Positions 1 through 64,000 of a DNA stretch of 64,000 bases are shown piece by piece. The translations under genes were made by a program, and so were the position numbers. Every line of letters begins with the position of its first letter. Within the stretch, counting starts at the first letter, position 1. Source of the stretch: Halioglobus sp. (lineage in GTDB: Bacteria > Pseudomonadota > Gammaproteobacteria > Pseudomonadales > Halieaceae); contig JAGRIE010000008.1 of NCBI GenBank assembly GCA_020443425.1, positions 1 through 64,000 of the forward strand, written 5' to 3'. The notes under the pieces are model-generated. The model ran no database searches and was not told where the DNA came from. It saw only the letters and a list, made by a program, of their open reading frames with translations.

Positions 1-303
1 TTTGCCGGTGGAGCCAATTGCCTTGTTCAAAATGCGCCTGGCAGCCTTCTTGTCACGCTTGGCTGTCAGTAGGAGATCGACGGTGTTGCCTTGCTTGTCG
101 ACAGCGCGATAGAGATATTTCCACCTGCCCTTTACCCTCAGATACGTCTCATCCATACGCCACCGAAGACCCGTGCGGTTTTTGGTGTTACGGAACGCTT
201 GCTCGATACGTGGTGCGTAATGACTTACCCAGCGCTGAATGGTGCTGTGATCAACTTCATAGCCGCGCTCCTGCATCAACTCTTCCAAGTCACGATAGCT
301 GAT
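1..303 (-). mobile_element. IS6-family transposase, internal fragment
   Basis: Read on the minus strand from about 303 to the window edge there is an uninterrupted frame of about 100 residues resembling IS6-family (IS26-like) DDE transposases. It begins ISYRDLEELMQERG and contains the HTH-like stretch VDHSTIQRWV. It also has the first catalytic aspartate in WRMDETYLRVKG and the second in GNTVDLLLTAKRD; the catalytic Glu would lie beyond position 1. Family members normally carry some 25 residues before SYRDLEE. Here the recognisable frame stops at the junction, no start codon or terminal inverted repeat is visible, and the neighbouring CDS runs into the same bases. It is therefore a truncated, probably dead copy, but its other end cannot be seen. 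Confidence 0.8.
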
Positions 304-1102
304 CGAGGTAGGTATCTGTGCCGGGTATTGTCGGGATAAAGGGGGCGGCGTAAGTGATGTCGGCGACCCCGTATGTTTCCAGAAGCGCTGACAGCGATGC
401 CATGAATGACGGCCAGCACTGCGTTGGGTCCGCTTCAAGGAAATGCAGCAGCAAACGACGGCGTTCAAGCCTGTTTTTCGCTACGCGCGGCACATAGGCG
501 GGCACCTCGTCAGGCAGTGGCTGCGGGGCGAAGCAGAGGGACATACCGCAACAGGAATCTGTCAAACTCGTCTCCAGCGCCGATGCCAATCTCCCTGCCA
601 CGCCGCTGGCGATGTCGTCGTTTGTGTACCGTTCATGAAAGTCGATAAAAGTGATTCCCAGCCCTTTGTACGGGTGTTCCAGGGCCAGTTCAGCAGGCAC
701 TCCATCCCGATCGCGAAACGCGCCAAATTCATAGCGGTAGAAGCCGCTACTGATATTGTCCCGCGGCGGGGCCATGCGCTGTTGGGAATGCAGTTGATGC
801 ACCTGTGCAATCGACCACTGCACTGCCTCGTCGTCGCGTTGATCCAGTATCCAGTAGCTTGCCAGGAACGAACCCTTGCTCACATCGTCTACTATCGGCG
901 TCTCTGGCGGGAAGCGAAGCTCCTTGAGCGTGCGTGTCGCAACCCAGCGTCGCCCGGAGAAGAAGTTTTCCCCAATCATGCAGCCGGCGTAAAAGTGATC
1001 GCGTTCGTACCAGCGGTGAAACTGCTTTTCGTAGCCGGCTTTTGGCTCCAGCAACGTGAGAAGAAGACTGCCCAGTTTTATGGGTGGGATATCGCGGCTC
1101 AT
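290..1102 (-). CDS. Hypothetical protein, dimeric alpha/beta-barrel (EthD-like) type
   Basis: A 270-residue protein starting at MSRDIPPIK; an in-frame start 17 codons upstream exists, but AAGGTG lies correctly before the ATG at 1102. The N-terminal part has the pattern EKQFHRWYERDHFYAG followed by GRRWVATR. This recalls the FxxWY...H motif of EthD-like and related ferredoxin-fold dimeric barrels; that is a family-level impression, not an assignment. There is no signal peptide. Its last codons and stop lie against and within the IS6 fragment, so the native C-terminus may have been replaced. It lies about 85 bp downstream of the acetoacetate-decarboxylase-like gene on the same strand, which suggests a two-gene unit for a small-molecule conversion. 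No specific function can be named. Confidence 0.6.
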   Translation of the reverse strand: MSRDIPPIKLGSLLLTLLEPKAGYEKQFHRWYERDHFYAGCMIGENFFSGRRWVATRTLKELRFPPETPIVDDVSKGSFLASYWILDQRDDEAVQWSIAQVHQLHSQQRMAPPRDNISSGFYRYEFGAFRDRDGVPAELALEHPYKGLGITFIDFHERYTNDDIASGVAGRLASALETSLTDSCCGMSLCFAPQPLPDEVPAYVPRVAKNRLERRRLLLHFLEADPTQCWPSFMASLSALLETYGVADITYAAPFIPTIPGTDTYLDQLS

Positions 1103-1188
1103 GGACGGTTCACCTTGTTCTGGAGCCCTGTTATCGGAGAGGGCGCACGGCAAGCTCCCTGCGCGTAACCGCCTGCGAGCGGAAAGCC

Positions 1189-2031
1189 CTAGCTCGAGAA
1201 GGGGGTGCCAATATCGACGCTTTCCGGTTTGCCAAATGTCATCCTTGTGCTTTTGACAGAAACGGTGAACATCGGTTTTTTCGGCAGGCCGAGGGCGCGC
1301 AACTCCTTCGCCAGTGGGTGGCTGTCGCCAATCTGTGGCGCCTCACCGCCCAGTGAAAATGTGAGCCCGGAGCTGTTATTGGTGCCATAGGTCTTCCAGG
1401 CCCTGCCATCGCGCACTGCCAGTGAGGCAGCGCGCTGTTCCTTGGGAGTGGAATTGCCGCCTGTCTTGGCACTGATGGAGTAGACCAGTTCTCCCTCGTC
1501 GATAAAAGTCCCGCGTGCACTGCCGGGGCCGAACTCGATATCCATGCGGCTGACCCATTTTGGAAAGCCCCAGATGAAGCGTCCCGCGTGGGTGGTGAAC
1601 TCCTGGTCTACCGGCATCCTGTAAACAAAGTTGCCCAGGGTGCCGTTGCCCATGCGTTGCAGTGCACCGAAAAACGGAAACGGCTTCTTTTCACCGGGTG
1701 CCAATGCGGGAAAGATAATCGCTCCCTCATTGTAATCTCCGAGATCGTTCTCCTTATAGTCCACCGCCAGTAGTTGCAGGATCGCTTTACCGGGAAAGAG
1801 CTCGACCACGCGGAAACCGGTACCCTCAAGCATTGACTGCGCTGCTTTTGCGTTCACCAGGTAGCCGTTCATCAGCATCGCGGCATCGGATACGACCACT
1901 GGAAACGCGATGTCTTTACCGTCTATGGTGTAGCTGCTCTCTGAGTTCTTCGAGCAGATGTCATTGGTATACCTGTCGCCCTTGTCGCTGTGGACAGGGG
2001 GTTCCTCAAAGATTGCGCCGCTTGCTTTCAT
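1189..2031 (-). CDS. Acetoacetate decarboxylase-like family protein
   Basis: A 280-residue protein of the acetoacetate decarboxylase (ADC) beta-barrel family. The stretch GRFIWGFPKWVSRMDIEF corresponds to the ADC segment carrying the Schiff-base lysine (FPK). The preceding YNEGAIIFPAL matches the conserved YxE region. Classical ADC converts acetoacetate to acetone and CO2. Many family members in marine and actinobacterial genomes act on other beta-keto acids or are uncharacterised, so the substrate is open. No signal peptide is seen, so it is cytoplasmic. A weak AGGT ribosome site precedes the ATG. It is followed on the same strand by the barrel-like protein. Confidence 0.75.
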   Translation of the reverse strand: MKASGAIFEEPPVHSDKGDRYTNDICSKNSESSYTIDGKDIAFPVVVSDAAMLMNGYLVNAKAAQSMLEGTGFRVVELFPGKAILQLLAVDYKENDLGDYNEGAIIFPALAPGEKKPFPFFGALQRMGNGTLGNFVYRMPVDQEFTTHAGRFIWGFPKWVSRMDIEFGPGSARGTFIDEGELVYSISAKTGGNSTPKEQRAASLAVRDGRAWKTYGTNNSSGLTFSLGGEAPQIGDSHPLAKELRALGLPKKPMFTVSVKSTRMTFGKPESVDIGTPFSS

Positions 2032-2061
2032 GGGATGACCTGTAGTGGTTGTAACTGTCTG

Positions 2062-2259
2062 CTAATACGAGCATGTCCGGGGAAGCATAATATGTGTGCT
2101 GCCAATAGTCACCCGTGGACAGCGGTAAGCGCCATGGCCCGTTGAGATAGGCTGCATTGCGCGATGTATTTGGACAGGATGTACTTGCGGGCCCCGTGCC
2201 ATTTGGGTCACATGGTTGCCAATGAATCCGGTGGCACCTGTGATTAGGGTCCTTGACAT
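2062..2259 (-). pseudogene. NAD-dependent epimerase/SDR, 5' remnant
   Basis: The first 17 residues, MSRTLITGATGFIGNHV, are a clear Rossmann TGxxGxxG start of an extended SDR (epimerase/dehydratase). A strong GGAGGA site lies four bases before the ATG. After that the frame becomes low-complexity without SDR features and stops at 65 codons, against about 300 expected. In another minus-strand frame, about 2090-2210, there is a short plausible coding tail containing RKYILSKYIAQCSLSQRAM. This suggests that a deletion joined the epimerase 5' end to the 3' end of a different gene. The epimerase remnant lies 66 bp downstream of the P450, so the P450 operon once had at least one further gene. The fusion origin is an inference. 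Confidence 0.6.
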
Positions 2260-2325
2260 CGAATCCTCCAGTCTGATGGTTAGCTTATGGTCAGGGAAAC
2301 CGCTGATATACCGTCGGCACCGACG

Positions 2326-3669
2326 TCAGGCGACAGGCACCAGTCGTATGGGCAGGTTGTCCTTTGGCTTGGGCATCGGCAGATACTGCATAGCCGGGTC
2401 GTAGCCGGGGCGCAGCTGTATTTCGTGGCTGGTGAGAATGTGGAACAGAAAGATGCGGAACACCATCTGTGCGAAATGCATGCCGATGCATTTATGGGCG
2501 CCGCCACCGAACGGGTGGAACAGGAAGGGGTGCTGTTTGTGTTCTCCGCGCTCAAAGCGTTCGGGGTCAAACTTGTGGGGTTCCGTCCACCAGCCGGGCA
2601 TCACATGGTTGTACGTGATTGCATTCATCAGCAGGGTATCTGCCGGAATCTCCACCCCCGACAGTTCACAGGCGTTGATACTGCGGCGGGGAAACAGCGG
2701 CACCGAAGAGTGCAGTCGCTGGGTCTCGTTGAACAATAGGCTGAAGGAGGGCAGGGCGTCAAAATCATCCTGGCCGATAGCGTCTTTGCCCAGCGCAAGG
2801 GCTTCCTCGCGCAACCGCTGCTGCCACTCGGGGTGGCGACCGAGCTCATAGCAGGCATTCACCAGCGATGCGGTGGTGGTGTCCTGCGCGGCAAACAGCA
2901 GCACCACAAAATTCTCCACAATGTCGTAATCTGAAAAGTAGCTGCCGTTCTCATCCAGTTCGCGGCAGAAGTGAGCGAGGATGTCGCCGTCGTTGTTCTG
3001 GCGTTTCTCAGCGATGAGCTCGCGAATAAATCCAGCAATGTATTTCTTGGCCTGCAGGCTGCGGTGATATTTGAAACCGGGTAGGTTTATTTCAAAGATA
3101 AACGTGAACCCGTCGATGAAATCTTCAAACGCGCGTTTCAGTTTAGCGCTCTCGCTGCCCTGGCCGGTGACGCCGGTGAAGGTTTGCGCGGCAATCTCCA
3201 TCAGCGTCGACCTCGCAACCCCGGCCAGTTCAAACTCCCCGGACCCCAGCAGCGGGCGCAGTGTGTCGATACAAATGGCGTTGATATGCTCCACGTAGCC
3301 GTCCATGCTGGATTTCTTGAACGCTGTCTGCATCAGCCTGCGCTGGAAACGGTGGGCTTCAAAGTCTTTCATGATCAGGCTGCCGCCAATCAGGGACTCA
3401 AAGTGGCCGAGACCCTTGGCGGAGGAGAAGTTTTTCTCGACATCGAGATGCAGGTCGCGCGCATTGTCCGGGCCCAGTGCCAGCACCATGTGAGAGGGGC
3501 CCATGGCGAATCGGGACACCGCGCCATAGCGGTGGAAACGCTCATCGCAGAATTTCAGCGGGTTCGCCCCCAGGCTGAGCGCGTTCCCAATGATAGGCAG
3601 TCCGTAATCGCCGGGTATCTGCCGCAGATCGCGGTTATCCGGACGTTCCAAATAGTGAATGTCTGTCAT
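2326..3669 (-). CDS. Cytochrome P450
   Basis: A 447-residue soluble bacterial P450. It has the I-helix oxygen-activation motif AAQDTTTAS, the K-helix ExxR as ETQR, and the haem loop FGGGAHKCIG with the proximal cysteine near residue 394. The PRR-like region FPRRSINACEL and the spaced HPF before the haem loop resemble the CYP26/CYP120/CYP51-like side of the family. These act on sterol- or terpenoid-like substrates, but the actual substrate is unknown. I chose ATG 3669 (MTDIHYLERP) over an upstream in-frame start 14 codons earlier because CTGGAG precedes it by six bases. No redox partner is adjacent. The only downstream neighbour is the epimerase remnant. Confidence 0.93.
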   Translation of the reverse strand: MTDIHYLERPDNRDLRQIPGDYGLPIIGNALSLGANPLKFCDERFHRYGAVSRFAMGPSHMVLALGPDNARDLHLDVEKNFSSAKGLGHFESLIGGSLIMKDFEAHRFQRRLMQTAFKKSSMDGYVEHINAICIDTLRPLLGSGEFELAGVARSTLMEIAAQTFTGVTGQGSESAKLKRAFEDFIDGFTFIFEINLPGFKYHRSLQAKKYIAGFIRELIAEKRQNNDGDILAHFCRELDENGSYFSDYDIVENFVVLLFAAQDTTTASLVNACYELGRHPEWQQRLREEALALGKDAIGQDDFDALPSFSLLFNETQRLHSSVPLFPRRSINACELSGVEIPADTLLMNAITYNHVMPGWWTEPHKFDPERFERGEHKQHPFLFHPFGGGAHKCIGMHFAQMVFRIFLFHILTSHEIQLRPGYDPAMQYLPMPKPKDNLPIRLVPVA

Positions 3670-3925
3670 CCGATACTCCAGCAACGGGCATGGCCGATTT
3701 CGGTGCGGCAAAACCCGGATGTTACGTTATAGTGCGTACGCTGATATACAGATCGCCGGTGAACGCTCTGTTTCTGATCAGCGCCTAATACGGCAAGGCC
3801 AGTTCCACAGCGGGTTTGATGGGGTGGCTGGCGGCCGGCTTGACTGAACATCCATCCCGATACTGCAGTCTGGGATGCACATCACGCTTGCAGCTTTACG
3901 CCTCATCACAGACTTTATATGCTGC

Positions 3926-3949
3926 GGCATAATACCTGCCAATTTGGCA
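3926..3949 (+). promoter_or_regulatory. Possible promoter with palindromic operator for lipoprotein gene
   Basis: In the 330-bp gap between the divergent P450 and lipoprotein genes, a -10-like CATAAT (3928-3933) has a weak ATCACA 17 bp upstream. Just downstream of it is the perfect 6-1-6 palindrome TGCCAATTTGGCA (3937-3949), a position where a repressor could act. Nothing else in 3670-4001 was recognisable. Confidence 0.3.
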
Positions 3950-4001
3950 TGCAACAGGCGCGGCAATTTTTAGCGCAGACCGAGCATAAAGGAGGCCTGA
4001 A

Positions 4002-5297
4002 ATTATTTCATCAAATAGTAAGCTGATAGCGCTGGTACTTGCCCTGGGAGTCCTGGGCAGCGGTTGCAGTGGTGGGCACTCGCAAACGCTGGAACCAGAG
4101 GGCGACGGGGACAGCGGCCGCAGTCCGGATTCGGCACTCACCGTTCCAGTAGAATATACCTCCGTCATTGGCCAGGTCGTCGGCGACCGGGTCCCCCCCG
4201 TACTGGGCGGCGACAACCAGTGGCACCTGGTCTATGAGCTGATGCTCACCAATGCGCGGCCTGTTCCGGCGAGTATCCATGAAATCCAGGTCCTCGATTA
4301 CCAGGATCACCAACGCGTGCTGCGCACGATAACCGCGACTGAAATCGTCGAGTCGGGCGTGGCTCTGAGTGGGCGCCGCCGCCTGGAACCTGGAATACCC
4401 TCTGCATTCGACGGCGATACCATTCTGGAGCCCAATGAATCCATGGTGATCTTCGTCGAACTCACTTTCGCGACGGAAAGCGAGATTCCCGAGGCAGTGG
4501 TGCATCATTTTTCAGGCGCTGCCGCTACCAACCCCGGGTCAACAAGTCCGAGTCCGGTTGCATACCTGATGGTGCCACTGGCACTGGATGCTGCCGCACT
4601 GCCACTGGCAGGATCGCCTGTGGAAGGAAATGGCTGGGTTGCGATAAACGGTTGTTGTGCGCCGTTCCATGTACACCGCAGTTCACTGCAAACCATCAGT
4701 GGGCGACTTCGGGTGGCGCAGCGCTTTGCCATCGACTGGATGAAGATCGGTGACAACGGAAAGTTGTTCGACGGCGATCCATCGGAGGTCACCAGTTGGC
4801 ACAACTATGGTGAGCCGGTGATGGCGGTTGCCAACGGTACCGTCGTCCAGGTCCTCGATGAGTTGGATGACCAGCCTCCGGGCACGTTGCCCGACCCCCT
4901 GACCATTACGATTGACACGGTTGATGGGAATCATGTCATTCTGGATATTGGCGGAGGTGTGTACGTTTTCTACGCGCATTTGCGCCGCGGTTCTATCAGG
5001 GTGAAAGAGGGCGACACTGTGCAGATGGGTGAAGTGATCGCAGAGTTGGGGAATTCCGGGAATACCAGTGCGCCGCACCTGCACCTCCATTTTATGGACA
5101 GCCCCAGTGCATTGGCCGCCGATGGCATCCCGTTCCAGTTCCTCGGGTTCCAGACCACCGGCCGCATCGACATGGATCAATGGATGTCGGCCGATGAATC
5201 GCTGGATGTGGTGTGGGATCTGCTGCCACCGTACGAGGGTACCCCGGCCGGTCATTTCATGCCGCTGGACATGGATGTGGGAACGTTCAGCCGGTAG
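4002..5297 (+). CDS. M23-like peptidase family lipoprotein, apparent ATT start
   Basis: The frame has a TAA at 3987 followed at once by AGGAGG (3990-3995). It contains no ATG, GTG or TTG until 4242, yet codons from 4002 encode a lipoprotein-like signal (KLIALVLALGVLGSGCSGG). The best-placed start is ATT at 4002, six bases after the Shine-Dalgarno; CTG at 4023 is the alternative. The product is about 431 residues. The C-terminal half resembles LytM/M23 domains, with PVMAVANGTVVQV, YAHLRRGSIRVKEGDTV, GNSGNTSAPHLHLHF. The HLH motif is intact. The first zinc-site motif HxxxD, however, reads RFAID, so the usual histidine is arginine. The protein may be a non-catalytic cell-wall-binding or regulatory M23 homologue at the outer membrane. 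Confidence 0.75.
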   Translation: MISSNSKLIALVLALGVLGSGCSGGHSQTLEPEGDGDSGRSPDSALTVPVEYTSVIGQVVGDRVPPVLGGDNQWHLVYELMLTNARPVPASIHEIQVLDYQDHQRVLRTITATEIVESGVALSGRRRLEPGIPSAFDGDTILEPNESMVIFVELTFATESEIPEAVVHHFSGAAATNPGSTSPSPVAYLMVPLALDAAALPLAGSPVEGNGWVAINGCCAPFHVHRSSLQTISGRLRVAQRFAIDWMKIGDNGKLFDGDPSEVTSWHNYGEPVMAVANGTVVQVLDELDDQPPGTLPDPLTITIDTVDGNHVILDIGGGVYVFYAHLRRGSIRVKEGDTVQMGEVIAELGNSGNTSAPHLHLHFMDSPSALAADGIPFQFLGFQTTGRIDMDQWMSADESLDVVWDLLPPYEGTPAGHFMPLDMDVGTFSR

Positions 5298-5308
5298 CGC
5301 TGGGCTCC

Positions 5309-5364
5309 ACGACGCCGGCGCAGGCGGCAACCCCGTTGCCGGGGAGGCGGGCTGCGGGCGTCGT
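5309..5364. terminator. Possible bidirectional terminator between convergent genes
   Basis: The 69-bp gap between the M23-like lipoprotein and the aldehyde dehydrogenase holds an outer stem ACGACGCC / GGCGTCGT (5309-5316 with 5357-5364). It encloses a second hairpin, GGCAAC-CCC-GTTGCC (5326-5340). There is no U-run, so intrinsic termination is only a possibility. Confidence 0.35.
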
Positions 5365-5366
5365 CG

Positions 5367-6806
5367 CTAGAGTTTCAGTTTGATCATCAGGTTGTACAGC
5401 AGGCGGAATACCTTCCCGTAGGGGGGGTACATCAGCGGTAGTGCCGAGTAACGGAACTGGGAGAAGATCGGCCGCATCTTGCTGAATTCGATAAAGCCCT
5501 CATGCCCGTGGTAATGGCCCATACCGGAGGCACCGACGCCGCCGAAGGGGATGTCGTGCTGCGCCACATGGAAGGAGCAGTCGTTGATGCTGACCCCGCC
5601 GGAAATCGTGTGCTTGACGACCCGGTCTGCCAGGCGCTTGTCGTTACTGAACAGGTACAGTCCCAGCGGTCGGTCCCGTCGGTTGATGTAGTCCAGCACC
5701 TCGTTGATATCGGTATAGGTGCGTACCGGGAACAGAGGGCCGAAAATCTCTTCCTGCATGATAGTCGCGTCATCCGGGGCATCCAGTACCAGATGGGGCG
5801 GGAACAGCCGGGTTGTGGCATTGGGCTGGAAGTCGGGCGCCAGGTTGACCAGTGTGGCGCCTTTCTGCCGGGCGTCTTCCAGGGTGTCCACCAGTCGCGT
5901 ATAGGAGCTGTCATCGATCACCGTGGTGAACTGCCCGTTGTCCAGCTGCGGGTAGCGCCTGGCCATGATGGACTTGGCCGCAGTGACGAAAGCGTCTTTT
6001 TTTGCGGCGGGGATATACAGGTAATCGGGGGCTACACAGGTCTGGCCGGCATTCATGAACTTGGTGAACAGAATGCGGCTGGCGGCCAGCTCCACGTCGA
6101 AGTCATCGGCGATAATCGTCGGGGATTTGCCGCCCAGTTCCAGCGTGACCGGCGTGAGGTTCTCTGCCGCCGCTTTCATCACCGTGCGACCGGTCTCTGC
6201 CGACCCGGTGAAAATAACATGATCAAAGGGCAGGGTGGTGAACTCCGAACCGCGTACCCCGGGCAGCAGTGCCAGCGTGCTTTCGTCAAATTTTTCCTGG
6301 ATCAGTTTGTGCATCAGCGCGCACAGGTTGGCCGAGTTTGCCGCCATTTTGACCATGCAGCGATTGCCCGCTGCCAAGGCGCTGGCCAATGGCCCCATCA
6401 CCAGGAACAGTGGGTAGTTCCAGGGGGCGACCACGCCGACCACCCCTTTGGGCTGTGCCAGTACCCTGTTGCTGGCGCCAGCGAACCAGATGGATACACC
6501 ACGCCGCTGCGGTTTCATCCACTTCTTCAGGCGCTTGCGGCAGTAGCGGAAACCGTCGATGGACAGAAACAGCTCCAGCATCTTGCTCTCCTCAATGGAG
6601 CGGTTGCCGAAGTCCTTGCTGATGGCCTCTGCGATGGCCTCCTGGTTGTCTACCAGAATCTGTTCCAGTTTCAGCAGGTTGTCGCGGCGCTCTTCATAGG
6701 ATGGGTAGGGGTTCTCCAGATAGGCCTGGCGCTGCAACTGCAGGATACGCTGCGCCTCATTCCGGGGTTCGACGGGAAACGCAGTAACTTGTGCCGTTTG
6801 TGCCAT
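5367..6806 (-). CDS. Coniferyl aldehyde dehydrogenase-type ALDH
   Basis: A 479-residue NAD(P)-dependent aldehyde dehydrogenase. The core motifs are present: VAPWNYPLFLVMGPLASAL (ALDH substrate/cofactor loop), FTGSAETGRTVM (nucleotide binding), LELGGKSP with the general-base glutamate, and GQTCVAPDYLYIP with the catalytic cysteine. The C-terminal SGGVSINDCSFHVAQHDIPFGGVGASGMGHYHG is typical of the class 3/coniferyl aldehyde dehydrogenase (CalB) branch. The hydrophobic C-terminus (LPLMYPPYGKVFRLLYNLMIKLKL) is also usual for that branch and may give loose membrane association. The likely role is oxidation of medium-chain or aromatic aldehydes to acids. It is divergent from alaA with a 244-bp intergenic region. 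The substrate is not determined by sequence. Confidence 0.88.
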   Translation of the reverse strand: MAQTAQVTAFPVEPRNEAQRILQLQRQAYLENPYPSYEERRDNLLKLEQILVDNQEAIAEAISKDFGNRSIEESKMLELFLSIDGFRYCRKRLKKWMKPQRRGVSIWFAGASNRVLAQPKGVVGVVAPWNYPLFLVMGPLASALAAGNRCMVKMAANSANLCALMHKLIQEKFDESTLALLPGVRGSEFTTLPFDHVIFTGSAETGRTVMKAAAENLTPVTLELGGKSPTIIADDFDVELAASRILFTKFMNAGQTCVAPDYLYIPAAKKDAFVTAAKSIMARRYPQLDNGQFTTVIDDSSYTRLVDTLEDARQKGATLVNLAPDFQPNATTRLFPPHLVLDAPDDATIMQEEIFGPLFPVRTYTDINEVLDYINRRDRPLGLYLFSNDKRLADRVVKHTISGGVSINDCSFHVAQHDIPFGGVGASGMGHYHGHEGFIEFSKMRPIFSQFRYSALPLMYPPYGKVFRLLYNLMIKLKL

Positions 6807-7050
6807 GATCAGACCTCCACTCGCCTGGTTACCGGGTAAGGTTAAAAGGTAGCATATTCGTCCGGGACTGTGTCTATTTCAGTGCCGGTAAGTTGGCCGG
6901 GCCCCGATGCGCGCAGGCAGCTGATATACCTCATGGCGTCGGGCCGCCAGGCCGGCCCTAAAACCGCTGCAGCGCTGATGATTATCATGGCGCGCGCAGC
7001 CTGTTTGGATACAATGGCGCCCTTGACTAGTCCTGCCTGGAGGCAGCCTC

Positions 7051-8268
7051 ATGAGCGACATCCTCAAATCCCAGAAATTGCATGGCGTGCTCTACGATAT
7101 TCGCGGCCCAGTGCTCGATTACGCCAACCGGCTGGAGGATGAAGGGCACAGAATCATCAAACTGAATATTGGCAATCCCGGCGCATTCGGGTTTGATGCG
7201 CCGGATGAGATTATTCGCGACGTCATCTCCAATATCCGGGAGGGCCAGGGTTACTGTCATTCGAAGGGCCTGTTCGCCGCTCGCAAGGCGATCATGCAGC
7301 GCTATCAGGTTGAGGGCGTCATGGGGGTTGATGTCGAGGACATCATCCTTGGCAATGGTGTCAGTGAGCTGATCGTGATGGCGATGCAGGCGCTGCTGAA
7401 CATCGGCGATGACATGTTGATACCGTCGCCGGATTACCCCCTGTGGACCGCCGCCGTTTCGCTGAGCGGGGGCCGGCCGGTGCACTACCGCTGCGATGAG
7501 GACAACGACTGGCAGCCGGACCTCGACGATATCCGCAGCAAAATCACTCCGAATACCCGCGGCATTGTGGTGATCAACCCCAACAATCCCACCGGTGCGG
7601 TGTACAGCGAAGACACGCTGGCGGAGATCGTCGAGATCGCCCGCCAGCATAAGCTGGTGATCTTTGCCGATGAGATCTACGACCGTATTCTGTACGACGA
7701 TGCCCGGCATGTGCCACTGGCCAGGCTCGCCGCAGACGTGCTGTGCGTCACCTTCAATGGCCTGTCCAAGACCTACCGGATGTCGGGTTTCCGCTCCGGC
7801 TGGATGATGCTCAGCGGTGCCAAGGAACGCGCCAGAAGCTATATTGAGGGGCTTGAAATGCTCGCCTCCATGCGCCTGTGTGCCAATGTGCCGGCCATGC
7901 TGGCGGTGCAGACTGCGCTGGGCGGTTACCAGAGCATCAATGACCTGATTCTTCCCGGTGGCAGGCTCAAGGAGCAGCGTGACCTCGCGCATGAACTGAT
8001 TACTGCAATTCCCGGCGTGAGCTGCGTCCTGCCAAGGGCGGCGATGTACCTGTTCGTGAAGCTTGACCCGCAAATGTACCCGATAGCGGACGACCAGGAC
8101 CTGGTGCTGCAGTTGCTGAAGGAGGAGCATCTGCTGCTGGTGCAGGGCTCGGCGTTCAACTGGATCGACAAGCAGCACTTCAGGATTGTGTTTCTGCCGG
8201 ATCGGAACCAGTTGATCGACGCGATAGAGCGCCTCAGCCGTTTCCTGGAGCGCTTGCGGGCGCAGTAG
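7051..8268 (+). CDS. alaA: Alanine/valine aminotransferase AlaA-type
   Basis: A 405-residue fold-type I PLP aminotransferase, full length for the AlaA (YfbQ) family. It has the family N-terminus SQKLHGVLYDIRGPVLDYANRLEDEG. Also visible are LNIGNPGAFGF, the cofactor-binding INPNNPTGAVY and FADEIYDRILYDD, and the PLP-lysine segment TFNGLSKTYRMSGFRSGW. The reaction is pyruvate + glutamate to alanine + 2-oxoglutarate in the cytoplasm. The gene appears monocistronic: the next gene is convergent 19 bp after its stop. The 244-bp upstream region contains a TACAAT -10-like box at 7010-7015 but no good -35. Confidence 0.92.
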   Translation: MSDILKSQKLHGVLYDIRGPVLDYANRLEDEGHRIIKLNIGNPGAFGFDAPDEIIRDVISNIREGQGYCHSKGLFAARKAIMQRYQVEGVMGVDVEDIILGNGVSELIVMAMQALLNIGDDMLIPSPDYPLWTAAVSLSGGRPVHYRCDEDNDWQPDLDDIRSKITPNTRGIVVINPNNPTGAVYSEDTLAEIVEIARQHKLVIFADEIYDRILYDDARHVPLARLAADVLCVTFNGLSKTYRMSGFRSGWMMLSGAKERARSYIEGLEMLASMRLCANVPAMLAVQTALGGYQSINDLILPGGRLKEQRDLAHELITAIPGVSCVLPRAAMYLFVKLDPQMYPIADDQDLVLQLLKEEHLLLVQGSAFNWIDKQHFRIVFLPDRNQLIDAIERLSRFLERLRAQ

Positions 8269-8287
8269 GCGGTTGCGGTGTGGGGCG

Positions 8288-9439
8288 TCACCGCGCTCCC
8301 GACCCGGGGGCAACGTAGGCGTCCAGGGTTCGCTCGATCTCGCGGCGTGCGGCGGTGGCATCGAACTCGCCCGTGGTTAGCGATTCGGCAAGATCAAACA
8401 TCGCCACAAACATCGGTACCTCATCGGCGGTCTTGCTGACCTCAAGGTGTGGGTTCGATGCATAGTAGTCCTGCCAGGCCGAGCGCACTTCGGCCCAGTA
8501 GGGGGCGGTGCGCTGCCAGTACTCATCGCCGGGTGACCAGTCGAAGCCCTCGATACGCTCGTACCGGGCCAGGCCGTTCTCGCGCGCCAGTATCCGCGCC
8601 ACCGCGCCGTCGTCATCCAGTGCCGCTTTCAGGTTGTGCTCTTCCTGGACCCAGCCCGTCGGTGTAATCGTGTGGCGGTTGCTGCCGATCAATACGTCGT
8701 AGTCATCGCGGACACTGAACTCGCGTCGCGGCAGCGGTCGCCAGGTCTCATCGCTGGTCCAGCTGGAAAAATTTGCGGTGTGCTGCCAGCTGCCGACAGC
8801 GGCATAGCGCGGCGAATCGTCCACCTGGAACACGGACTGCACCCATTTCCCCCGGGCCTGCTCCTCGGTCAGGGTTACGCGCCGCCATTGCTGGTGGCCG
8901 TCAAACACAAACAGCTCGCGCCCCTCGTAGCGCCAATCCTGGCGCCAGTGCTTGACGACCACAGGTTCACTGGCGTCCTCCCCTGCGCTGGCGAAACGGA
9001 TCACCATGATATGTTGCAGGCTGATGAAATCGGGCTCGTCGCTGACGACGTACACATACTCGGTGCCCCAGCTCTGGTAGGGCGGGTCGGGCTGGTATCC
9101 CTCGGTGAAGCCGACCGTTTCGATAAAGTCGAAGCTCGCACGGTACGCACCGGCCATGGCCAGGATGGCGCGACGGTCGCGCTCGCGGGCGCTCAGTCCT
9201 GCGGCCTGTAATGCCTGCCACGCTGGCGATGCGTCAGTGGCCAGCGTGATACTGTCACCTGTCGTGATGCCACCCCTGGGTGCCATGCGGTCGTCGGGTT
9301 GGTAAGGCCAGGCGAAGGTGAACTGCCGGGGGGTGGTTCCGGGCGCAGCGATGTCGTCGGGACCCGCGGCCAGCGCAGAGCCCGCCAGTGCCAGCGAGAA
9401 CAGGCAGGCCAGGCCTGTGCGAGCGATGCGCCCCGGCAA
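8288..9439 (-). CDS. DUF6607-like exported protein
   Basis: The mature region (APGTTPRQFTFAWPY..., KHWRQDWRYEGRELFVFDGHQQWRRVTL..., ARENGLARYERIEGFDW) matches my recollection of the DUF6607 family of secreted proteins of unknown function in marine Gammaproteobacteria. The reading frame stays open up to 9619, but a TTG at 9439 with GAGGGAG just upstream gives a short n-region. A classical signal peptide ending GLACLFSLALAGSALAA follows directly, so I prefer that start (383 residues). The product is probably periplasmic. No catalytic motif can be pointed to. The gene is convergent with alaA and divergent from the beta-propeller lipoprotein. Confidence 0.65.
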   Translation of the reverse strand: MPGRIARTGLACLFSLALAGSALAAGPDDIAAPGTTPRQFTFAWPYQPDDRMAPRGGITTGDSITLATDASPAWQALQAAGLSARERDRRAILAMAGAYRASFDFIETVGFTEGYQPDPPYQSWGTEYVYVVSDEPDFISLQHIMVIRFASAGEDASEPVVVKHWRQDWRYEGRELFVFDGHQQWRRVTLTEEQARGKWVQSVFQVDDSPRYAAVGSWQHTANFSSWTSDETWRPLPRREFSVRDDYDVLIGSNRHTITPTGWVQEEHNLKAALDDDGAVARILARENGLARYERIEGFDWSPGDEYWQRTAPYWAEVRSAWQDYYASNPHLEVSKTADEVPMFVAMFDLAESLTTGEFDATAARREIERTLDAYVAPGSGAR

Positions 9440-9638
9440 TCTCCCTCGGTTCGTCGGCCTGCGTATGATCGACTCCGCTTGAACCCTCTTCCGCTTCGCG
9501 TTTCCCACAACCGGCCTCTTGTCTGGAAACCGTGCCTGAACTGCGCACGGGCTTTCACTAGTGTGTTCGCGGATACTGGCCCTGCACAACTGGCGGCGCA
9601 ATATCGCGTCCTGTACCATTTTGCCTCAACAGGATTGA

Positions 9639-10991
9639 ATGTTACGGATTTATGGTGTGAAAATCATTCCGCTGCTGTTAGCTGCGATTGCGATTGCGCT
9701 CGGTGCGTGCAGCGATCACTCCGGTCACCAGGGGGTGGCCGCGACAACCTCTGATCAATGGTATGCGCCCGCGGGGTGGCCGGCCATTCACCGCGATGCC
9801 CGCAATACGGACACGGCCACGGTCAGTGCACCGGTGGTCGTATTCGAGCCGGCGTTCCACGTTCTCGGCGGCAGTGTGATTGGCGCCGTACTCACCACCG
9901 ATGCAGACGGCTCGGTGTTCGCCACCTCGTTCAGCACGCCGGGCACGCTATGCAGGGTTTTCTCGCTTGACCCGGGCAGCGGCGAACAGCAGTGGTGCAC
10001 GGATATACTGTCCGGCCTGGTGGTGTCGTCATCGGTCACCGTTGACCGAGATGGCAACCTGTACATCGCCGACGAGCGGTTCATGGTGTCGTTCACCAAC
10101 GACGGGCGCGAGCGATGGCGGACACCCATCGACGGCAATCCACTGTCGGCCCAGTTCACGCCGGACGGCAGGTTGATCTTCATCTCCCACATCGGCCATA
10201 TCTATGTTGTCGAGCGCGATACCGGTGAGCTTGTCACCGAGTACGACCTGTTACCTGCGCAAAGCTACGACCCGGCACAGGCCAGCCCTCTGGACTGTCT
10301 GACCGGCGGAGCCGACAGCACCTGCTACAGCGCCAATACGCTGGCGATAGACCCGCTCACCGGGCGCTTCTACTTCACGTTTGCCCCGCCCGGTGAGGAC
10401 GCTGCCAGTGTTATTGCAATGGACTATACAGGGGGGCAGAAGCCGTCCATCACGCCGGTCTGGGTGAACGACTCCCTGGCCGGTGGCAGTGCCGCGTCGC
10501 CGGCGATCTCCCTCGACGGCGGACGCCTCTACACGAACGACCAGAGCGGAAACCTGCTGGCCATTGATGCGGGCACCGGGGCCACCGCCTGGACCTACCC
10601 TCTGGGCTTCTCACCCTTCGGTAGTCCCTCAGTGACCTCCGGTGGCCGTATTATTCCCACCGCCGGGGCCGGCTCCTGGCCGCTGGCCCTCACCGACGCC
10701 GGTGATCACGCCGAGCTGCTGTGGGAGCGCCGTGATCTCGATCATCGCGGGGTGCCTGCGCAGACCAGTGATGAGGGGCCGCTGTATCTGGTGGTGGCCG
10801 ATTCCGACGGTCCCGGGGGGGTGCAACTGGCGGTACTCGATGGCCCGAGTGGGGCGACGCTCAACATGGTCGCCGCGCCCGGATCGGGCGCCCTGACCAT
10901 CGGTACCACGGTCGGTCCCGATGGTTCGGTCTATTTCGCCGGATTGCTGGAGGGGGTGTTCGGCTTCCGACCCGGCCAGGCCTTGGAGTAG
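9639..10991 (+). CDS. PQQ-like beta-propeller repeat lipoprotein
   Basis: A 450-residue protein with a lipoprotein signal: hydrophobic core PLLLAAIAIALGAC, lipobox LGAC, Cys24 as the lipidation site. The rest consists of repeating blades of the PQQ/YWTD-like type, for example DGSVFATSFSTPGTLCRVFSLDPGSGEQQWCT, DGNLYIADERFMVSF and GGRLYTNDQSGNLLAIDAGTGATAWTYPL. These predict a BamB-like or quinoprotein-like propeller. The tryptophan-docking residues of true PQQ dehydrogenases and any cofactor ligands cannot be identified, so a binding or scaffold role is more likely than enzymatic activity. A good AGGA precedes the ATG by four bases. Confidence 0.8.
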   Translation: MLRIYGVKIIPLLLAAIAIALGACSDHSGHQGVAATTSDQWYAPAGWPAIHRDARNTDTATVSAPVVVFEPAFHVLGGSVIGAVLTTDADGSVFATSFSTPGTLCRVFSLDPGSGEQQWCTDILSGLVVSSSVTVDRDGNLYIADERFMVSFTNDGRERWRTPIDGNPLSAQFTPDGRLIFISHIGHIYVVERDTGELVTEYDLLPAQSYDPAQASPLDCLTGGADSTCYSANTLAIDPLTGRFYFTFAPPGEDAASVIAMDYTGGQKPSITPVWVNDSLAGGSAASPAISLDGGRLYTNDQSGNLLAIDAGTGATAWTYPLGFSPFGSPSVTSGGRIIPTAGAGSWPLALTDAGDHAELLWERRDLDHRGVPAQTSDEGPLYLVVADSDGPGGVQLAVLDGPSGATLNMVAAPGSGALTIGTTVGPDGSVYFAGLLEGVFGFRPGQALE

Positions 10992-11112
10992 GCAGCCCTG
11001 GCGGTGATAGGAACGCTGCTGGCGGTCAGCCCCTCCCGGGGCGGTAAGGGCTTGCTGCTCAGCGGCGCCCTGAACGGTATCTGGCGCACGCCAGTGTGCG
11101 CTGGCCCGGTGT

Positions 11113-11637
11113 TTACCCGGCCGGTCCGCACCGACTCGCTGCCAGCGCGGCCTGTTGCTGGCTGCGGTCGCCGATGGCAGAGGCGCGCAGCAGGATCATG
11201 CCCCGCTCTGTTGGCGACTGTATCACCTCGCCGGTATAGTTCTGCGGAGAGTCGTCCTCACTGATGAGGGTGACTGTCGCCACCGTGCCCACCCGGTTGC
11301 GCTCATCGCGCTGGTTGGTGATGCCGGCGTAGTTGTCGGTGTTCATCTGGTAAAACTGCATTGACCAGTAGCGCGGGGGGATCGGCGCCTCAATCTCTAT
11401 CGGCCCGTTTTCAAGGTTGTAGATACAGCTGGCGTACAGCAGGTCAGGGCTCGGTCGCACCACGGAGCGGAAGGTCTCATCGGGCAGCGGGCTGACGGTC
11501 AGGTGGTTGCTGCCGAATTGCCTGGTCCCGACCGCGTAGAGAACCTCCATCATCAGGTTGGGGATAAAAAGAGCCAGCAGGTACTGGCCCGCCCAGGCGC
11601 ACACTGAGATGCCGGCGAACCATTTCAGCAGTTTCAC
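11113..11637 (-). CDS. DUF1254-type small envelope protein
   Basis: A 174-residue protein starting at GTG 11637, whose first bases overlap the stop of the preceding gene (GTGA, 4 nt), a translational-coupling arrangement. It has an N-terminal membrane segment (LLKWFAGISVCAWAGQYLLALFI), then SPDLLYASCIYNLENGPIEIEAPIPPRYWSMQFYQMNTDNYAG. That block is characteristic of DUF1254-containing proteins; the isolated short version is common next to DUF1214 genes. It is predicted to be anchored in the inner membrane with a periplasmic domain. The function is unknown. A longer open frame upstream (to 11931) is out of phase with the real DUF1214 gene and was ignored. Confidence 0.7.
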   Translation of the reverse strand: MKLLKWFAGISVCAWAGQYLLALFIPNLMMEVLYAVGTRQFGSNHLTVSPLPDETFRSVVRPSPDLLYASCIYNLENGPIEIEAPIPPRYWSMQFYQMNTDNYAGITNQRDERNRVGTVATVTLISEDDSPQNYTGEVIQSPTERGMILLRASAIGDRSQQQAALAASRCGPAG

Positions 11638-12239
11638 TGGCAGGCCTCCAGGGTGACGGTAGGCAACGCCGCAGACTGCGGTGCCCTCAGATAGGCGTCG
11701 CCGGGCGTGTACAGCCGCAGCAGCAGGTCGAAATCGTAATCGCCCGGTTTGCGCCAGTCCGCGGCGCCGGAAGGTCCCACCGGTAGCCAGTTGCCCGCTT
11801 GCTTGGAGGCCGCCACAGTGATGGCCCAGCTGCCGTCGGCATTGCGCACCAGGTTCTCGTTGTTGAACGAATAGCGCTTCTGCGGGTTGGGTATCAGGTA
11901 GTTGTCCCAGCCATAGGCGGTAATGCTCCACCAGTCGGCGTCATAGTCATCGCCTTCAATACGGTAGCGGCATTGCAGCCGCAGCGGCTCCCCGTCAACC
12001 GTGCTGAGGCGGTAGTACATGGAGTTTTCCTGCGTGGAGGCCAGCAACCCTCCCAGTGCCACGGTGGCCTTCAGGATGACGCCCGCATCCTTCGACCCGG
12101 TGGCGACGCTGGTGACCCAGTCGCCATTGCGCACGCTCATGCTGTCCAGCCCGTCACTGATACGGACGGCCAGCAGCACTGCCGAGAGCAGGACGGTTAG
12201 CACCGCAGCGGCGCCCAGTTTGATCGCGAATGTGAGCAC
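11634..12239 (-). CDS. DUF1214 domain protein, membrane anchored
   Basis: A 201-residue protein with one N-terminal transmembrane helix (FAIKLGAAAVLTVLLSAVLLAV). The DUF1214 fold signature follows: DGEPLRLQCRYRIEGDDYDADWWSITAYGWDNYLIPNPQKRYSFNNENLV and GDYDFDLLLRLYTPGDAYL. It overlaps the following DUF1254-type gene by 4 nt. DUF1254 and DUF1214 occur as two halves of single proteins elsewhere. The two gene products here, both membrane-anchored, therefore probably assemble in the envelope. Biochemical function is unknown. The TonB receptor lies upstream on the same strand, ending 164 bp before this start, so co-transcription is possible but not shown. Confidence 0.75.
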   Translation of the reverse strand: MLTFAIKLGAAAVLTVLLSAVLLAVRISDGLDSMSVRNGDWVTSVATGSKDAGVILKATVALGGLLASTQENSMYYRLSTVDGEPLRLQCRYRIEGDDYDADWWSITAYGWDNYLIPNPQKRYSFNNENLVRNADGSWAITVAASKQAGNWLPVGPSGAADWRKPGDYDFDLLLRLYTPGDAYLRAPQSAALPTVTLEACQ

Positions 12240-12403
12240 AGGGGTTCCTCTTGCACCTGCTGGGCAGGGTTGGAGGCACAGGCACCATTGGCCCCGACCG
12301 GCGCCGAAACTGCCTCTGCTTACTCCAGGGCTGCCGACAAACCTTCGCCAGACAGATACGGGTTCAATTACACCACAGTGCCAGAGCGGCCGTCACCCGC
12401 GTG

Positions 12404-14524
12404 TCAGAACTGCCACTGCATGCCAACGGATGCCGTGAACGGCTTGTTGGGACGCGCACCGTCAGGCTGGCGGGACACGATGCGCTGTTCGTCGAACACA
12501 TTCTCCAGCTTCACGTAGCCGGTGATATCGCGTGTTACCGGGTAGCGGCTGATCAGTTCGAGCACGAAATACGACTCTGTCTGGTCGAACTGGCTGTCGC
12601 TGTTATTACATCCCACATCGACGCACATGCTGTCCACGTAGCGGGCGATAGCGTAGTTGTTCCAGCCGCCCGGCGCTTCCAGGCCCAGCCGCAGGCTGGC
12701 GGTATTTTTGGGAACGGCCGCCAGTTCATCGCCGTCCTCGACGCCGATGAAGGTATTGTCGTCACTGACAGTGGCATCGGTGTAGGTATACATGAAGCTG
12801 AGCGGGATGCCGAACTGGCCGGCTTCGAACTGCGTGCCCAGCTGGAATTCCAGCCCGGCGATCTCGGCTTTACCAGTGTTGAACGAGCCGAACACGGCGC
12901 CATTGCTGCAGGGTGTGGCGTTGGTGCAGTATTCCGTCTTGTTGTCGAAGTCGCTGTAGAACCCGATGGCCTCAACGAACCAGCTGCCCTGGTAGCGCAC
13001 CCCGGCCTCCCAGTTGGTGCTGGTCTCGGGCTTTTCATTTTCGCGCGCACCGCCGCCCAGTGGCGAGAAGCCCTTGTGCACGCCGGCGAGCACCTGCCAC
13101 TGCTCATTCACGTCATAGGTGAACGAGGCGCCGGGCAGCCACTCATCGTGGTCGTTCTCTCGCTTGCTCTTGAGCTCAACGCGACCCGGGTCCACATAGT
13201 CCTTCTGTTCTGACTGCACGTCCTCGTAGCGCAGTAACAGGTTGACCGCCAGCGCGTCGTTCACCTGCCAGCTGTCCACAGCCCAGAAACTCAGTGCCTT
13301 TGCGGTCTGCTTCAGGTTGTCGCTGCCGACAGGTTCAATCGTAGACACATAGACCAGTTCACCGTTGACCTGGTCGTACACCTCCACCGGCTGGCGTACA
13401 TCCATCTCGTCCTCGTGGGGACGGCCGCCAAACGCCAGCTGGTGGGCGCCGAGGTCGATATCAAAATTGATATCCAGTCCGTAGGACTGGTATTTGCGGT
13501 CATTGTGCTTGTACTTGAGTCCGCTGGTATCCACGCTGCCGTCGAGTATCCCTTCCGCTTCGGCATCGCCGGCATTGGCGGCGTCAATCAGCGCCGAGCC
13601 GCCGCCGAGTTTGAACCAGTCCCGTTTGAAGTCGTTGTAGTAGCCGATCGCCGTCATGGTGACGGTGTCGGTGATGGCGAGTCGGTAGGTGGCACTGTAG
13701 CCCTGGTGTTCGTTTTCCATTTTGTCGATCAGTGACAGGCCGTAGCGCCGGTTGGCGTCGCGATCGAAATCGCGGTCTGTCAGCCCCAGGTAGGTCTCGT
13801 CGGAGTGCTCTTCGGAGTACTGGGCCTTGAGCAGCACACTCTGGCGCTCGCCTTCCCAGCCCAGTTTCACCAGGTAGTCGTGAATATCGTATCCGGTGTC
13901 CGCACTGGAGCGGTCGATATCCTTGAAGCCGTCGCTGCGGCGCTGCGCGGTTTCCACCAGGGCGCCGAAATTACCGCTGCGCACGCCGTAGTTGCCCAGC
14001 ATGTCTATCTGGTTGTCCTGGCCGTAGGCGAGATCGAGAAAGCCGGCATTGGCTTCTGGAATCGGGGTCGACACCAGGTTCACCGCGCCGCCGGTGGTCT
14101 GCGGGCCATAGCGCAGTAGCGGTGCCCCCTTGAGGACTTCGATGGAGTTCATACGCAGCGTGGTGGGGAAATAGTAGGCCGAAGGGCTGGCGTACGGGGC
14201 GGGCGCGATCAGTATGCCATCCTCCATCAGGGTGATGCGCGAGGAGCGCTCAGAGGTCGCTCCGCGAATACCGATATTGGGGCGCAGGCCGTAGCCGTCC
14301 TCTTCCAGGGTGTACACACCGGGCAGGGTCTGCATCAGCTGGATAATGTCGCCAGTGGAATCGATCAGCAGCTGTTCGTGATCGATTACCGAGCCGGAGC
14401 CGGCAAGTGTGCGCGCATCCTCGACGGAGCCGACGATAGTCACCTCTTCCATTTGGTGGGTGTCGGCGAAGCCACTGCCCGCGGACAGGCTGGCGAGTGC
14501 CGCGGCCAGTATTCGTTTTTGCAT
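12404..14524 (-). CDS. TonB-dependent receptor, FecA-like
   Basis: A 706-residue outer-membrane receptor with signal peptide (MQKRILAAALASLSAGSGFA), a TonB-box-like MEEVTIVGS, and a plug domain. The plug contains RPNIGIRGATSERSSRITLMEDGILIAPAPYASPSAYYFP, which closely follows the FecA/Fe(III)-dicitrate subgroup, then the barrel ending in an aromatic WQF. No extended signalling N-domain is present before the TonB box. It therefore probably does not couple to a FecR anti-sigma factor. The substrate is likely a ferric chelate; citrate is an inference from plug similarity. I prefer ATG 14524 over GTG four codons upstream. The promoter carries a Fur box, consistent with iron repression. Confidence 0.9.
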   Translation of the reverse strand: MQKRILAAALASLSAGSGFADTHQMEEVTIVGSVEDARTLAGSGSVIDHEQLLIDSTGDIIQLMQTLPGVYTLEEDGYGLRPNIGIRGATSERSSRITLMEDGILIAPAPYASPSAYYFPTTLRMNSIEVLKGAPLLRYGPQTTGGAVNLVSTPIPEANAGFLDLAYGQDNQIDMLGNYGVRSGNFGALVETAQRRSDGFKDIDRSSADTGYDIHDYLVKLGWEGERQSVLLKAQYSEEHSDETYLGLTDRDFDRDANRRYGLSLIDKMENEHQGYSATYRLAITDTVTMTAIGYYNDFKRDWFKLGGGSALIDAANAGDAEAEGILDGSVDTSGLKYKHNDRKYQSYGLDINFDIDLGAHQLAFGGRPHEDEMDVRQPVEVYDQVNGELVYVSTIEPVGSDNLKQTAKALSFWAVDSWQVNDALAVNLLLRYEDVQSEQKDYVDPGRVELKSKRENDHDEWLPGASFTYDVNEQWQVLAGVHKGFSPLGGGARENEKPETSTNWEAGVRYQGSWFVEAIGFYSDFDNKTEYCTNATPCSNGAVFGSFNTGKAEIAGLEFQLGTQFEAGQFGIPLSFMYTYTDATVSDDNTFIGVEDGDELAAVPKNTASLRLGLEAPGGWNNYAIARYVDSMCVDVGCNNSDSQFDQTESYFVLELISRYPVTRDITGYVKLENVFDEQRIVSRQPDGARPNKPFTASVGMQWQF

Positions 14525-14590
14525 GGTAAACCCCACTCGAGTAGTCGCCGGCGCCCTGCGGCGGCCGGATTCAGTGCCGAAATGCCACGA

Positions 14591-14619
14591 ATAATAGTGA
14601 TAACGATTATCATATGCAA
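14591..14619 (-). promoter_or_regulatory. Sigma70 promoter with Fur box for the TonB receptor
   Basis: On the minus strand: -35 TTGCAT (14614-14619), a 17-bp spacer, and -10 TATTAT (14591-14596). The spacer itself, ATGATAATCGTTATCAC, is Fur-box-like; the 19-mer on the plus strand at 14593-14611 matches the GATAATGATAATCATTATC consensus at about 15 of 19 positions. A weaker second element (TATAATCGTTAACG) follows at about 14621-14635. Fur-Fe2+ bound here would occlude RNA polymerase. Confidence 0.8.
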
Positions 14620-14640
14620 CCTATAATCGTTAACGCTAAT

Positions 14641-14657
14641 CCGGCAGTTGCTGCCGG
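14641..14657 (-). terminator. Possible hairpin terminator of the PLP enzyme gene
   Basis: A perfect 7-bp stem CCGGCAG-TTG-CTGCCGG lies 31 bp beyond the stop of the downstream-ending PLP gene and upstream of the Fur-controlled promoter. There is no U-run on the minus strand, so it may act as an insulating hairpin rather than an efficient terminator. Confidence 0.35.
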
Positions 14658-14688
14658 TTTGGCGTGAGACAGAGTGAGATGCGCTGTG

Positions 14689-15960
14689 CTAGGGCGCCGG
14701 CGGCAGTGGCTGCCAGGTGTCGACAATGTCGCCTTTGTCATACACCAAAATTTCGTTGAACTGGGTAATCAGCGCCTCGCTTTCATTGGGGCGGAAAAAC
14801 ACGTAATCGCCCGGCTGCAGCGCAATATTGTCCGCCCCTGCATAGCATTCCTGGTTGCTTGAATTGCCGTAAAAATTATTTTTGGCCAAGCCTGCAGGTG
14901 CCACGGGTACCGCATCCCACAGACCGCCGAAAATGAAGATCGAGCGACGCCGATTGACACTCCACATCGATACCAGCCGGGCCAGCCAGGGCAGACCGGG
15001 CACCAGGAACTCGGGTGTTGCTTTCAGCACCGGCGTCGCGATATATAACGCGGGCTCGTGCATCGACAGGGTTTTGGTATCAAAGTGCGCGGGTTTTACA
15101 AAACAGGAGCCGATGGTGAGTTCATTGGCGATGGTGTTGTTCCGGTACATTTGATAGGTCACGCTACCGGCCGCATTCCAGGTGAACTCCCCGTTGCGCA
15201 AGGCATCGCCGAATACGGCAACGGCAATGTCTTTGCATGACTGGTAAAATGACAGGCAGTCCTGCAGTGCGCGCTGGCGACTGCTGTCGGTGAACGCCAC
15301 ATAGTAGACGTGCTTTTCGTAACCCATAAAGCCGGTGAACTCCAGCAGCGGGTGCTCCTTAATGAACTCCAGTGCGGCCCGCAGTGCGGGCAGGTCATCA
15401 AACCCGCCGCGGCGAATGCCGATATCCAGCTCCAGGTTGATTCTCAGCGGCAGTTGCTGCTGCTCGGCAATAGCGGCGTACTCCCGCAGACGCTGCAGGT
15501 TGTCGATCAGCCACTGGATGTCGGCGACAGTGCCTGTGTGGTAGGCGTGCCCGCCGCGGCCCGCGTAGAAGTCGGCCACCGCTATCGCCGGCATCGGCTT
15601 GCCCAGCAGCACATCGACGTACTCTGTGCGCAGGCATATTGTTTTCAGGTAATCGATGCTGAACAGCATCATCTTGTTGCTGCCAAGGCGCTCGGCAATC
15701 GTGTCCAGTAAGGGGTCGCAGGGCAGGGACTTCATCGCAATCCTCACATCCATACCGATTGACCGGGCGTGATCCGAGACGGCGTCGATATTGTGCATCA
15801 GGCGCTGCCTGTCTATGACCAATACGGGCTTGGCGACACGGGCGCGAGCCAGTTCAGTTGCGAGCTGGCGAAAATACAGCGACGGCGCGGCGCTCTTGTC
15901 TTTGGGGCGCAACAGCCAGATCACAATCGCCACTGTGGCAATAGCCAAGAGAATATACAT
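14689..15960 (-). CDS. Membrane-anchored alanine-racemase-fold PLP enzyme (D-threonine aldolase-like)
   Basis: A 423-residue protein starting at MYILLAIAT, with GGGAGA four bases upstream; the frame extends 46 codons further but without a ribosome site. Residues 2-17 form a transmembrane helix. The rest is a fold-type III PLP enzyme of the amino-acid deaminase/aldolase (DSD1, D-threonine aldolase) group. KPVLVIDRQRLMHNIDAV is followed by the PLP lysine in RIAMKSLP (about Lys77), then FTGFMGYEKHVYY and a C-terminal metal/PLP domain with QPGDYVFFRPNESEALITQF. Related enzymes cleave D-3-hydroxy amino acids or deaminate D-serine. The anchor makes a cytoplasmic-face or periplasmic location possible. 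The substrate is uncertain. Confidence 0.75.
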   Translation of the reverse strand: MYILLAIATVAIVIWLLRPKDKSAAPSLYFRQLATELARARVAKPVLVIDRQRLMHNIDAVSDHARSIGMDVRIAMKSLPCDPLLDTIAERLGSNKMMLFSIDYLKTICLRTEYVDVLLGKPMPAIAVADFYAGRGGHAYHTGTVADIQWLIDNLQRLREYAAIAEQQQLPLRINLELDIGIRRGGFDDLPALRAALEFIKEHPLLEFTGFMGYEKHVYYVAFTDSSRQRALQDCLSFYQSCKDIAVAVFGDALRNGEFTWNAAGSVTYQMYRNNTIANELTIGSCFVKPAHFDTKTLSMHEPALYIATPVLKATPEFLVPGLPWLARLVSMWSVNRRRSIFIFGGLWDAVPVAPAGLAKNNFYGNSSNQECYAGADNIALQPGDYVFFRPNESEALITQFNEILVYDKGDIVDTWQPLPPAP

Positions 15961-16246
15961 TGAATCTCCCACCGGGGGTTCCTGAACACTGGTAATACGA
16001 CTGAAAACCGGCACGGCCTGCAGTGCCGCAATGGACACAGGAAGTGTAAGCGCGCCGACCGACTTTGGCCAACCGAATGACGTGTCACTACTATACAACT
16101 CGACGGGGCGCAGGGGTATAGCCGCCTGTCTGCTGGCCTGACTGTTGGCGACATTCCCGCGCGACGTGATAAACTCGCGCTTTGCCGAGGCTCACGCAGG
16201 TCCATAGTATAGCTGCGCTCGCACCTACAACCGCAGTTAACTATAT

Positions 16247-17425
16247 ATGGCAGCAACCGCACTCTTTTTTCTTGTTTCTCCAGTCGTCATCATCTGGTTG
16301 TGCCAGCGTGTGCCTGCGCTGGACAAAATCGGGGTGGTCACCCTGTGTTTCGGGCTGGGGATCGCCTGCTCGGTGGGGTTGGCGCCGCTGGTCCAGTCCG
16401 GAGGCGGGGAGATCGCCAGCGTGCAAAGCAGTATCGCCGAGGTGGCTATTGTCATTGCCCTGCCGCTGCTGGTGTTCTCAATGAATGTAAAAAGCGCACT
16501 CACCCACGCCAGAGGCGCGCTGGCGGGTATGGCGCTGGCGCTGTTTTCGATAGTGCTGATCAGTATCATCGGTGCTGTACTGTTCCACCCGCTGCTGAAG
16601 GACATCTGGCAGATTGCCGGTATGTCAGTCGGGGCGTACACCGGCGGCGGCCCGAACATGGCCGCCATCAAGTCGGCTATCAATGGTGACGATGCCGTGT
16701 TTGTCACCATGGTGACCTACGATTTGCTGTTCTCCGCCATCTACCTGATTTTCGTGATTACGCTGGGCAAGCGTCTTTTTGGCTTATTCCTGCGGCCCTA
16801 TCAGGCGACGGATAGCAGCGATAGCAGTGCTACTGATGACATGGCGCACATGATGGATGAAAGCGCCAACAGCTACGTGCAACTGCTGGCAGGCGGTAAG
16901 AAAGCGGAGACGCTGAGCGCGCTGCTGCTGTCGGTGGCTGTGGTCGGCGTGTCCTATCTGCTTGCCAGCGCCTTTCCGGCATACATCATGTCGACGGTGA
17001 TGGTGGTGACCATCACTACGCTGGGACTGCTTTGCTCCCTTGTTCCAGCCATCAGGAAGCTGACCAACAGTTACAGCCTGGGCATGTTTTTTGTGCTGGT
17101 GTTCTGTTTTACCACGGGGTCGATGATTGACATCGATATGGTCACTAACCTCGACTACAACCTGGCCGGGTATATCCTGTTCATTCTGTTCGGCTCCCTG
17201 GCGCTGCAGGCAGCGCTCTGCAAACTGTTCAGGATCGACACTGATACCTTCCTGATCACCTCATCGGCGGCTATCATGTCGGTGCCGTTTATCCCGGTGA
17301 TCGCCGGTGCATTGAAAAACCGGGAGATTTTGCTGCCGGGCTTGTCGGTGGCCATCATCGGGTACGCACTGGGTAACTACCTGGGCATACTTGTCGCCAA
17401 TATCACCCTGTGGTTGACCACCTGA
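16247..17425 (+). CDS. DUF819 family membrane transporter
   Basis: A 392-residue polytopic membrane protein with about 10-11 hydrophobic helices and the DUF819 (YjcL-type) layout. It has an N-terminal helical repeat, the conserved GAYTGGGPNMAAIKSAI loop, a polar central linker rich in Ser/Asp (SSDSSATDDMAHMMDESAN), and a second repeat ending ITSSAAIMSVPFIPVIAGALKNREILLPGLSVAIIGYALGNYLG. The inverted-repeat organisation is like that of sodium-coupled anion or amino-acid carriers, but no substrate is established. It is divergent from the PLP enzyme. The acyl-CoA synthetase follows 48 bp downstream. Confidence 0.8.
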   Translation: MAATALFFLVSPVVIIWLCQRVPALDKIGVVTLCFGLGIACSVGLAPLVQSGGGEIASVQSSIAEVAIVIALPLLVFSMNVKSALTHARGALAGMALALFSIVLISIIGAVLFHPLLKDIWQIAGMSVGAYTGGGPNMAAIKSAINGDDAVFVTMVTYDLLFSAIYLIFVITLGKRLFGLFLRPYQATDSSDSSATDDMAHMMDESANSYVQLLAGGKKAETLSALLLSVAVVGVSYLLASAFPAYIMSTVMVVTITTLGLLCSLVPAIRKLTNSYSLGMFFVLVFCFTTGSMIDIDMVTNLDYNLAGYILFILFGSLALQAALCKLFRIDTDTFLITSSAAIMSVPFIPVIAGALKNREILLPGLSVAIIGYALGNYLGILVANITLWLTT

Positions 17426-17473
17426 ACAGTCGCCCGCCAACTCCAGTGGACACAATGATAAGGAGATAAAAAA

Positions 17474-19123
17474 ATGAACACTGACACATTGCCAGACCTG
17501 GTTGCCCAATGGGCCGAACAGACCCCTGACAGCATCTGGTTGCGCGACTTGCATGAAGAGGGCTCGCATGACTACAGCTGGCAGCAGGCACATGCCCAGA
17601 TTTCCGCGATTGCCTCGATGCTGGAGCAGTATTTCGGTCACGGCGAGAAGATGGTGCTGTTATCCCGCAACCGCTCTCACTGGGTGATGGCTGACCTGGC
17701 GATCATCGCCTCGGGCAATGTCACTGTGAGCATGTTCACCACCCTGCCGGCGAGCACTGCGGAGTACATTTTTGAGCTGACCGAGGCGCGCGTGATCATT
17801 GTCGGCGAGACCAGCAACTGGGAGCAGATCGTGCCGGTGCTGCCGGCGGATATCCTGGTGGTGACACTGCCGGGGGTCGAGGTCGAGCAGCCGCACCAGA
17901 CATGGGACGACCTGGTACGCCAGCACAGCGGCCAGAGCCCTGCCTACCGGTGCCAGCCAGACGATATGATCTCGCTGGTCTTCACTTCCGGCACCACCGG
18001 CATGCCCAAGGGTGTGATACAGACCCACAACAGTAACCTCATTCCCATACGGCGCTTTACTGATGTATTCGGGTTTCCGGAAAACCCGCGCTACTTTTCC
18101 TACCTGCCGCTGTCGCATATCGCGGAGCGACAGATAGTCGAGTTCTCTTCCATCGTCCTCGGTGGGGAAATCTTCTTCAACGAAGCACTGGATAAGCTGG
18201 CACGCGATCTGCCGCGCACCCGGCCCCACGTTTTCTTCGGTCCACCGAGAATCTGGGAGCAGTTGCAGCAGGCCGTTATCGAGAAGTTCGGTGGCAAGGA
18301 CGCGTTCGCCGCCGCACTGGCTGAGGATAAAGCCGGCATCGGTGAGCTGGTGCTGGCTGTGCTCGGCCTCAATGAAGTGGAATACTGCCTCACCGCGGCT
18401 GCGCCGACGCCACCGGCCCTGATCCACTGGTGGCAGGATCTTGGCCTTACACTGATGGAGGGTTTCGGGCAGACCGAGGCGATGGGGCTGATTCTCTCCA
18501 GTCGCGAGCAGCGCCGTATCGGTTCCATTGGCAAACCCATCGGCGAGGTCGAGTACAAGATCACCGAGGAGGGGGAGTTGGCGATCAAGGCCGCCGGCTG
18601 CACGCCAGGGTATTACAAGCAGGAGGACAAGACGGCGGAGCTGATCCGGGAGGGCTGGCTGCATACCGGTGACAAGGCGCGTGTGGATGAGGACGGGTTC
18701 CTCTATATCACCGGGCGGGTCAAGGACTACTTCAAGACCATACAGGGTAAGTTTGTCGCGCCTCCCCCGATTGAGAGCGCCTTCGCTGAAAACCCCCACG
18801 CCGAGCAGCAGTGCCTGTTGGGGCGGGGGTATTCCAAGACGGTGATGGTGGCTGTGCTGACAGCAGAGGCGCAGAACCTTCCAGACCCGGAGGTTGAGGC
18901 CTCGATTCTAGGCACCATTAGCGAGATAAATGAACAGGTGGAACACCATGCCCGCATCGGCGCTGTGATCCTGAGCCGGGAGCCCTGGAGTATCGAGAAC
19001 GAGGTGCTTACGCCCACGCTGAAGATTCGGCGCGACAAGGTGGAACAGCGCTTCGGCGAGTTGGCCGAAGCGCTGGCGCGTGAATCGGCCGAGCGGCGCG
19101 AGCTACTGCTGCGCTGGCACTGA
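17474..19123 (+). CDS. Long-chain acyl-CoA synthetase (AMP-binding)
   Basis: A 549-residue ANL-superfamily adenylate-forming enzyme preceded by AAGGAGA. It has the P-loop-like A3 motif VFTSGTTGMPKGVIQTHNS, A4/A5 PLSHIAERQ and TLMEGFGQTEAMGL, A7 WLHTGDKARVDEDGFLYITGR, and a VKDYFKTIQGKFVAPPPIESAF hinge region. The YLPLSHIAER sequence is diagnostic for the long-chain FadD15/ACSL-like branch. It activates fatty or terpenoid acids to CoA thioesters in the cytoplasm. The A10 lysine region at the C-terminus is divergent (LTPTLKIRRDKVEQRF), as is usual in this branch, where the lysine lies in TLKIRR. Confidence 0.9.
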   Translation: MNTDTLPDLVAQWAEQTPDSIWLRDLHEEGSHDYSWQQAHAQISAIASMLEQYFGHGEKMVLLSRNRSHWVMADLAIIASGNVTVSMFTTLPASTAEYIFELTEARVIIVGETSNWEQIVPVLPADILVVTLPGVEVEQPHQTWDDLVRQHSGQSPAYRCQPDDMISLVFTSGTTGMPKGVIQTHNSNLIPIRRFTDVFGFPENPRYFSYLPLSHIAERQIVEFSSIVLGGEIFFNEALDKLARDLPRTRPHVFFGPPRIWEQLQQAVIEKFGGKDAFAAALAEDKAGIGELVLAVLGLNEVEYCLTAAAPTPPALIHWWQDLGLTLMEGFGQTEAMGLILSSREQRRIGSIGKPIGEVEYKITEEGELAIKAAGCTPGYYKQEDKTAELIREGWLHTGDKARVDEDGFLYITGRVKDYFKTIQGKFVAPPPIESAFAENPHAEQQCLLGRGYSKTVMVAVLTAEAQNLPDPEVEASILGTISEINEQVEHHARIGAVILSREPWSIENEVLTPTLKIRRDKVEQRFGELAEALARESAERRELLLRWH

Positions 19124-19173
19124 CAGCGCCGCTCCCGCCCAGCGCTCGCCCATAGTGCCCCGCCGGACTGTGA

Positions 19174-20406
19174 TTACTTGAAGCGGTAGCGCACAGGTAG
19201 TGATTTCAGCCCGCCGACGAACACGGCCTGCACCCATTCAGGGTCGCCGGCCAGTTCTATCCAGTCCAGTCGCGACATCAGTTCCCTGAAGAATATCGCC
19301 ACTTCCAGCACTGCCAGGTGCTGGCCCAGGCACATGTGGCCACCGAAACCGAACGCGAGTTGGTTGCGGTTGTCGCGCTCGATATCGAATACATTGGGGT
19401 TCTCGATGACGCGTTCGTCTCGGTTGGCGGACGGATACCACACTGCCAGGCTCTCGCCTTTTTTGATGGTCTGGCCGTGGAACTCGACGTCCTCAGTGCA
19501 GGTGCGCATCATGTGTCGCACCGGCGAGGCCCAGCGGATCATTTCACGGGCGGCGCTTTCGGCCAGATTGGGGTTGTCCTGTAATTTCCTGAATTGCTCT
19601 GGAAACTGCAGCAGCGCTTTCAGGCCCCCACTGGTGGTGTGGGAGGTGGTGTCGTGGCCGGCGGTGGCGGTGATGATGAAATAGCTGATCTGGTCCAGTT
19701 CCTCCATGGGTTCACCGTCTACCAGGGCATTGGCCAGCACTGTGGCCAGGTCATCGGTGGGGTTTTTCTTGCGATCCTCCACCACCTGTTTGAAGTAGGC
19801 GAAGAAGTCCAGCAGTACGCCCATGCCGGCGCCCATATCGTCGCCGCGACCCTGGTCCGGGTCCTGGCTGCCGAACAGTTCCTGGGTGAGCTTCAGCATC
19901 ATGCCTTCCTCTTCCGGTACCACGCCCAGGATTTTCATGATCACCCGCAGCGGGTAGTACAGGGCCACGTCCTTGACGAAGTCACACTCACCGCCCATCG
20001 CCTCCATCTTGTCTACGTACTCCCGCGCTATCTCTTCCACCATCGGTGTCAGTTTGGCAATCGGGCCGGGCTTGAACCAGTCGCGGGTGACGCCGCGCAG
20101 TTTGCGGTGTTTGGGGTTGTCCATGTGGATCAGTGTTTCCAGCCCGTTCTTGGTGCCGAACTGTGCCAGCAGCATCTGCTCAAAGGCCTGTGGCATGATC
20201 ACGGTGCGCGGGTTGTTGATGAACAGCTCATTGTTCTGGCTGATGTATTTGATGTCCTCGTGTCGTGTCAGCACCCAGAAAGGCTCGTAGTCGGGGTGAT
20301 CAAAGTAGGCGACAGGGTCGTTATCGCGCAGGTGGTCGAACAGGGCGTGCATGGTGGTCTCATCACCCATGATGGCGGGATCGATGATATCAAGTGTGCG
20401 GTTCAT
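19174..20406 (-). CDS. Cytochrome P450, CYP125/CYP142-like
   Basis: A 410-residue bacterial P450. It has the I-helix TATAGHDTTSHTTSG, K-helix EMIRWASPVRHMMRTC, the NRDERVIENPNVFDIERDN segment, and the haem loop FGFGGHMCLGQHLAVLEV. The combination WASPVRHMMRT with AGHDTT is typical of the CYP124/125/142/268 cluster. Members hydroxylate the side chain or terminal carbon of sterols and methyl-branched lipids. The exact substrate is inferred, not shown. It is divergently transcribed from an AraC-type regulator, and two operator-like repeats sit at its -35. It is probably the regulated target, perhaps induced by a lipid. Confidence 0.9.
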   Translation of the reverse strand: MNRTLDIIDPAIMGDETTMHALFDHLRDNDPVAYFDHPDYEPFWVLTRHEDIKYISQNNELFINNPRTVIMPQAFEQMLLAQFGTKNGLETLIHMDNPKHRKLRGVTRDWFKPGPIAKLTPMVEEIAREYVDKMEAMGGECDFVKDVALYYPLRVIMKILGVVPEEEGMMLKLTQELFGSQDPDQGRGDDMGAGMGVLLDFFAYFKQVVEDRKKNPTDDLATVLANALVDGEPMEELDQISYFIITATAGHDTTSHTTSGGLKALLQFPEQFRKLQDNPNLAESAAREMIRWASPVRHMMRTCTEDVEFHGQTIKKGESLAVWYPSANRDERVIENPNVFDIERDNRNQLAFGFGGHMCLGQHLAVLEVAIFFRELMSRLDWIELAGDPEWVQAVFVGGLKSLPVRYRFK

Positions 20407-20456
20407 TGGGGCCTCCAGGCGTGTCGTCGGTGGCGGGTTGAAAAGGGCGCCGCTTG

Positions 20457-20512
20457 AAAATACCGGGCCAGTCTACGCTTGTGAATTCACGCCATATTGT
20501 GAATTCGCGCCA
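20457..20512 (-). promoter_or_regulatory. P450 promoter with tandem AraC-type operator repeats
   Basis: Minus-strand -35 TTCACA (20480-20485), 17-bp spacer, -10 TATTTT (20457-20462). Two near-identical direct repeats, TTGTGAATTCACGCCA (20479-20494) and TTGTGAATTCGCGCCA (20497-20512), differ at one base and are 18 bp apart. They start at the -35 and run upstream. This is the usual geometry for an AraC-family activator contacting RNA polymerase; the regulator gene lies 20 bp beyond. Confidence 0.65.
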
Positions 20513-20532
20513 AACTGTGCTGTAATCCGCCA

Positions 20533-21546
20533 ATGTCTGTTCCCTCGGTATCGCGCGATTTCACCCGGGCCGTCTTTGATTATCTGGCGGCCCGTGGCTT
20601 TGCGGCCGACACTGTAATGCAGTGCGCCGGGCTGGACTCGCTGCAGCTGCTTCCCGGCGGTCGTGTGCCCCTCAATGTCTATGAGAAACTGTTTTTCGCT
20701 GGCGAGCGCCTCAGCGAAGATCATTACTTCGGGCTCAACATGGGGGCTTGTCCCTGGCCGAAAAGCTGGGGGCTGGTCTCCCACCTGGCGGTGTCGGCGC
20801 CGGATGCGGTCACAGCCGCCTCGGCGCTGATGGATTACTCGGAGCTGCAGCTGAACTTTTTGCGTTTCCGGCTGCGCCAGTTGCCCGGCGGACGGATGTG
20901 TATGGAGTTACAGCACGATGGTGTGGCGCGATTGCAGCGCCATGTCGTTGAGCACCTGCTGGCCAATATCGTGACGCTGGCCAGTACCCAGGTAGGCTAC
21001 GAAATACCGGAACTGCAGATCGAGCTGGCCCACAGTGATGCGGGTGATGCGGACTATGTGTCGCGCGTGCTCAATGCGCGGGTGACGTTCGACTGCGAAG
21101 CCTATCGCGTCCAGGCCTCACAGGCGTTCCTCCAACAGCAGGCGTTGTACGGTGAGGAGGATCTCTACCGGGTCACGGAGCAACTGGCGCGGCAGCGTTT
21201 GATGGAGCTGCGCGGTGAAGACCGCTTCCTCAACCAGGTGCGGGAAACGGTGTTGCAGCAGCTGCCGGGAGGCCTGCCCAAGATTGACGGTGTCGCCGCC
21301 AGTCTCGGCCTGTCTGCCCGCTCCCTGCAGCGCAGGCTGCAACAGCGCAACCTGCGCTACCAGCAAGTCTTGGATGAGGTACGCAGCGAGCTGGCGCTGC
21401 AGTTGATCGGCGGCAGTGACCGGCTGAGCCTCAATGAGGTGGCGGCCTATCTCGGCTTCAACGACCAGAGCGCGATGCAGCACGCTTTCAGGCGCTGGCA
21501 GGGTATGACACCGGGAGAGTACCGCAGGCGGATAGAGGCGAACTGA
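20533..21546 (+). CDS. AraC-family transcriptional regulator
   Basis: A 337-residue regulator. Residues 1 to about 190 match the AraC-type arabinose-binding-like domain found in OruR/ArgR-like and lipid-responsive regulators (DYLAARGFAADTVMQCAGLDS..., LNMGACPWPKSWGLVSHLAVSAPDAVTAASALMDYSEL). The C-terminal 100 residues form the double HTH: VAASLGLSARSLQRRLQQRNLRYQQVLDEVRSELALQLI and LNEVAAYLGFNDQSAMQHAFRRWQGMTPGEYRR. It is divergent from the CYP125-like P450 and most likely binds the tandem repeats between them. The SDR gene follows 150 bp downstream. Ligand unknown. Confidence 0.9.
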   Translation: MSVPSVSRDFTRAVFDYLAARGFAADTVMQCAGLDSLQLLPGGRVPLNVYEKLFFAGERLSEDHYFGLNMGACPWPKSWGLVSHLAVSAPDAVTAASALMDYSELQLNFLRFRLRQLPGGRMCMELQHDGVARLQRHVVEHLLANIVTLASTQVGYEIPELQIELAHSDAGDADYVSRVLNARVTFDCEAYRVQASQAFLQQQALYGEEDLYRVTEQLARQRLMELRGEDRFLNQVRETVLQQLPGGLPKIDGVAASLGLSARSLQRRLQQRNLRYQQVLDEVRSELALQLIGGSDRLSLNEVAAYLGFNDQSAMQHAFRRWQGMTPGEYRRRIEAN

Positions 21547-21697
21547 CGCACAGCTGCATGCAGCATGCGGCTTTAGTGTGCTGTCCCAATGCGTTACCGT
21601 ACAGCATTTGCCTGTGCTTGCGCTGCCGTGCGTGTTGCCTGTGTGCGGCGCTGGCAACGACCTGGCCGCGGGCTGTTTGTGAGGAGGGGAGTTGACG

Positions 21698-22462
21698 ATG
21701 AAACCAGTGTGTCTGGTAATGGGCGCGGGCGCCGGTATCGGCGGCAATGTCGGCAAGCGGTTTGCTGCCGGGGGCTACCACACAGTGCTGTGTCGGCGCA
21801 GTGATGAGGCCGGGCTGCAGCAACTGGTGTCGGATATTCAAGCGGCGGGCGGGTCGGCCACTGGCTATCTTCTCAATGCGATTGAGGAGGGCAGTATTGA
21901 GGAGCGCGTGAGCGCGGTCGAGGCAGAGATCGGCCCGATCGAGGTTGTGATATACAATCTCGGCGCCCAGATCGGGGACCGCACTCTGGCCGACACCAGT
22001 TACAAGGCGTTTGAAATGGGCTGGCGGCTCGCGACGTTCGGGCTGTTTCGCATGGCGTCGGCGGTGTGCCCGAAAATGGAGGCGCGCGGCAAGGGGGCCA
22101 TTCTGGTGACGTCCGCCACGGCGGCGGTGCGCGGCAATGCGGGCCAGCACTCACATGCAGCAGCCATGGGTGGCAGGCGCATGTTATGCCAGACCCTCAA
22201 TGCGCAGTTTGCAAGCAAGGGTATTCACATCGCGCATATCCTCGTCGACGGCATGGTGGATGCGCCCGATACCCTGGGCAGGATGCTCGGCGCCGATGTG
22301 TTCCAGCAACTGCGCGCCGCACACGGTGGCGAACAGGACGGTTTGATGCTGCCCGAGGAGATGGCTGAAACGTATTTCCACGTAGCGCACCAGCATCGCT
22401 CGTGCTGGACACACGAACTGGATTTGCGGCCGTATTCGGAACTGGCATGGTGGAATCACTGA
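21698..22462 (+). CDS. SDR-family protein lacking the YxxxK motif
   Basis: A 254-residue classical-SDR-sized protein. The cofactor motif VMGAGAGIGGNVGKRFA and the YNLGAQ equivalent of NNAG are present, and the catalytic serine region reads LVTSATAAV. At the place where YxxxK should follow, 13 residues after the serine, the sequence is QHSHAAAMGGRRML. Neither tyrosine nor lysine is present. The protein may therefore bind NAD(P) without classical dehydrogenase activity. Related YxxxK-less SDRs are found beside GST and HCCA-isomerase genes. ATG 21698 is preceded by GAGGGGAG; a TTG two codons earlier is less likely. The isomerase-like gene follows after 34 bp, so the two are probably co-transcribed. 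Confidence 0.8.
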   Translation: MKPVCLVMGAGAGIGGNVGKRFAAGGYHTVLCRRSDEAGLQQLVSDIQAAGGSATGYLLNAIEEGSIEERVSAVEAEIGPIEVVIYNLGAQIGDRTLADTSYKAFEMGWRLATFGLFRMASAVCPKMEARGKGAILVTSATAAVRGNAGQHSHAAAMGGRRMLCQTLNAQFASKGIHIAHILVDGMVDAPDTLGRMLGADVFQQLRAAHGGEQDGLMLPEEMAETYFHVAHQHRSCWTHELDLRPYSELAWWNH

Positions 22463-22496
22463 GCCCGGATGAACGTTTGATAACAGGAGAAACCCC

Positions 22497-23096
22497 ATGG
22501 CAAGACTCGAGTTTATGTTTGATTTCGGCAGTCCGAATGCGTATTACGCCTATAAAGTATTGCCGGATATTTTGGCTCGTACCGGCGCGGAGCTGGTTAT
22601 TCAACCGGTACTACTTGGGGGGTTGTTCAAAATCACCGGCAACCAGCCGCCGATGCTGGCTTTTGGTGGCGTGAAAGGCAAGCTGGATTACGAAATGCTG
22701 GAGAGCAGGCGCTTTGTCGAAAAGCATCGACTCAACGACTTTACCTTTAACGCGCATTTCCCGGTGAACACTATCACTATTATGCGCGGCCTGATCGCGG
22801 CGCAGCAGTTGGGCTGCGAGGAGACGTATATCGATGTTGTGCTGTCGGCCATGTGGGAGCGAAGCTTGAAAATGGACGATGCCGAAGTGGTCCACTCAGC
22901 CCTGCAGGACGGTGGGCTGGATGCTGATGCTATCCTGGCCCTGACACAGACGGATGCTGTGAAGGACGCATTGAAACACAACACCCAGGCCGCAGCCGAT
23001 CGCGGTGTTTTCGGTGTCCCCACATTTTTTGTTGCAGAGGAGATGTTCTTCGGGAAGGAGCGCCTCGGACAGGTGGAGGAGGAACTGGCACGATAG
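22497..23096 (+). CDS. 2-hydroxychromene-2-carboxylate isomerase-like (DsbA/GST-kappa fold)
   Basis: A 199-residue thioredoxin-fold protein. The N-terminus LEFMFDFGSPNAYYAYKVLP carries the Ser in SPNAYYA that replaces the CxxC of DsbA. The C-terminus GVFGVPTFFVAEEMFFGKERLGQVEEEL is the conserved HCCA isomerase/GST-kappa ending with the cis-proline VPTFF. NahD-type enzymes use glutathione to isomerise 2-hydroxychromene-2-carboxylate in naphthalene breakdown. No other naphthalene genes are near, so a different glutathione-dependent isomerisation is more probable. It is cytoplasmic, preceded by AGGAG, and clustered with an SDR upstream and a GST 135 bp downstream. Confidence 0.85.
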   Translation: MARLEFMFDFGSPNAYYAYKVLPDILARTGAELVIQPVLLGGLFKITGNQPPMLAFGGVKGKLDYEMLESRRFVEKHRLNDFTFNAHFPVNTITIMRGLIAAQQLGCEETYIDVVLSAMWERSLKMDDAEVVHSALQDGGLDADAILALTQTDAVKDALKHNTQAAADRGVFGVPTFFVAEEMFFGKERLGQVEEELAR

Positions 23097-23231
23097 GCAC
23101 AGCAGTCGCCGTTGTTGGCGCGGGTTGCGTGGATACTTGTACCCTCGCGCTGGATTTGTCTCCGCAGCTGCCGTTATGGTGTGGCTACCGGCGGGCTTGC
23201 GCCCGCACAGGCACCAGGAGAGCGATAAAGC

Positions 23232-23843
23232 ATGATAACCATACATCATTCCCCCATGTCACGCTCCACACGCGTGGTCTGGTTCTGTGAAGAGATTGGC
23301 CTCGACTACCGTCTGCAGACGGTGGAGATGTTCAGCGACGCGATGAAGCGGCCTGAATACCTTGCGATCAACCCGTTGGGCAAGGTGCCGGCAATTGAGG
23401 ACGGCGACTTCGTTCTCTGGGAGACGAGTGCGATTTTGCAGTACCTCGATGCGAAGTACGGCGACGGCAGGTTGATGCCGCCGCGCGATACAGCGGCGGG
23501 CGCGCTGGCGATCCAGTGGCTGGATTACGGTGAGAATCCGCTGACGGTGATCATGGGCGAGATCGCCGCTCACAGTGGGCCGATGCCCGAGGACCGGCGC
23601 ATACCGGCGCTGGTTGATCGCGGCCGCGAAGTTGCACCGCAGATCGTGGGCGTGATCGAGCGGGCGCTGGGCGAGCAGGACTGGATACTCGGTGACGACT
23701 TCAGCGCTGCGGATATCATGCTCGCTTTCGGCCTGATGATTGCGGACTACCTGGGTTACGTAAACGATGCGACGCCGCGCTCACGCGCTTACCTGGCGCG
23801 AGCGATGGCGCGGCCTGCGTTTCAGCGGGCAGCGGCACTCTGA
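23232..23843 (+). CDS. Glutathione S-transferase
   Basis: A 203-residue GST. The N-terminal thioredoxin domain (about 1-78) includes SPMSRSTRVVWFCEEIGLDY and the glutathione-binding NPLGKVPAIEDGDFVLWETSAILQYLDAKYG (cis-Pro and the ET/ES pair). The C-terminal helical domain includes WILGDDFSAADIMLAF, the usual N-capping motif. It is preceded by GGAGAGC. The subgroup is similar to bacterial beta/theta-like GSTs. The neighbouring glutathione-dependent isomerase-like protein suggests a shared glutathione-conjugate pathway. Confidence 0.9.
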   Translation: MITIHHSPMSRSTRVVWFCEEIGLDYRLQTVEMFSDAMKRPEYLAINPLGKVPAIEDGDFVLWETSAILQYLDAKYGDGRLMPPRDTAAGALAIQWLDYGENPLTVIMGEIAAHSGPMPEDRRIPALVDRGREVAPQIVGVIERALGEQDWILGDDFSAADIMLAFGLMIADYLGYVNDATPRSRAYLARAMARPAFQRAAAL

Positions 23844-23996
23844 CGGGGGGCTTGTCGCCGATGCCGGGGTCGTCGGGGCGGGCCGGCGGGGTGCCGCCGG
23901 CTGCCCTGCGGTGTTCGATATCACCGTATGAAGCCGGCTACCGCCGCGCATTTGGGTATCATGCCGTCCCGGACAGAATCGAGGAGCGAGAGGTGC

Positions 23997-25985
23997 ATGG
24001 CGAAGATTGATACGAGCGCGTGGTATCACAATCTCGCACTGCTGCAACCCGCGCCCTACAAGCCCTGGCGGCACTCGCTGCGGATCGCCATCGGCACCGG
24101 CCTGCCGCTGTTGGTCGGAGTGTTGGCCGGTGATATCCGATCGGCGATCTTTGTGTCGCTGGGCGCCTTCCTGACTGCGTTCACGGTGCGTCTGGACCCG
24201 TATCGAGAGCGCTTTTTGCAGATAGCGATTTCAACGGCCATCGCCATGCTGGGCTGTGTGATCGGTCCGCTGGTGGATGGCCACGGTCTGATGACGCTTG
24301 TCATGCTGGTTCTGGTGGGACTGTTTTCCGGGTTGATCAGTGGCTATGGTGCTGCTTTCTCGACCGGTGCACTGAGTATGTTGGTGCTGGCCACTGTGAC
24401 CTCGAGTATCCCCCATGAATCCCAGCCCTGGGAGCTGGGTTTGCAGTTCCTGCTCGGCGCGGTTTTTGTTGCGATGATGCTGGGACTCGGTGCACTGATG
24501 GATCGCAGCCGCCCGGAACGTCATATGATGGCGGGACTGCTGGACGCGTTGGCTGATCTCGCCCGCTGCGTAGCTTCACTGCCCCCGGACCCTGATGGCG
24601 AGACGCCCGCCTCGCTGGAGGGCAAGCGCCGTGCCGTGATAGATGCGAGCAAATCCGCCTATGACGCCCTGATAGAAAGGCGTTCCCATGGGCGTACACG
24701 AACGCGCCATGTGCTGCAGGCGGCGGACGAACTCAGCCTGGTCAACCAGCTCACGATGTCGATTCTCGCCGCTCGCGCCTCTGGTGAACCCCTGCTTGAG
24801 GGCGCTGCCCGGCTGGATGCGGTGGCTGCCGCCTATGCCCAGGGTGGCCCGCGACCAGAGTTTGACACTGTGCCGGCGCAGGGCGGCGAGTTGGTGTTGC
24901 TGCTTGACCGGTTGGCAGATGCAATCTGGTCGCCGCGACAGCGCCTGCCCGAGACGCGGGACAGCGCGGGTACCAATGCCGCGCCGGTATTCTCAAGAAC
25001 GCCATTCAATGCGCTGTTGAGGCGCCTGCTACTCGGTCCCGAGCTCATTGCCGCCGCGCTGCGGCTGTCACTGTGCATGGGGATCGCCGTGGTAGTGAGC
25101 CAGTTTCTCAGCGGCAACCACACGTACTGGCTGCCAATGACGGTGGCGATTGTGCTGAAGCCTGATTTCGGATCGGTTTTTGTGCGCGGTATTCATCGCA
25201 GCATAGGTACATTACTCGGCGTTGGGATTACTTCGGCAATAGCCGCGTTGGTTCACAATAGCCTGGGCGTGGTCGCAGTTATCACTTTGCTCTGTGCCTT
25301 CATTCCATGGGCCGGGTTGCGCAGTTACGCGGCTACAGTCACCTTGCTGACGCCGGTGATTCTGCTGATGATTTCCCTGGTGGTGCCGGGCTCGACGGAA
25401 AGCTATGCCATGGAGCGCCTGATCGATACCCTGCTGGGTGCCTCCATAGCGCTGGTCTTCGGCTACCTGATCTGGCCGCGGTCGCAGACCGTGCAGATCA
25501 CTGCGGCATTTGCGAAAGCGCTTGCTGCCGTCAGCGAGTACCTGGGTGCTGCGACCGCACCGGTGCCGCAGGACCAGGCCGCTTTGGAGCGTTTCCGGCA
25601 GGCCCTGGGCGATAGCGAGTTTGCGGCCTACCGGGGCCTGTCCGATTTGAGAACCCAGTTACAGCGGCTCATTGCCGAGCCGCCACCGGCCGGTCGCGAG
25701 GCGGCGTCATGGTTTCCGGCAGTCGCCGGTGCCGAGCGCCTCTGCGACCGCATTACCACGTATGCCGAGGGCCGGCGGCTGGGAGACCCGCCGCCCGATG
25801 AAGGCCGCGCGGCAGTTGCGCTGGCGTCAGTCAATTGGCTGGCTGGCGAGCAGCGCGAGGGCGGTGGGCCAGTCGCGGAACCGTCGGCCCGGCAGCGGCA
25901 GGACCTGTTTGGCGATGTCGAAGCCGAGATTGCCTGGCTCTGTGACTATCGGCACCAGCTGATGCACGCATCATCGCCTGAATAG
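23997..25985 (+). CDS. FUSC-family membrane protein
   Basis: A 662-residue inner-membrane protein with the two-half FUSC (fusaric acid resistance/AaeB-like) architecture. An N-terminal block of about six helices begins WRHSLRIAIGTGLPLLVGVLAGDIRSAIFVSLGAFLTAF. It is followed by a cytoplasmic domain and a second helical block (AALRLSLCMGIAVVVSQFLSGNHTYWLPMTVAIVLKPDFGSVFVRGIHRSIGTLLGVG). The motif YWLPMTVAIVLKPDFG...RGxxRxxGTxxG is the family hallmark. AaeB-type members export aromatic carboxylates, but no HlyD-type partner is adjacent. I chose ATG 23997, preceded by AGAGG; the frame continues 23 codons further upstream. Confidence 0.85.
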   Translation: MAKIDTSAWYHNLALLQPAPYKPWRHSLRIAIGTGLPLLVGVLAGDIRSAIFVSLGAFLTAFTVRLDPYRERFLQIAISTAIAMLGCVIGPLVDGHGLMTLVMLVLVGLFSGLISGYGAAFSTGALSMLVLATVTSSIPHESQPWELGLQFLLGAVFVAMMLGLGALMDRSRPERHMMAGLLDALADLARCVASLPPDPDGETPASLEGKRRAVIDASKSAYDALIERRSHGRTRTRHVLQAADELSLVNQLTMSILAARASGEPLLEGAARLDAVAAAYAQGGPRPEFDTVPAQGGELVLLLDRLADAIWSPRQRLPETRDSAGTNAAPVFSRTPFNALLRRLLLGPELIAAALRLSLCMGIAVVVSQFLSGNHTYWLPMTVAIVLKPDFGSVFVRGIHRSIGTLLGVGITSAIAALVHNSLGVVAVITLLCAFIPWAGLRSYAATVTLLTPVILLMISLVVPGSTESYAMERLIDTLLGASIALVFGYLIWPRSQTVQITAAFAKALAAVSEYLGAATAPVPQDQAALERFRQALGDSEFAAYRGLSDLRTQLQRLIAEPPPAGREAASWFPAVAGAERLCDRITTYAEGRRLGDPPPDEGRAAVALASVNWLAGEQREGGGPVAEPSARQRQDLFGDVEAEIAWLCDYRHQLMHASSPE

Positions 25986-26050
25986 GGGTATCATCGCCGC
26001 GCATTCACACACTGTTTTTCAACAAGCACAGATAACAGGAAACAGCCAGC

Positions 26051-26953
26051 ATGGGCGCCTTCTACGTAGCACACGAGTACTGGTTTGCGGTTTTCCAGCT
26101 GGTGATGGCCATGCTGGGAATGGGGGCCACGCTTACCGGCCGTGACTTTCGCGATGTGGTGCGGGAGCCCAGGGCTGTCACCATCGGGTTGGCAGTGCAA
26201 CTGCTGCTGGTGCCGCTGGCCGCCTTTGCCTTCCTGCGGCTGCTGGGTGTCAGTGGTGGCGTCGCTATCGGCATCGCCCTGATTGCGTCGATCCCCGGCG
26301 GTACCACCTCCAACATCTTCACCTTTTTTGCCCGTGGCAACAGTGCGCTGTCGATCAGTATCACAGGTCTCACCACGCTGGCCTGCCTGGTGACAACACC
26401 ACTGATTCTCGCAGCATTGATCAGCGACAGCCTGCCGGCGGAGTTCACGATGCCGACAGGGCAGATTGTCAGTGAAATCGCCTTCACCCTGTTACTGCCG
26501 TTGGCGCTCGGTATGCTGTACCTCTACCTGTATCCGGCGCAGGCTGTCGCGGTGTCAAAGTGGTGTATACGCGCCTCGCTGCTGGGCATCGTGTTGATCG
26601 TAGTGGGGTCGATGACGGCGGGGCGCCTCGATATCGAGGCGTTCGGCCTCGGCAACGTGGTGCTGGTTGTCTCCTTTACCCTGGCGCTGGTGGCGATTGG
26701 CTGGCTGGCATCGCGCCTGCAGCGACTCCCCACGCCGGATGCCACTGCGATTGAGTTCGAGGTCATCGTACGCAACGTCAATCTGGGTGTGATGCTGAAG
26801 GCCTCACTGTTCCCCGCCTCCGCAGTGGCAACCGGTCATCTGGGTGACGCGGTGATGTTCACACTGCTGCTGTACGGCGGGTTGCAGCTGGCTGTTGCGG
26901 CAGTACTGGTACCGCGCTATCGCACCCAATACGCAAGCGGTGCGGCGCCCTGA
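26051..26953 (+). CDS. Bile acid:sodium symporter (BASS) family protein
   Basis: A 300-residue transporter with nine to ten hydrophobic helices. Its family signatures are LIASIPGGTTSNIFTFFARGNSALSISITGLTTLACLVTTPLI (the discontinuous-helix crossing region) and FEVIVRNVNLGVMLKASLFP near the C-terminus. BASS proteins couple sodium to uptake of bile acids, pantoate or other organic anions. Acr3 arsenite exporters are distant relatives, but this protein shows the organic-anion type SIPGGTTSN rather than Acr3 features. Position before the arsenic operon is therefore probably coincidental. A ribosome site (AACAGGAAACAGC) precedes ATG 26051. Confidence 0.85.
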   Translation: MGAFYVAHEYWFAVFQLVMAMLGMGATLTGRDFRDVVREPRAVTIGLAVQLLLVPLAAFAFLRLLGVSGGVAIGIALIASIPGGTTSNIFTFFARGNSALSISITGLTTLACLVTTPLILAALISDSLPAEFTMPTGQIVSEIAFTLLLPLALGMLYLYLYPAQAVAVSKWCIRASLLGIVLIVVGSMTAGRLDIEAFGLGNVVLVVSFTLALVAIGWLASRLQRLPTPDATAIEFEVIVRNVNLGVMLKASLFPASAVATGHLGDAVMFTLLLYGGLQLAVAAVLVPRYRTQYASGAAP

Positions 26954-26998
26954 GCGCACTGTCATAAAAATTTAACAGACGTTCCCGGTGCTGGGCAC

Positions 26999-27041
26999 TT
27001 TACATATATGATTCTGCATATATACTTTTTTCCATATATAT
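26999..27041 (+). promoter_or_regulatory. ars operon promoter with ArsR-type inverted repeat
   Basis: -35 TTTACA (26999-27004), 16-bp spacer, -10 TATACT (27021-27026). The spacer is occupied by the inverted repeat ATATATG-ATTCTG-CATATAT (27004-27023), and a further CATATATAT (27033-27041) follows. Operators of this AT-rich imperfect dyad type are typical for ArsR/SmtB repressors. ArsR from this operon probably represses here and releases on As(III) binding. Confidence 0.7.
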
Positions 27042-27051
27042 TTGGCGTGGG

Positions 27052-27468
27052 ATGGTTGGTGGAATGAAGCGTAAAGTGCTGTTTTTGTGCACGGGTAACT
27101 CGGCGCGCTCGCAAATGGCGGAGGTGTTGCTGAGGCATCTGGCGGGCGAGCATTTCGATGCCTTCAGCGCCGGCACTGCGCCGGAGCAGGTGGATCCGCG
27201 TACGATTCAGGCGCTGGAGGATTTCGGCTTCAGCGCGGAAGGCCTGCATTCCAAGTCCCTGGGGGATCTGGGTGATCAATTTTTTGATTTTGTTATCTCC
27301 CTGTGCGACAAGGCCACTCAGGAGTGCAAGAACTTTCCCAATGCGTCCGAAATGATGGCCTGGGATTTCGAGGATCCCCGCAGCCGCTCCGGTCTCAAGC
27401 CGTTTGAGATCACATTGCGGGAGATCAATGAGCGCATCAAGATGTTTGTACTGGTGCAGACAAAGTGA
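27052..27468 (+). CDS. arsC: Arsenate reductase, thioredoxin-coupled LMW-PTP type
   Basis: A 138-residue low-molecular-weight phosphatase-fold arsenate reductase. The P-loop is CTGNSARS (nucleophile Cys13), and the resolving pair sits in SLCDKATQECKNFP (Cys85 and Cys92, six residues between). This is the Cys10/Cys82/Cys89 arrangement of pI258-type ArsC that uses thioredoxin. It reduces arsenate to arsenite in the cytoplasm. Start at ATG 27052 or 27064; neither has a strong ribosome site, and the mRNA leader would be short. First gene of the ars operon, 12 bp before arsR. Confidence 0.9.
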   Translation: MVGGMKRKVLFLCTGNSARSQMAEVLLRHLAGEHFDAFSAGTAPEQVDPRTIQALEDFGFSAEGLHSKSLGDLGDQFFDFVISLCDKATQECKNFPNASEMMAWDFEDPRSRSGLKPFEITLREINERIKMFVLVQTK

Positions 27469-27480
27469 GGCTGCGGCAGT

Positions 27481-27825
27481 ATGGATCCGGTGCAATTCTA
27501 CAAATGCCTGTCTGATGAAACGCGATTGCGCTGCCTGTTACTGATTTATCACGAACAGGAATTGTGTGTCTGCGAACTGACCGGGGCGCTGCGGGAAATC
27601 CAGCCGAAAGTATCCCGGCACCTGGCGCAGTTGCGGCAGTGTGAAATACTGCTGGATCGCCGCCAGGGGCAGTGGATCTTTTACCGGGTGAATCCGGATC
27701 TGCCGCAATGGGCGAAACAGGTGCTGGACGACACTCTCGTCGGGAATATGTCATTCCTGGAAGAAAACCTTTCCAGCCTGCGCAGGATGGGTGACAGGCC
27801 CGCCCGTGTGCAGGCCTGTTGTTAG
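27481..27825 (+). CDS. arsR: ArsR-family arsenic-responsive repressor
   Basis: A 114-residue winged-helix repressor. The HTH region LCVCELTGALREIQPKVSRHLAQLRQCEIL contains the As(III)-binding pair ELCVCEL (Cys29 and Cys31), as in the classic ArsR alpha3 site, and the wing RRQGQWIFYRV is standard. An extra CC pair ends the protein (VQACC), which may add a thiol ligand. It probably binds the dyad in the promoter upstream of arsC and so autoregulates. Confidence 0.93.
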   Translation: MDPVQFYKCLSDETRLRCLLLIYHEQELCVCELTGALREIQPKVSRHLAQLRQCEILLDRRQGQWIFYRVNPDLPQWAKQVLDDTLVGNMSFLEENLSSLRRMGDRPARVQACC

Positions 27826-27918
27826 CCGTTGTTGCTGCGCCCAGGCCCCTGCTGAAAAATGTCATGAAACTGCGGTAGCGTTGCCTGGGTCCAGTGTTTT
27901 TTTGTACGGAGTATTTGC

Positions 27919-28929
27919 ATGGAAATAAAGGTCGGTGTTAACGGTCTGGGTCGAATGGGGCGCCTGGTCATGCGCGCCGCCTGGGCGATGGAGGGAGTGC
28001 GGTTTGTGCAGGTGAATGATCCGGGCGGTGACGCCAGGACGTTTGCACACCTGCTGAATTACGACTCGGTGCACGGGGTATGGGAACACCGGGCAGAGAG
28101 TGACGGGGAGGACCTGCTGGTAGCGGGCCAGCGTATTCCGTGCAGCGCAAACCCGCGGATAGAGGACACCGACTGGTCCTCCTGTGATGTCGTGATCGAG
28201 GCGTCCGGGAAATTCAAGAAAAAGGCGGTGCTGGAAGCCTATCTGCGCCAGGGTGTTAGCCGCGTGGTGGTGACCGCGCCGGTGAAGGAGGAGGGTGTGC
28301 TGGATATCGTGATGGGCGTGAACCACGACCGCTACCTGCCTGCGTCCCACACCATTGTCAGCGCAGCCTCGTGCACCACCAACTGCCTGGCGCCGGCGGT
28401 GAAAGTTATTCACGAGGGCCTTGGCATCAAACACGGCTCGATGACCACTATCCACGATATCACCAACACCCAGGTGATCCTGGATGCGCCGCATAAAGAC
28501 CTGCGCCGGGCGCGGGCCTGCGGTATGAGCCTGATACCGACAACCACCGGGTCGGCAACCGCAATCACGCATATCTTTCCCGAACTGCGCGGCAAGCTCA
28601 ACGGCCACGCCATCCGCGTCCCGCTGGCCAATGCCTCGCTGACGGATGTGGTGTTCGAGGTGGCGCGGGAGACTTCCATCGAGGAGGTCAACGGCCTGCT
28701 GCAGGCGGCCTCGCAGGGGGAGTTGAAAGGCATTCTCGGCTACGAGGAACAGCCGCTGGTGTCGATAGACTACCGTACCGACCCGCGCTCCTGTGTGGTC
28801 GATGCGCTCTCCACCATGGTGGTCAATGGCACCCAGGTGAAACTGTATCTGTGGTATGACAACGAATGGGGCTATGCCAATCGCACCGCAGAGATCATGC
28901 AGATGGTTGCGCAGCCGGACCGGGCCTGA
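27919..28929 (+). CDS. ArsJ-associated glyceraldehyde-3-phosphate dehydrogenase
   Basis: A 336-residue type I GAPDH. It has an NAD-binding start ([19 protein letters not shown]), the active-site [22 protein letters not shown] with catalytic Cys and downstream His, and [13 protein letters not shown]-like ending [16 protein letters not shown]. Immediate linkage to arsJ (8 bp) identifies it as the arsenic-operon paralogue. In that system it uses arsenate in place of phosphate to form 1-arseno-3-phosphoglycerate, which ArsJ exports. It departs from glycolytic GAPDHs in its N-terminal third, for example [22 protein letters not shown]. The assignment follows from established knowledge of the gapdh-arsJ pair. 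Confidence 0.88.
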
Positions 28930-28937
28930 GCTGTCGC

Positions 28938-30158
28938 ATGCTCTCCTCCCTGTCAGAGGGTGTGCGCCAGTACCTGCTGATCACCTTTAACTACTGGTCG
29001 TTCACGCTGACAGATGGCGCCCTGCGTATGCTGGTGGTACTGCACTTTCACCAGTTGGGCTACAGCCCGCTGGAAGTCGCCATGCTATTCCTGTTCTACG
29101 AGTTTTTCGGCGTGGTCACCAACCTGGTCGGCGGTTGGCTGGGTGCGCATATCGGTTTGAATGCCACGATGAATGCGGGGCTGCTGCTGCAAGTTGCGGC
29201 GCTATCCATGCTGCTAGTGCCTCAGGACATGCTCACGGTGGTGTGGGTAATGGCCGCGCAGGCACTCTCGGGTATCGCCAAGGACCTGAACAAGATGAGC
29301 GCCAAAAGCGCCATTAAAACGCTGGTGCCGGCGAACGCGCAGGGCACTCTGTACAAATGGGTGGCGATACTCACAGGGTCCAAGAACGCGCTGAAGGGGG
29401 TGGGTTTCTTCCTCGGTGGTGTGATGCTGTCCCTGTGGGGCTTTCGTGAGGCAGTACTGCTGATGGTGGCGGCGCTGGCAGCGGTCTGGGTGTTCAGCAT
29501 CATGAACCTGAAGAAAAGCCTGGGTAAGTCGGTCAACAAACCCAGGTTCAGCCAACTCTTCTCCAAGAGCCGGCCGGTGAACAGCCTCTCGGCGGCCAGG
29601 CTTTTCCTGTTTGCTGCCCGCGACGTCTGGTTTGTGGTCGCGCTGCCGGTCTACCTGACATCCGCCATGGGGTGGGATCACTGGGCCGTCGGCGCCTTCC
29701 TCGCGAGTTGGGTGATCGGGTACGGCTTTTTCCAGTCCATCGCGCCGAGGTTTACCGGCAGCGCTGCCGGCAAGGTCCCCGACGGGGTTGCCGCCTTCCG
29801 GTGGGCGGTCGCGCTGTCGCTCGTACCGGCGGCTATTGCGCTGGCGATGGCACAGGGTGTCGGGGCGGACGCCAGCCTGCTGCTGGGGTTGATGGTGTTC
29901 GGTATCCTGTTCGCGGTGAACTCCGCGCTGCACAGCTTCCTGATTGTCAGCTACGCGCGGGAGGAGGGGGTTTCGCTGGATGTGGGATTCTATTACATGG
30001 CGAATGCCATGGGACGACTGCTGGGGACGGTACTGTCGGGCTGGGTCTACCAGACCTGGGGTATAGGCAGTTGCCTGTGGATCTCCAGTGTGCTGATTGC
30101 CCTGTCGGCGATAGTCGCCCTGTCACTGCCCCGGGGGAGTGCTGCGACGGCGGTGTAA
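28938..30158 (+). CDS. arsJ: ArsJ organoarsenical efflux MFS permease
   Basis: A 406-residue 12-helix major facilitator. The N-terminus VRQYLLITFNYWSFTLTDGALRMLVVLHFHQLGYSPLEVAMLFLFYEFFGVVTNLVGGWLGAHIGL is characteristic of ArsJ. The central loop has KDLNKMSAKSAIK and SKNALKGVGFFLGGVML. It expels 1-arseno-3-phosphoglycerate made by the adjacent GAPDH; the product hydrolyses outside to arsenate. The gene starts 8 bp after gapdh. No arsB or acr3 arsenite exporter is visible in the window, so arsenite made by ArsC must leave by a pump coded elsewhere. Confidence 0.9.
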   Translation: MLSSLSEGVRQYLLITFNYWSFTLTDGALRMLVVLHFHQLGYSPLEVAMLFLFYEFFGVVTNLVGGWLGAHIGLNATMNAGLLLQVAALSMLLVPQDMLTVVWVMAAQALSGIAKDLNKMSAKSAIKTLVPANAQGTLYKWVAILTGSKNALKGVGFFLGGVMLSLWGFREAVLLMVAALAAVWVFSIMNLKKSLGKSVNKPRFSQLFSKSRPVNSLSAARLFLFAARDVWFVVALPVYLTSAMGWDHWAVGAFLASWVIGYGFFQSIAPRFTGSAAGKVPDGVAAFRWAVALSLVPAAIALAMAQGVGADASLLLGLMVFGILFAVNSALHSFLIVSYAREEGVSLDVGFYYMANAMGRLLGTVLSGWVYQTWGIGSCLWISSVLIALSAIVALSLPRGSAATAV

Positions 30159-30164
30159 GTGCGC

Positions 30165-30380
30165 TCAGGCAGTGATATACCGCACCAGCACGACCACACC
30201 CAGCACGATGATGATGAAGTAGGTCGCGGCTGCGATAAAGATATGCAGGCCATTGGCGCGCTGGAAGTCCTCCACGCGCTGCGACCGTTTGCGCACGCCG
30301 ATGTGCCCCGCAATGATGATTGAAAGCACCTCCCTGAAAGACAGGGGCCTGGGCTTTTCATCGGTATCCGGGTTATCCAA
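30165..30380 (-). CDS. DUF2970 small membrane protein
   Basis: A 71-residue protein with the DUF2970 pattern. A polar N-terminus is followed by LSFREVLSIIIAGHIGVRKRSQRVEDFQRANGLHIFI, then one strong C-terminal transmembrane helix (AATYFIIIVLGVVVLVRY). Such proteins are widespread in Beta- and Gammaproteobacteria and have no known function. It converges with arsJ, stop to stop at 6 bp. The 320-bp region upstream (30381-30700), shared with the divergent kinase gene, has an AT-rich patch at about 30411-30460 but no promoter I can define. Confidence 0.75.
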   Translation of the reverse strand: MDNPDTDEKPRPLSFREVLSIIIAGHIGVRKRSQRVEDFQRANGLHIFIAAATYFIIIVLGVVVLVRYITA

Positions 30381-30700
30381 AAGCGGACCTGCTGGGTTGG
30401 CGGGTGATCGGCCTATAATAACATCTGATTAACATATTGTGATAACTACATTTAAATGGTCGGCGTGAGTCCAGTCGCGACGACCGCCCCGGCAACGGTG
30501 GTGTGAGCGGACAGCCTGAGCAACCGGTTGCATCCCGTGGAGCGGACCGGCTGCGGCTATGGAAACTTTGGCGCCCCTGTGTTAACAAGGTCCGCAGTGG
30601 TTCGTTTTCGGTACACAGCTGGAACGAGCCGAGTCTGCGAGCGCAGTAACCTTCAACAGCGCGGCGGCCTGCGGGGTGCCGGGTGCCAGGGAGTGAGTCG

Positions 30701-32293
30701 GTGTCCCCAGATATACAGAGCCAACAGGTGCTTATCCAGGCGTTATGCCGGCCGTCGGTCTTCCCGCATGCCACCGATGACCTGACCTTGCTGGAAACCC
30801 ATATCTCCTGGGTGATCCTGTGCGGCGACTATGCCTATAAAATCAAGAAAGCACTCGATCTGGGGTTTCTGGACTGCTCCACGCTGGAGCGGCGCAAGCT
30901 GTTTTGTGAAGAGGAGTTGCGACTCAATCGCAGGCTCGCACCTGACCTGTATCTGGAGGTGGTGCCGATTACCGGGACAGTGGCGCAGCCCAGCCTGGCA
31001 GGACGGGGTGCGGCGCTGGAATATGCGGTCAAGATGCGGCGCTTCCCGTCGTCAGCGCTGCTGAGTGACCTGGTCGATGACGGCCGCCTCGGGGCCGGGC
31101 ACATCGACCAGCTGGCCGCTCAGATTGCCAGTTTTCACCAGCGCATTGCCGCGTCGGGAGATGACACCTTGTACGGGACCCCCGGGCATGTCCACGCGCC
31201 CGCCCTGGAAAACTTCAGCCAGATTCGCGAGCGTATCGATGAGCCGCGTCACCTGGAGACGGTGGAGTGCTTGCACACATGGACAGAGCAGGAATACCAG
31301 CGCTGCGCCCCGGTGTTCGAACAGCGTAAACGCCAGGGTTTTATCCGCGAGTGCCACGGCGATATGCATCTGGGCAATATGGTGATGATAGCGGATGCGC
31401 CGGTTATTTTTGACGGTATTGAATTCAACCCGGAGTTGTACTGGATCGACGTGATGAGTGAGATTGCGTTCCTGTGCATGGATCTGGAACACCATGGGCG
31501 TCCTGACTACGCCAACCGGTTCCTGAACGCCTATCTTGAGCTCACCGGCGATTATGAGGGCGTGCAGGTCTACCGCTACTATCTGGTATACCGCGCTATT
31601 GTGCGGGCCAAAGTGGCCAGCATCCGGGTCGAGCAGGTGGCCGACACTGAAACGCCCTCTGCGTCGCGGCATGAATTCGACCAGTATTTGCAGCTCGCCC
31701 TGCAGTACTCACGGGGCCGGGCTCCGGTACTGCTGATCACGCACGGTCTGTCCGGTAGTGGCAAGTCGACGCTGTCAGCGCGGCTCGCTGGGCAAATGGG
31801 GGCGATACGCATCCGCTCGGACCGCGAGCGACAGCGACTATTGGGTCGGGGCAGGCGCGACGGGCAGGCGGCTGGCATCAATGCGGGTGTCTATTCGGAG
31901 GATGCGACGGCGCAGACCTACGCCGTCCTTGAACAGCTGGCGGAGAGCGTGCTCAGCGCCGGCTGTCCGGTGATTGTCGATGCGACTTTTCTGTCGCGCG
32001 CACAGAGGGAGCCATTCAGGCGGTTGGCAGCGCGACTTGGCGTGCCGCTGCGGGTGTTGTCCTTCCAGGCAGAGCCCGAGGTGTTGAGGCAGCGCGTGGT
32101 GGCGCGGGATGCATCGGGGCGCGACATCTCCGAGGCAGACCTGGGTGTGCTTGAGTACCAGCTGCAGCATTACGAAGGGCTGGACGCCGATGAAGCCAGT
32201 GAGGTGGTTGTTATCGATACACAGCGCCCTTGCAGCGGCCAGGATATGGCCGCGCAACTCAAGCACTCACTGCCTGAAGTAACGACTCGTTGA
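30701..32293 (+). CDS. APH-like domain fused to P-loop (zeta/gluconokinase-like) kinase
   Basis: A 530-residue two-domain protein from GTG 30701, with AGGGAG upstream; another GTG six codons earlier is possible. Residues 1 to about 330 are an aminoglycoside-phosphotransferase-like kinase domain with Brenner-type CHGDMHLGNMV and the metal-binding IFDGIEFN. The C-terminal 190 residues are an AAA_33/gluconate-kinase-like P-loop domain with ITHGLSGSGKSTLSARLA, the base-recognition/lid-like RIRSDRERQRL, and VDATFLSRAQREPFRRLA. This domain pair (COG2187+COG0645) is common in Proteobacteria, but its substrates are unknown. Antibiotic resistance should not be inferred from the APH-like label. Confidence 0.85.
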   Translation: MSPDIQSQQVLIQALCRPSVFPHATDDLTLLETHISWVILCGDYAYKIKKALDLGFLDCSTLERRKLFCEEELRLNRRLAPDLYLEVVPITGTVAQPSLAGRGAALEYAVKMRRFPSSALLSDLVDDGRLGAGHIDQLAAQIASFHQRIAASGDDTLYGTPGHVHAPALENFSQIRERIDEPRHLETVECLHTWTEQEYQRCAPVFEQRKRQGFIRECHGDMHLGNMVMIADAPVIFDGIEFNPELYWIDVMSEIAFLCMDLEHHGRPDYANRFLNAYLELTGDYEGVQVYRYYLVYRAIVRAKVASIRVEQVADTETPSASRHEFDQYLQLALQYSRGRAPVLLITHGLSGSGKSTLSARLAGQMGAIRIRSDRERQRLLGRGRRDGQAAGINAGVYSEDATAQTYAVLEQLAESVLSAGCPVIVDATFLSRAQREPFRRLAARLGVPLRVLSFQAEPEVLRQRVVARDASGRDISEADLGVLEYQLQHYEGLDADEASEVVVIDTQRPCSGQDMAAQLKHSLPEVTTR

Positions 32294-32299
32294 CCCGGT

Positions 32300-32597
32300 A
32301 TGCGTACTCTCGCGGCGGAGAAGTGGCTGGCGTTGATCCTACTGTTCCAGATGGCGCACAGCGGTGCGGCGCCACCACAAAGTGTCGCTGATTTTCACCC
32401 CGGTAAAGTCTATGAACGCAGTTTCTATGTCGACAGTAATCTGGAGTTTACGGTCCTGCATGAGCTCGCTCATGCGGTGATCGACATCAACCGCGTTCCC
32501 GTGCTGGGTGGTCAGGAGAGCGCTGCCGATCCAGCGGGCGTGATACTGCAGTGAGGAGTACATCAAGAACCGGGAGGCAACCGCTGCCGGGCAGTGA
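32300..32597 (+). pseudogene. DUF4344-type metallopeptidase-like protein, truncated
   Basis: The 84-codon frame 32300-32554 has a signal-like N-terminus (WLALILLFQMAHSGAA). It then carries FTVLHELAHAVIDINRVPVLGGQESAAD, the HExxH-containing signature of DUF4344 putative metallopeptidases, and stops after GVILQ. Family members are about 250-300 residues. Directly after the stop another frame continues plausibly as EEYIKNREATAAGQ and ends at 32597. This suggests a frameshift plus loss of most of the C-terminal part. It starts 6 bp after the kinase gene. Confidence 0.65.
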
Positions 32598-32632
32598 GGG
32601 CGCATGCCGTGCGAGGGCAGCAGTGATACCTG

Positions 32633-33373
32633 CTACTCCATGGCCAGTTTGATACTGAGCATCAGGGCCAGGCTGGAGCAGAAAGCGAGGAATGTCGTCA
32701 CATTGAGCCATGCGTTGGCGTGTTCCTTCACTTCCGGGACGAGGTCGGAAGCGCCGATATAGATGAAGTTCCCGGCCGCAAACGGGATGAGGAAGGCGAC
32801 GCTGAAATTCAGTGACAGCATGTAGGTCAGCACCCCGCCGAGCAGAAAGGTCAGGGCCGACAGGACATTGAACAGCAGCGCCTTGCGTCGTTCCCATCCG
32901 CCGTGTACCAGCACGCCGAAGTCACCCAGCTCCTGTGGTATTTCGTGGGCAGCGGCGATCAGCCAGGCCGTGATGCCGAGCCGGATGTCAACGATGAATG
33001 CCCCGGCGATCGCTGATCCGCCTATGAAGTTGTGCAGGCCGTCGCCAATGAGAATGAGGTAAGTCAGTGGCTTTTTGCACTCCGCGCTGGAACGGTGGCA
33101 ATGGTGCCAGTGCAGCAGCTGCTCGAGTGCAAAAAAAGTGCAGAAGCCGATAACTATCCAGACATAAAACCCCGTGCTGTCGCCATACTGCGCCAGCCCG
33201 GCCGGGATCATATGGAAGAACGCGCCTCCTATCAGCGATCCGGCCGCAATGGCTACCAGCGGCAGCAGAATCCTGTTCAGTGTGTCCGGCTTGAGCAGCA
33301 GGGTCACGCTGCCGATCATTGCAATCGCGCTCATCAGTATGCCGCCGACTACAATCCATGCGAGTGTTGGCAT
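32633..33373 (-). CDS. ZIP-family metal transporter
   Basis: A 246-residue ZIP permease with eight predicted helices. The metal-site motifs are DGLHNFIGGSAIAGAF in helix 4 and AAAHEIPQELGDFGVLVHGGW in helix 5, the standard HNxxxG and HExxxExGD signatures. A histidine/cysteine-rich loop (HWHHCHRSSAECKK) between helices 3 and 4 is the usual variable metal-binding loop. It probably takes up Zn2+ or another divalent metal. ATG 33373 (MPTLAWIVVG) has GAGGA upstream; an in-frame start 16 codons earlier is less likely because the extension is polar. Confidence 0.9.
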   Translation of the reverse strand: MPTLAWIVVGGILMSAIAMIGSVTLLLKPDTLNRILLPLVAIAAGSLIGGAFFHMIPAGLAQYGDSTGFYVWIVIGFCTFFALEQLLHWHHCHRSSAECKKPLTYLILIGDGLHNFIGGSAIAGAFIVDIRLGITAWLIAAAHEIPQELGDFGVLVHGGWERRKALLFNVLSALTFLLGGVLTYMLSLNFSVAFLIPFAAGNFIYIGASDLVPEVKEHANAWLNVTTFLAFCSSLALMLSIKLAME

Positions 33374-33578
33374 CGTTGGGGTATCCTCGGACAGTGATGC
33401 GGCCGCAACCTGTGGATTCAACCGGGGCGCCGCAGCGGTGCCGGCAAATCAGCCTGAAACCTGCAGTAATCATACGGCAGCGGCGACAGGCAGTAAAATA
33501 ACGCCAGCGCAGGGTACCGGGGCCGAGTGCAAGTGCATGCGCCCGCGGTGCCGGGACTGCGGCAGCCTGACGCCCCTG

Positions 33579-34529
33579 CTAACAGGTCGGCTTCAGGGTC
33601 CTGGTGACCAGCAGCAGGCCGGCATCGCGGGGGTCACGCGTGATGGTGTAGCCCTGAGCCTGGGCAAGTTTGTGCATCGCCTTATTGTCCCGCAGCATCA
33701 GGCCTTGCAGGCGTTTTATGCCCGCAATGGCCGCCGCCGTTGTGAGCCCTCTGAGCAGTTGTGTTGCGATGCCGCAGCCCTGCCATGCATCCGCCACTAC
33801 CACTGCGAACTCGGCTGTCCCCGCTGTTTCAGTCGGCATATAGCGGGCGACGCCAATCTGCTGTTCGCTGTCGCCGTCGCCAACCGTGGCGATAAAGGCG
33901 CAGCTTCTGGGGTAGTCGGGATGCGTAAACGCGTTCATCAATGCGGGTGGCAGCTGTTTGATATTCAGGAAAAAACGCGAGTGCTTCGATTGCAGCGATA
34001 AACCGTCAATGAAGGCTTTCTCCAGCGGTTCGTCATCCGGGCGCATCACGCGGAACGTGACTGGCGTTCCGTTGTAGAGTTGCCGGGTGTCGGGTGGCGG
34101 CGCGGTTGCGTCCTCCCCGGCAAGCGGCAGCAGCTCGCGCAGTCTCGCCAGCAGGAAGCCGCCCATCAGCGGTCTTGCGAGCACTTCCGTCGCGCCCGCC
34201 CGCAGCGCCTCGGCGCGAAAATCCGCACCGGGGTCATCGCTCAGGACCACCACGGCGAGGCACAAGCCCTGCCGGTGCAGCTCGCGTACCATGGCCAGGC
34301 TGTCCATGTCGGGCAGGTTATCGGTGACCAGTACACAGCCGCCCAACGACGCTGGGTTAGCGCAGGCCTGCAGGAACCCTGTGGCGCTGGCGTAGGCGCG
34401 AACCTCAATGCCGTAGTGACCCAGCAGCGTCGCAAGTGCTTGTGCAGTGCAGGGGTCGGGGCCCACGATATAAACACAGTGTGTGTCGCGCTTCTCCGTG
34501 CCAGCGGGGGGCGCGCCGGTATTAGTCAT
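33579..34529 (-). CDS. Receiver-like domain fused to Pat-type GNAT acetyltransferase
   Basis: A 316-residue protein. Residues 16-135 form a CheY-like receiver domain: VYIVGPDP, phosphoacceptor-position Asp70 in LVTDNLPDMDS, VVVLSDDP, and EVLARPLMGG where the conserved Lys is Arg119. The usual acidic pair near the N-terminus is reduced to GPD. Residues 157-316 form a GNAT domain: FRVMRPDDEPLEKAFIDGLSLQSKHSRFF, HPDYPRSCAFIATV, and acetyl-CoA loop WQGCGIATQLL. This matches the C-terminal domain of protein-lysine acetyltransferases of the Pat/PatZ type. It overlaps the upstream gene by 8 nt. I infer a signal-gated protein acetyltransferase. Whether the receiver can be phosphorylated is uncertain because the lysine is replaced. 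Confidence 0.8.
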   Translation of the reverse strand: MTNTGAPPAGTEKRDTHCVYIVGPDPCTAQALATLLGHYGIEVRAYASATGFLQACANPASLGGCVLVTDNLPDMDSLAMVRELHRQGLCLAVVVLSDDPGADFRAEALRAGATEVLARPLMGGFLLARLRELLPLAGEDATAPPPDTRQLYNGTPVTFRVMRPDDEPLEKAFIDGLSLQSKHSRFFLNIKQLPPALMNAFTHPDYPRSCAFIATVGDGDSEQQIGVARYMPTETAGTAEFAVVVADAWQGCGIATQLLRGLTTAAAIAGIKRLQGLMLRDNKAMHKLAQAQGYTITRDPRDAGLLLVTRTLKPTC

Positions 34530-35127
34530 GTCCGGGCTCAGGGTCTGGTTGCCGCACGGAGGAGCGCATCACCTTCACGTGCTCGACGTACCCCTCTGAC
34601 TCTCCGTAGCGAGCGAAACCGGCATACCGCTTATGCGGGTTGACAACTTTTCGCGCGTGTTTGATCGGGCACCAGTACTGCTCAGTGCGTGCGACAATCT
34701 CACGGCTGTAGGTGAGCAGGCCGCTGACATAGCCGCAGTAGACGCAGTTGATTTTCTCGATTATGTTCAGATAGGACAGGTGGTGCCGGTCGATAACAAT
34801 GTAGTCGCTGCGGCGCACCCTCGGGATTCGGTACAGCCCGAAGCAGAGGTATTGATAGGCGGACAGCGTGATGTCCAGCAGCGCAAACGGTATGATCATA
34901 AAGTAGATCACGGGCGCGCTGGCTACATTGCGCAACTCGCTTTCCCCCAGCCACTGGATGATGCCGGTTTTTACACGTCGATGGGCTCGCTTCACCGCCT
35001 TTTCAAAGCGAATTTTAGTGCCGTCGATACTGTAGGACAGGTTTTCCTCGTGTTGTTTAAGCAACTTTGCCAGCTCTTCTTCACGCTGGCGTATTTCCTC
35101 CAGTAAGTCATTTATCTTTTTGTTCAT
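34522..35127 (-). CDS. Coiled-coil membrane protein of unknown function
   Basis: A 201-residue protein from MNKKINDLLEEIRQREEELAKLLKQHEENL, a strongly charged heptad-like coiled coil (about residues 1-30). A basic stretch (KAVKRAHRRVKTG) and one long hydrophobic segment (VIYFMIIPFALLDITLSAYQYLCFGLY) follow. The C-terminal part is aromatic- and cysteine-containing (IEKINCVYCGYVSGLLTYSREIVARTEQYWCPIKHARK). The two cysteine sites (CVYC, WC) could bind metal. GGAG precedes ATG 35127 at the right distance; the longer frame upstream overlaps yhhJ and is unlikely. The end overlaps the receiver-GNAT gene by 8 nt, and the gene follows the yhhJ-like permease gene by 46 bp. No function is known. Confidence 0.7.
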   Translation of the reverse strand: MNKKINDLLEEIRQREEELAKLLKQHEENLSYSIDGTKIRFEKAVKRAHRRVKTGIIQWLGESELRNVASAPVIYFMIIPFALLDITLSAYQYLCFGLYRIPRVRRSDYIVIDRHHLSYLNIIEKINCVYCGYVSGLLTYSREIVARTEQYWCPIKHARKVVNPHKRYAGFARYGESEGYVEHVKVMRSSVRQPDPEPGHD

Positions 35128-35173
35128 CGCTGTCTCCATGGAGGCGTGAATGTCGGGACCTGGGTATTGCGGC

Positions 35174-36298
35174 CTATTTGCTGATGGTGATGGATCGCCG
35201 AAACAGGATGAGGCTGGCGGTAAAAAAGATTGAGCCCAGGCCGACAATGGTCAGGAGCTGCGGCCAGACAATACCCAGGTTTGCTCCGCGGAATATCACT
35301 GCCTGGGCAAACGCCATATAGTGGCGCGAGGGTAGGAACCAGGTCAACGGTTGAATGACCTCAGGCTGGCTTTCGATGGGTGTCATGCCGCCGGACAGCA
35401 GCATCATGGGGATGATGACCATCATCATCAGCAAGGCGAACTGCGCCATGGTGCGGGCGATTGTGCCGAGAAAAATGCCGATAGCGGCTGCTGCGAACAA
35501 GTAGAGAGTGGTGCCGACCAGCAGCAGCAGCCTGGAGCCGGCAATCGGGACGTCAAGCAGGCCCTCGACAAGCAGCCACATGGACAGGGAGAAAGTGGTG
35601 AGAATGATCACGCCATTGGCCCACACTTTGGACATGACGATCTGGAACGACGTCAGCGGCATCACCAGTAAATGCTCGATGGTACCGTGTTCGCGCTCGC
35701 GCAGCAGTGCTGCGCCGGTCAGTATAATGGTCAGTATCGTCAGGTTGTCCAACAGCGCACTGACAGCGCTGAACCAGCTGCCGGTTCCGTTGGGGTTGAA
35801 GGCGCGCCGCTGTACCAGTATGACCGGGTAGGCAGTACTTTCATTGGCACGACTTGCAAAATAGTCCACCTCGTTGCGGATGATATTCTGGATATAACTG
35901 CTGCCGAGACTGGCCTGGGTTACCGCTGTTGCGTCGATATCGATCTGCACTGTGGGCTGGCGTCCTTCGCGGATATCCCGTTCAAAGCCCGGCGGTATCA
36001 CCACCACAAACATGAACCGGTCCTGGTTCATAGCCTCATCGACCTCGGTCGATGAAATCAGGTGCGGTTCCTTGAAATAAGGTGGAAAGAAGGCATTGGC
36101 GACAGCGCGTGAAAGGTTCGAGTGATCTTCGTCGACAATGGCAATCGAGGCGTTGTTGACTGATTCACTGATGGCTACCGAGCGTGCATAGATCTGGAAA
36201 CTGAAGGCCCAGACAATGAGCGCAACCATGACGGTATCCAGCAGGACACTGCGCAGCTCCTTGGTGCCCAACCAGAATATATTGGCCCATCCCCACAC
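35174..36298 (-). CDS. yhhJ: ABC-2 type permease, YhhJ-like
   Basis: A 374-residue ABC-2 permease. It has an N-terminal helix after WLGTKELRSVLLDTVMVALIVWAFSFQIYA, a large periplasmic domain, and five C-terminal helices including LREREHGTIEHLLVMPLTSFQIVMSKVWANG, the conserved ABC-2 coupling region. In Escherichia coli yhiI-rbbA-yhhJ encode HlyD-type adaptor, ATPase/permease and permease. The same order occurs here. It begins 3 bp after rbbA. Together the set should form a tripartite exporter in the inner membrane; the exported substrate is unknown. Confidence 0.88.
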   Translation of the reverse strand: MWGWANIFWLGTKELRSVLLDTVMVALIVWAFSFQIYARSVAISESVNNASIAIVDEDHSNLSRAVANAFFPPYFKEPHLISSTEVDEAMNQDRFMFVVVIPPGFERDIREGRQPTVQIDIDATAVTQASLGSSYIQNIIRNEVDYFASRANESTAYPVILVQRRAFNPNGTGSWFSAVSALLDNLTILTIILTGAALLREREHGTIEHLLVMPLTSFQIVMSKVWANGVIILTTFSLSMWLLVEGLLDVPIAGSRLLLLVGTTLYLFAAAAIGIFLGTIARTMAQFALLMMMVIIPMMLLSGGMTPIESQPEVIQPLTWFLPSRHYMAFAQAVIFRGANLGIVWPQLLTIVGLGSIFFTASLILFRRSITISK

Positions 36299-36301
36299 GG
36301 C

Positions 36302-39055
36302 TCAGGTTTCCTGCTTTCTCAGGAACAGCGCTGTAGTGGCGACAAAGGCCGGTCCGAACAGGGCCAGTAGTGCGAGGTCCCTGCTGACCTCAAGAAAGCC
36401 CAGCCCCTTGGTGAAGGTGGCAACGCTCAGGTGCATGTAATAGGTTGCCGGCCACACTGTGCCTATCAAGCGGCCGCCGCCCTCCAGGGTAGATGTCGGC
36501 TGGATGAAACCGGAAAACATTATGGTCGGTAGCAGTGTCAGAATGGTGGTGGCAAATACAGCTGCGACCTGAGAGTTGGTGAGGGAGGAGACCAGTAAGC
36601 CGAAGCCGGTGGAGGCTGATACATACAATAAGGCGCCCAGGCTCAGGGCCAGCAGGCTGCCTTTCAGCGGCACCTGCAACAGGAAGACAACCAGTAGTGT
36701 CAGGATCACAAAGTTGACCATGCCGATGGCAATATAGGGCAGTTGCTTGCCGATCAGGAATTCGAGGCGGGTGGTTGGTGTGACATGGAAATTCGTGATC
36801 GTACCGATCTCCTTCTCGCGCGCCATACTGACCGCCATCAGTATGGCGGGAATCAGTAACAGCAGCATGGCGGGCGTTTTCGGTCCGATTGAGTAGATGG
36901 TTTCAAACGAGGGGTTGTAGCGGTAGCGTGGTTCGAGTGAGACCCTGGTAATTGAGCTGGCATCGATACCTTTTCCGGCCAGGTATTGTGCGAGATAGTA
37001 TGCATGCACGCCGGTCACGTATCCCTCTATCGTGCCTGCGCGCGTGGTGTTGGCCCCATCTATCCAGGCGGACACAGTGGGTGTGTCCCCCCTTCTGAGC
37101 GCGCGCCCGAAGTACGGGGGGATCTCGATGGCCAGCGTGATATCGTTGGATTGCAGTCGCCGGTCAAGTTCCTCCTTGCTGTGGATCGGCGGTTGCTCGA
37201 CGAAATAGCGGGAGCCCTGGAAGTTACTCAGGTACTGGCGGCTCTCTGGCGTAGCATCGAGATCCAGTGCCGCGTAGCTCAGGTCTTCGACGTCCAGTGA
37301 AATCCCGTAGGCAATGACGATCAGCAGGATGGCGCTGCCGAGCAGGGCGAAGCCCATGCGCACCGGGTCACGGATGACCTCTATCATCTCGAGATGGCTG
37401 TAACCGAATAGCCTGTTGAGGCTGAAGCCGTGCAGGCCGGGTCGGCTCTGCTGCGACACTTGCGGTGGTGACGATGCAGTGCCCGCCTCGGTGCTGGTTT
37501 CCGGCGGCGTCGTTGTCGGGCCGATAGCCTCTTGCAGGTAGCCGATGAAGGCGTCTTCCAGCGAGTTCGCCGCCCGGGCCTCGACCAGCTGTTGCGGTTC
37601 ACCGCAGATAAGTACCCGGCCCTCGTGCATCAACGAAATCCTGTCACACCGCAGCGCTTCATTCATGAAATGCGTGGAGATAAAAATAGTCACCTTGTCG
37701 CAGCGTGACAACTCCACCAGCAACTCCCAGAACTCGTCGCGCGCAACGGGGTCGACGCCTGAGGTAGGCTCATCGAGAATCAGCATCTCAGGCTCATGAA
37801 TGATTGCGACGGCGAGCGAGAGTCGCTGGCGCATACCGAGCGGCAGCGAGGAGGCAGTAGCGTCGGTGTGCGCGCCGAGGCCGAAGCGCTCCACCAGTGT
37901 GTCTATCCGTTCGGCGGCTTTTGCCGGCAGCAGGTGGAAGAGGCGAGCGTGCAGCTTGAGGTTCTGTGCCACGGTCAGCTCGCCATAGAGGGAAAATGAC
38001 TGCGACATAAAACCGACCCGTCTGCGGGTGGCCAGGTCACCTGCATCCACCGGCTTGCCGAACAGGAAGGCCTCCCCGTCCGTGAGAGGCAGTAGCCCAG
38101 TCAGCATTTTCATGGTGGTGGTTTTACCGCAGCCATTGGAGCCCAGGAAACCAAAAATCTCACCGGCCTGGATTTCAAAGCTGACATTGTCAACTGCCGT
38201 GAATTGCCCGAAACGCCGGGTCAGGCCCCGTGCAACGATAGCGGGTGCCGCGGCGGATTTTTCCAGCGGCGGGATATCAAGCCTGTGTCGTGAACCGCGT
38301 TTTCCCTCTGGCAGCAGGCGAACGAATGCGCTTTCCAGGTTGTCAGCACCGGTCCTGTTTTTGAGCGCTTGCGGTGTGCCGGTATCCAGTACCTGTCCGG
38401 CATCCATTGCCACCAGCCAGTCGAAGCCCTCGGCCTCATCCATGTACGCAGTGGAGACGATGACGCTCATGGAGGGCAGGTCCCGGCGCACCGCCGTGAT
38501 CAGCTCCCAGAACTGGCGCCTGGACAGGGGGTCAACGCCGGTCGTCGGCTCGTCAAGGATCAGCAGGTCGGGATCGTGGATGAGTGAGCAGCACAGGCCA
38601 AGTTTCTGCTTCATACCGCCCGACAGTTTGCCGGCAGGTCGTTGCAGGAACGGGTATAAGCCGGTGGCAGTGGTCAGTCTCTCTATACGTGAGCGGCGCT
38701 CTGCGGGGTCCTGGCTGAACAGCTTGCCGAAAAAGTCCAGGTTTTCCACCACACTGAGCTCAGCGTAGAGATTTTTCCCCAGCCCCTGGGGCATGTAGGC
38801 GATACGTGGGCAGACCCGGTTGCGATGTGCCGCTGACGCCATGTCTGCGCCGAGTACCTGAAGCTGGCCGCTCTGCAGCCTGCGGGCTCCGGCGATGAGG
38901 CCCAGTACTGTCGATTTGCCGACGCCGTCCGGTCCCAGCAGACCCACAACCTGGCCGGCGGGAATGTCCAGGGTGACATTGTTGACAGCGGCCACCTGCC
39001 TGTAGGTGTGGGTGACCCCCTGGATACGGGCGACGGGTGGGGTGTTGTCAGTCAC
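36302..39055 (-). CDS. rbbA: RbbA-like fused ABC ATPase/permease
   Basis: A 917-residue protein; E. coli RbbA has about 911. NBD1 (about 1-235) has Walker A GPDGVGKST, signature LSGGMKQKLGL, Walker B LLILDEPTTGVDP. NBD2 (about 283-510) has Walker A GSNGCGKTTT, a degenerate signature LPLGMRQRLSLA, and Walker B MLILDEPTSGVDP. A Pro/Thr-rich linker (IGPTTTPPETSTEAGTASSPP) leads to an ABC-2 permease domain with SMAREKEIGTITNFHVTPTTRLEFLIGKQLPYIAIGMVN. RbbA is described as ribosome-associated ATPase, but the gene context is that of an exporter. It overlaps the adaptor gene by 8 nt. Confidence 0.9.
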   Translation of the reverse strand: MTDNTPPVARIQGVTHTYRQVAAVNNVTLDIPAGQVVGLLGPDGVGKSTVLGLIAGARRLQSGQLQVLGADMASAAHRNRVCPRIAYMPQGLGKNLYAELSVVENLDFFGKLFSQDPAERRSRIERLTTATGLYPFLQRPAGKLSGGMKQKLGLCCSLIHDPDLLILDEPTTGVDPLSRRQFWELITAVRRDLPSMSVIVSTAYMDEAEGFDWLVAMDAGQVLDTGTPQALKNRTGADNLESAFVRLLPEGKRGSRHRLDIPPLEKSAAAPAIVARGLTRRFGQFTAVDNVSFEIQAGEIFGFLGSNGCGKTTTMKMLTGLLPLTDGEAFLFGKPVDAGDLATRRRVGFMSQSFSLYGELTVAQNLKLHARLFHLLPAKAAERIDTLVERFGLGAHTDATASSLPLGMRQRLSLAVAIIHEPEMLILDEPTSGVDPVARDEFWELLVELSRCDKVTIFISTHFMNEALRCDRISLMHEGRVLICGEPQQLVEARAANSLEDAFIGYLQEAIGPTTTPPETSTEAGTASSPPQVSQQSRPGLHGFSLNRLFGYSHLEMIEVIRDPVRMGFALLGSAILLIVIAYGISLDVEDLSYAALDLDATPESRQYLSNFQGSRYFVEQPPIHSKEELDRRLQSNDITLAIEIPPYFGRALRRGDTPTVSAWIDGANTTRAGTIEGYVTGVHAYYLAQYLAGKGIDASSITRVSLEPRYRYNPSFETIYSIGPKTPAMLLLLIPAILMAVSMAREKEIGTITNFHVTPTTRLEFLIGKQLPYIAIGMVNFVILTLLVVFLLQVPLKGSLLALSLGALLYVSASTGFGLLVSSLTNSQVAAVFATTILTLLPTIMFSGFIQPTSTLEGGGRLIGTVWPATYYMHLSVATFTKGLGFLEVSRDLALLALFGPAFVATTALFLRKQET

Positions 39056-40094
39056 GAGGATCTATGGCGGGCTGCTGGCTGAGCGCGGCACCCTGGTAAT
39101 CCGGTGGCAACCGTTGCAGGAATGTCGGCCAGGGAGGTGGTGTCTCGCCCGACGCGGGCGTGAGCCGTATGTAGGCGACGCCACGCACACCGGTCTTCAC
39201 CTCGTCGATGTGCCTGGTCACAAGTTCCTGCGGTATCCGCACTTTGACGCGGAACATCAGTTTGTCCCGTTCGCTGGATGTCTCGACCTGCTTGGGCGTG
39301 AACTGGGATTCGGGAGACACAAAACTGACGGTTGCCGGGATGGCGAAATCGAGGATATCGAGTTTGATGCGCGCCTCGGCACCGATGGCGACCCGGTGGG
39401 CCTGTGCCGATGGCAGGAAAACCTCCATATAGACATCAGCGAGATTGATCATGGTCAGGACTTTGCCGCCGACGCCAAGCACTTCGCCGGGCTCGGCGAG
39501 GCGGTACAGCACACGGCCGGTGGATGGAGACACAAGCGTGGCATCATCAATTTGGGTCTGTATCGCCTGGTGGTCCGCGTGTCGCGCGTCCAGGCTGCGC
39601 TGGCGCGATACCAGTGTCGACTCTGCCGCGTCAAGATTGGCCTGGGCGACTGCGAGTTGGCTGACACGCGTATCGTGCTCTTCCCTGCTGGTGAGATCCC
39701 GCTTGACCAGTTGTGCCGCGCGCTCTAGCTCCTGCTCTGCCAGGGTTTTCTGCGCCTGTGCGTGTGCGATCAATGCCTGGGCGGTATCGAGTTGGCTTTC
39801 CGCGGCGGCAATATCGGCCTCGGCCCGCATTTTCTGGGCCTGCAATTGCTCGGCATCCATGGTCGCCAGTACCTGGCCTGCCTGCACCAGGTCACCCTCC
39901 GCTGCCAGCACTGCCTCGACCCTGCCGGCGATTTTCGTCGAGATATCGACTTCCACGGCCTCTACGCGCCCGTTGCCCGAGGCAAACCCCGCAGGCAGCG
40001 GCGGCTGCTGATAGTACTGCCAGCCCATCCTGCAGACGATGGCGACAATAGCCAATCCCACACCACCGATAATGTACTTCAAGCCTGTTTTCAT
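39048..40094 (-). CDS. yhiI: HlyD-family membrane-fusion protein, YhiI-like
   Basis: A 348-residue periplasmic adaptor with one N-terminal transmembrane helix (YIIGGVGLAIVAIVCRMGWQYY). A biotinyl-lipoyl half-motif is split around a long alpha-helical hairpin: GRVEAVEVDISTKIAGRVEAVLAAEGDLVQAGQVLATMDAEQLQ, then helices AEADIAAAESQLDTAQALIAHAQAQKTLAEQELERAAQLV, then VSPSTGRVLYRLAEPGEVLGVGGKVLTMINL. First gene of the exporter operon. ATG 40094 (MKTGLKY) is chosen over an in-frame start 14 codons upstream because the extension would precede the membrane helix without function. The promoter must lie in the 290 bp between this gene and the SDR that ends at 40383. Confidence 0.9.
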   Translation of the reverse strand: MKTGLKYIIGGVGLAIVAIVCRMGWQYYQQPPLPAGFASGNGRVEAVEVDISTKIAGRVEAVLAAEGDLVQAGQVLATMDAEQLQAQKMRAEADIAAAESQLDTAQALIAHAQAQKTLAEQELERAAQLVKRDLTSREEHDTRVSQLAVAQANLDAAESTLVSRQRSLDARHADHQAIQTQIDDATLVSPSTGRVLYRLAEPGEVLGVGGKVLTMINLADVYMEVFLPSAQAHRVAIGAEARIKLDILDFAIPATVSFVSPESQFTPKQVETSSERDKLMFRVKVRIPQELVTRHIDEVKTGVRGVAYIRLTPASGETPPPWPTFLQRLPPDYQGAALSQQPAIDPRD

Positions 40095-40382
40095 CCTGTG
40101 AACACCCTGAATAGCCTGGGAAACCGCGTTGACCACCCAGCTGAATGCGGATTGGGAGCGCTCTGCTCCCGGACTGTACTGCCTGGGGCTACCTTGTTGG
40201 CATCAGGACGCGACTACCGTGAGCCCGGGGCCGAGACGGGGCGATCGCTTGCAAGGGCCTGGATGCCAGGCCGACAAATGCCCATAGACCGGGCCGTGTG
40301 GTGGCTGTCCCCGCTATCAATCTGCTCCAGACAGACAGAGTATGCTACATCGCATCGCGCCTGTCACAACACGAGACTGGCA

Positions 40383-41135
40383 CTAGCCGCATGTTTTCCC
40401 GCGATCGACGGTATATACCGCGCCGTGTACCGCGCTGGCATCCGCGGAGGCGAGAAAGGCGATCACTGATGCCACCTCTTTCGCATCCATCATGCCGCGC
40501 AGTGCTGCCGAGCGCATCAGCAGGTCAAAGTCGGCGTCCTCGGGTATCTGGATGTTGTCGATCTGGGGGGTTGCCATGCCGCCGGGGCAGACCACGTTTA
40601 CGCGCAGGTCGTGCTTGGTGTATTCCAGTGCCAGTGATTTACTGAAGCCGATCAGGCCGTGCTTGGCCGCGCAGTAGGAGGCTGAGTAGGGCTGCCCTTC
40701 GAGGCCGGCAATGGACGCGACATTCACAATATTGCCCTTGCTGGCCAGCAGGTGGGGCAGGGCGGCCTGGCACAGGAAAAAGGGCCCGTTCAGGTTGATA
40801 TCCAGTTCCTGTCGCCATTCCTGCGGCGTTATCTCAGGGGTGTGGTGAAAGCGATGGCTGCCGGCCACATTGACCAGGCAATCCAGCTGCCCGTATTGCT
40901 CCACGCATTTCGCCACGGCCGCAATACACTGTTCGTACGCGCCGACATCGGTGACAGCGATGGCCATATCGCCGCCGTCGCTGCGGACCTGCTGCTGTAT
41001 CGCGACCAGCGCATCGCGGTTTCTGGCGATACCAAACACCTGCGCGCCCTCGGCGGCCAGCCGAGTCGCCACTGCGGCGCCCAGCCCTGACGATGCGCCT
41101 GTGACCAGGGCTACTTTGCCGCTGAACCTGTCCAT
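40383..41135 (-). CDS. SDR-family oxidoreductase
   Basis: A 250-residue classical SDR. TGASSGLGAAVATRL is the NAD(P) motif, the NNAG equivalent is VNVAGS, and the catalytic triad is VASIAG...YSASYCAAK (Ser, Tyr, Lys present), with PGGMATP following. It resembles 3-oxoacyl-ACP reductases and cyclohexanol or steroid dehydrogenases. The substrate cannot be decided. It is divergent from the malonyl-CoA-synthetase-like gene, with a 330-bp intergenic region that holds an inverted repeat. Confidence 0.88.
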   Translation of the reverse strand: MDRFSGKVALVTGASSGLGAAVATRLAAEGAQVFGIARNRDALVAIQQQVRSDGGDMAIAVTDVGAYEQCIAAVAKCVEQYGQLDCLVNVAGSHRFHHTPEITPQEWRQELDINLNGPFFLCQAALPHLLASKGNIVNVASIAGLEGQPYSASYCAAKHGLIGFSKSLALEYTKHDLRVNVVCPGGMATPQIDNIQIPEDADFDLLMRSAALRGMMDAKEVASVIAFLASADASAVHGAVYTVDRGKTCG

Positions 41136-41346
41136 GCTCTCTCCTGTATGTTTTCTGTTGTCGGTGCGGGCGGGCGACCTGGTGTCGCTGAATCCCGGTG
41201 CAGCACGCGCGGCGCAGCAACCACGGCGCCAGTGCGCTGACTGGCGCTACCGTGCAGGAAATCACCGGATGAGGCAATGGCATATTGCATCAGTGCGGTC
41301 GCGCAGCGGCGAACGTAGCGGGGGCTCGGGGAGTGGCGGTTCTACG

Positions 41347-41366
41347 CCCGGTGCGCCCGCACCGGG
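41347..41366. promoter_or_regulatory. Inverted repeat in divergent intergenic region
   Basis: Perfect dyad CCCGGTGCG-CC-CGCACCGGG (9-bp arms, 2-bp centre) about 100 bp upstream of the MatB-like start and 210 bp upstream of the SDR start. This is operator-like spacing for a dimeric regulator of both divergent genes. Otherwise the 41136-41465 gap shows nothing recognisable; no clear -35/-10 was found. Confidence 0.35.
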
Positions 41367-41465
41367 GTATTGCCCGTCCGCTTCCCGCACAAAAAATATA
41401 CCTGGCCGGGGCGACTGTGTGACAATACCGGCGGCAGGCAGGGCAGCGAAACAGGAGGCTTTGGG

Positions 41466-42998
41466 GTGCCGGTCAACGCAAATCTCTACGCACATTTCCA
41501 GCGTCATTTTCCGGCTGAGCCCGGTTCGACCCTGCTGGTGACCGCAGGCGGACGCAGTGTCAGCTATGCCGAGGCTGATGAGACGTCCGCCCGCATCGCC
41601 AATGGCTTGCTGCAGCTCGGCGCTGTGCCGGGTGACAGGGTCACCGTGCAGGTCGAGAAATCGGTGGAAAACCTGTTTCTGTATTTCGCCTGCCTGCGCG
41701 CCGGGCTGGTCTACCACCCGCTCAACCCCGCGTATACCACCGCAGAACTTGAGTACTTCCTCGGCGACGCGGAGCCGTCCATTGTGGTCTGCGCACCGGA
41801 TGCGGTAAGTACCGTCGAAGCCCTTCTGGCGGGCAGCAGGGTTGCAAAAGCCGTGCTGTCGCTGGATGCAGGGGGTAGCGGGTCACTGATGGAGCGCACC
41901 GCCAGTGCCGCTGCGCTGGCGGAGGTGGCGCTGTGTAGCGGCTCCGATATGGCGGCACTGCTGTATTCGTCCGGTACCACAGGGCGACCGAAAGGCATTG
42001 TGCTCAGCCATGACAACCTGCGTTCGAACGCCGAGACCCTGGTTGAGGCCTGGGGGTTCTCCGCGTCTGACCGGCTGTTGCATATGCTGCCGATCTACCA
42101 TGTACACGGTTTGTTTGTCGCTATCAGCTGTGTGCTGATGAGCGGTGCGAGCATGTCGTGGCACCACGGTTTCAGCGACACGGCGGCCATTGTTGCGCTG
42201 CCACGCTGCACGGTGATGATGGGCGTTCCCACCTACTATACCCGGCTGTTGGGCAATCCGGATTTCGGCCCCTCGTGCTGCGCGAATATGCGGTTGTTCA
42301 TCTCGGGCTCGGCGCCGCTGCTGGCAGAAACCTTCACCGCGTTTGAAGCGCGCACCGGGCACACCATTCTCGAGCGCTACGGTATGTCGGAGACAGGCAT
42401 GAACACCTCTAACCCGCTGCGGGGTGAGCGACGCGCTGGCACGGTGGGTCCTGCCATTGCGGGTGTGACCCTGCGTGTTGTCGACGACGGCGGCACGCAG
42501 CTGGCGACCGGGGAAATCGGCAATCTGCAGGTGCGCGGCCCCAATGTCTTCTCCGGCTACTGGCATATGCCGGAAAAGACCGCCGAGGATTTTACCGCCG
42601 ATGGCTTCTTCAATACCGGGGACAAAGCGCTGATCGACGCTGACGGCTACGTCTCCATTGTCGGGCGCTCCAAGGACATGGTGATCTGCGGCGGCCTCAA
42701 CGTCTACCCGAAAGAGGTTGAACGGGTGATCGACGGTATCGCGGGTGTCAGGGAGTCAGCGGTGATCGGTGTTCCGCACGCCGATTTTGGCGAAGTGGTG
42801 GTCGCGGTGATTGTCGCGGACGAGACCGCCGGCGCCGAAATACCCACGGCCGGACAGGTGATTGCACAGTGCAAAACACAGCTGGCCAACTTCAAGGTAC
42901 CCAAACGCGTGGAGCGGGTTGCGGCCCTGCCCCGCAATGCCATGGGTAAGGTGCAGAAAAACCTGCTGCGCGAGCAGTTTGCGGGCGCCGCAGTGTGA
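41466..42998 (+). CDS. Malonyl-CoA synthetase-like acyl-CoA synthetase
   Basis: A 510-residue ANL enzyme starting at GTG 41466, with AGGAGG seven bases upstream; the frame extends 32 codons further without a ribosome site. Motifs are LLYSSGTTGRPKGIVLSHDNL (A3), PIYHVHGLFVAISCVLMSGASMSW, TILERYGMSETGMNTSNPLRGERRAGTVG, FFNTGDKALIDADGYVSIVGRSKDMVICGGLNVYPKEVE, and the C-terminal lysine in LPRNAMGKVQKNLLRE. The TILERYGMSETGM and RSKD...NVYPKEVE blocks follow malonyl-CoA synthetase (MatB) most closely. It would make malonyl-CoA or methylmalonyl-CoA from the free diacid. No malonate decarboxylase or transporter is nearby, so the substrate is an inference. Confidence 0.82.
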   Translation: MPVNANLYAHFQRHFPAEPGSTLLVTAGGRSVSYAEADETSARIANGLLQLGAVPGDRVTVQVEKSVENLFLYFACLRAGLVYHPLNPAYTTAELEYFLGDAEPSIVVCAPDAVSTVEALLAGSRVAKAVLSLDAGGSGSLMERTASAAALAEVALCSGSDMAALLYSSGTTGRPKGIVLSHDNLRSNAETLVEAWGFSASDRLLHMLPIYHVHGLFVAISCVLMSGASMSWHHGFSDTAAIVALPRCTVMMGVPTYYTRLLGNPDFGPSCCANMRLFISGSAPLLAETFTAFEARTGHTILERYGMSETGMNTSNPLRGERRAGTVGPAIAGVTLRVVDDGGTQLATGEIGNLQVRGPNVFSGYWHMPEKTAEDFTADGFFNTGDKALIDADGYVSIVGRSKDMVICGGLNVYPKEVERVIDGIAGVRESAVIGVPHADFGEVVVAVIVADETAGAEIPTAGQVIAQCKTQLANFKVPKRVERVAALPRNAMGKVQKNLLREQFAGAAV

Positions 42999-43002
42999 TG
43001 CT

Positions 43003-43968
43003 TCAGGCGGTGAGGTTAAAGACAAAGCACGCCTGATCGCCCCTGCCTTCCCGGTTCAGGACCTCGGCCTGCTGCCTGAAGGTGTCGAGCTGCTGTGATG
43101 AGAACAACTCGCTGTCGGTTTTTTCGATCAGCGCGATATCTCTCTGGTATTTCTCGCTGCCGGTGAACTGGAAGGCGGTGGAATCATAGTGGACGCTGTC
43201 CAGGGTAAACCCGTGTTGGCAGGCGAGTTGCTCGAGGCTGCCGGCGCTGTGCAGGTAGAGGTGGCGGGGCGCGTCCAACTGTACCCAGTGCTCCGCGTAG
43301 TGTTCCCATGCCCACGAGGACGAAAGCGGTACCCGGATCAGGAGACTGCCACCGCCCTTCAGCAGATCGGCAGCCGCGGTAAAGGTCCGGTGCTGGTTCG
43401 GGATGTGCTCCAGGCTGTGATGCATCATCACCAGATCGAAGCCCTTGTGCTTGTCGCTGTCGCCGGCGATATCCCAGATCTGGTCTTTATAGATCTGCAC
43501 CCCGCAGGGGTAGGTGATGGGTTCATCGATAAAGGGATCTACACCTTCAAGGCGCCTGAAGACCTTTTTATCCAGTTTCAGCAACAGCTTGCCCGCCCCG
43601 CAACCGACATCCAGTATCCGCTGTCTGCTGTCCAGCTGCAGGACGTCGAGCCACGGTGGCAGGCTGGGTTTGCGTAAAAAGAACAGCAGCGCCGACTTCA
43701 ATCTGTCCCCGCCCAATACCGCATTCAGCTTCATCTCTCGCAGCGTGGCCTCGATGCGGCCATGGCGGTGCAGCTTCCTGATGTGCATGGAGTAGTACTG
43801 CGCGGGGTAGTAGCGGCCGATATCATCCGGGATAGTGCGTATCTGCAGGCAGGCGCAGGCCGGACAGCGTTGATACTGAAATTCGTCCCGGGTGCCGAAA
43901 TACATCTCCTTGACAGTGTAGAAGGTGCTATCGAGCGCCGCGCCGCAAACCCTGCAATTGTCTACCAC
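43003..43968 (-). CDS. Class I SAM-dependent methyltransferase with N-terminal zinc ribbon
   Basis: A 321-residue protein starting at GTG. Two CxxC-type pairs (CRVCG and CPACACL) make a small zinc-ribbon head. A methyltransferase domain follows with motif I RILDVGCGAGKLLLKLDKK, motif II-like EGVDPF, and GFDLVMMHHSLEHIPNQHRTF, the acidic/His region of methyltransferase-type domains (Methyltransf_23). This architecture is often seen in sugar or polyketide C-methyltransferases. No substrate gene is adjacent. It is convergent with the MatB-like gene, 4 bp between stops. Confidence 0.83.
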   Translation of the reverse strand: MVDNCRVCGAALDSTFYTVKEMYFGTRDEFQYQRCPACACLQIRTIPDDIGRYYPAQYYSMHIRKLHRHGRIEATLREMKLNAVLGGDRLKSALLFFLRKPSLPPWLDVLQLDSRQRILDVGCGAGKLLLKLDKKVFRRLEGVDPFIDEPITYPCGVQIYKDQIWDIAGDSDKHKGFDLVMMHHSLEHIPNQHRTFTAAADLLKGGGSLLIRVPLSSSWAWEHYAEHWVQLDAPRHLYLHSAGSLEQLACQHGFTLDSVHYDSTAFQFTGSEKYQRDIALIEKTDSELFSSQQLDTFRQQAEVLNREGRGDQACFVFNLTA

Positions 43969-44032
43969 GGGTACCGCCTTATTGGTTGAGTCATCAGCCG
44001 CCAGTATACGGCATGCTAGCGATGGATATTAT

Positions 44033-44059
44033 TTGACATAGTTTATGCCGATATATAAA
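44033..44059 (+). promoter_or_regulatory. Likely sigma70 promoter of the first nitronate-monooxygenase-like gene
   Basis: Consensus -35 TTGACA (44033-44038) and -10 TATAAA (44054-44059) with a short 15-bp spacer, 40 bp before the ATG at 44100. A short spacer usually lowers strength unless an activator is used. Confidence 0.45.
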
Positions 44060-44099
44060 GTCTCAGAAATTTTTGCATCAGGGCAAGAGGTCAGAGTAC

Positions 44100-45071
44100 A
44101 TGAAAACCAGGTTGACAGAATTGTTGGGTATCGAGACACCGATCGTGTGTGGCGGCATGATGCGGGTGGGAACGGCGGAGCTGGCAGCTGCGGCCTCCAA
44201 TGCCGGTGCGCTGGGGGTGATGACCGCACTGACACAGCCGACGCTGGAAGGGCTGCGCGCCGAGATCGAAAAATGCCGTTCACTGACCAGTAAGCCCTTC
44301 GGTGTCAACGTGACGGTGGGCGTGGTCACGACCGAGATCAACTACGACGATATTGTGGATGTCATCATCGACAGTGGTGTGAAAATCGTCGAGACGGCAG
44401 GGCGCAGCCCCGAACCCTTCATGGAGCGTTTCAAGTCCGCCGGTATCAAGGTGATCCACAAATGCGTCGCGGTCAGGCATGCACTGAAAGCCGAGCGCAT
44501 CGGTGTCGATGTGGTCAGCATCGACGGCTTTGAGTGCGCCGGCCACCCGGGTGAGCAGGATGTGGGCGGCCTGGTGCTGTTCCCGGCGGCGGCGCAGGCG
44601 CTGAAAATCCCGGTGCTGGCCTCCGGCGGTATTGCCGATGGACGCGGCCTGGCCGCTGCCCTGGCGCTGGGCTGTGAAGGTATCAATATGGGCTCGCGAT
44701 TCCTGGTGACCCAGGAGGCACCTATTCACGAGGGCATCAAGCAGAAGATTGTCGAGATGGACGAGAACCAGACGCGCCTGATCTTCCGCAGCTATAAGAA
44801 TACTGCGCGGGTTTATCGCAACAGCGTGGCGGACAAGGTCGCGGAACTGGAGGCCGAGGGCGCCGATTTCGGCAAGGTGCACCATCTGGTATCCGGTGCC
44901 AACCAGGAGAAGGCCTGGTCGACGGGCGACATCGAGGCCGGTATGGTCACGGTGGGTATGAGCGGCGGCCTGATCAATGACATTCCCACCTGCGAAGAAC
45001 TGGTGAAAACGATTGTTGCAGATGCGCGCGCCATTATTAACGATCGTCTCGCCGCCATCGCTGCAGACTGA
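44100..45071 (+). CDS. Nitronate monooxygenase-family flavoprotein (1)
   Basis: A 323-residue FMN TIM-barrel of the NMO/2-nitropropane dioxygenase-like family. TRLTELLGIETPIVCGGMMRVGTAELAAAASNAGALGVMTA is the FMN-phosphate N-terminus, KPFGVNVTVGV is strand beta2, SIDGFECAGHPG includes the conserved His that acts as base, and PVLASGGIADGRGLAAALALGCEGINMGSRFL is the FMN-phosphate loop. Substrates in this broad family include nitronates and enones, so the name is generic. I chose ATG 44100 (MKTRLTELL) with AGAGGT upstream. A sulfatase and a second NMO-family gene follow. Confidence 0.88.
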   Translation: MKTRLTELLGIETPIVCGGMMRVGTAELAAAASNAGALGVMTALTQPTLEGLRAEIEKCRSLTSKPFGVNVTVGVVTTEINYDDIVDVIIDSGVKIVETAGRSPEPFMERFKSAGIKVIHKCVAVRHALKAERIGVDVVSIDGFECAGHPGEQDVGGLVLFPAAAQALKIPVLASGGIADGRGLAAALALGCEGINMGSRFLVTQEAPIHEGIKQKIVEMDENQTRLIFRSYKNTARVYRNSVADKVAELEAEGADFGKVHHLVSGANQEKAWSTGDIEAGMVTVGMSGGLINDIPTCEELVKTIVADARAIINDRLAAIAAD

Positions 45072-45118
45072 CAGCGCCCTGGCAAACGCCGCACCGCATT
45101 CCACCGCAGAGGTCAGCT

Positions 45119-46789
45119 ATGAAGAAGATCATTGTTTACTCGCTGGTGGGTATTGCGGTGCTGGCTGCGGTCGTCTGGTTCAATCGCGTCGATGCAATGC
45201 TGGCGCTGCTCAAGTTCAGGTCCGAGCGGGAGTTTGTGGTCGCGCCCAATCGCGCCATACCCTGGGAGCAGGGGCCGGCTGTCGCGCCACAACCGCGTTC
45301 GCAACAACCGCCCAATATCATCCTGATACTGGCCGATGACCTCGGCTACAACGACCTCTCCACATTTGGTGGCGGGGTGGCCGGCGGGCGGGTGAGAACG
45401 CCGGGTATCGACAGTATCGCCGAGCAGGGTGCGGTGTTCATGCAATCCTATGCCGGCAACGCCACCTGTGCGCCCTCGCGGGCAATGATTATGACCGGGC
45501 GCTACCCGACGCGCACCGGCTTTGAATTTACGCCCACGCCCTCCGGCATGGGGCCGGTGGTGGCTATGGTCGCCGACAGCATGGACACCGGCTTGCCGGC
45601 GGCCCGGTTCAATGAAGCCGGCGCTGCCGGGGCGCCGCCCTACGAGGAGCAGGGCCTGCCCAGCGCCGAGGTCACGGTGGCGGAGGTATTGCGCGACAGG
45701 GGGTACCACACAGCGCATATCGGCAAATGGCATCTCGGTCGCAGCGAGGGCTTCGCACCGATTGACCAGGGCTTCGATGAAAGCCTGCTGATGGCCAGCG
45801 GCCTGTACCTGCCGGAGGACGACCCCGAGGTGGTGAATGCGAAACTGGATTTTGACCCCATTGATCGCTTTCTCTGGGCCAGGATGGAGTATGCGGCATC
45901 GTTCAACAATCGCGGTGACGAGCGGTTCGAGCCGGGCGGTTACCTGACCGACTACTGGACCGATGAAGCCATCGCGATGATCAAAGCCAACCGCAATCGC
46001 CCGTTCTTCCTCTATCTGGCGCACTGGGGTGTACACACGCCACTGCAGGCGACCCGTGAGGACTACGAGGCGGTGGGTGATATCCAGCCGCATCACCTGC
46101 GCGTTTACGCGGCCATGATCCGCGCGCTGGATCGCAGTGTCAGCCGTATCATCGAGGCGCTGGAGGACGAGGGCCTGGCCGACAACACGCTGGTGATCTT
46201 TTCCAGTGATAACGGCGGCCCCGGCTATATCGGCCTGCCCGACATCAACGCTCCCTTTCGCGGCTGGAAGTTGAGCAACTTCGAGGGTGGGCTGAGAGTG
46301 CCGCTGTTTGTTAAATGGCCGCAGCGTATCGCGCCGCATACAGTGGTGGAGACGCCGGTTGCCCATATCGACCTGATGCCGACAATCGTCGCGGCCGCCG
46401 GGGCCGAGCCGCCCCCGGGTGTGGTTATCGACGGCCGCGATATCCTGCCGCTGGCCACCGGCGAGGGTGTCGAGCGCTGGGATCGCGATACGCTGTTCTG
46501 GCAGAGTGGCTACTACCGTGCGGTGCGCCGCGGCGACTGGAAGTTGCAGGTGTCGGAGAATCCGGACAGGGCCTGGCTGTACAATCTGGCGGATGACCCC
46601 ACTGAGCAGCATAACCTGGCGGAGCAGCGCACCGATAAACGCGACGAGTTGATGGCGCTGCTGGATGCGCACCGGCGATCCGCGCGCAAACCCCTGTACC
46701 CGTATGTTGTGGAAATGCCGGTTGCCGTCGATAAGACTCTGGCCGAACCTTTCGAGGCGGGTGACGAGTACATTTATTGGCCCAACTGA
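45119..46789 (+). CDS. Sulfatase, arylsulfatase-like, membrane anchored
   Basis: A 556-residue type I sulfatase. An N-terminal hydrophobic segment (IIVYSLVGIAVLAAVVWF, residues 4-21) acts as anchor or signal. LADDLGYNDLSTFGG gives the metal-binding aspartates. The formylglycine motif CAPSRAMIMTGRYPTRTG lies at residues 117-121 for CAPSR, so Cys117 would be converted to formylglycine by a maturation enzyme; that gene is not in this window. Further motifs are IGKWHLG and FSSDNGGPGYIG. It probably hydrolyses sulfate esters in the periplasm. The substrate (steroid sulfate, aryl sulfate or sulfated glycan) is open. It sits between two NMO-family genes. Confidence 0.92.
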   Translation: MKKIIVYSLVGIAVLAAVVWFNRVDAMLALLKFRSEREFVVAPNRAIPWEQGPAVAPQPRSQQPPNIILILADDLGYNDLSTFGGGVAGGRVRTPGIDSIAEQGAVFMQSYAGNATCAPSRAMIMTGRYPTRTGFEFTPTPSGMGPVVAMVADSMDTGLPAARFNEAGAAGAPPYEEQGLPSAEVTVAEVLRDRGYHTAHIGKWHLGRSEGFAPIDQGFDESLLMASGLYLPEDDPEVVNAKLDFDPIDRFLWARMEYAASFNNRGDERFEPGGYLTDYWTDEAIAMIKANRNRPFFLYLAHWGVHTPLQATREDYEAVGDIQPHHLRVYAAMIRALDRSVSRIIEALEDEGLADNTLVIFSSDNGGPGYIGLPDINAPFRGWKLSNFEGGLRVPLFVKWPQRIAPHTVVETPVAHIDLMPTIVAAAGAEPPPGVVIDGRDILPLATGEGVERWDRDTLFWQSGYYRAVRRGDWKLQVSENPDRAWLYNLADDPTEQHNLAEQRTDKRDELMALLDAHRRSARKPLYPYVVEMPVAVDKTLAEPFEAGDEYIYWPN

Positions 46790-46961
46790 GCAGCTCGGGC
46801 CAGCGCCGCCCGTCACCTTCCTCCGGGAATCCACGGATGCACATGAGGACAGATCGGGACGCCGACAGAACAGCACTATCAGTGCCAATACAATTGCCGG
46901 CCGTCACCGGCGTCGAGCACATGTTGTTCCAACACTGAATTCAAACGTTAACCAGAGGGCG

Positions 46962-47915
46962 ATGATTTTGACTGGCAAGCCGATAAAAAACCGTGTTACC
47001 GAAATGACGGGCACCGACTACCCGATCATACAGGCCCCGATGGGCTGGATTGCCCGCGCGCAGCTGGCATCCGCCGTCAGCAATGCCGGTGGCCTGGGCA
47101 TTATCGAGACCTCTTCGGGGGAGTTCGACAATATCAAGGCCGAGGTCGAGAAAATGCGCGAGCTGACCGACAAACCGTTCGGCATGAATGTGGCGCTGTC
47201 CTATGTCAAGGGCACCAATGTCATCGACTTCGTGATTGAGCAGGGCATCAAGTTCGTCACCACCTCCTCGGGCAGCCCGAAAGTGTGTACCGAGGCGTTC
47301 CAGCAGGCCGGTATCAAAGTATTTCATGTCGTGCCGACACTGGAGATGGCGCTGAAGGCGATTGACTGTGGCGTGGACGGGCTGGTGGTGGAAGGTGGTG
47401 AGGGCGGCGGTTTCAAAAATCCCAGCCCGGTTGCCAGCATGGTGTTGCTGCCGCTGATCCGCTCCCGGGTGGATGTCCCCATCATCGCCGCCGGCGGCAT
47501 CTGTGACGGTCTGTCCATGGCGGGTGCCTTTGCAATGGGCGCGGAGGGTGTGCAGATGGGGACACGCATGCTGTCCTGCTCCGATTCGCCGGTACACGGC
47601 AACTGGAAAGAGGCAGTCGTTGCCGCGCGGGAGACCGATACCGTATTCCTCAACCAGCAGTCGCGTCCGGCGCTGCGCGCACTGCGTACAGCGCGCACTG
47701 CCGAGCTTGAGCCCTTGGGCAAGTTCGACCTGGCGGAGCATATGGCCAATCTGCAGGCACTGTATTTCGGCGGTGATATGGAGGCGGCGATTCCGCTGTC
47801 CGGCCAGGTGGCGGGTCGCATCGACAGGATTATGAGCGCGCGTGACATCATCGCCGGGACCATGGCGGAATTCGAGCGTGTGATGCAAGGGCTGGCGACA
47901 CAGTACGCATCCTGA
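46962..47915 (+). CDS. Nitronate monooxygenase-family flavoprotein (2)
   Basis: A 317-residue paralogue of the NMO-like gene at 44100. PIIQAPMGWIARAQLASAVSNAGGLGIIETSSG is the N-terminal FMN region, KPFGMNVALSYVKG follows, and VVEGGEGGGFKNPS occupies the place where NMOs have their histidine motif. Here no His is seen (VEGGEGGGF), which differs from the first copy (ECAGHPG). The C-terminal FMN-phosphate loop VPIIAAGGICDGLSMAGAFAMGAEGVQMGTRML is intact. ATG 46962 has AGAGGG upstream; the longer frame starting at 46665 overlaps the sulfatase end and is not the gene start. Confidence 0.86.
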   Translation: MILTGKPIKNRVTEMTGTDYPIIQAPMGWIARAQLASAVSNAGGLGIIETSSGEFDNIKAEVEKMRELTDKPFGMNVALSYVKGTNVIDFVIEQGIKFVTTSSGSPKVCTEAFQQAGIKVFHVVPTLEMALKAIDCGVDGLVVEGGEGGGFKNPSPVASMVLLPLIRSRVDVPIIAAGGICDGLSMAGAFAMGAEGVQMGTRMLSCSDSPVHGNWKEAVVAARETDTVFLNQQSRPALRALRTARTAELEPLGKFDLAEHMANLQALYFGGDMEAAIPLSGQVAGRIDRIMSARDIIAGTMAEFERVMQGLATQYAS

Positions 47916-48122
47916 TACCAGCCGCGTGTTGCGATCTTGCCGCGCGCGGATGTTTTCCGGCGCGGTGCCAGATGCGGTGACGATGAAGCGCACCGCGCAT
48001 TGTCGATTGCTGTGGACGTTTTGATGTGTATACTGCCGCTATGCCCATTGCAAAACGTCATGTCTTTCCCGCTACGCACGCTTCCGCGCGTGTGGGCGGC
48101 CGTATCTTCGCCTTCCTCTCCA

Positions 48123-48156
48123 CTGGCGGCTAGATCACTCCCGATTTAGTCGCCAG
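48123..48156 (+). promoter_or_regulatory. Hairpin in the rnk leader
   Basis: CTGGCGGCTAGAT (48123-48135) pairs with ATTTAGTCGCCAG (48144-48156), 13 bp including two G-U wobbles, with an 8-nt loop. The wobbles exist only in RNA read from the plus strand. The structure lies 46 bp before ATG of rnk and could be a leader element or an upstream terminator. A T-run follows about 22 nt later. Confidence 0.45.
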
Positions 48157-48202
48157 CCACTAAAACACCTGTTGCCGTATTTTTTTCCTGAGAGGAATTC
48201 CC

Positions 48203-48580
48203 ATGCTATCCCCACGTTCCGTGCTGATCGGTCGGCGCGATCTCGACCGTCTGGACACCCTGATCCACAACCGTACCCCGAGCGAAACCAGCCTGCTCTA
48301 TGAAGAGTTGGATGCCGCTATTGTCGTGGAAGACGATCTGCTGCCCGACGATGTTGTGCGTATGAACACGACCATCCGCTTTGTCGATCTCGACACCAGT
48401 GTGGAGTCAACGGTCGAACTGGTCTATCCGCATGAACTACAGGGCGACGCCGGCCGTGTGTCGATACTGGCGCCGGTGGGCGCTGCGCTGATCGGCTTGC
48501 GCGTTGGGGAGACCATCGAGTGGCCTTTGCCAAATGGCAAGCACAGGCACCTGAAGGTGATGGCTGTCGGGGAGGCCTGA
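48203..48580 (+). CDS. rnk: Regulator of nucleoside diphosphate kinase Rnk
   Basis: A 125-residue protein, close to the 136 of E. coli Rnk. The N-terminal coiled part (RDLDRLDTLIHNRTPSETSLLYEELDAAIVVEDDLLPDDVVRMNTTIRFVD) is followed by the GreA/GreB C-terminal domain (VELVYPHELQGDAGRVSILAPVGAALIGLRVGETIEWPLPNGKHRHLKVMAV). Rnk binds RNA polymerase near the secondary channel and affects nucleoside diphosphate kinase levels. GAGAGG lies upstream of ATG 48203. The 286-bp upstream gap holds the hairpin described above. Confidence 0.92.
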   Translation: MLSPRSVLIGRRDLDRLDTLIHNRTPSETSLLYEELDAAIVVEDDLLPDDVVRMNTTIRFVDLDTSVESTVELVYPHELQGDAGRVSILAPVGAALIGLRVGETIEWPLPNGKHRHLKVMAVGEA

Positions 48581-48662
48581 TGGCCCCGGGCCTCCTCATC
48601 CAAACAGCGGGGGCTTCAGGCTGGCAGGCCGCTCCCCGTGGTGTTGCGGCTGGCATCGCGTT

Positions 48663-49517
48663 TCACGGTGTGCCTTCAGGATACTCCGCAGAAACCGATA
48701 CGGCCTCCCAGGCCTGCAGGCGTTGCTGGATGCCTGTGAGTCGTTCGCGGTAGGCCTGCAGCAGCCCGGCACCCAGTACCAGTTGTGCGGGTGGGTTTTC
48801 CATGGTGGCGAGGTCGACAAAAACCTGTGCCGCGCGCACCGGGTCACCCGGCTGTTTGCCGTCGATGGCCGCGATCATATCGAGGCGACTGCCGACGGAC
48901 TCAGCGTAATCGTCGATACGCGTGGCGCTGCGCTGCATCGAGCGACCGGACCAGTCCGTGCGAAACGCCCCGGGCTGCACGGTTATCACGTCGATGCCCA
49001 GCTCCGACACCTCCTTGCCCAGCGCTTCCATCACGCCCTCCAGCGCGTGCTTGGAGGCACTGTAAAAGCCGGTGCCGGGATTCGCCATCAGGCCGGCCTG
49101 CGAGGAGTTGTTGATAATGCGTCCCCGGCGTCGCTGGCGAAAGTAGGGCAGTACCAATCGTGTCATCGCCAAAGTGGCGAAAAAATTGGTTTCAAACATC
49201 GCGCGGAACGCGTCCTCCTCGCCTTCTTCAATGGCGGCGACATAGCCGTAGCCGGCATTGTTTACCAGTACGTCGAGCCGGCCGAAGTGGTCCAGGGTTG
49301 CCTGCAGGGCAGTCTCCCGCTGTGCCGCGTCGGTGATGTCCAGCGGTACGGCCAGTGCGCGACCGGGGTACTCCCGGCATAGATCCGCAACCGACTCTGT
49401 GCGGCGGGCTGTCACCGCCACTTTCGCCCCGCGCTGCAGCGCGCACAGGGCAATCTCCCGTCCAAAGCCGGTGGAGCAGCCGGTGATCAGCCATACGGAC
49501 TCGGTTATCGGTGTCAT
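48663..49517 (-). CDS. SDR-family oxidoreductase coupled to DUF1214 protein
   Basis: A 284-residue SDR. WLITGCSTGFGREIALCALQRGAKVAVTARR is the cofactor motif, LVNNAGYGYVAAIEEGEED is NNAG, and GRIINNSSQAGLMANPGTGFYSASKHALEG supplies Ser, Tyr and Lys. This subgroup (GCSTGFG, YSASK) resembles 3-oxoacyl-ACP reductase-like and retinol/hydroxysteroid-dehydrogenase-like enzymes. The start ATG 49517 overlaps the stop of the upstream DUF1214 gene (ATGA, 4 nt), with GGGAGG upstream, so both are translated together. Substrate unknown. Confidence 0.88.
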   Translation of the reverse strand: MTPITESVWLITGCSTGFGREIALCALQRGAKVAVTARRTESVADLCREYPGRALAVPLDITDAAQRETALQATLDHFGRLDVLVNNAGYGYVAAIEEGEEDAFRAMFETNFFATLAMTRLVLPYFRQRRRGRIINNSSQAGLMANPGTGFYSASKHALEGVMEALGKEVSELGIDVITVQPGAFRTDWSGRSMQRSATRIDDYAESVGSRLDMIAAIDGKQPGDPVRAAQVFVDLATMENPPAQLVLGAGLLQAYRERLTGIQQRLQAWEAVSVSAEYPEGTP

Positions 49518-50773
49518 CGGCCCGCCTCCCCGGCGATACGCCAGGCGTAGCTGCTGGCGCGCTCGTCCAGTTGCTGCCTGCGCTGTTGCGGCGATACCTT
49601 CCGGCACCCCGACGGCAGCGACTGTTGCAGTTGCGCCAATGTGGTGAGTCGGGATTTGACGCCAAAGGAAGCGCCTGGTGCGCCGCCTTCAAATTCAGCC
49701 CAGCGCAGGGTGAGAATGCCCTCGGGCATATCCGTCGGATCCAGCCAGTTGTGAACGCCTGGATCCTGCAGTGACACCACGAATGTATAGCTGCCATCGT
49801 CGTTGGCGACCGCCTGGTGTTTGTTCAGGCTGCCGTTGCGATGGACAATTTCGTTCGAGGTACCCCAGATATTGGTGATCGGCGCGATAAAATAGTCGGC
49901 CCCTCCCATGTCGACATCCAGCACGATGGCGCTGTGCGTATCGGGCAGTGCGAAGTGGCCCATGATGTAGATCTGCCCGCGCAGGGCGCCGTCGCTCTCG
50001 CGATCGATCACAAAGTCGAATTCGTTCACCGGCCTGTCCAGTGCCTGCCGGTTCCAGCGCGTGGTGTTCGTCGCCCACTTGTGCATGTAATCCTTGATGC
50101 GGTCCAGTTGTTCGCGCTCGGAAAAAGGGGGGCGTGACGGCGTGTCGCCGAGTCGCTCAATACTCAGTTCATTGGCGCGATCCTGTGCCCAGTCAAAAAT
50201 CACATCGCGAATATAGAATTCGTGTGCCTCGGGCCCGCTCTGGATGTGATTGCTGCGGCCCTCTGAGGGCGAGCTGTCGACAGTGATTTCAAAGTAGCCC
50301 TGTTCATCGACGACCAGTTCGTGGCCGGACAGCAGGCCTACCGTTTGCATCACGGGGCTCCAGAGCGTGAAGTAGTTCTCCACCAGCCTGCGCGCGCCGA
50401 CGCGGCCGCGGATAAGGTAGCGCTCCTCACCGCTGATCGGTATTACCCGGTAGACGCTGTCGGGGTTGTCGATGCCCCAGCGGCTGCCCGGTATGTTAAC
50501 GCCATCGAGCGTATGGGGCAGGCGGGTGATGGTCACGACCTTGGGATAGAGCGGGTCCTGGTTCAGTGCCCATACCACGGCCCCGAACATCACCTCCTCG
50601 AAAGCGGCGTCAAAGCAGCTGCGCATGACGTCGCCGGGTTTGGCGAGATCCAGCCAGTAGTCGCGAACCTCCCTGCGGGCGGCCTCAATCTCGTGATGGT
50701 GGTAGTAATCCAGTGCCAGTCGCTCATGGGCGCGCTGTTCTGGCGTATCGATAGGATTGTGCGGATGACTCAT
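49514..50773 (-). CDS. DUF1214-containing soluble protein
   Basis: A 419-residue protein without signal peptide. The centre has ERYLIRGRVGARRLVENYFTLWSPVMQTVGLLSGHELVVDEQGYFEITVDSSPSEGRSNHIQSGPEAHEFYIRDVIFDWAQ. The C-terminal half is DMGGADYFIAPITNIWGTSNEIVHRNGSLNKHQAVANDDGSYTFVVSLQDPGVHNWLDPTDMPEGILTLRWAEFEG. The DGSYTFVVSLQDPGVHNWLDP block is a DUF1214 hallmark. The function is unknown. Stop overlaps the SDR start. The neighbouring sulfotransferase and SDR suggest small-molecule metabolism. The upstream gap 50774-50956 has no recognisable element. Confidence 0.72.
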   Translation of the reverse strand: MSHPHNPIDTPEQRAHERLALDYYHHHEIEAARREVRDYWLDLAKPGDVMRSCFDAAFEEVMFGAVVWALNQDPLYPKVVTITRLPHTLDGVNIPGSRWGIDNPDSVYRVIPISGEERYLIRGRVGARRLVENYFTLWSPVMQTVGLLSGHELVVDEQGYFEITVDSSPSEGRSNHIQSGPEAHEFYIRDVIFDWAQDRANELSIERLGDTPSRPPFSEREQLDRIKDYMHKWATNTTRWNRQALDRPVNEFDFVIDRESDGALRGQIYIMGHFALPDTHSAIVLDVDMGGADYFIAPITNIWGTSNEIVHRNGSLNKHQAVANDDGSYTFVVSLQDPGVHNWLDPTDMPEGILTLRWAEFEGGAPGASFGVKSRLTTLAQLQQSLPSGCRKVSPQQRRQQLDERASSYAWRIAGEAGR

Positions 50774-50956
50774 TATGTTATCCCCCGGCCCGTTGCATCA
50801 GCGGGTCGTTATTATTCGAGCAAGTACAGGGCGTACTGCATGAGAAAAATACTAAAGTAGGGATATGGAAAATGAAAGCGCCCGCCGACAATGCTGCGCG
50901 CTGGTACGCGGGTGGATACCGGTGCACTGCAGCGGTTGCCGGTCGGCTAAACCCGT

Positions 50957-52132
50957 TTAATCGACAAACGCACGCCGGTACTCGGCGAAATCCCGCGCCA
51001 GGCCCTCGCGGTTGAACCCGAACTGCTCCAGCGTGTAGTGGTGCGGTGCGCGGTCATCGCGCCGGTTATCCGCAAGCCACTGTGCCATCGCCCTGCGGGT
51101 GTCCCGGTCCGGTGACATTGCAAGCCGGGCGTAGATCCCCTCTACCGCAGGCAGCGGGCGCCGGGCGGTATCGCTGTACTGTACATCGATGAACTGCGCC
51201 GGGTTCCCTGCTCTGACCTGCAGCGCGCGCCGCAGGCTGTTGGCGAACTTGTCGCTCCAGTGGCGGCCCAGCACGACGGGATCAATTGCATCACTGCCCA
51301 TTTTGCCCAGCGCGTAATTCATGCTGCACAGCGACGGAATGGTCTGCAGTGGGTCGCGGTGCGTCATGATCACCGTGGCCCCGGGAAACACTGCCAGGAG
51401 AATCTCGAGGTGGTGCAGATGATGTGGTGTCTTCAGCAGCCAGCGCTCACCGGAGAGGCCCTGGCGCCGCTTCTGCCACTGCAGGAATTGCAGCAGGCGG
51501 TACAGGTACCGGTAGCCGGGCGTGTTGTCGTGCTCGTTCAGCCAGCGTGCATAGCCGGGAAGGTGGGCAAAGGACTCCGGCACGGTGCTGTAGAAACTGT
51601 GTTCGAGCAGCATGACATCCTCGTCGGCCGCGCAGGCCTCGAGCGGGTGTATGGCGGAGAGTCCGGGGCTCGCCGCCAGCATCTGCCGCACCTCCTCCTG
51701 TGCCAGCGGAATACGGCTGTCGTCGCCACTGAAATCATGGTCGGGCGCCGGCGCGGGGTAGCGTGTCTCGTACCACAGCGGTGCCAGGAAGCGCTTGTCG
51801 CAGGCCAGCAGCCGGTGCAGCAGCGTGGTGCCGGTGCGCATCAGGCCTACGATCACGACCGGCGCGACAATCTGCTCTTCCAGTATCTGCGGATGCCGTT
51901 GAATCCAGTGTTCAACCAGCAGGCGGTTCGCCAGCAGTTCCACGATACGCGTGAACTGTCCGAAACGGCCGGCACGGGACAGCGCCGCCTCTTCGTTCAG
52001 CGAATGCAGCAGGGCCTGTAACGGTTGCAGGAAGTCGTCGTCACCAAAGTCCTGTTGCACGGCTTTCGCACGGGCAGCGGCCAGTATGGCGGGCAGTTCC
52101 AGGGTGACGTCAGGTATCTGTGTTGCTTGCAT
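50957..52132 (-). CDS. Sulfotransferase family protein
   Basis: A 391-residue PAPS-dependent sulfotransferase. The 5'-phosphosulfate-binding loop is [18 protein letters not shown]; the 3'-phosphate-binding region is [21 protein letters not shown], preceded by [24 protein letters not shown] with the catalytic-type KTP lysine. Members of this bacterial group (Sulfotransfer_3) transfer sulfate to hydroxyl groups of glycans or small molecules; the acceptor is unknown. It is cytoplasmic. The sulfatase 4 kb away may be a functional counterpart, but they are not in one operon. Confidence 0.88.
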
Positions 52133-52173
52133 GGCGGATCAGGGTTGGCCCAAATCACGCAGTAAACACGATC

Positions 52174-52198
52174 CGGGGAGCCTTGGGAAGGCTCCCCG
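52174..52198 (-). terminator. Strong hairpin after gltD
   Basis: A perfect 11-bp stem CGGGGAGCCTT / AAGGCTCCCCG with a GGG loop lies 7 bp beyond the gltD stop on the minus strand. No long U-run follows, but a GC-rich stem of this length close to an operon end suggests a terminator or mRNA 3'-end protector. Confidence 0.7.
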
Positions 52199-52205
52199 CG
52201 ATAGA

Positions 52206-53645
52206 TCAAGGCAGTTCAGTGGTGCCCATCAGGTCGCGGTCGATTTCGCGGGCAGCTTCACGGCCCTCGTTAATCGCCCGCACTACCAGGTCCTGTCCGC
52301 GGCGACAGTCGGCGGCGGCGTACACCTTGGGTACACTGGTGCGGTAGTCCTGCTTGGTCGCACGGAAATTGCCGCGCTCGTCGATGTCCATGCCCAGCGA
52401 CTCGTTGATATAGTGCTCGGGTTGCAGGAAGCCCAGTGACAACATGATCAGATCCGCCTCCCAGGTCTTCTCGCTGCCGGGGATCTCCTTGATATTTTCA
52501 TCGACGTTGACCGTGACGACGCCTGTCAGGTTGCCGTCCGCATCCTTCAGGAACTCCTTGCTCATGATGGAGTAGACGCGGGGGTCGTCGCCGTACACTT
52601 GCGCAGCCTCGGCGTGTGCGTAATCGACGCGGTAGATCCGCGGCCACAGCGGCCACGGGTTGTTGTCGGCGCGCTCGGCCGGCGGTTTCGGCAACAGCTC
52701 GAAATTCACCAGTGATTTGCAACCGTGTCGCAGCGAGGTGCCGATGCAGTCGGCGCCGGTATCGCCGCCGCCGATGACAATTACGCGCTTGTCCTTGGCA
52801 GAGATATAAGCGCCATCCTCCAGGCCGGAATCCAGCAGGCTCTTGGTATTGGCGGTGAGGAATTCCATCGCCATGTGGATACCCTTGGCATCGCGCCCCG
52901 GAATCGGCAGGTCGCGCGCCAGTGTGGCGCCGGTGGCCAGCAGCACGGCATCGTTGTCGGCGATCAGCTTGGCGGGATCGACGTCTTTACCGACGTCGGC
53001 ATTGACGATGAACTCCACACCTGCGTCGCGCATCAGCTGTATACGGCGCTCAACGATGCTCTTGTCGAGTTTCATATTGGGTATGCCGTACATCAGCAGC
53101 CCGCCCAGCCTGTCAGCGCGCTCGTACACTGTGACCTTGTGGCCGGCTGTGTTCAGCTGTTCCGCCGCAGCGAGGCCACAGGGCCCGGAGCCGATAACCG
53201 CGACACGTTTGCCGGTGCTGTCAGCCGTCGCCCGCGGCTTGACCCAGCCCTCGTCAAAACCGCGATCAATAATCGCCGCCTCGATGTTCTTGATGGTCAC
53301 CGCAGGGCTGGTAATGCCCAGTACACAGGCGCCTTCACAGGGTGCGGGACAGACACGGCCGGTGAACTCCGGAAAGTTATTGGTGCTGTGCAGGCGGTCC
53401 AGCGCATCGCGCCAGCGACCGTTGTACACCAGGTCGTTCCACTCGGGGATAAGGTTGTACACGGGGCAGCCGTTGTTCGATTGACAGAACGGCACGCCGC
53501 AGTCCATACAGCGGGCGCCCTGTGTTTTCAGGTGCTCCTCGTCGTGCGGTGTGTAAATCTCATCGAAGTCAACCAGGCGCACCGCGGGGTCGCGATAGGG
53601 CTCAGTCTTGCGATCGTACTCTTTAAATCCGGTAGGTTTTCCCAT
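52206..53645 (-). CDS. gltD: Glutamate synthase small subunit (NADPH, beta)
   Basis: A 479-residue FAD- and Fe-S-containing subunit. The N-terminus has two [4Fe-4S]-type cysteine clusters: [19 protein letters not shown] and [15 protein letters not shown] binds at [21 protein letters not shown] at [15 protein letters not shown]. It passes electrons from NADPH to the GltB subunit for synthesis of two glutamates from glutamine and 2-oxoglutarate. It starts 14 bp after gltB (ATG 53645 with GGAAG; a TTG two codons earlier is less likely). A hairpin follows the gene. Confidence 0.96.
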
Positions 53646-53659
53646 AATCAATAATCTTC

Positions 53660-56600
53660 CTACGAACCGACTGCTGCGGTTATGACTTCAGCGGCTGACA
53701 TTTCTTGAAGAACCCGTTTGTAATCAGTCGGCATGACTTTTACGAACCTGGCGAGTTCCGCTTCCCAGTTGCCCAGAATATGCTCTGCGACATTGGAGCC
53801 CGTGTATTTGTGGTGATTCTCGATCAGGCGACGCAATTCGTCGATATCGGCATCAGCCTCCACGCTTTCGAGCTCGAAGGTCTCGGCGTTACACATGCGT
53901 TCGAAGGTGCCGTCCTTGTCCCAGACATATGCGATACCGCCGCTCATGCCGGCGCCGAAATTGCGACCGGTTTTACCCAGAATCACAACCCGGCCACCCG
54001 TCATGTACTCGCAGCCGTGGTCACCGACACCCTCCACAACGGCGCTGGCACCACTGTTACGCACGCAAAAGCGCTCAGCGGCGATGCCGTTGAAGTAGGA
54101 TTCGCCGGAGGTGGCACCGTACATGACGACGTTGCCGATCAGCACATTGTCCTCTGGCTTGAAGCTGCTGGACTTGGGCGGATAGACCACGATCTTGCCG
54201 CCGGACATGCCTTTGCCGACATAGTCGTTGCAGTCCCCTTCCACTTCCAGGGTGATGCCCTTGGCCAGCCAGGCGCCGAGACTCTGGCCGGCGGAGCCCT
54301 TCAGCTTGATGTTGATGGTATCTTCCGGCAGCAGCTTGCCCTTGGTGGCCTTGGCGACTTCATGTGACAGCATGGTGCCGACCACGCGGTTGATGTTGAT
54401 GATATCGCTTTCGATATGCACTTTTTCCCCGCGCAGCAGTGCCGGTTGCGCCTGCTCGATCAGGACGTTGTCCAGCGCCTTGTCCAGCGCGTGATCCTGC
54501 TCGATGGTCTGGTAGACCTCGGTACCCTCGTACACAATCTCCGCTGGTGTCAGGATGCTGCTGAAGTCCAGGCCGCGCGCTTTCCAGTGATCGATGGCAT
54601 CGCGCGTTTTCAGCAGGTCGACACGGCCGACCATCTCATTGATGGTGCGAAGCCCCAGTTGCGCCATGATCTGCCGCAGTTCCTCTGCGACCATGAAGAA
54701 GTAGTTCACCACGTGCTCCGGCTTGCCGGCGAACTTTTTGCGCAGCTCCGGATCCTGCGTCGCGATACCGACAGGGCAGGTGTTGAGGTGGCATTTGCGC
54801 ATCATGATGCAGCCCAGTGTCACCAGTGGCGCAGTGGCGAAACCGATCTCCTCGGCGCCCAGCAACAGGGCCATGGCGACATCGCGCCCGGTCTTGATCT
54901 GCCCGTCTGTCTGCAGCACCACGCGCGAACGCAGGTTGTTTTTCACCAGCGTCTGGTGCGTTTCAGCGATGCCCAGTTCCCACGGCAGACCGGCGTGCTT
55001 GATCGACGTCAGCGGCGATGCGCCGGTGCCGCCATCGTGTCCGGCAATCACCAGGTGATCGGCTTTCGCCTTGGTCACACCGGCGGCGATAGTACCCACG
55101 CCGATCTCGGAGCCGAGTTTGACACTGACACGAGCGCCGGGGTTGGCATTTTTCAGGTCGTGGATCAGCTGGGCGATATCCTCAATGGAATAGATATCGT
55201 GGTGTGGTGGCGGACTGATCAGGCCGACACCCGGTGTGGAGTGGCGGATGGAGGCAATGATCTGGTCCACTTTGCCGCCGGGCAGCTCACCGCCCTCACC
55301 GGGCTTGGCGCCCTGTACGATCTTGATCTGCAACTCATCGGCGTTGGCCAGGTACCAGATAGTGACCCCGAAACGGCCGGATGCAACCTGCTTGATCGCG
55401 GAGCGCTTGGAATCGCCATTCGCCATCGGCTCAAAACGCAGCACATCTTCGCCGCCTTCGCCGGTGTTGGACTTGCCGCCGATGCGGTTCATCGCGACAG
55501 CCAGTGTCTCATGGCTCTCAGCCGAGATGGAGCCGTAGCTCATTGCACCGGTGCAGAAGCGCTTCACAATCTCCGAGGCAGGTTCAACCTCGGCGATATC
55601 GCAGGGCTCAGCGACTTCCCTAAAATCCATCAGCCCGCGGAATGTGGCGCGGCGTGTGGACTCGGAGTTCGCATGATTGGCGAACTTCCAGTAGGCGTCC
55701 TCACTGTTGGTGCGTGTAGCCACCTGCAGGTTGGCAATTGTCTCCGGATCCCACATGTGGCCGTCACCGCCGCGACGCCAGTGGAAATCGCCGGGGTTGG
55801 GCAGTACCGCAACCTGGTGCTGGTCGCGCACGGGATATCCGATCTCGTGGCGCTGCTTCATCTCCTCAAACAGTGTCGCGAAGTTGACACCCTGCACACG
55901 ACTGGTGGTGCCGACAAAGCAGCGATCAATGATTTCATCGGCGAGACCCACCGCCTCGAAAATCTGCGCGCCTTTGTAGGACTGCAGCGTCGAGATACCC
56001 ATTTTCGCCATCACCTTCAGCATACCCTTGGCGACGCCCTTCTTGTAGGCGGCGACAATCGAGGTGCTGTTGGGGAACTTTTTCTTGTCCAGCAAACCGT
56101 CCTGCAGTGCCTGCCAGATGGACTCGAAGGCCACATAGGGGTTGATGGCATCGGCGCCGTAACCGACCAACAGGCAGTGGTGGTGCACTTCACGCGCCTC
56201 ACCGGTCTCCAGGATGATGCCGATGCGGGTGCGCTCGTGACGTGCCACCAGGTGGTGGTGTACCGCGCCGCAGGTGACCAGCGAGCTGAGCGCCATGCGC
56301 GAAGCGCTGATATTCCGGTCGGAGAGGATAATAAAGGAGTAGCCGTCCCTGATCGCCTCGGACGCCTCGGCACAGACACGGTCCAGCGCCGCCAGCATGC
56401 CGTCAGCGCCGCTGTCTTTCTCGAACGTCATATCGATGGTCTTGGTTTTCCAGCCATCGCGGTTGAGGTTCTTGATGTTGGCGAGTTCGTCATTGGAGAT
56501 CACCGGGTGATGCAACTCCAGCCGGTGTACGTGTTGCGGCGTCGTCTCCAGCAGGTTCGCCTCCGGCCCGATAAAACAGGTCAGGGACATCACCACCTCT

Positions 56601-58222
56601 TCCCGGATCGAGTCGATCGGCGGATTGGTGATCTGCGCGAACAGCTGCTTGAAGTAGTCGAAAATCATGCGCGATTTGTCAGACAAACAGGCCAGGGCGC
56701 TGTCGTTACCCATTGATCCCAGCGGATCGCGGGCTTCCGTCACCATGGGCAGCAACATGAACTGCATGGTCTCGATGGTGTAGCCGAAGGACTGCATGCG
56801 CTGCAACAGCGTTTCCGGCTCGTAGTCGAGTTCGGCGTGATCGGGCGGCAGGTCGGACAGCTCCAGCTTCTGCTCCTCGAGCCACTGGCCATACGGGCGC
56901 TTCCTGGCGAACTCCATCTTCAGTTCTTCGTCCGGTACCAGGCGTCCGGCGTAGAAATCCACCAGGAACATCTTGCCCGGTTGCAGGCGGCCTTTTTCCT
57001 TCACGTTTTCAGGCGCTACCGGCAGTACGCCGACCTCGGAGGCCATGATGACTTTGTCGTCATGGGTCAGGTAGTAGCGTGACGGGCGCAGCCCGTTGCG
57101 ATCCAGCACCGCGCCGATGTAATGGCCGTCGGTGAACACGATGGAGGCCGGGCCATCCCAGGGCTCCATCAGCGAGGAGTGGTACTCGTAGAAGTCGCGC
57201 TTTTCCTTGGGCATGTTGACGTCAGATTGCCACGCTTCGGGCACCATCATCATGATGGATTCCTGCAGCGTGCGGCCCGACATCAGCAGAAATTCCAGCA
57301 CGTTGTCGAAGGAGCCGGAATCAGAGTAATTGGGTTCGCAGATCGGGAACAGGTCCTTGATCTTGTCACCCATGCGGTCACTGCGGGCGACACCCTGGCG
57401 CGCCGTCATCCAGTTCTTGTTGCCGCGCAGGGTGTTGATCTCACCGTTGTGGCTCATGAACCGCTTGGGCTGCGCCCGGTCCCAGGACGGGAAGGTGTTG
57501 GTGGAGAAGCGCGAGTGCACCATCGCCAGGTGGCTCTCGTAGTCCTCGTCTTCCAGGTCGGGGTAGAACGGGAACAGCTGCGCCGGCGTCAGCATGCCTT
57601 TATAGACGATAATCCTGGAGTTCAGGCTGCAGGTGTAGATGAGTTCATCGGGATACGATGCCTTCGCGGAGGCGAGGAACTTTTTCCGTGCCAGGTAGAG
57701 CGAGAGATCGAAAGCGTGGTCGTCGGACTTCTCGCCGCCGACAATGATCTGCTCGATGAAGGGCATGGCATCGCGCGCCGCGGGGCCGATGTTGGCCTCC
57801 TCAGGACGGATGGGGACTTCACGGAATCCCAGCAGGGTGAGCCCCTCTGCTTCGACGGCGGCGGTGAAACGCCCTTTCAGGTCGGCGCGTTTCTCAGCGT
57901 CGTGCGGCAGGAACACGTTGCCGACGGCGTAGGCGCCCACTTCGGGCAGGCTGAAACCCTGTTCGGCCGCGACCTTCTGCATGAATTTGTGCGGGATGGC
58001 CGTCATGATCCCGGCGCCGTCACCGGTGTTTTCCTCGAAACCACAGCCGCCCCGGTGGTCCATCCGGGAGTTGATATGGTAGGCATCCGTCAGGATCTCA
58101 TGGCTGGGAATCCCCTTTACATGGGCGACAAAGCCCACACCACAGGAATCCTTCTCGAGGGCGGGGTCGTACAGACCATGCTTGGCGGGAAACCCGATTT
58201 TGCCGTCGATTCTCTTGTTCAT
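53660..58222 (-). CDS. gltB: Glutamate synthase large subunit (alpha)
   Basis: A 1520-residue GltB. The N-terminal class II amidotransferase starts at [13 protein letters not shown]; the Cys (about residue 27) becomes the nucleophile after removal of a propeptide. It is followed by the central domain, then the FMN synthase domain with [24 protein letters not shown] and [38 protein letters not shown]. The [3Fe-4S] cysteines are in [19 protein letters not shown]. The C-terminal beta-helix domain ([38 protein letters not shown]) is intact. Full-length and undisturbed. First gene of gltBD. Confidence 0.97.
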
Positions 58223-58378
58223 CATGCTTTCAACTCATTTGGTGATGCGGTATCAAACAACCAGCTTACAACGCCCGGCAAAAAACAATCGCTCAAGGCG
58301 GTGCAGCACCGGAGGCTTGGGCTTCTCGGTCGGCTACCAACTAAAGCGGTATTAATGCACATTTTGAGCGGGGCGCAG

Positions 58379-58406
58379 ACAATACCATTGGGAGATTGAA
58401 TGTCAA
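58379..58406 (-). promoter_or_regulatory. gltBD sigma70 promoter
   Basis: Minus-strand -35 TTGACA (58401-58406), 16-bp spacer, -10 TATTGT (58379-58384). It gives a leader of about 145 nt before ATG 58222. The perfect -35 suggests strong constitutive expression with regulation in the leader or by a factor such as Lrp; no operator was identified. Confidence 0.65.
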
Positions 58407-58532
58407 GAGGAGGGCGTGGCGAGGCAGGCCTTAATTTCCCTTAAAGTATTGTATTTAAACACTATTGTTGTTGAACGGCAGCGAGAGATTTTCCGGCAGG
58501 AGGGGGTTAAATCCGTCAGCAGCGGGGTATCT

Positions 58533-58553
58533 GCCGCTGGCGGGGCCAGCGGC
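58533..58553 (-). terminator. Hairpin after PEP-CTERM gene 1
   Basis: A perfect 9-bp stem GCCGCTGGC-GGG-GCCAGCGGC lies 75 bp beyond the stop of the first PEP-CTERM gene on the minus strand and upstream of the gltBD promoter. A U-run is lacking. The rest of the 58226-58627 gap shows only the gltBD promoter. Confidence 0.5.
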
Positions 58554-58627
58554 GGACACCCGGGATGTTGCCGACAACAGCGGTCTGCGACACCGCACGC
58601 CGCAGCGTGCGCTCACGGTTGGCCGCC

Positions 58628-59200
58628 TCAGTTGCGGCGTCGACGAAAGGCCAGGCCGACGAGGCCGAGACTGAACAGCGCCAGTGTGCCGGGGACCGGC
58701 ACCTCGAATCGCACCCAGTCGAAATCCCAGTCGCGCTCAGCGCCCAGCGCCAGCCGGATATCGACATAGCTGGTGGCGAAGAACGTTTTCTGGAACAGCG
58801 CGGTACCGCTCGCGACACTGGTGCCACCCGTGTGAATGGTATCGCCTGAAACCACAGGGTGGGATGTGGCCCCGGTCGCGATATCGTCGATCCGGGTCTC
58901 AAAGAACGCCAGGCCGTTCGCCAGGTTGGAGAAGTCCAGCGTCACTGAGCCGAAACCGGTTGAGTTGAAGATCACATAGGGCGCCAGTTGCCCGACGCGG
59001 CCCGGCGTCTGCTGCGCGTAGTTCAGCGCGTTGGTGCTGTTCGGGGTCCAGTTGAATGTATTGCTTTGCGGATCGCCGGTGATCGGGGCTGCCTGTACCG
59101 CGTTCACAAATCCCAGGGACAGCACACAGGTTGCGGCTGTGGCAAACAGGCGCAGTCCTTTCATCGGTGTTTTTGTTGCCAGGTAAGCATCTTTTATCAT
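58628..59200 (-). CDS. PEP-CTERM sorting-domain protein (1)
   Basis: A 190-residue secreted protein. ATG 59200 has GGAG eight bases upstream; a second ATG at 59164 would give a shorter n-region. The signal peptide ends LSLGFVNAVQAAP. The body is beta-rich with no known domain. The C-terminus VPVPGTLALFSLGLVGLAFRRRRN is a PEP-CTERM sorting signal (motif, transmembrane helix, basic cluster) with VPVP in place of the usual VPEP. It should be exported by Sec, cut by an exosortase and released or attached to exopolysaccharide. Expression probably depends on the sigma54 promoter 96 bp upstream. Confidence 0.85.
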   Translation of the reverse strand: MIKDAYLATKTPMKGLRLFATAATCVLSLGFVNAVQAAPITGDPQSNTFNWTPNSTNALNYAQQTPGRVGQLAPYVIFNSTGFGSVTLDFSNLANGLAFFETRIDDIATGATSHPVVSGDTIHTGGTSVASGTALFQKTFFATSYVDIRLALGAERDWDFDWVRFEVPVPGTLALFSLGLVGLAFRRRRN

Positions 59201-59295
59201 TGTCTTAGCTCCGAATATCAAAGGTTGAAATCAGACAGAGCTTAAACGGGCCTGACGAGTACCCGTTACCGCCAGAGGCTCCTTGATGAAAGGAC

Positions 59296-59311
59296 TGCAA
59301 ATTTCGTACCA
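59296..59311 (-). promoter_or_regulatory. Sigma54 (-24/-12) promoter of PEP-CTERM gene 1
   Basis: Minus-strand TGGTAC-GAAAT-TTGCA fits the RpoN consensus TGGCAC-N5-TTGCA with one substitution in the GG element (C to T) and correct GG-to-GC spacing. The predicted start is near 59284, giving a leader of about 84 nt. The rest of the 59201-59548 gap, apart from GCAGCTTCAGCT-type short repeats at about 59531-59552, shows nothing else. Confidence 0.65.
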
Positions 59312-59548
59312 ATACCGGCTGCTGAATAAAAAGATGTTTTGTATCCTATAGTTACAGCACACGTGCACCCGGGGTGCAGCAGTTTGGGCGCGCTGACAAC
59401 ACGGTATTGTAAAAATACTGGACAGCAGCGGCGAGGCGCCCGGGGGAGATCAAAACAGCGTGTGTCGAACGCGCCCGCCACCAGGGTGGCACCGCGAGCG
59501 CCGGCCAGCGGCAGGTGCAGCCGGCGGTACGCAGCTTCAGCTGCAGCT

Positions 59549-60568
59549 TCAGACAGTGATGCAGATTTTACCGAAGTGCTGCTGCGACTCCTGCAGGCGG
59601 AATGCGTCAGCCAACTGCTCCAGATCGAAACTGCGGTCTATGACAGGTTTTATGCCATTGATATTGATCGCGTTTACCATGTCCTGCTGGTGCGAGCGCG
59701 AACCCACGGTAATACCGCTGATCACGGCATTTTTCTGGAACAGCTCCGCTGTGGGCACGTCTCCCTGGAAGCCGGTGAGCACACCGATCATTGAAATGTG
59801 CCCGCCCATGGCCACCGCGCGAACCGATTGCGGCAGCGTGCCGGAGCCGCCCACTTCCACAATCACATCAGCGCCGCCGCCAGCGGTGATTTCCAGCACT
59901 TTGTCACCCCAGTTTTCACACTCGCGGTAGTTGATGAGTTGGTCTGCTCCCAGCGCCCTGAGTCGTTCCAGCTTGTCATTCGAAGACGAGGTCGCGATGA
60001 CATGGCAGCCCGCAGCCTTGGCGAACTGCAGTGCGAATACCGACACGCCGCCGCTGCCCTGTACCAGTACGGTATCGCCGGGCTTGACCCGGGCCTCCAC
60101 CATCAGCGCGCGCCAGGCGGTCAGGGCAGCACAGGGCAGTGTGGCCGCCTGTTCAAAGGTGTAGTCCGCCGGCATCAGCGTAAACGCCGAGGCGGCCATG
60201 GTCACCGTCTCTGCCGCAAAACCATCGACATTGTCTCCGGGCACACCGCTGACTTTTGCGAGGCTGTTGGCGCGGCCATCGGCCCAGTGCGGGAAAAAGC
60301 AGGAGATCACCTTGTCGCCGGGCTTGAATTCCGTGACACCCGCACCCACGGCTTCCACGACGCCCGCACCGTCTGACATCGGGATACGGCCGTCATCGGT
60401 GGCGATGAGGCCGAGCGCCACTACATAGTCGTGAAAATTGAGTGAGCTGGCATGATTGCGGATCCGCACTTCGCCGCACTGTGGCTCTGCGATCTCTATT
60501 GCGGCCGGTTTCAGGTTGTCCAGCCCGCCGGGCTTGCTCAGTTTGATTGCGCGCACTGTGTTCTCCAT
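59549..60568 (-). CDS. MDR-family NAD(P)-dependent oxidoreductase, zinc-independent type
   Basis: A 339-residue medium-chain dehydrogenase/reductase. It has the GroES-like N-terminal domain (MSDGAGVVEAVGAGVTEFKPGDKVI) and cofactor fold GDTVLVQGSGGVSVFALQFAKAAGCHVIATSSSNDKLERLRALGAD. The catalytic zinc cysteine is absent; NFHDY occupies that place, and there is no structural-zinc Cys cluster. It is therefore quinone-oxidoreductase-like or enoyl-reductase-like. ATG 60568 (MENTVRAIKLSKPGG) was chosen over an in-frame start eight codons earlier. It lies between the two PEP-CTERM genes on the same strand. No functional link to them is visible. Confidence 0.88.
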   Translation of the reverse strand: MENTVRAIKLSKPGGLDNLKPAAIEIAEPQCGEVRIRNHASSLNFHDYVVALGLIATDDGRIPMSDGAGVVEAVGAGVTEFKPGDKVISCFFPHWADGRANSLAKVSGVPGDNVDGFAAETVTMAASAFTLMPADYTFEQAATLPCAALTAWRALMVEARVKPGDTVLVQGSGGVSVFALQFAKAAGCHVIATSSSNDKLERLRALGADQLINYRECENWGDKVLEITAGGGADVIVEVGGSGTLPQSVRAVAMGGHISMIGVLTGFQGDVPTAELFQKNAVISGITVGSRSHQQDMVNAININGIKPVIDRSFDLEQLADAFRLQESQQHFGKICITV

Positions 60569-60791
60569 GGTTTGTGATTGTATTGCCGGCACCGGCCGGG
60601 ACTGCGGCTAGACAGTCCGCCGGGCATGCCGGTAGATCGGTTCTCAGCGAGACCAAAGCCTAGTTGATTTTGCCAGCCAGTGCATCGAATAGTTGAGGAG
60701 CACCGGGTGTGCGGCCGTGATGGCGTAACTTGATGAACCGGGGCGCCGCCGTTGCGCAGCAGCCAGCCGGAGTGGGAGGGTAGTTAATGAT

Positions 60792-60811
60792 AGCCCCCGT
60801 GGGCGGGGGCT
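60792..60811 (-). terminator. Terminator-like hairpin after PEP-CTERM gene 2
   Basis: On the minus strand, AGCCCCC-GCCCAC-GGGGGCT begins 22 bp after the stop and is followed by ATCATTAACTA. It has a 7-bp stem with 6-nt loop and only a partial U-tract. Position supports termination before the MDR gene, which is 224 bp downstream. Confidence 0.65.
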
Positions 60812-60832
60812 CTGTCGCTGTGCCGGTATCGG

Positions 60833-61690
60833 TCAGGCCGGCTTGCGGCGCGACCAGGCGAGTCCGGCGAGGCCCAGGCCGAACAGCGCAAACGTGGCTG
60901 GAACCGGCACCGTTTCCAGACTGGCGTTATCAAAGGCCAGTGTGTCGAAGGTATTGTTGGAGAACCAGCCGTAGCGGTTGCCACCCACGACACTGGCCGT
61001 CAGGTCGGCAGGGTTGCCCAGCGTCCAGGAGTGTATCAGGGCCCCCCCGAACGCGAGAATGCTGAGGTCGACATTCAACGCCCCGGCGTTGTCATAGAAG
61101 TGGTGTTCAAACGTGTACCACCCGCTGGTGTCGATCGCGATAGGGTCCCTGGCGGGATTCTTGGGAATGTCGATACCGGGGTCCGCGTTGTTGCTGGCAC
61201 TGATGATGAAGCGGTCCGTTCCCGCCCCTGGCCCATCGGTATCGCTGCTGTCGTAGAACCCGGTGTTGAAGATGAAGTCACGGAGGTGGGTGCCGGAGAC
61301 GTTGTTTATTGCCGAGCTATAGTCGACCCGTGAGTCATGTGCCACTCCGCCATCGACGTCCAGGTAGATGTCGAGTGAGGTTGTGTACTCCTGGAAGGCG
61401 ACCGGGCCGGCATTGCCAAAATTATAGCCGCCCCAGTTGCCGGCTGTACCGTATTCGTTTGCCGGAATGTTCACTTTACCCGCCTCGGCGTGATAGCTGC
61501 CGGAGGCGGAGGTGATGCCGTTGGTACCGGATGCGACGCGGGTGGCGTCCCAGGTGCCACCGAGCGCATCCCAGCCCGACAGGTCTGTTTCAAAGCCATT
61601 GGAATACAATGCGGCTGCGGTTGCGGGGGTGGTCAGGGCAAGCGGGATTGCGCAGGCGCATGCGGCGCCCAATAGTCTTAGTGGTTTCAT
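60833..61690 (-). CDS. PEP-CTERM sorting-domain protein (2)
   Basis: A 285-residue secreted protein with signal peptide (MKPLRLLGAACACAIPLALTTPATAAA) and a concanavalin-like, beta-rich body. LYSNGFETDLSGWDALGGTWDATRVASGTNGITSASGSYHAEAG resembles domains that bind carbohydrate. The C-terminus VPVPATFALFGLGLAGLAWSRRKPA is a PEP-CTERM signal with VPVP variant. It is an exosortase substrate by prediction. The sigma54 promoter lies about 115 bp upstream. Confidence 0.9.
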   Translation of the reverse strand: MKPLRLLGAACACAIPLALTTPATAAALYSNGFETDLSGWDALGGTWDATRVASGTNGITSASGSYHAEAGKVNIPANEYGTAGNWGGYNFGNAGPVAFQEYTTSLDIYLDVDGGVAHDSRVDYSSAINNVSGTHLRDFIFNTGFYDSSDTDGPGAGTDRFIISASNNADPGIDIPKNPARDPIAIDTSGWYTFEHHFYDNAGALNVDLSILAFGGALIHSWTLGNPADLTASVVGGNRYGWFSNNTFDTLAFDNASLETVPVPATFALFGLGLAGLAWSRRKPA

Positions 61691-61804
61691 TGTGAATCGA
61701 TCTCCTTATCACGTTTTATTCGTCCGGGCGCTGTGAACAAAAACGACCGCTGCTTTGTAATCCAGGGTTGGGCGTTACAGCGGCCCGTCCACTGGACTGG
61801 TTAA

Positions 61805-61820
61805 AGCAATAAAAATGCCA
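61805..61820 (-). promoter_or_regulatory. Sigma54 (-24/-12) promoter of PEP-CTERM gene 2
   Basis: Minus-strand TGGCAT-TTTTA-TTGCT is a near-perfect RpoN promoter (TGGCAY-N5-TTGCW) with invariant GG and GC at the correct spacing. The predicted start is near 61793, giving a leader of about 100 nt. The remainder of the 410-bp gap 61691-62100 holds no ORF or other recognisable element. Confidence 0.75.
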
Positions 61821-62100
61821 ATATAGGAAAAAAGACTTTATTTCAGTAAGATGGCGGTGCGGTCGAGCAAGAGTGGGGGGTAAGGCATCGCGCTGGTCCG
61901 CTATTGCGGTGCGCAGTGTAAAGAAACGCGACAGCGGGCAGTGCCTCGCTTCAGGCAAAAGCAGACCCTTAGTGCCAAGCCGTGGAAGTTTTAGTTATTT
62001 GTCAGTGTGTTAGGCATTGTCGGCGTGCTGTAAAAATAAGTGACGTCGGAAGATTAGCCTCCTGCAACTGCCCCGTTACCTGTGCGCTGGCGGGGGCGGT

Positions 62101-64000
62101 CTAAGGCTTGCCGTCCAACCGGTCGATCAGGGCGGCGGCCCCCGGGATATCCGCGAACGGGATGCCGGCATCGAGCAGGGGTTGCAGCACCAGCCTGGCT
62201 TCGTTCTCCAGGCCGCTATCGGCGAGCGCGACCGCGAGATGAACCCGGAAACTGACATTCTCGGGTGCGCGGGCAACGACTTCCTGCAGCAGTTGCGTGC
62301 CGCGGTCTGTCAGGCCGGTCTCCACCAGCAGCCAGCCATACAAATGTTTGGCATACACGTCCTCTGGATCCAGCTCGTAGGCCTCCTGGGCTGTCTTCAG
62401 GTCACGTCTGTCACCCAGGTCATGATAGCTGCCTGCCAGCCTCACCAGCACGGGTATATTGCGCGGTTCGCTGCGCGCGATCACTTCGTACTGTTCGACT
62501 GCGCGCTCCGCGTGCCCCTGGCGCACGGCCTCGTCTGCCCACGCCAGTCGTGCAATGTTGTCATCCGGGTGGTCCGCCAGCCACTCCGCCATGATCTGTT
62601 CAGCGTTTGCGGTCTGCCCGGCGCGGGCCAGTGCGGTATAGTAGCGCGACAGCGAGGTCGAATTTTTATGGGTGGCGTAGGCCTGGCCCAGCATGTCCGA
62701 GGCCAGCGGGTAATTCTCGCTGTCCATCAGCATCTGCCCCTTTACCAAATAGCCCATACCGGATTCCGGATGGTTCTGGATCAGGCGGTCAGCCAACTCC
62801 AGCACCGCATCCCGGTTGCCTCGCTGGCGCTCCATCATCGCGAGTTTCACCAGTGCGCGAGCACTGTCCGGGTCAATCTCCAGTAATCGCTGCAAGGCGG
62901 CATAGGCGGCGGCAGGATTTCCATTGGCTTCATGCGCATCGACCATCCGCCATTTGATCGTCAGGTTGGCGGGGTTTGCCGCTTCCAGCTGGTCAAGCAG
63001 CGCCAGGCTCTCGTCAGTATTGCCCGCCTGCAGGTTTGCATTCGCCAGCAAGTACTGCGCAACGGGGTGATCCGGGATCAATTTATTGATCTCCCGGCTG
63101 ACTGCCAGCGCCCTGTCGGTGTCACCCTGCTGCAGGTAGAGGTCGGCGAGTACGAGGCGCGGCTGCAGTGCCGTCTTTTGGGCGGAACGGATCTTTTCCA
63201 GCCGGGCGACAGCACCCCGTGTGTCGCCCTTCTCCAGCGCCTCCTGTGCCAGCCACAGCTGTGCTGTTGTATTGTCCGCATCCCGCGCCAGCAATGCCTC
63301 GATACGCTGCGTGGCCAGCAGTTCGCTGCCGCTGTTCATCTGTGTCCGCGCCAGTGCGAGATCGGCCAGGCTGAATCCCGGTTCCAGTTCGAGTGCGCGC
63401 TCATAGAATTGCCCGGCGGTCACGCTGTCGCCGGACAGGTCGAGCACCGAGCCGTGGAGGTACTGTACCTGCGCATCATCGGGCCATTGCGCCATCAGGG
63501 CAGTGCTGGCGGCGAGAGCCTGGTCGAAGTCCCCCGCCCGCAACTGCGCAATGGCCAGCAGCATTTGTGTTTCCATTTTATCGGGCGCGTGTGCTGCCAA
63601 CAGCTCCAGCCTGGAAATCGCTTCATCGGTGGCGCCGCTGTTCAGGTTGTCCAGTGCGACACGTGTCGCCGAGGTCACAGAGCCGAGTTTGAAGAACAGG
63701 GACTGATAGCCTTTGGCGCGAGAGGTGTCACCCATTGCCGTATAGGCACTTGCCAGAATCGCGGCAATTTCCGGATCCCGGCGGGACTGCTCGATCAGTG
63801 GCTCCAGCAACTCTACCGCCTGCTTGGGCGAACCCCTCTCGTTCAGTATGGCCGCCAGTTGCCTGCGCCCCAGCACGCTGTCCGGTGCAAGTCGATGAAA
63901 CAGGTTGAGGTACTCCAGTGCCAGCTCCTGGTTTCCCATTGCGTAGTACACTTCGCCCATCAGCAGGATGCTCATGGCGTGGTCGGGTTCGTAATCCAAT
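62101..64000 (-). CDS. prsT: PEP-CTERM system TPR-repeat protein PrsT, C-terminal part
   Basis: 632 residues are visible; the N-terminus is beyond 64000 and full-length PrsT is about 900. It is a continuous array of tetratricopeptide repeats, e.g. DPEIAAILASAYTAMGDTSRAKGYQSLFFKLG, FDQALAASTALMAQWPDDAQVQYLHGSVLDLSGD and PENVSFRVHLAVALADSGLENEARLVLQPLLDAG. The pattern, length and position match the PrsT family (PEP_TPR_lipo), an outer-membrane lipoprotein next to exosortase/EPS loci. The presence of two PEP-CTERM proteins on the same strand supports this. It probably takes part in EPS export or in handling sorted proteins. The lipobox cannot be checked here. Confidence 0.85.
   Translation of the reverse strand, partial: LDYEPDHAMSILLMGEVYYAMGNQELALEYLNLFHRLAPDSVLGRRQLAAILNERGSPKQAVELLEPLIEQSRRDPEIAAILASAYTAMGDTSRAKGYQSLFFKLGSVTSATRVALDNLNSGATDEAISRLELLAAHAPDKMETQMLLAIAQLRAGDFDQALAASTALMAQWPDDAQVQYLHGSVLDLSGDSVTAGQFYERALELEPGFSLADLALARTQMNSGSELLATQRIEALLARDADNTTAQLWLAQEALEKGDTRGAVARLEKIRSAQKTALQPRLVLADLYLQQGDTDRALAVSREINKLIPDHPVAQYLLANANLQAGNTDESLALLDQLEAANPANLTIKWRMVDAHEANGNPAAAYAALQRLLEIDPDSARALVKLAMMERQRGNRDAVLELADRLIQNHPESGMGYLVKGQMLMDSENYPLASDMLGQAYATHKNSTSLSRYYTALARAGQTANAEQIMAEWLADHPDDNIARLAWADEAVRQGHAERAVEQYEVIARSEPRNIPVLVRLAGSYHDLGDRRDLKTAQEAYELDPEDVYAKHLYGWLLVETGLTDRGTQLLQEVVARAPENVSFRVHLAVALADSGLENEARLVLQPLLDAGIPFADIPGAAALIDRLDGKP

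Follow-up and report, generated by a model that had tools for sequence, protein, structure and literature searches.

A receiver-fold domain without its phospho-aspartate paired with a Pat-type GNAT domain in a small bacterial protein family

We examined a 64,000-nucleotide stretch of DNA from a Halioglobus-related bacterium (hereafter the window) and found a gene, REC-GNAT, whose product combines two ordinary folds in an unusual pairing: an N-terminal receiver fold and a C-terminal Pat-type GNAT domain (Table 1). At a probability of roughly 60%, we read REC-GNAT as a Pat-type N-epsilon-lysine acetyltransferase regulated by its N-terminal aspartate-less receiver and not by Asp phosphorylation, with acetyl-CoA synthetase as the most likely target. 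Both folds, the conserved GNAT residues, the degenerate pocket and the single GNAT clade were computed; the rest we infer. An earlier note on this DNA had proposed a receiver and a Pat-type GNAT in one protein. This was borne out, and the architecture recurs as a small family for which we found no description.

Table 1. Position of the REC-GNAT gene, its parts and associated features (window coordinates unless another locus is given).
Feature	Position	Strand	Basis or remark
REC-GNAT gene, 316 aa (protein P0001)	33579..34529	(-)	
Receiver-fold domain, residues 18-134, aspartate-less	34128..34478	(-)	Pfam, predicted fold and alignment
Thr69 (phospho-Asp column) and Asp70 (next residue)	34320..34325	(-)	alignment
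Linker, residues 135-149	34083..34127	(-)	mean pLDDT 71 (131-140) and 75 (141-150)
Pat-type GNAT domain, residues 150-312	33594..34082	(-)	Pfam, sequence and fold matches
Glu240, aligned to E. coli PatZ E809 and Rv0998 E235	33810..33812	(-)	alignment
Acetyl-CoA loop Q250-G-C-G-I-A255 (QxxGxA)	33765..33782	(-)	sequence motif
Upstream ORF, 241 aa or shorter, start codon uncertain	34522..35247	(-)	no Pfam match above cutoff
L037 cluster	L037 559-6900 and L184	one strand	one genome only

Domain composition of REC-GNAT

Pfam matches of REC-GNAT at E-values up to 1 comprised Response_reg, GNAT models and a sub-threshold KaiA_N, and no cAMP-, ACT- or NADP-binding regulatory domain was among them. The C-terminal domain is a Pat-type GNAT with conserved catalytic and acetyl-CoA residues. 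Sequence and fold comparisons alike gave Pat enzymes as its nearest solved structures, and in both searches these ranked above other GNATs; the top fold match was S. lividans Pat with the acetyl-CoA synthetase C-terminal domain. Residues D166, G226, R229, E240 and N282 were invariant in the 40-row GNAT alignment (A3, which included 30 of the 62 unfused loci described below; L058 was omitted, as its stretch holds a stop). The QxxGxA stretch at Q250-A255 we take to be the acetyl-CoA loop motif. The protein thus presents the C-terminal Pat-type GNAT, the catalytic Glu (E240) and the acetyl-CoA loop (Q250xxGxA) of a type III (class I-beta) Pat, and since the GNAT site is conserved, acetyl-CoA chemistry is to be expected.

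REC-GNAT differs from the known Pat enzymes in what accompanies the GNAT. The cAMP-regulated type III (class I-beta) enzymes Rv0998 and MSMEG_5458 have a cyclic-nucleotide-binding domain in place of the receiver fold, while E. coli PatZ and other type I Pat enzymes, of about 880 aa, carry an NDP-forming acyl-CoA synthetase part that the Pfam scan did not find in the 316 aa of REC-GNAT. The S. lividans Pat GNAT domain structures (4u5y, 4nxy) have no receiver. In the available part of PMC8556138, PatZ E809 and MSMEG_5458 E234 are discussed as a possible catalytic base, with other mechanisms contributing.

The predicted structure and fold search of the N-terminal domain gave a (beta-alpha)5 receiver fold. 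The earlier note had allowed that the first 135 residues might instead be a degenerate NAD-binding or Acs-like fold, and the Pfam scores give this some room: Response_reg lay only slightly above cutoff in the window protein and was above it in six of nine relatives, the other three falling below (25.7, 19.3 and 23.2 bits). Profile and fold searches nevertheless both led to receivers, which contradicts that idea and leaves it hardly credible. We infer that this domain has a regulatory role.

The phosphorylation pocket of the receiver is degenerate. In an alignment with seven canonical receivers, of which the window's genome supplied five and relatives two, both MAFFT modes placed Thr69, ungapped, in the phospho-Asp column, with Asp70 one residue further; the earlier note had taken Asp70 to be in place. 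One of four HMMER alignments dissents and, by opening one gap, brings Asp70 into register with the Asp of FixJ, which counts against the main reading. As the note had remarked, Arg119 occupies the Lys column; the acidic Mg2+ pair is G23/P24, and the switch residue Ser97 is present. Apart from the dissenting alignment, the domain is therefore an aspartate-less receiver (ALR), with a receiver fold and no phospho-Asp.

Similar patterns were observed across the ten family receivers. The phospho-Asp column read T,E,E,D,D,Q,A,T,E,E, with Asp absent in 8/10 and Glu present in 4/10; the acidic pair read G,D,D,D,D,A,D,D,D,D at its first position and P,P,P,S,P,P,A,G,P,P at its second, the latter being acidic in none of the ten. 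The Thr/Ser column (S,T,G,A,T,T,C,C,A,G) varied, and Lys was absent from its column in seven members (R,K,R,R,R,R,K,K,R,R). Two of the ten, L039 and L040, have the Asp in register, which also goes against the main reading; judging by these residues, phosphorylation could survive in that part of the family.

Receivers whose phospho-Asp is replaced have been described as ALRs, where Glu is the commonest replacement (26%), as it is in the REC-GNAT family (available text of PMC4395418). One of the ALRs named there, 3KTO, was a sequence match of the REC-GNAT family profile, and the words 'GNAT' and 'acetyltransferase' are absent from the available main text of that paper.

The receiver was whole in all ten members and diverged faster than the GNAT: mean pairwise identity among eight members was 35% against 55%, lower for the receiver in 28 of 28 pairs, a point against the main reading. 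Because dS was saturated in most pairs, pN and pS were used. In five pairs the receiver pN (0.23-0.40) was well below pS (0.73-0.93, near saturation), which indicates that the receiver is kept.

Distribution and phylogeny of the family

A protein search recovered the full receiver and GNAT architecture in 8 of 140 genomes of the bacterial family, the window's genome included. A scan of named contigs gave 71 loci; it relied on a pair of peptide patterns taken from the GNAT of this family and finds close kin only. The loci were nine with the full architecture (L037-L045) and 62 unfused. Judged by length, seven of the nine coincided with contigs of the protein search, and two were new (L039 in a gamma MAG and L041 in a Myxococcota-labelled MAG). 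Named members include records of Pseudohalioglobus lutimaris, P. sediminis and Halioglobus japonicus, and the nearest relative, L037 in genome G043, has 49% identity to the window protein. We rejected L039 as a 717-aa protein: the extra length is an upstream extension, and Pfam found only the receiver and the GNAT, at its end.

In a tree of 49 GNAT domains (a quick search, no bootstrap), the ten fused members formed one side of a branch with SH-aLRT 96. The other 39 rows were unfused (38 of the 62 unfused loci plus L015; L089 was dropped, as its stretch holds a stop), and the neighbours of the fused clade were two stand-alone GNATs, L046 and L015. This topology fits a putative single fusion of a receiver to a stand-alone Pat GNAT.

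No independent receiver-Pat fusion and no member outside the bacterial family was seen in overlapping samples of the order (390 genomes), class (369) and phylum (398), searched at 1e-30, 1e-40 and 1e-25 with up to 5 or 6 candidates scored in each genome. Among the candidates scored, which in the order and class samples were judged by profile range and frame length only, G000 and G030 alone matched over the receiver in the order sample; in the class sample G000 alone matched at full length, and the G840 match, in a frame of 900 aa, began at profile position 66. G000 was again the only one among those scored in the phylum sample. There, Pfam assigned seven of the eight non-window hits (frames of 268-677 aa) to GNAT alone (three), AcetylCoA_hydro and GNAT (three) and ATP-grasp and GNAT (one); the eighth was G958 (633 aa), and for shorter frames, among them ones of 248 and 241 aa, length served as the criterion. 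A Pat-like GNAT was observed at the C-terminus of the acetyl-CoA hydrolase/transferase proteins L203, L204 and L205 (AcetylCoA_hydro and AcetylCoA_hyd_C above cutoff), another pairing of an acyl-CoA enzyme with a GNAT.

Gene neighbourhoods and candidate targets

In the window, the stop of the upstream ORF overlaps the REC-GNAT start by 8 bases; this ORF follows an ABC-2 transporter gene, and a ZIP transporter gene lies downstream of REC-GNAT. No tblastn match (1e-10) to the upstream ORF turned up in the nine relatives' loci, nor were the window neighbours of REC-GNAT found there. Elsewhere in the window, a 536-aa protein (30683-32293, (+)) joins an APH-like N-terminal half, whose score is at the cutoff, to a C-terminal half of the AAA_33 kinase type. 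The genes at 27919-30155 (+), an ArsJ-associated GAPDH (NF033735, 548 bits, cutoff 450) followed by ArsJ (NF033734, 608 bits, cutoff 400), are, by these model scores, a predicted arsenate detoxification pair, which ArsR-like and ArsC-like ORFs, recognised by eye, adjoin.

A shared neighbourhood was found only in three close Pseudohalioglobus-type loci (L038, L044 and L045), which have an FKBP-type isomerase upstream, a SIR2 gene about 2-6 kb downstream of REC-GNAT and differing genes between; other ORFs shared among the nine relatives' loci were scattered pairs. A conserved operon was rejected, as the neighbourhood is not kept beyond these three loci, and this weighs against the main reading. 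In five same-genus genomes without REC-GNAT, no FKBP match occurred within 16-17 kb around SIR2, and one such genome (G032) has two genes of the L045 upstream block near its SIR2. The link between the sirtuin and REC-GNAT genes in the three loci is suggestive, and shared descent explains it as well. The SIR2 genes of the window's genome are on contigs other than that of REC-GNAT.

The L037 locus of G043 carries, on one strand, genes for a CBS protein, HSP20, PEP synthase, acetate kinase, a FixL-like kinase (CHASE, PAS, HisKA and HATPase domains), a FixJ-like regulator, a 132-aa receiver, REC-GNAT and a member of the ATP-synthase alpha/beta family. The FixL and FixJ models scored under their equivalog cutoffs. 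Both the 132-aa receiver and the L037 REC-GNAT have Glu at the phospho-Asp column; with these two aspartate-less receivers, the cluster resembles an energy-stress island. A receiver tree placed the 132-aa receiver on the side of the fused receivers, with most forks weak and L007 a long-branch misfit. The window's genome also has a cluster of FixL/FixJ-like genes, on contig C200, which was rejected as a different system.

AMP-forming acetyl-CoA synthetase was above its family cutoff in all eight REC-GNAT genomes, and in each it contained the motif PKTRSGK, whose lysine is presumably the Pat target. SIR2 was found in 7/8; no sirtuin was detected in G043 (96% complete), which has REC-GNAT, and this speaks against the main reading. 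A PatZ-sized protein was present in three of the eight, all g10 genomes. The other five, two of which are drafts (89% and 93% complete), had no PatZ-sized Succ_CoA_lig protein, with Succ_CoA_lig matches only in frames of 228-546 aa. Strict replacement of PatZ by REC-GNAT was rejected, since 3/8 genomes hold both.

Proposed regulation and its alternatives

In our main reading, the GNAT would transfer an acetyl group from acetyl-CoA to a lysine, most likely that of PKTRSGK in AMP-forming acetyl-CoA synthetase; plentiful acetyl-CoA would thereby shut the synthetase off, and sirtuins would reverse the acetylation. The receiver would act by its surface: it might dimerise, touch the GNAT, or bind a partner protein or a small ligand. 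This role would parallel that of the cAMP-, ACT- and NADP-binding domains in the type III enzymes already described. Where a member has Glu at the phospho-Asp site, its receiver may be locked in an active-like state.

The earlier note had suggested both acetylation directly under two-component control and phosphorylation-independent or modified switching. The latter gained strength from the out-of-register Asp and from the column lacking Asp in most members; for the same reasons, two-component control in the usual sense is unlikely for the window protein. A phospho-switch would have Asp70 as phosphoacceptor, on a beta3-alpha3 loop one residue shorter, with a histidine kinase or acetyl phosphate toggling the acetyltransferase. 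The gapped HMMER alignment agrees with this, as does the L037 locus, where genes for a FixL-like kinase, a FixJ-like regulator and a receiver precede REC-GNAT on its strand and the acetate kinase gene lies before these. However, the ungapped alignment puts Thr69 in the column, the one-residue gap recurs in no relative (that of L044 spans two residues and directly follows the column), all members lack the second Mg-binding acid and most lack the Lys, and in the L037 protein itself the column is occupied by Glu; we regard such a switch as quite improbable. Its faster divergence and degenerate pocket would also suit a receiver that is a relic for dimerisation or stability and carries no signal, and the stand-alone sisters L046 and L015 imply that the GNAT does not need a receiver as such; but the domain is whole in every member and its pN stayed well below pS in all five pairs compared, which makes this unlikely.

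A GNAT substrate cannot be read from sequence, as the available text of PMC8316039 says for PixB, and REC-GNAT might modify a small molecule, the N-terminus of a protein, or some protein besides acetyl-CoA synthetase. We find this unlikely, given that Pat enzymes top both the sequence and the fold searches and that the REC-GNAT genomes contain the acetyl-CoA synthetase target. A more speculative extension of the main reading, which we hold to be rather unlikely, is suggested by the G043 gene cluster with its acetate kinase: in Halieaceae-type bacteria the aspartate-less receiver might dock on, or compete for, a FixL/FixJ-type system. Shut-off of acetyl-CoA synthetase would then be tied to the two-component network with no phosphotransfer involved, and a signalling complex would govern protein acetylation, in the place of PatZ where PatZ is absent.

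Aspartate-less receivers have been studied mostly in DNA-binding regulators, and REC-GNAT offers an easy readout, Acs activity, for asking what such a receiver does. If the main reading is true, a receiver-type regulator would add a signalling-protein input to metabolic acetylation. Known regulated Pat enzymes, in the available parts of PMC6456759 and PMC8556138, rely on domains that bind cAMP, amino acids, NADP or acetyl-CoA to sense small metabolites, and PMC6456759 gives three kinds of regulatory domain fused to GNAT in prokaryotic KATs (ACT, cAMP-binding and NADP+-binding). The available portions of three acetyltransferase reviews (PMC6456759, PMC8556138, PMC11254643) neither name the architecture nor contain the word 'receiver'. 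We found no description of a receiver-GNAT fusion in the open-licence PMC literature as far as its text was available, including PMC3333781, PMC8316039, PMC6194562, PMC7824862, PMC7159879 and PMC6774946. The nearest signalling-domain analogue that we met is PixB of M. xanthus (PilZ-PilZ-GNAT), which likewise fuses a signalling domain to a GNAT, with c-di-GMP-binding domains rather than a receiver and, in the text available, no assigned substrate (PMC8316039).
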